From contig BBFS01000156.1 in the NCBI GenBank assembly GCA_001313365.1, positions 1-6,418 on the forward strand: a DNA stretch of 6,418 bases. The letters are read 5' to 3'. The notes under the pieces were generated by a model. The model made no database searches. It saw only the letters and a program-made list of their open reading frames with translations, and was not told where the DNA came from. The translations under genes and the position numbers were made by a program. Positions within the stretch are counted from its first letter, which is position 1; the number at the start of each line of letters is the position of its first letter. Below are positions 1 through 6,418 of this stretch, piece by piece. This stretch comes from Paenarthrobacter nitroguajacolicus JCM 14115. GTDB taxonomy: Bacteria > Actinomycetota > Actinomycetes > Actinomycetales > Micrococcaceae.

Positions 1-2339
1 CGGGCGGGCCCTGGCACGTGCCGGCCGGTCAGTGGCCCGTTGCCCCCCAGGTGCCGTCCGGGGCAACCCAGGTGCGTGTGAGCCTGAGCCGTACCCGATC
101 CGCTCGAGGACGGAGATGACAGCGTCCGGATTCGGTGTGGCCGGATCAACGGATAGGACGCGTCTGAGCGGGCTATCGGCGGAGTGCCCTGTTCCCTGCA
201 GGAGGAGCTGACCGTCGGTGGCGAGCAGTGATCCGTCGCCGATGACAGAGCCCAGCAACAGGCCCGAAGCCAGAAGGGCGCCTTCAATCCCGGACCGATC
301 CGCGTCCGGGATGCCGTCGGAGAAGTCAACCGCCCGCCACAGCGGGACTGATCCTTCCGGGCCAGTGCCCAGCCAGGAAGGACCCGCCGGGGGGGTTGGT
401 CGATGGCTGCTTGGAGCTTGGATTTTTCGTCATCAAGCCCGGCCCGCTGCAGCACGTCAGTTTTGTCCGCGTTGTCAAGGGAAAAGAGTGCTGAGTCATG
501 GCGCTGACGGGCGGCGGTCCCCTTGATGGTGGCCGCCCTGTCTAGCTTGCCCAGTGAATTGGGGGGGTCGGTCAGAACAGAATCGGGGGGTTTTGAAGGA
601 ACGCTTTGATCGGGTCGTGCCCGAAATCCACCGACAAGGGCCTCGGTCGTCTCGGGTGCGCTGACCCACCCCCCCCTCCACTGGTCCGACAGCGCGGTCA
701 GCTCCGACCTGAGATGGTCGGCAGCCTCGGTTGCCTCGGCCGCAGCCTTATCGGCACGGTCCTGGTCCTCTTCCGCCCGCTGGTCAGCTGCGGCAACCTT
801 CGATTTTTCTTTCTCCAGTTGTCGGGCCTGATCGAGCCGGGCACCCGCTTGCCGCTGGCGCATATCCGCTGCTTTGATTGTCAGGCCGATCCGCGCCTGC
901 TCGCCAGAGATGTCGGCGGGCGTAACGCACAGTACCGCGGCGGCCGGCCGGTCAACAGGTTCGGGACCGGCTTTCCGGATGGTACGGACGGTGTCCATGG
1001 CGGTAACGGCATGGACTGCATGTACAGACGCGGTGCCGGCGAAGTTCGCCGGCACTCCTGCGGATCCTAACTGGGCGTGAGCTTCTGCTAGTTCGCGCCT
1101 GCTTCCTTCGCTGCCTGTTCTGCGGCCACGGCACGGGTGGACGCATCCCTGACACGTGAAATCTCGTTGCGCCGCGCCGCTGCTGCCGCTGAAAAGGCAC
1201 TGTCCGAGGACCGGGCCAGAGCGGCGATCTTCCGCTCCCTTTCATCGAGGTCGCGGGCATGGGCGTAGGACGCTGACGACTTGATACCGGTAATGGTCGC
1301 TTCGAGGTGACCTTCGGCGTCGACGAGTTCAGCCACGGTCCTTTCTACCTTCCGCTTCACTTCGACCATGTTCAAATGTTTCGAGTGGCGCTGGTCTGCG
1401 TGATGCAAGGCTTGCTGGGCTGCTATCGCCGATTCATCGGCAGCGGTGGCGGCGCCCGCGAGGACCTTGGCGGCGTACTTCCGGTACGTGCCGAAAAAGG
1501 TGTTGACGTGCCGGTAGGCCGACTCGAGGCGCTCTTGCCCTGCACGGGTCTCGGACAGCCCGTCGAGCTGTTCACCGGCTGCGTTCAAGGCTGCCTCGCC
1601 CAGGGGGGGCGGCAACGCATCGGAAAGGATCTGCGGAAGGCGCCCTTCCTCGATGCGGTTTCCGACATCGGGAGAACGAAGGGTGTGGGTCAGCTGCATC
1701 AGCCCGACGAACCGGTCCCGGCCTGATTCGCCTGTCAGGCCGTACACAGTGTTGCGCACCCGCTCACGATGTACCTCCGGTGAATCGGTGATCCGGTCGG
1801 CCCCGATCAGCGAGGTCAGTTGGTCACGGGAGAGGACCTCCCGGGTTGAGGACATCAGCTGCAGGTCGTGCCCCCCACACGCAGGGGTGTTGTGAAATAC
1901 CAGACCTTCGCGTCTCCGGTGGATTGTGAGAACCGGATGAACGCACCGAGCGTCAGGTGCTCAACATGGACTCCGTCGTCGGCGGCGTCCCCCCCGGTTG
2001 TTGTTTCCCGCACTAATTCAAGCCACAGGTAGCCTTCGCGCTACCGCCAGGGGTGCTGCCGGCTTTCATCAGGTCCTGGAGCCGGACCTTGCCCGAGCCG
2101 GTGGCATCCATTTTCCGACGGTCCGCATCCAGGAGGTAGGGCAACAGCATCTCAAGTGCCCGGGACTTGCCGGATCCGTTCGTGCCCCCCCGCAGCACGA
2201 GGCGGCCGCCGGAGCAGTTGAATGTGGCGTCATGGTAGTGCCAGACGTTGAGCAGGCCAGCCCGGCTCATCCCCCACCGTTGCGGGTTGTGGCGGCCGAG
2301 AATTTCGGCAGTGTCGTGTCCGATGGCGGAAGTTGTCAT
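1..2339 (-). CDS. jetC: JetC, SMC/MukB-like ATPase of type II Wadjet (TIGR02680 family); 3' end outside window; frame broken
   Basis: ATPase and coiled-coil subunit of a Wadjet condensin, which binds ATP and extrudes DNA loops. The N-terminus carries the family signature SRAGLLNVWHYHDATF, then the Walker A loop GTNGSGKS (2163-2186) and ALEMLLPYLLDAD. Further on are EGYLWLEL, a LTLGAFIRFSQSTGDAKVWYF strand region, SDALPP, a long Ala/Glu/Arg-rich coiled coil (about 1560-700) and VPLWRAVDFSDG (about 330-305), then VAPDGTW near base 50. About 775 residues are present. Walker B and the signature motif should lie beyond base 1. The ATG at 2339 overlaps the jetB stop (ATGA). Frame changes are needed at C6 1871-1876, G7 389-395 and C6 43-48, at about 2036-2045 and about 1092-1098 (one base short) and near 75-95. 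The frame between about 590 and 690 is uncertain. Between breaks the protein looks fully conserved. Family assignment is from remembered motifs. Confidence 0.92.
1033..1055. repeat. Perfect 11-base inverted repeat with 1-base centre inside jetC
   Basis: GTGCCGGCGAA, then G, then TTCGCCGGCAC. It lies in a coding stretch for GVPANFAGTAS, where the coiled coil appears interrupted. A second inverted repeat, GTCCATG/CATGGAC (993-999 and 1010-1016), is adjacent. Either codon choice or a hairpin-forming element could explain this. Confidence 0.6.
2163..2186 (-). other. Walker A (P-loop) codons of jetC
   Basis: These codons encode G-T-N-G-S-G-K-S, the ATP-binding P-loop, about 55 residues into JetC. 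This is the usual position for a TIGR02680 protein. It is directly preceded by the C7 tract 2185-2191, which reads as an extra glycine (LRGG rather than the family-like LRG), consistent with a tract of 4 read as 7. Confidence 0.93.
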
Positions 2340-3632
2340 GGCTGGTCCTGGGGTGCGGTATGGGAAAGGTCGGGGAAAAGCGTATCGGTTTGTTCCAGAT
2401 GACCTCCGGGGGTCGCCTCGAGCCGGTGCAATGACCGTGGCTTGGCACTGGAGCGGACAGGTTCGGGCCGGTACCTGCCGCAGGCAGCATGCAGCACGAG
2501 TCCGTTGTCGGTGGCCGTCGCCAGATCGACGGATGTGAGGATCTGGACGACTTCGGTACGCAGGCGGGCGAGGTCGTCGATGACGTCGTTGCGCCAGTTT
2601 CGGGAATTTTGCTCGGCGAGGTGCTCAAGGTTGTCATCGACCAGTTCCCAAGTCGCCAGGACGCCCGGGACGAGCCGGCCGCGGATCAGGGCCTCCGCGC
2701 CTGAGGATGGGCGGAGGGTGTCAATGAGGGCGTCCAAAAGCAACAGTGCGGCCTGCCGGGCTGTGCCGTTGCCGGGGGGAAGGCGACATCTGTCATCTCT
2801 TCTTCGGTGTCGTAGGCAGAACTCCTTCGGCGCGGACTTCCAGTTTCAGCCCGAACGCGTCCGACAGGGCCTGGGCGACGTCATTTCTTTCGCGGGACAG
2901 CGCGTCACGTTCATTCTCGGTGAGGTCTTCACGGCGTACGAGGGGGGGTTTTCAATGATTCGGCGCCGCAAATCACGTCGTGGCTGAGCTGGAAGGTCCG
3001 GGTCGGGTGCCCACAGCTGATCAGGCTCCTCAACGGTGTAGAGCGGGCGCGCGAGCAGCTGAGGCAGCAGCGACCGGTTGATTGTCAGGAGCGCTTCATC
3101 GTTCCGTTCACCCCCAGCCGGTAACAGTCCCGTCCGTTTCGATGAGCACACCCCATTCGAGCAGGAGGCTGATGGCGGCAACCAGTGCTCGCCGTTCAAC
3201 GAGGACGTCGTCGATGCTGAGCCCGGCGGTGGCGGCGTCAGCGCGCAGCTGTTCAACGAGCTGGGAGAGCAGGATTTGTTCGCCGGCTGACGGTGAGAGC
3301 AGCCCGGCGCAGATCAATGCGAGGTATGTGTAAGCGCGGGGGGGAGAAATCACTGCCGTTGCTGCGCCGGGCCGGGCGCGCGGGAGCCTCCATCGGCAGC
3401 GGAGCTTTGGTGAGTCTGGCGAAGCTCGCCTCAATGATCAGGGTGTACCCGGCGGTTGTGGCGAACGTGGATTTCAATGCTGATGCGTTCCGGCGGACCA
3501 GGGCCATCTGCTCGGGGGGTACCGTGCGGTCGTCATTATGGGATGCATGAGCAGGAAGCGTGCTTCTTCTTGCCTCTCGGCGTCGGCATGCGCGGATGTT
3601 CCCGCCGGCTCGCGGGCGCCGGGGGGGATCAC
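2336..3632 (-). CDS. jetB: JetB, MukE-like subunit of type II Wadjet (TIGR02678/DUF2398); frame broken
   Basis: Winged-helix accessory subunit that, in Wadjet complexes, bridges the JetA kleisin and the JetC heads. The start is GTG at 3632, inside the jetA stop (GTGA overlap); the stop TGA at 2338-2336 overlaps the jetC ATG. The reconstructed product is about 428 residues, near the usual family size. Segments in order: AERQEEARFLLMHPIMT, EQMALVRRNASALKSTF, AYTYLALICAGLLS, a DDVLVERRALVAAISLLLEWGVL helix pair, NDEALLTINRSLLPQLLA, LVRREDLTENERDAL, the family-like RAEGVL, then MTDVAFP and a helical C-terminus. Frame changes are needed at G6 3514-3519 (fits 4), G7 3338-3344 (fits 6 or 3), C5 3111-3115 (fits 4), G7 2942-2948 (fits 5), about 2815 (one base short) and G6 2774-2779 (fits 4). 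No membrane or signal segment is seen; the protein should be cytosolic. Confidence 0.9.
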
Positions 3633-5152
3633 CGGGTCCCCGTCATTGCGCGTTCAACGGCGAAGGAGACGTCCGCGGGGGTGAACCTCCAGGAGGAGGT
3701 CATGAACGGTCAATGACCCGTCGTCGCTGTAAATCACGGTGCGGTGACCCTCTGCGGGGGGGATGACGATGAGGGTCAGGCCGAGGCTGGTGTCCGTGTG
3801 GACCATGGCTTCAGTGAGGTCCTGTTCGGCCGCCATGAGGGCTCCGAAACGGTCGAGGAGCAGTTCCCTCGCTGCCGGCGAGAGGCGCGCGCCATTGAGG
3901 TTTTCGGACGCTATGAGTTCGGCTGTAGCAGCTTCCAGACGCTCGGCCTCTTCCTGGGCCTCGTTAAGGAGGATTTCGCGTTCGAGGCCAGGGTCCAGTA
4001 CGCGGCTGGCGCGTCCCCCCCGTGCGGCGCGGTCACCTCGCTCCCGCAGCGACAAGGGCACATCAACCGGTTCGGCGTCACCAGGAAGTGGTGGGGGCCC
4101 TCCCGTCCGTTGTCCTCGTCCGGACCGCGGAGCAGGTGTCTGGAGGGGGGGTAAGCGCCGAAGGCCGCATTGAAGATCCGGTGGGAGGTCTTCGCATCGG
4201 AGGCGTCGAACCACTGTGCCAGGCGCAGAAGGTCTGCACGTCGGGACACTCCGGTGCCCGTTGCGGCGAGCATGCGTTTGGCGTTAGCGATGAGCTGCGC
4301 CAAAGCCTGGTCAGCGGCACCGCGCAGTTGGGCGGGACCGGATTCGCCGCTGCGTCCGGTGTACCAGGCGGTGAGTTCATCCCAGTCCTCGGCGCTGCGC
4401 CCCGGGGGGGACCTCTCCGTAATCGTGCCATCGGTGTCAGGCAACGAGGGCAGCGAATCGAGGGCGTCCAGCATAACGGACAGCCGCGACTCAAGCGCTT
4501 CAAGGAGGGTTGCGATTGCGGGGGGCGTGACGGGAGACGTCGGCGCTGATCAGGTCGACGTAGCTCATCAGGATCTCCTTGAAGCCTGCATACTCGGGGC
4601 CGCCAAGGTCGTACCGGGAGATACGGGACTGGACGAAGGCGTAAAAATCCTTGGAGGAGTCTGCGAACAACCGCTGGTTCTGGAACACAGTGGTGACCTC
4701 GCCGGCGAGAGCGTCGGCGTCGATCGACTCAGGATTGTCGAGGCGGTTGCTGATGCGCTGAAGCGTCTCAACTGTGACGCCCAGCAGTTCCCTGGCCACT
4801 TCACGGGCGCCGTCGCTGGCTTTGAGTAAATCCTTGACCTGTCGGGCTACCCGTCCGCCGAGCTTGGATACCTGATACCGGGAGCGGGAGCTGACCCATT
4901 CGGCCACCGTGGCAGCACGTGCGACGCGAACCGACCGCACAAGGTTGCCCCCCCACTGCTCCAGCTGGCGACAGCGGACTTCAAGGTCGTCGATACTGAT
5001 CTGGGTACCGGAGCGCTTAAGCGCCCCCCCTGCGCCTCACCTGCCGATAGGTCGGCCAGGAGGGTGGAAGAAAATAGGCTCATGATGGCGATGTACTCTT
5101 CGGCATTGTCAGCTGTCACGTACCGGTACAGATCGTCGCTCCTGCGTTGCAT
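3629..5152 (-). CDS. jetA: JetA, kleisin-like subunit of type II Wadjet (TIGR02677/DUF2397); frame broken
   Basis: MukF-like kleisin linking the SMC heads. First gene of the operon; product about 500 residues, as expected. Family-like segments in order: DDLYRYVTADNAEEYIAIM near the start, IDDLEVRCRQLEQWGNLV, a long helical middle, LRLAQWFDASDAKTSHRIFNAAFGAY, PSRHLLRG, a TTSW motif, DAEPVDVPLSLRERGDRAARG, RASRVLD, a helical stretch and VIYSDDGSLTVHDLLLEV. The start used is ATG 5152, behind GGCGGAGG. An upstream ATG (5183) has a stronger G-rich ribosome site but is one frame off. Frame changes are needed at C7 5024-5030 (fits 5), G6 4520-4525 (fits 5), G5 4093-4097 (fits 4), about 4075-4082 (after TTSW) and G5 3677-3681 (fits 4). 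With the last correction the gene ends at TGA 3631-3629, overlapping jetB. Confidence 0.9.
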
Positions 5153-5317
5153 CTGCCTCCGCCTGTGTTGCGCCAGCGTCCATCACGGAATCCCCCTCTG
5201 CTGATTGCTGCCGCGCTAGGGTCTGTTGCCCTTGGTCGGTAGGTATTTCGTTGTCTGGCCCACAGTAGGGCAGTGGTGCGACACTTTGATCGGTCGCGCT
5301 CGCCGTACGTGAACGAA

Positions 5318-5347
5318 AGTATCACGATCTGGTAGAGATGTCACCAA
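5318..5347 (-). promoter_or_regulatory. Candidate promoter for the jet operon
   Basis: On the minus strand TTGGTG (5347-5342) is followed after 18 bases by GATACT (5323-5318). The start of transcription would be near 5311, giving a leader of about 160 bases before jetA. The match is moderate. It is supported mainly by position, in the only AT-rich stretch upstream of jetA, and by the back-to-back arrangement with a much better plus-strand promoter. Confidence 0.35.
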
Positions 5348-5353
5348 AAGGTC

Positions 5354-5383
5354 TTGACGAATGTCCAAGGATAGATCTATAAT
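5354..5383 (+). promoter_or_regulatory. Near-consensus sigma-70/SigA-type promoter, plus strand
   Basis: TTGACG (5354-5359), an 18-base spacer and a perfect TATAAT (5378-5383). Predicted start near 5390. No protein gene on this strand follows, but a strong intrinsic terminator lies about 300 bases downstream, so the promoter should drive a short transcript. The spacer contains the 10-base palindrome ATAGATCTAT (5371-5380), partly overlapping the -10 box, which could be an operator or a coincidence. Confidence 0.65.
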
Positions 5384-5455
5384 ACGACATTCAACAAGGG
5401 GCTGTCCGGTGACTGGAAGGTAAATAGCGCTGCTGCGCAGAAACAAGGGCATGGA

Positions 5456-5524
5456 ATGGCATCCGACGAAGACAAGGGCGTCAACTACGGATCAGCTGAG
5501 GTGACGGTCCGCGTCACTTGCTGA
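5456..5524 (+). CDS. Possible 22-residue peptide inside the predicted small RNA
   Basis: ATG at 5456 to TGA at 5522-5524, beginning MASDEDKGVNYGSAEV. No clear Shine-Dalgarno precedes it beyond a loose AAGGGC at 5445-5450. Its 3' half and stop codon lie inside the hairpin 5491-5525, which suits RNA structure more than coding. No family is recognised. It could be an incidental ORF or a leader peptide. Confidence 0.15.
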   Translation: MASDEDKGVNYGSAEVTVRVTC

Positions 5525-5525
5525 T
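5491..5525 (+). other. Long RNA hairpin
   Basis: ATCAGC (5491-5496) pairs with GCTGAT (5520-5525). After a TG bulge, AGGTGACG (5499-5506) pairs with CGTCACTT (5512-5519) with one G-U, around the loop GTCCG. About 14 pairs in total, in the 5' half of the predicted small RNA. Confidence 0.6.
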
Positions 5526-5590
5526 TTCGCCCACTCGGTCAGTTAGTTCCCATGGGTAGTAGCTGAACAAAACCGGGGGGGAATCACGGT

Positions 5591-5622
5591 GGTTTACATT
5601 TGGCGCTTTTCGCCAACAAACC
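5591..5622 (+). other. Compound RNA hairpin
   Basis: GGTTT (5591-5595) pairs with AAACC (5618-5622). The inner TTGGCG (5600-5605) pairs with CGCCAA (5611-5616), loop CTTTT, with an asymmetric internal loop between the two stems. It has no T-run after it, so it is not a terminator. It is probably a structural element of the predicted RNA. Confidence 0.55.
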
Positions 5623-5658
5623 CTAGCTCTCACAACGTCGGCTATTAGTCGACTTTAG

Positions 5659-5694
5659 AAGGCGGATAGCGAGCAATCGCTGTTCGCCTTTTTT
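5659..5694 (+). terminator. Intrinsic (rho-independent) terminator
   Basis: AAGGCG (5659-5664) pairs with CGCCTT (5685-5690) and AGCGA (5668-5672) with TCGCT (5677-5681), with GAT/GTT internal loop and a GCAA tetraloop. Six Ts follow at 5689-5694, the first two within the stem. Strong in the plus direction. In the minus direction the stem is followed only by TTCTAAAG, so it may serve the HNH gene (stop at 5734) weakly. Confidence 0.85.
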
Positions 5695-5733
5695 GTGCCC
5701 AGCTTGAGGGAACGCAGCTCCGCTGGTGGATGT

Positions 5734-6418
5734 CTATGTTCTGGAGGGGCGGTGTCCGGGTAGGGGTGGGGCTTTTGATTGATAGCTGTGTCCGGTGGGG
5801 GTGCTGATACCCAAGGTGTGTATACCCCCCCGTGCACGTCGGCATGTACGGTTTTGCTGGCCCAGCCGGGGTTTTCCTTGGTGTGGTTGCACGCCTCGCA
5901 CAGACCTGCACCGTTGGCGAGGTGTGTTTTCCCTCCGGAACGCCACGGAAGAACATGGTCGATATGCCGGATGGGCGCATCGCAGTACGGCATCCGGCAG
6001 GTATCGTCGCGGGTTTCAATGAAACGCCGAAGCCTCGTCGGGAAGAGCCGGGCTTTGGAGTCCATGCTCAGGAGCTCGCCACTGGCTGGTGCGGTGTAGA
6101 GCCGGCGAAGCCAGACAGTGAGCTCTGTATCCGGCGTTCTCGCGTGGACCTGGCCGGTTTGTCCCGAACCGACTATTTCCCGTGCCCATTCGGCGGGGGA
6201 CTATTCCGTAGCCCTTGAGCCGGGCTGGTTCGCTGTCGCCTTGGAACAGGGTGCGGTCGGTCATGACGAGGTCCAGGTTGATCCCTGAAATCCCGCCCGG
6301 TGTACCGGTGACGCGCTCGACCAAGGTATCGGCCATGACCTGACCACGAGTCGGGACAACACCAGAGCCCGCATCACCGCTGGAACGGGCCGAATCAGCA
6401 GCACGGCAAAGAGCCGCA
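5734..6418 (-). CDS. HNH endonuclease of the DUF222/13E12-repeat type, C-terminal part; 5' end outside window; frame broken
   Basis: Typical actinobacterial 13E12/DUF222-HNH protein, cut off by the window edge. The visible DUF222 end includes [17 protein letters not shown] and [15 protein letters not shown]. The HNH domain follows: [20 protein letters not shown], a CRMPYC pair, HIDH (5955-5966), [14 protein letters not shown] and PGW. These give the paired cysteines and the H..N..H metal-binding set. The tail reads [20 protein letters not shown] and stops at TAG 5736-5734. Two homopolymers break the frame: G5 6195-6199 (fits 4) and C7 5825-5831 (fits 5). Once both are allowed for, the reading is continuous and the catalytic residues are present. 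The family is common, often multicopy, with poorly defined biology. Nothing ties it functionally to the neighbouring Wadjet genes. Confidence 0.88.

Follow-up and report, generated by a model that had tools for sequence, protein, structure and literature searches.

Overlong G/C runs interrupt a predicted Wadjet type II operon and an HNH gene in an Arthrobacter-like contig and are most probably sequencing or consensus errors

Results

Genes of the window

The window analysed here is a whole contig of 6,418 bases. Three of its genes lie in order on one strand and belong to the JetA2, JetB2 and JetC2 families, as in Wadjet type II (JetABCD), and a fourth encodes an HNH endonuclease (Table 1). JetA carries DUF2397 (Pfam PF09660, on three pieces), and the PADLOC JetA2 call was obtained for one JetA piece of the window and for two relatives. 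JetB carries DUF2398 (Pfam PF09661 on two pieces; PADLOC JetB2), and the SMC-like ATPase JetC was recognized by TIGR02680 on two pieces, each scoring under the whole-protein cut-off, and as JetC2 by PADLOC. In contrast to known systems, the frames of the window are broken as written, JetC is partial and JetD is missing, the last two because the contig ends inside JetC. In the relative from Arthrobacter sp. B3I9, JetD2 sits after JetC, and JetD is expected past the contig end of the window. Judged by its sequence, the operon is an ordinary one of a known kind, predicted to serve Wadjet type II plasmid defence in an Arthrobacter-like bacterium.

Table 1. Genes of the window and its G/C runs of at least 5 bases that are longer than in relatives, ambiguous or without comparator
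Feature	Position	Strand	Evidence
JetC (TIGR02680, SMC-like ATPase), N-terminal part, ends at contig end	3..2348	-	NCBIfam, PADLOC, alignment
JetB (DUF2398, TIGR02678)	2335..3650	-	Pfam, NCBIfam, PADLOC, alignment to Arthrobacter sp. B3I9 copy
JetA (DUF2397, TIGR02677), Wadjet type II	3632..5183	-	Pfam and NCBIfam on three pieces, PADLOC JetA2, frameshift-aware alignment
HNH endonuclease gene, Arthrobacter type, C-terminal part, ends at contig end	5737..6417	-	Pfam HNH, proteins, eight relatives
C run of 6, excess over relative	43..48		protein and DNA alignment
G run of 7, excess over relative	389..395		protein and DNA alignment
G run of 7, excess over relative, frame preserved; one extra base six bases ahead in DNA alignment	561..567
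G run of 6, excess over relative	585..590		protein and DNA alignment
C run of 8, excess over relative, frame preserved	669..676
G run of 7, excess over relative, frame preserved	1603..1609
C run of 6, excess over relative	1871..1876
C run of 7, divergent stretch, ambiguous	1989..1995
C run of 7 directly ahead of JetC P-loop codons, excess over relative, frame preserved	2185..2191
G run of 5, ambiguous: nearby gap, six G in relative	2408..2412
G run of 6, excess over relative	2774..2779
G run of 7, excess over relative	2942..2948
C run of 5, excess over relative	3111..3115
G run of 7, excess over relative	3338..3344
G run of 6, excess over relative	3514..3519
G run of 7 at divergent JetA/JetB junction, ambiguous	3621..3627
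G run of 5, excess over relatives	3677..3681
G run of 7, excess over relatives, frame preserved	3756..3762
C run of 7, excess over relatives in protein alignment, frame preserved	4015..4021
G run of 5, excess over relatives	4093..4097
G run of 7, excess over relatives, frame preserved	4145..4151
G run of 7, excess over relatives, frame preserved	4404..4410
G run of 6, excess over relatives	4520..4525
C run of 7, excess over relatives, frame preserved	4948..4954
C run of 7, excess over relatives	5024..5030
C run of 5 directly ahead of JetA, two relatives disagree, ambiguous	5192..5196
Intergenic G run of 7, no comparator	5575..5581
C run of 7, HNH gene; excess of two bases over 8 of 8 relatives, in the run or immediately ahead of it	5825..5831
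G run of 5, HNH gene, excess over 8 of 8 relatives	6195..6199

Intact relatives exist for all four genes. JetA was aligned in a frameshift-aware manner to six relatives (78-91% identical) and JetB is 79% identical to the B3I9 copy; over the whole operon, the closest DNA relative is only 77-79% identical. The HNH gene matches Arthrobacter and Paenarthrobacter genes (88-91% identical DNA, gaps aside, to four aligned loci), except that the copy in the window is frame-broken. A genome scan with a JetA piece found no relative, and the TIGR02677 profile matched 7 of 395 genomes, none close to the window. From the HNH genome scan, 80 of 313 loci were kept; for the stretches of G440 and G598, frames only were listed. 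Plasmids yielded no near match to the window, and a distant search returned 8 records, none covering 80% of it; phages gave no distant match, and viral contigs no exact match of one 27-base pattern.

Frame breaks and selection

The frame of JetA is broken at 4 of its 9 G/C runs of at least 5 bases and at two deletions away from runs, that of JetB at 5 of 7 runs and at one deletion, that of JetC at 4 of 10 runs and at four other places, and that of the HNH gene at two runs. The conserved genes thus contain seven breaks away from such runs, six of which are deletions of 1-2 bases; this count leaves out 5242 and 5202, before the JetA start, and 2365, in the last codons of JetB. The first-pass annotation had attributed the breakage of every gene to inflated runs: all four genes are indeed hit, but inflation is not the sole cause, given the six small deletions. 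A Streptomyces copy, compared for frame changes only, indicated further changes near 163-186.

Frameshifts in all four genes as written are what an operon decayed long ago into a pseudogene would display. However, third-position changes dominate and dN/dS is low throughout its range of 0.12-0.27 (JetA 0.147, JetB 0.167, JetC 0.270, HNH 0.120), with no relaxation of selection. The four genes are under purifying selection and hence are not old pseudogenes; as the damage is also concentrated at G/C runs, we give old decay practically no credence.

Excess of long G/C runs

Recounting gave 16 G/C runs of 7 (10 G, 6 C), one of 8 and six of 6, exactly as first annotated, together with 8 runs of 5, where about seven had been given, and 16 of 4. 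Expectations were derived from 897,710 bases of Micrococcaceae loci with a G+C content of 0.637 (0.636 in the window); 894,128 of these bases come from the loci of 80 relatives and the remainder is evidently L083. For 6,418 bases, 38.5 runs of 4, 8.9 of 5 and 0.36 of at least 6 are expected, the last comprising 0.33 of 6, 0.01 of 7 and 0.01 of 8. The 23 runs of at least 6 counted in the window (Poisson P = 1.7e-33 given 0.36) bear out the earlier view of a two-peaked distribution unlike natural DNA. Within the loci of the 80 relatives, segments of up to 6,418 bases contain at most 3 runs of at least 6 and at most 1 of at least 7, against 23 and 17 in the window. Runs of 4 are under-represented (16 against 38.5), and all runs of at least 4 sum to 47, against 47.7 expected; a total in line with expectation and scarce runs of 4 indicate that existing runs were lengthened rather than new ones added. 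No A run in the window exceeds 5 bases, and a single T run reaches 6.

Comparison of runs with relatives

A hand tally over protein and DNA alignments, which disagree at some runs, showed that 24 of the 31 G/C runs of at least 5 bases exceed those of relatives by 1-3 bases (+1 six times, +2 nine times, +3 nine times). Two runs are equal (2271-2275 and 5797-5801), four are ambiguous (1989, 2408, 3621, 5192), one lacks a comparator (5575), and none of the 31 was shown to be shorter. As the relative often has no pure run (carrying, for instance, one interrupting base), original lengths were inferred by subtraction. For all nine JetA runs the excess is agreed by 6 of 6 relatives, and for two HNH runs by 8 of 8 HNH relatives, these being the best-scoring loci with an open frame of at least 350 and at least 150 aligned codons, taken until eight were reached; for JetB and JetC runs, the comparator was B3I9 alone. 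Other runs behave normally: 33 of 34 comparisons of A/T runs of 4-6 and 26 of 28 of G/C runs of 4 are gap-free.

The placement of gaps varies at some runs. At 4015, the DNA alignment sets the gap eight bases before the run and 6 of 6 proteins place it inside; at 5825, it puts two extra bases 3-10 bases before the run, although for L003 a placement inside scores equally by eye. Neither run has a net gap within two bases in the DNA alignment. At 561 and 3756, protein alignment gives three extra bases, of which the DNA alignment places two in the run and the third a few bases ahead of it. Run 1989, at -2 by DNA and +3 twice by protein, was counted as ambiguous.

The first-pass annotation had proposed shorter original lengths for 13 tracts. 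Each of its coordinate pairs delimits a complete G/C run of the length given and all 13 fitted lengths agree with the relatives; its list offered no fit for the nine frame-keeping tracts changed by 3 bases, nor for 585-590 and 3338-3344. It was also right that both Wadjet and HNH genes are affected, as lengthened runs occur in each of the four genes.

Real tracts of 7-8 G or C within coding frames might be taken for a phase-variable contingency locus, the operon being toggled by slippage. Rather than one or a few long tracts switching in a single step, 24 of the 31 runs are affected, two of them in the HNH gene. Each gene has at least two simultaneous breaks, so that no single slippage step restores the frame; tracts at matching sites are shorter in relatives, and the nine that differ by three bases would toggle nothing. 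Phase variation accordingly has next to nothing to recommend it.

Alternatively, a recent burst of G/C-tract expansion, for example through a replication or repair defect, could have lengthened the tracts and inactivated the genes. The excess is G/C-specific, and dN/dS would stay low if the burst were very recent. However, 24 separate lengthenings with zero shortenings shown would be needed, mostly from tracts of an inferred length of 4-5. Known phase-variable poly-G tracts are longer. Kindred genomes hold few runs of at least 7 (5 in 894,128 bases), and the six off-run deletions would require a second cause. We regard such a burst as very unlikely.

Search for sister contigs

Two scans of viral contigs supplied, among the matches listed, 236 viral loci picked for two neighbouring runs of 7; run positions were inspected in four. 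No sister contig with an equal pattern was found among the 236. Two of them, L129 and L180, have at least four runs of 7 and more 7s than 5s. In L129 the runs are crowded in the first 412 bases, in L180 they lie mostly near the ends of the sequence examined, and both have long open frames elsewhere; given this clustering and the open frames, neither was taken as showing the pattern of the window. One of the 236 loci has 26 runs of at least 6, more than the 23 of the window, so an abundance of long G/C runs does not by itself set the window apart.

Discussion

The length excess is confined to homopolymers and independent of the gene, with six deletions elsewhere. Because it is restricted to G/C, always has the same direction, affects two unrelated kinds of gene, four genes in all, and leaves A/T runs of 4-6 almost untouched, error is its best explanation, in line with the simplest reading offered at first sight. 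We conclude, with a probability of about 95%, that the lengthened runs are errors of sequencing or consensus building and not features of the organism. A technical cause is what we infer from the run statistics, the one-way excess, the intact relatives and the purifying selection, which were observed directly.

Under such an error, G/C runs truly of about 4-6 bases would often have been recorded with 1-3 surplus bases, reaching 7 or 8. Overcounting would strike both G and C runs in each of the four genes, and A/T runs and shorter G/C runs would have been recorded correctly. The few 1-2 base deletions off runs are probably additional errors and fit a generally error-laden sequence. As a guess, the overcounting could stem from faulty calibration of the estimated length of G/C runs in a long-read workflow. 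Extracts of one report indicate that a Bayesian repeat-count model for nanopore run lengths seemed sensitive to calibration errors (PMC7483855).

In extracts of published work on long reads, indels likewise cluster in homopolymers and break the frames of conserved genes (PMC8486125, PMC12007338, PMC11232133). The errors described there are mainly deletions with partly an A/T bias, whereas the window displays lengthening, of G/C only, with 7 the commonest length. Nanopore homopolymer errors are given as chiefly deletions, longer runs tending to be underestimated and some lengths largely overestimated (PMC8486125), and those left by the best pipelines as mostly in A and T (PMC11232133). The unusual direction of change speaks against error, and a literature search of limited extent found no report of G/C-only lengthening peaking at 7. 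Error also leaves 7 as the commonest length without explanation. Similar numbers of 4-base runs are unchanged (16) and lengthened (17 inferred), a split likewise unaccounted for by error; by eye, nothing in the flanks distinguishes the two groups. We hold it very improbable that the excess reflects something real, be it an unrecognised G/C base modification, a chemical feature that makes the sequencer overcount, or a recent expansion of short tracts.

The underlying DNA most likely comprises an intact Wadjet type II operon (JetA, JetB, JetC) and an intact HNH endonuclease gene, and in the living organism these genes are probably unbroken. Contigs with such a signature place false short proteins in databases and cause working defence operons to be mistaken for pseudogenes; the combination of scarce 4-base G/C runs, another peak at 7 and normal A/T runs provides an easy screen for them.

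Existing G/C runs are lengthened in the window

The lengths of homopolymers (runs) were compared with a reference set of 897,710 bases of Arthrobacter and Paenarthrobacter loci, whose G+C content is nearly that of the window. G/C runs of 4, 5, 6, 7 and 8 bases occur 16, 8, 6, 16 and 1 times in the window, and 38.5, 8.9, 0.33 and 0.01 runs of 4, 5, 6 and 7 bases are expected per stretch of that length. The counts of the first-pass annotation stood at all lengths, save that the runs of 5, put at about seven, number eight. As the total of G/C runs of at least 4 bases is the same (47 compared to 47.7 expected), runs already present were made longer. The window holds 23 runs of at least 6 bases against 0.36 expected (Poisson probability 1.7e-33), and the maximum per window-length stretch in the loci of 80 relatives is three. 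Among the 236 viral loci listed, which were chosen for two neighbouring 7-runs, the maxima are 26 runs of at least 6 and 12 of at least 7 bases (23 and 17 in the window); one viral contig (L129, 10-412) carries eleven G/C runs of 5-7 bases packed within about 400 bases. Unlike G/C runs, A/T runs are not lengthened: those of 4, 5 and 6 bases number 18, 4 and 1 (11.8, 2.1 and 0.4 expected) and none reaches 7.

Features of the window
Feature	Position	Strand	dN/dS (codons)	Remark
JetA (DUF2397)	3632-5183	minus	0.147 (509)	
JetB (DUF2398)	2335-3650	minus	0.167 (434)	
JetC (TIGR02680)	3-2348	minus	0.270 (770)	N-terminal part
HNH endonuclease, Arthrobacter type	5737-6417	minus	0.120 (221)	end of gene
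HNH run	5797-5801			equal length in 4/4 relatives
HNH run	5825-5831			two extra bases aligned just before run; placement a tie
Inverted repeat, then six T	5655-5695	plus		by eye, between HNH gene and JetA
Alignment with L125	2-5288			77% identity
Frame breaks away from runs of at least 5	near 74, 635, 1098, 2038, 2818, 4080, 5135			2038 within divergent stretch
Events at gene ends, left out of break count	5242, 5202; 2365			before JetA start; in last JetB codons

The operon and its relatives

The window seems to be a complete contig of 6,418 bases, the protein encoded at 5655-6065 being on record from a contig of the same size. It carries a type II Wadjet operon. Wadjet, in the cited part of the review PMC10586767, comprises an SMC complex (JetABC) and a JetD subunit and cuts circular DNA such as plasmids. 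The nearest full-length JetA relative is 88% identical by BLASTP and 91% by frameshift-aware alignment. Arthrobacter sp. B3I9 is among the sources of full-length JetA, and we infer that locus L125 (from G868) is its operon; there JetA, JetB and JetC are all open frames and JetD2 follows JetC. A ThiF-family gene (L125, 838-2256), not an HNH gene, lies directly upstream of JetA in this relative, so the neighbourhood in the window differs. In the window, the inverted repeat and T run between the HNH gene and JetA resemble, by eye, an intrinsic terminator. In another locus (L126, G799:C1:1779000-1791000), a type II JetA start (8964-9477) directly precedes, on the same strand, a type I set (2189-9012) of JetA1, JetB1, JetC1 and JetD1, each matching most of its profile. 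The JetA start comprises the upstream region and the first 136 residues, 90% identical to B3I9 JetA, and the arrangement looks like the exchange of a type II system for a type I one behind the promoter of the former.

Lengthening in all four genes

All nine JetA runs of at least 5 bases are longer in the window than in each of six relatives, with one or two gaps lying five or six bases off the run in three of these (P0124, P0125 and P0126). Against B3I9, 5 of 7 JetB runs are longer (2 ambiguous) and 8 of 10 JetC runs (1 equal, 1 ambiguous); two HNH runs are longer than in all eight relatives. Overall, 24 of the 31 runs are longer, 2 equal, 4 ambiguous and 1 without comparator. Six runs exceed their counterparts by one base, nine by two and nine by three, which, assuming that the surplus lies within the run, gives original lengths of 4 (17 runs), 5 (six) and 6 (one). 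These agree with the shorter lengths fitted in the first-pass annotation at all 13 tracts. Fifteen longer runs break the frame, across all four genes, and nine keep it.

Counting comparisons rather than runs (a single run may be compared with as many as four relatives), no gap was found within two bases of G/C runs of 3 in 200/214, of G/C runs of 4 in 26/28 and of A/T runs of 4-6 in 33/34, which indicates that the error requires a G/C run. Unchanged runs of 4 (16) are nearly equal in number to those that were lengthened (an inferred 17).

Six of the seven breaks away from runs, all of which lie inside the conserved genes, are deletions of one or two bases, and the two in JetA were found against all six relatives. 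The inflation claimed initially was confirmed; in-frame cases and deletions have to be added to the description.

Origin of the lengthened runs

Differences from relatives are concentrated at third codon positions, which together with dN/dS of 0.120-0.270 contradicts genes long dead; a very recent real event is compatible with such low values. Because the excess is one-way, base-specific and gene-blind, base-calling or consensus error, as first proposed, is favoured as the simplest cause. In the passages cited, nanopore homopolymer errors are chiefly deletions, with some lengths largely overestimated (PMC8486125), most deletion errors come after runs of four to five (PMC12007338), and the homopolymer errors left by the best pipelines are mostly in A and T (PMC11232133); on these profiles, ordinary nanopore error does not predict the direction of lengthening seen here. 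A Bayesian repeat-count model is described, in the part cited, as apparently sensitive to calibration errors (PMC7483855). A miscalibrated run-length step may have produced the G/C-only excess seen here. The lengthened runs are most likely non-biological, and the operon beneath them is of a known kind.
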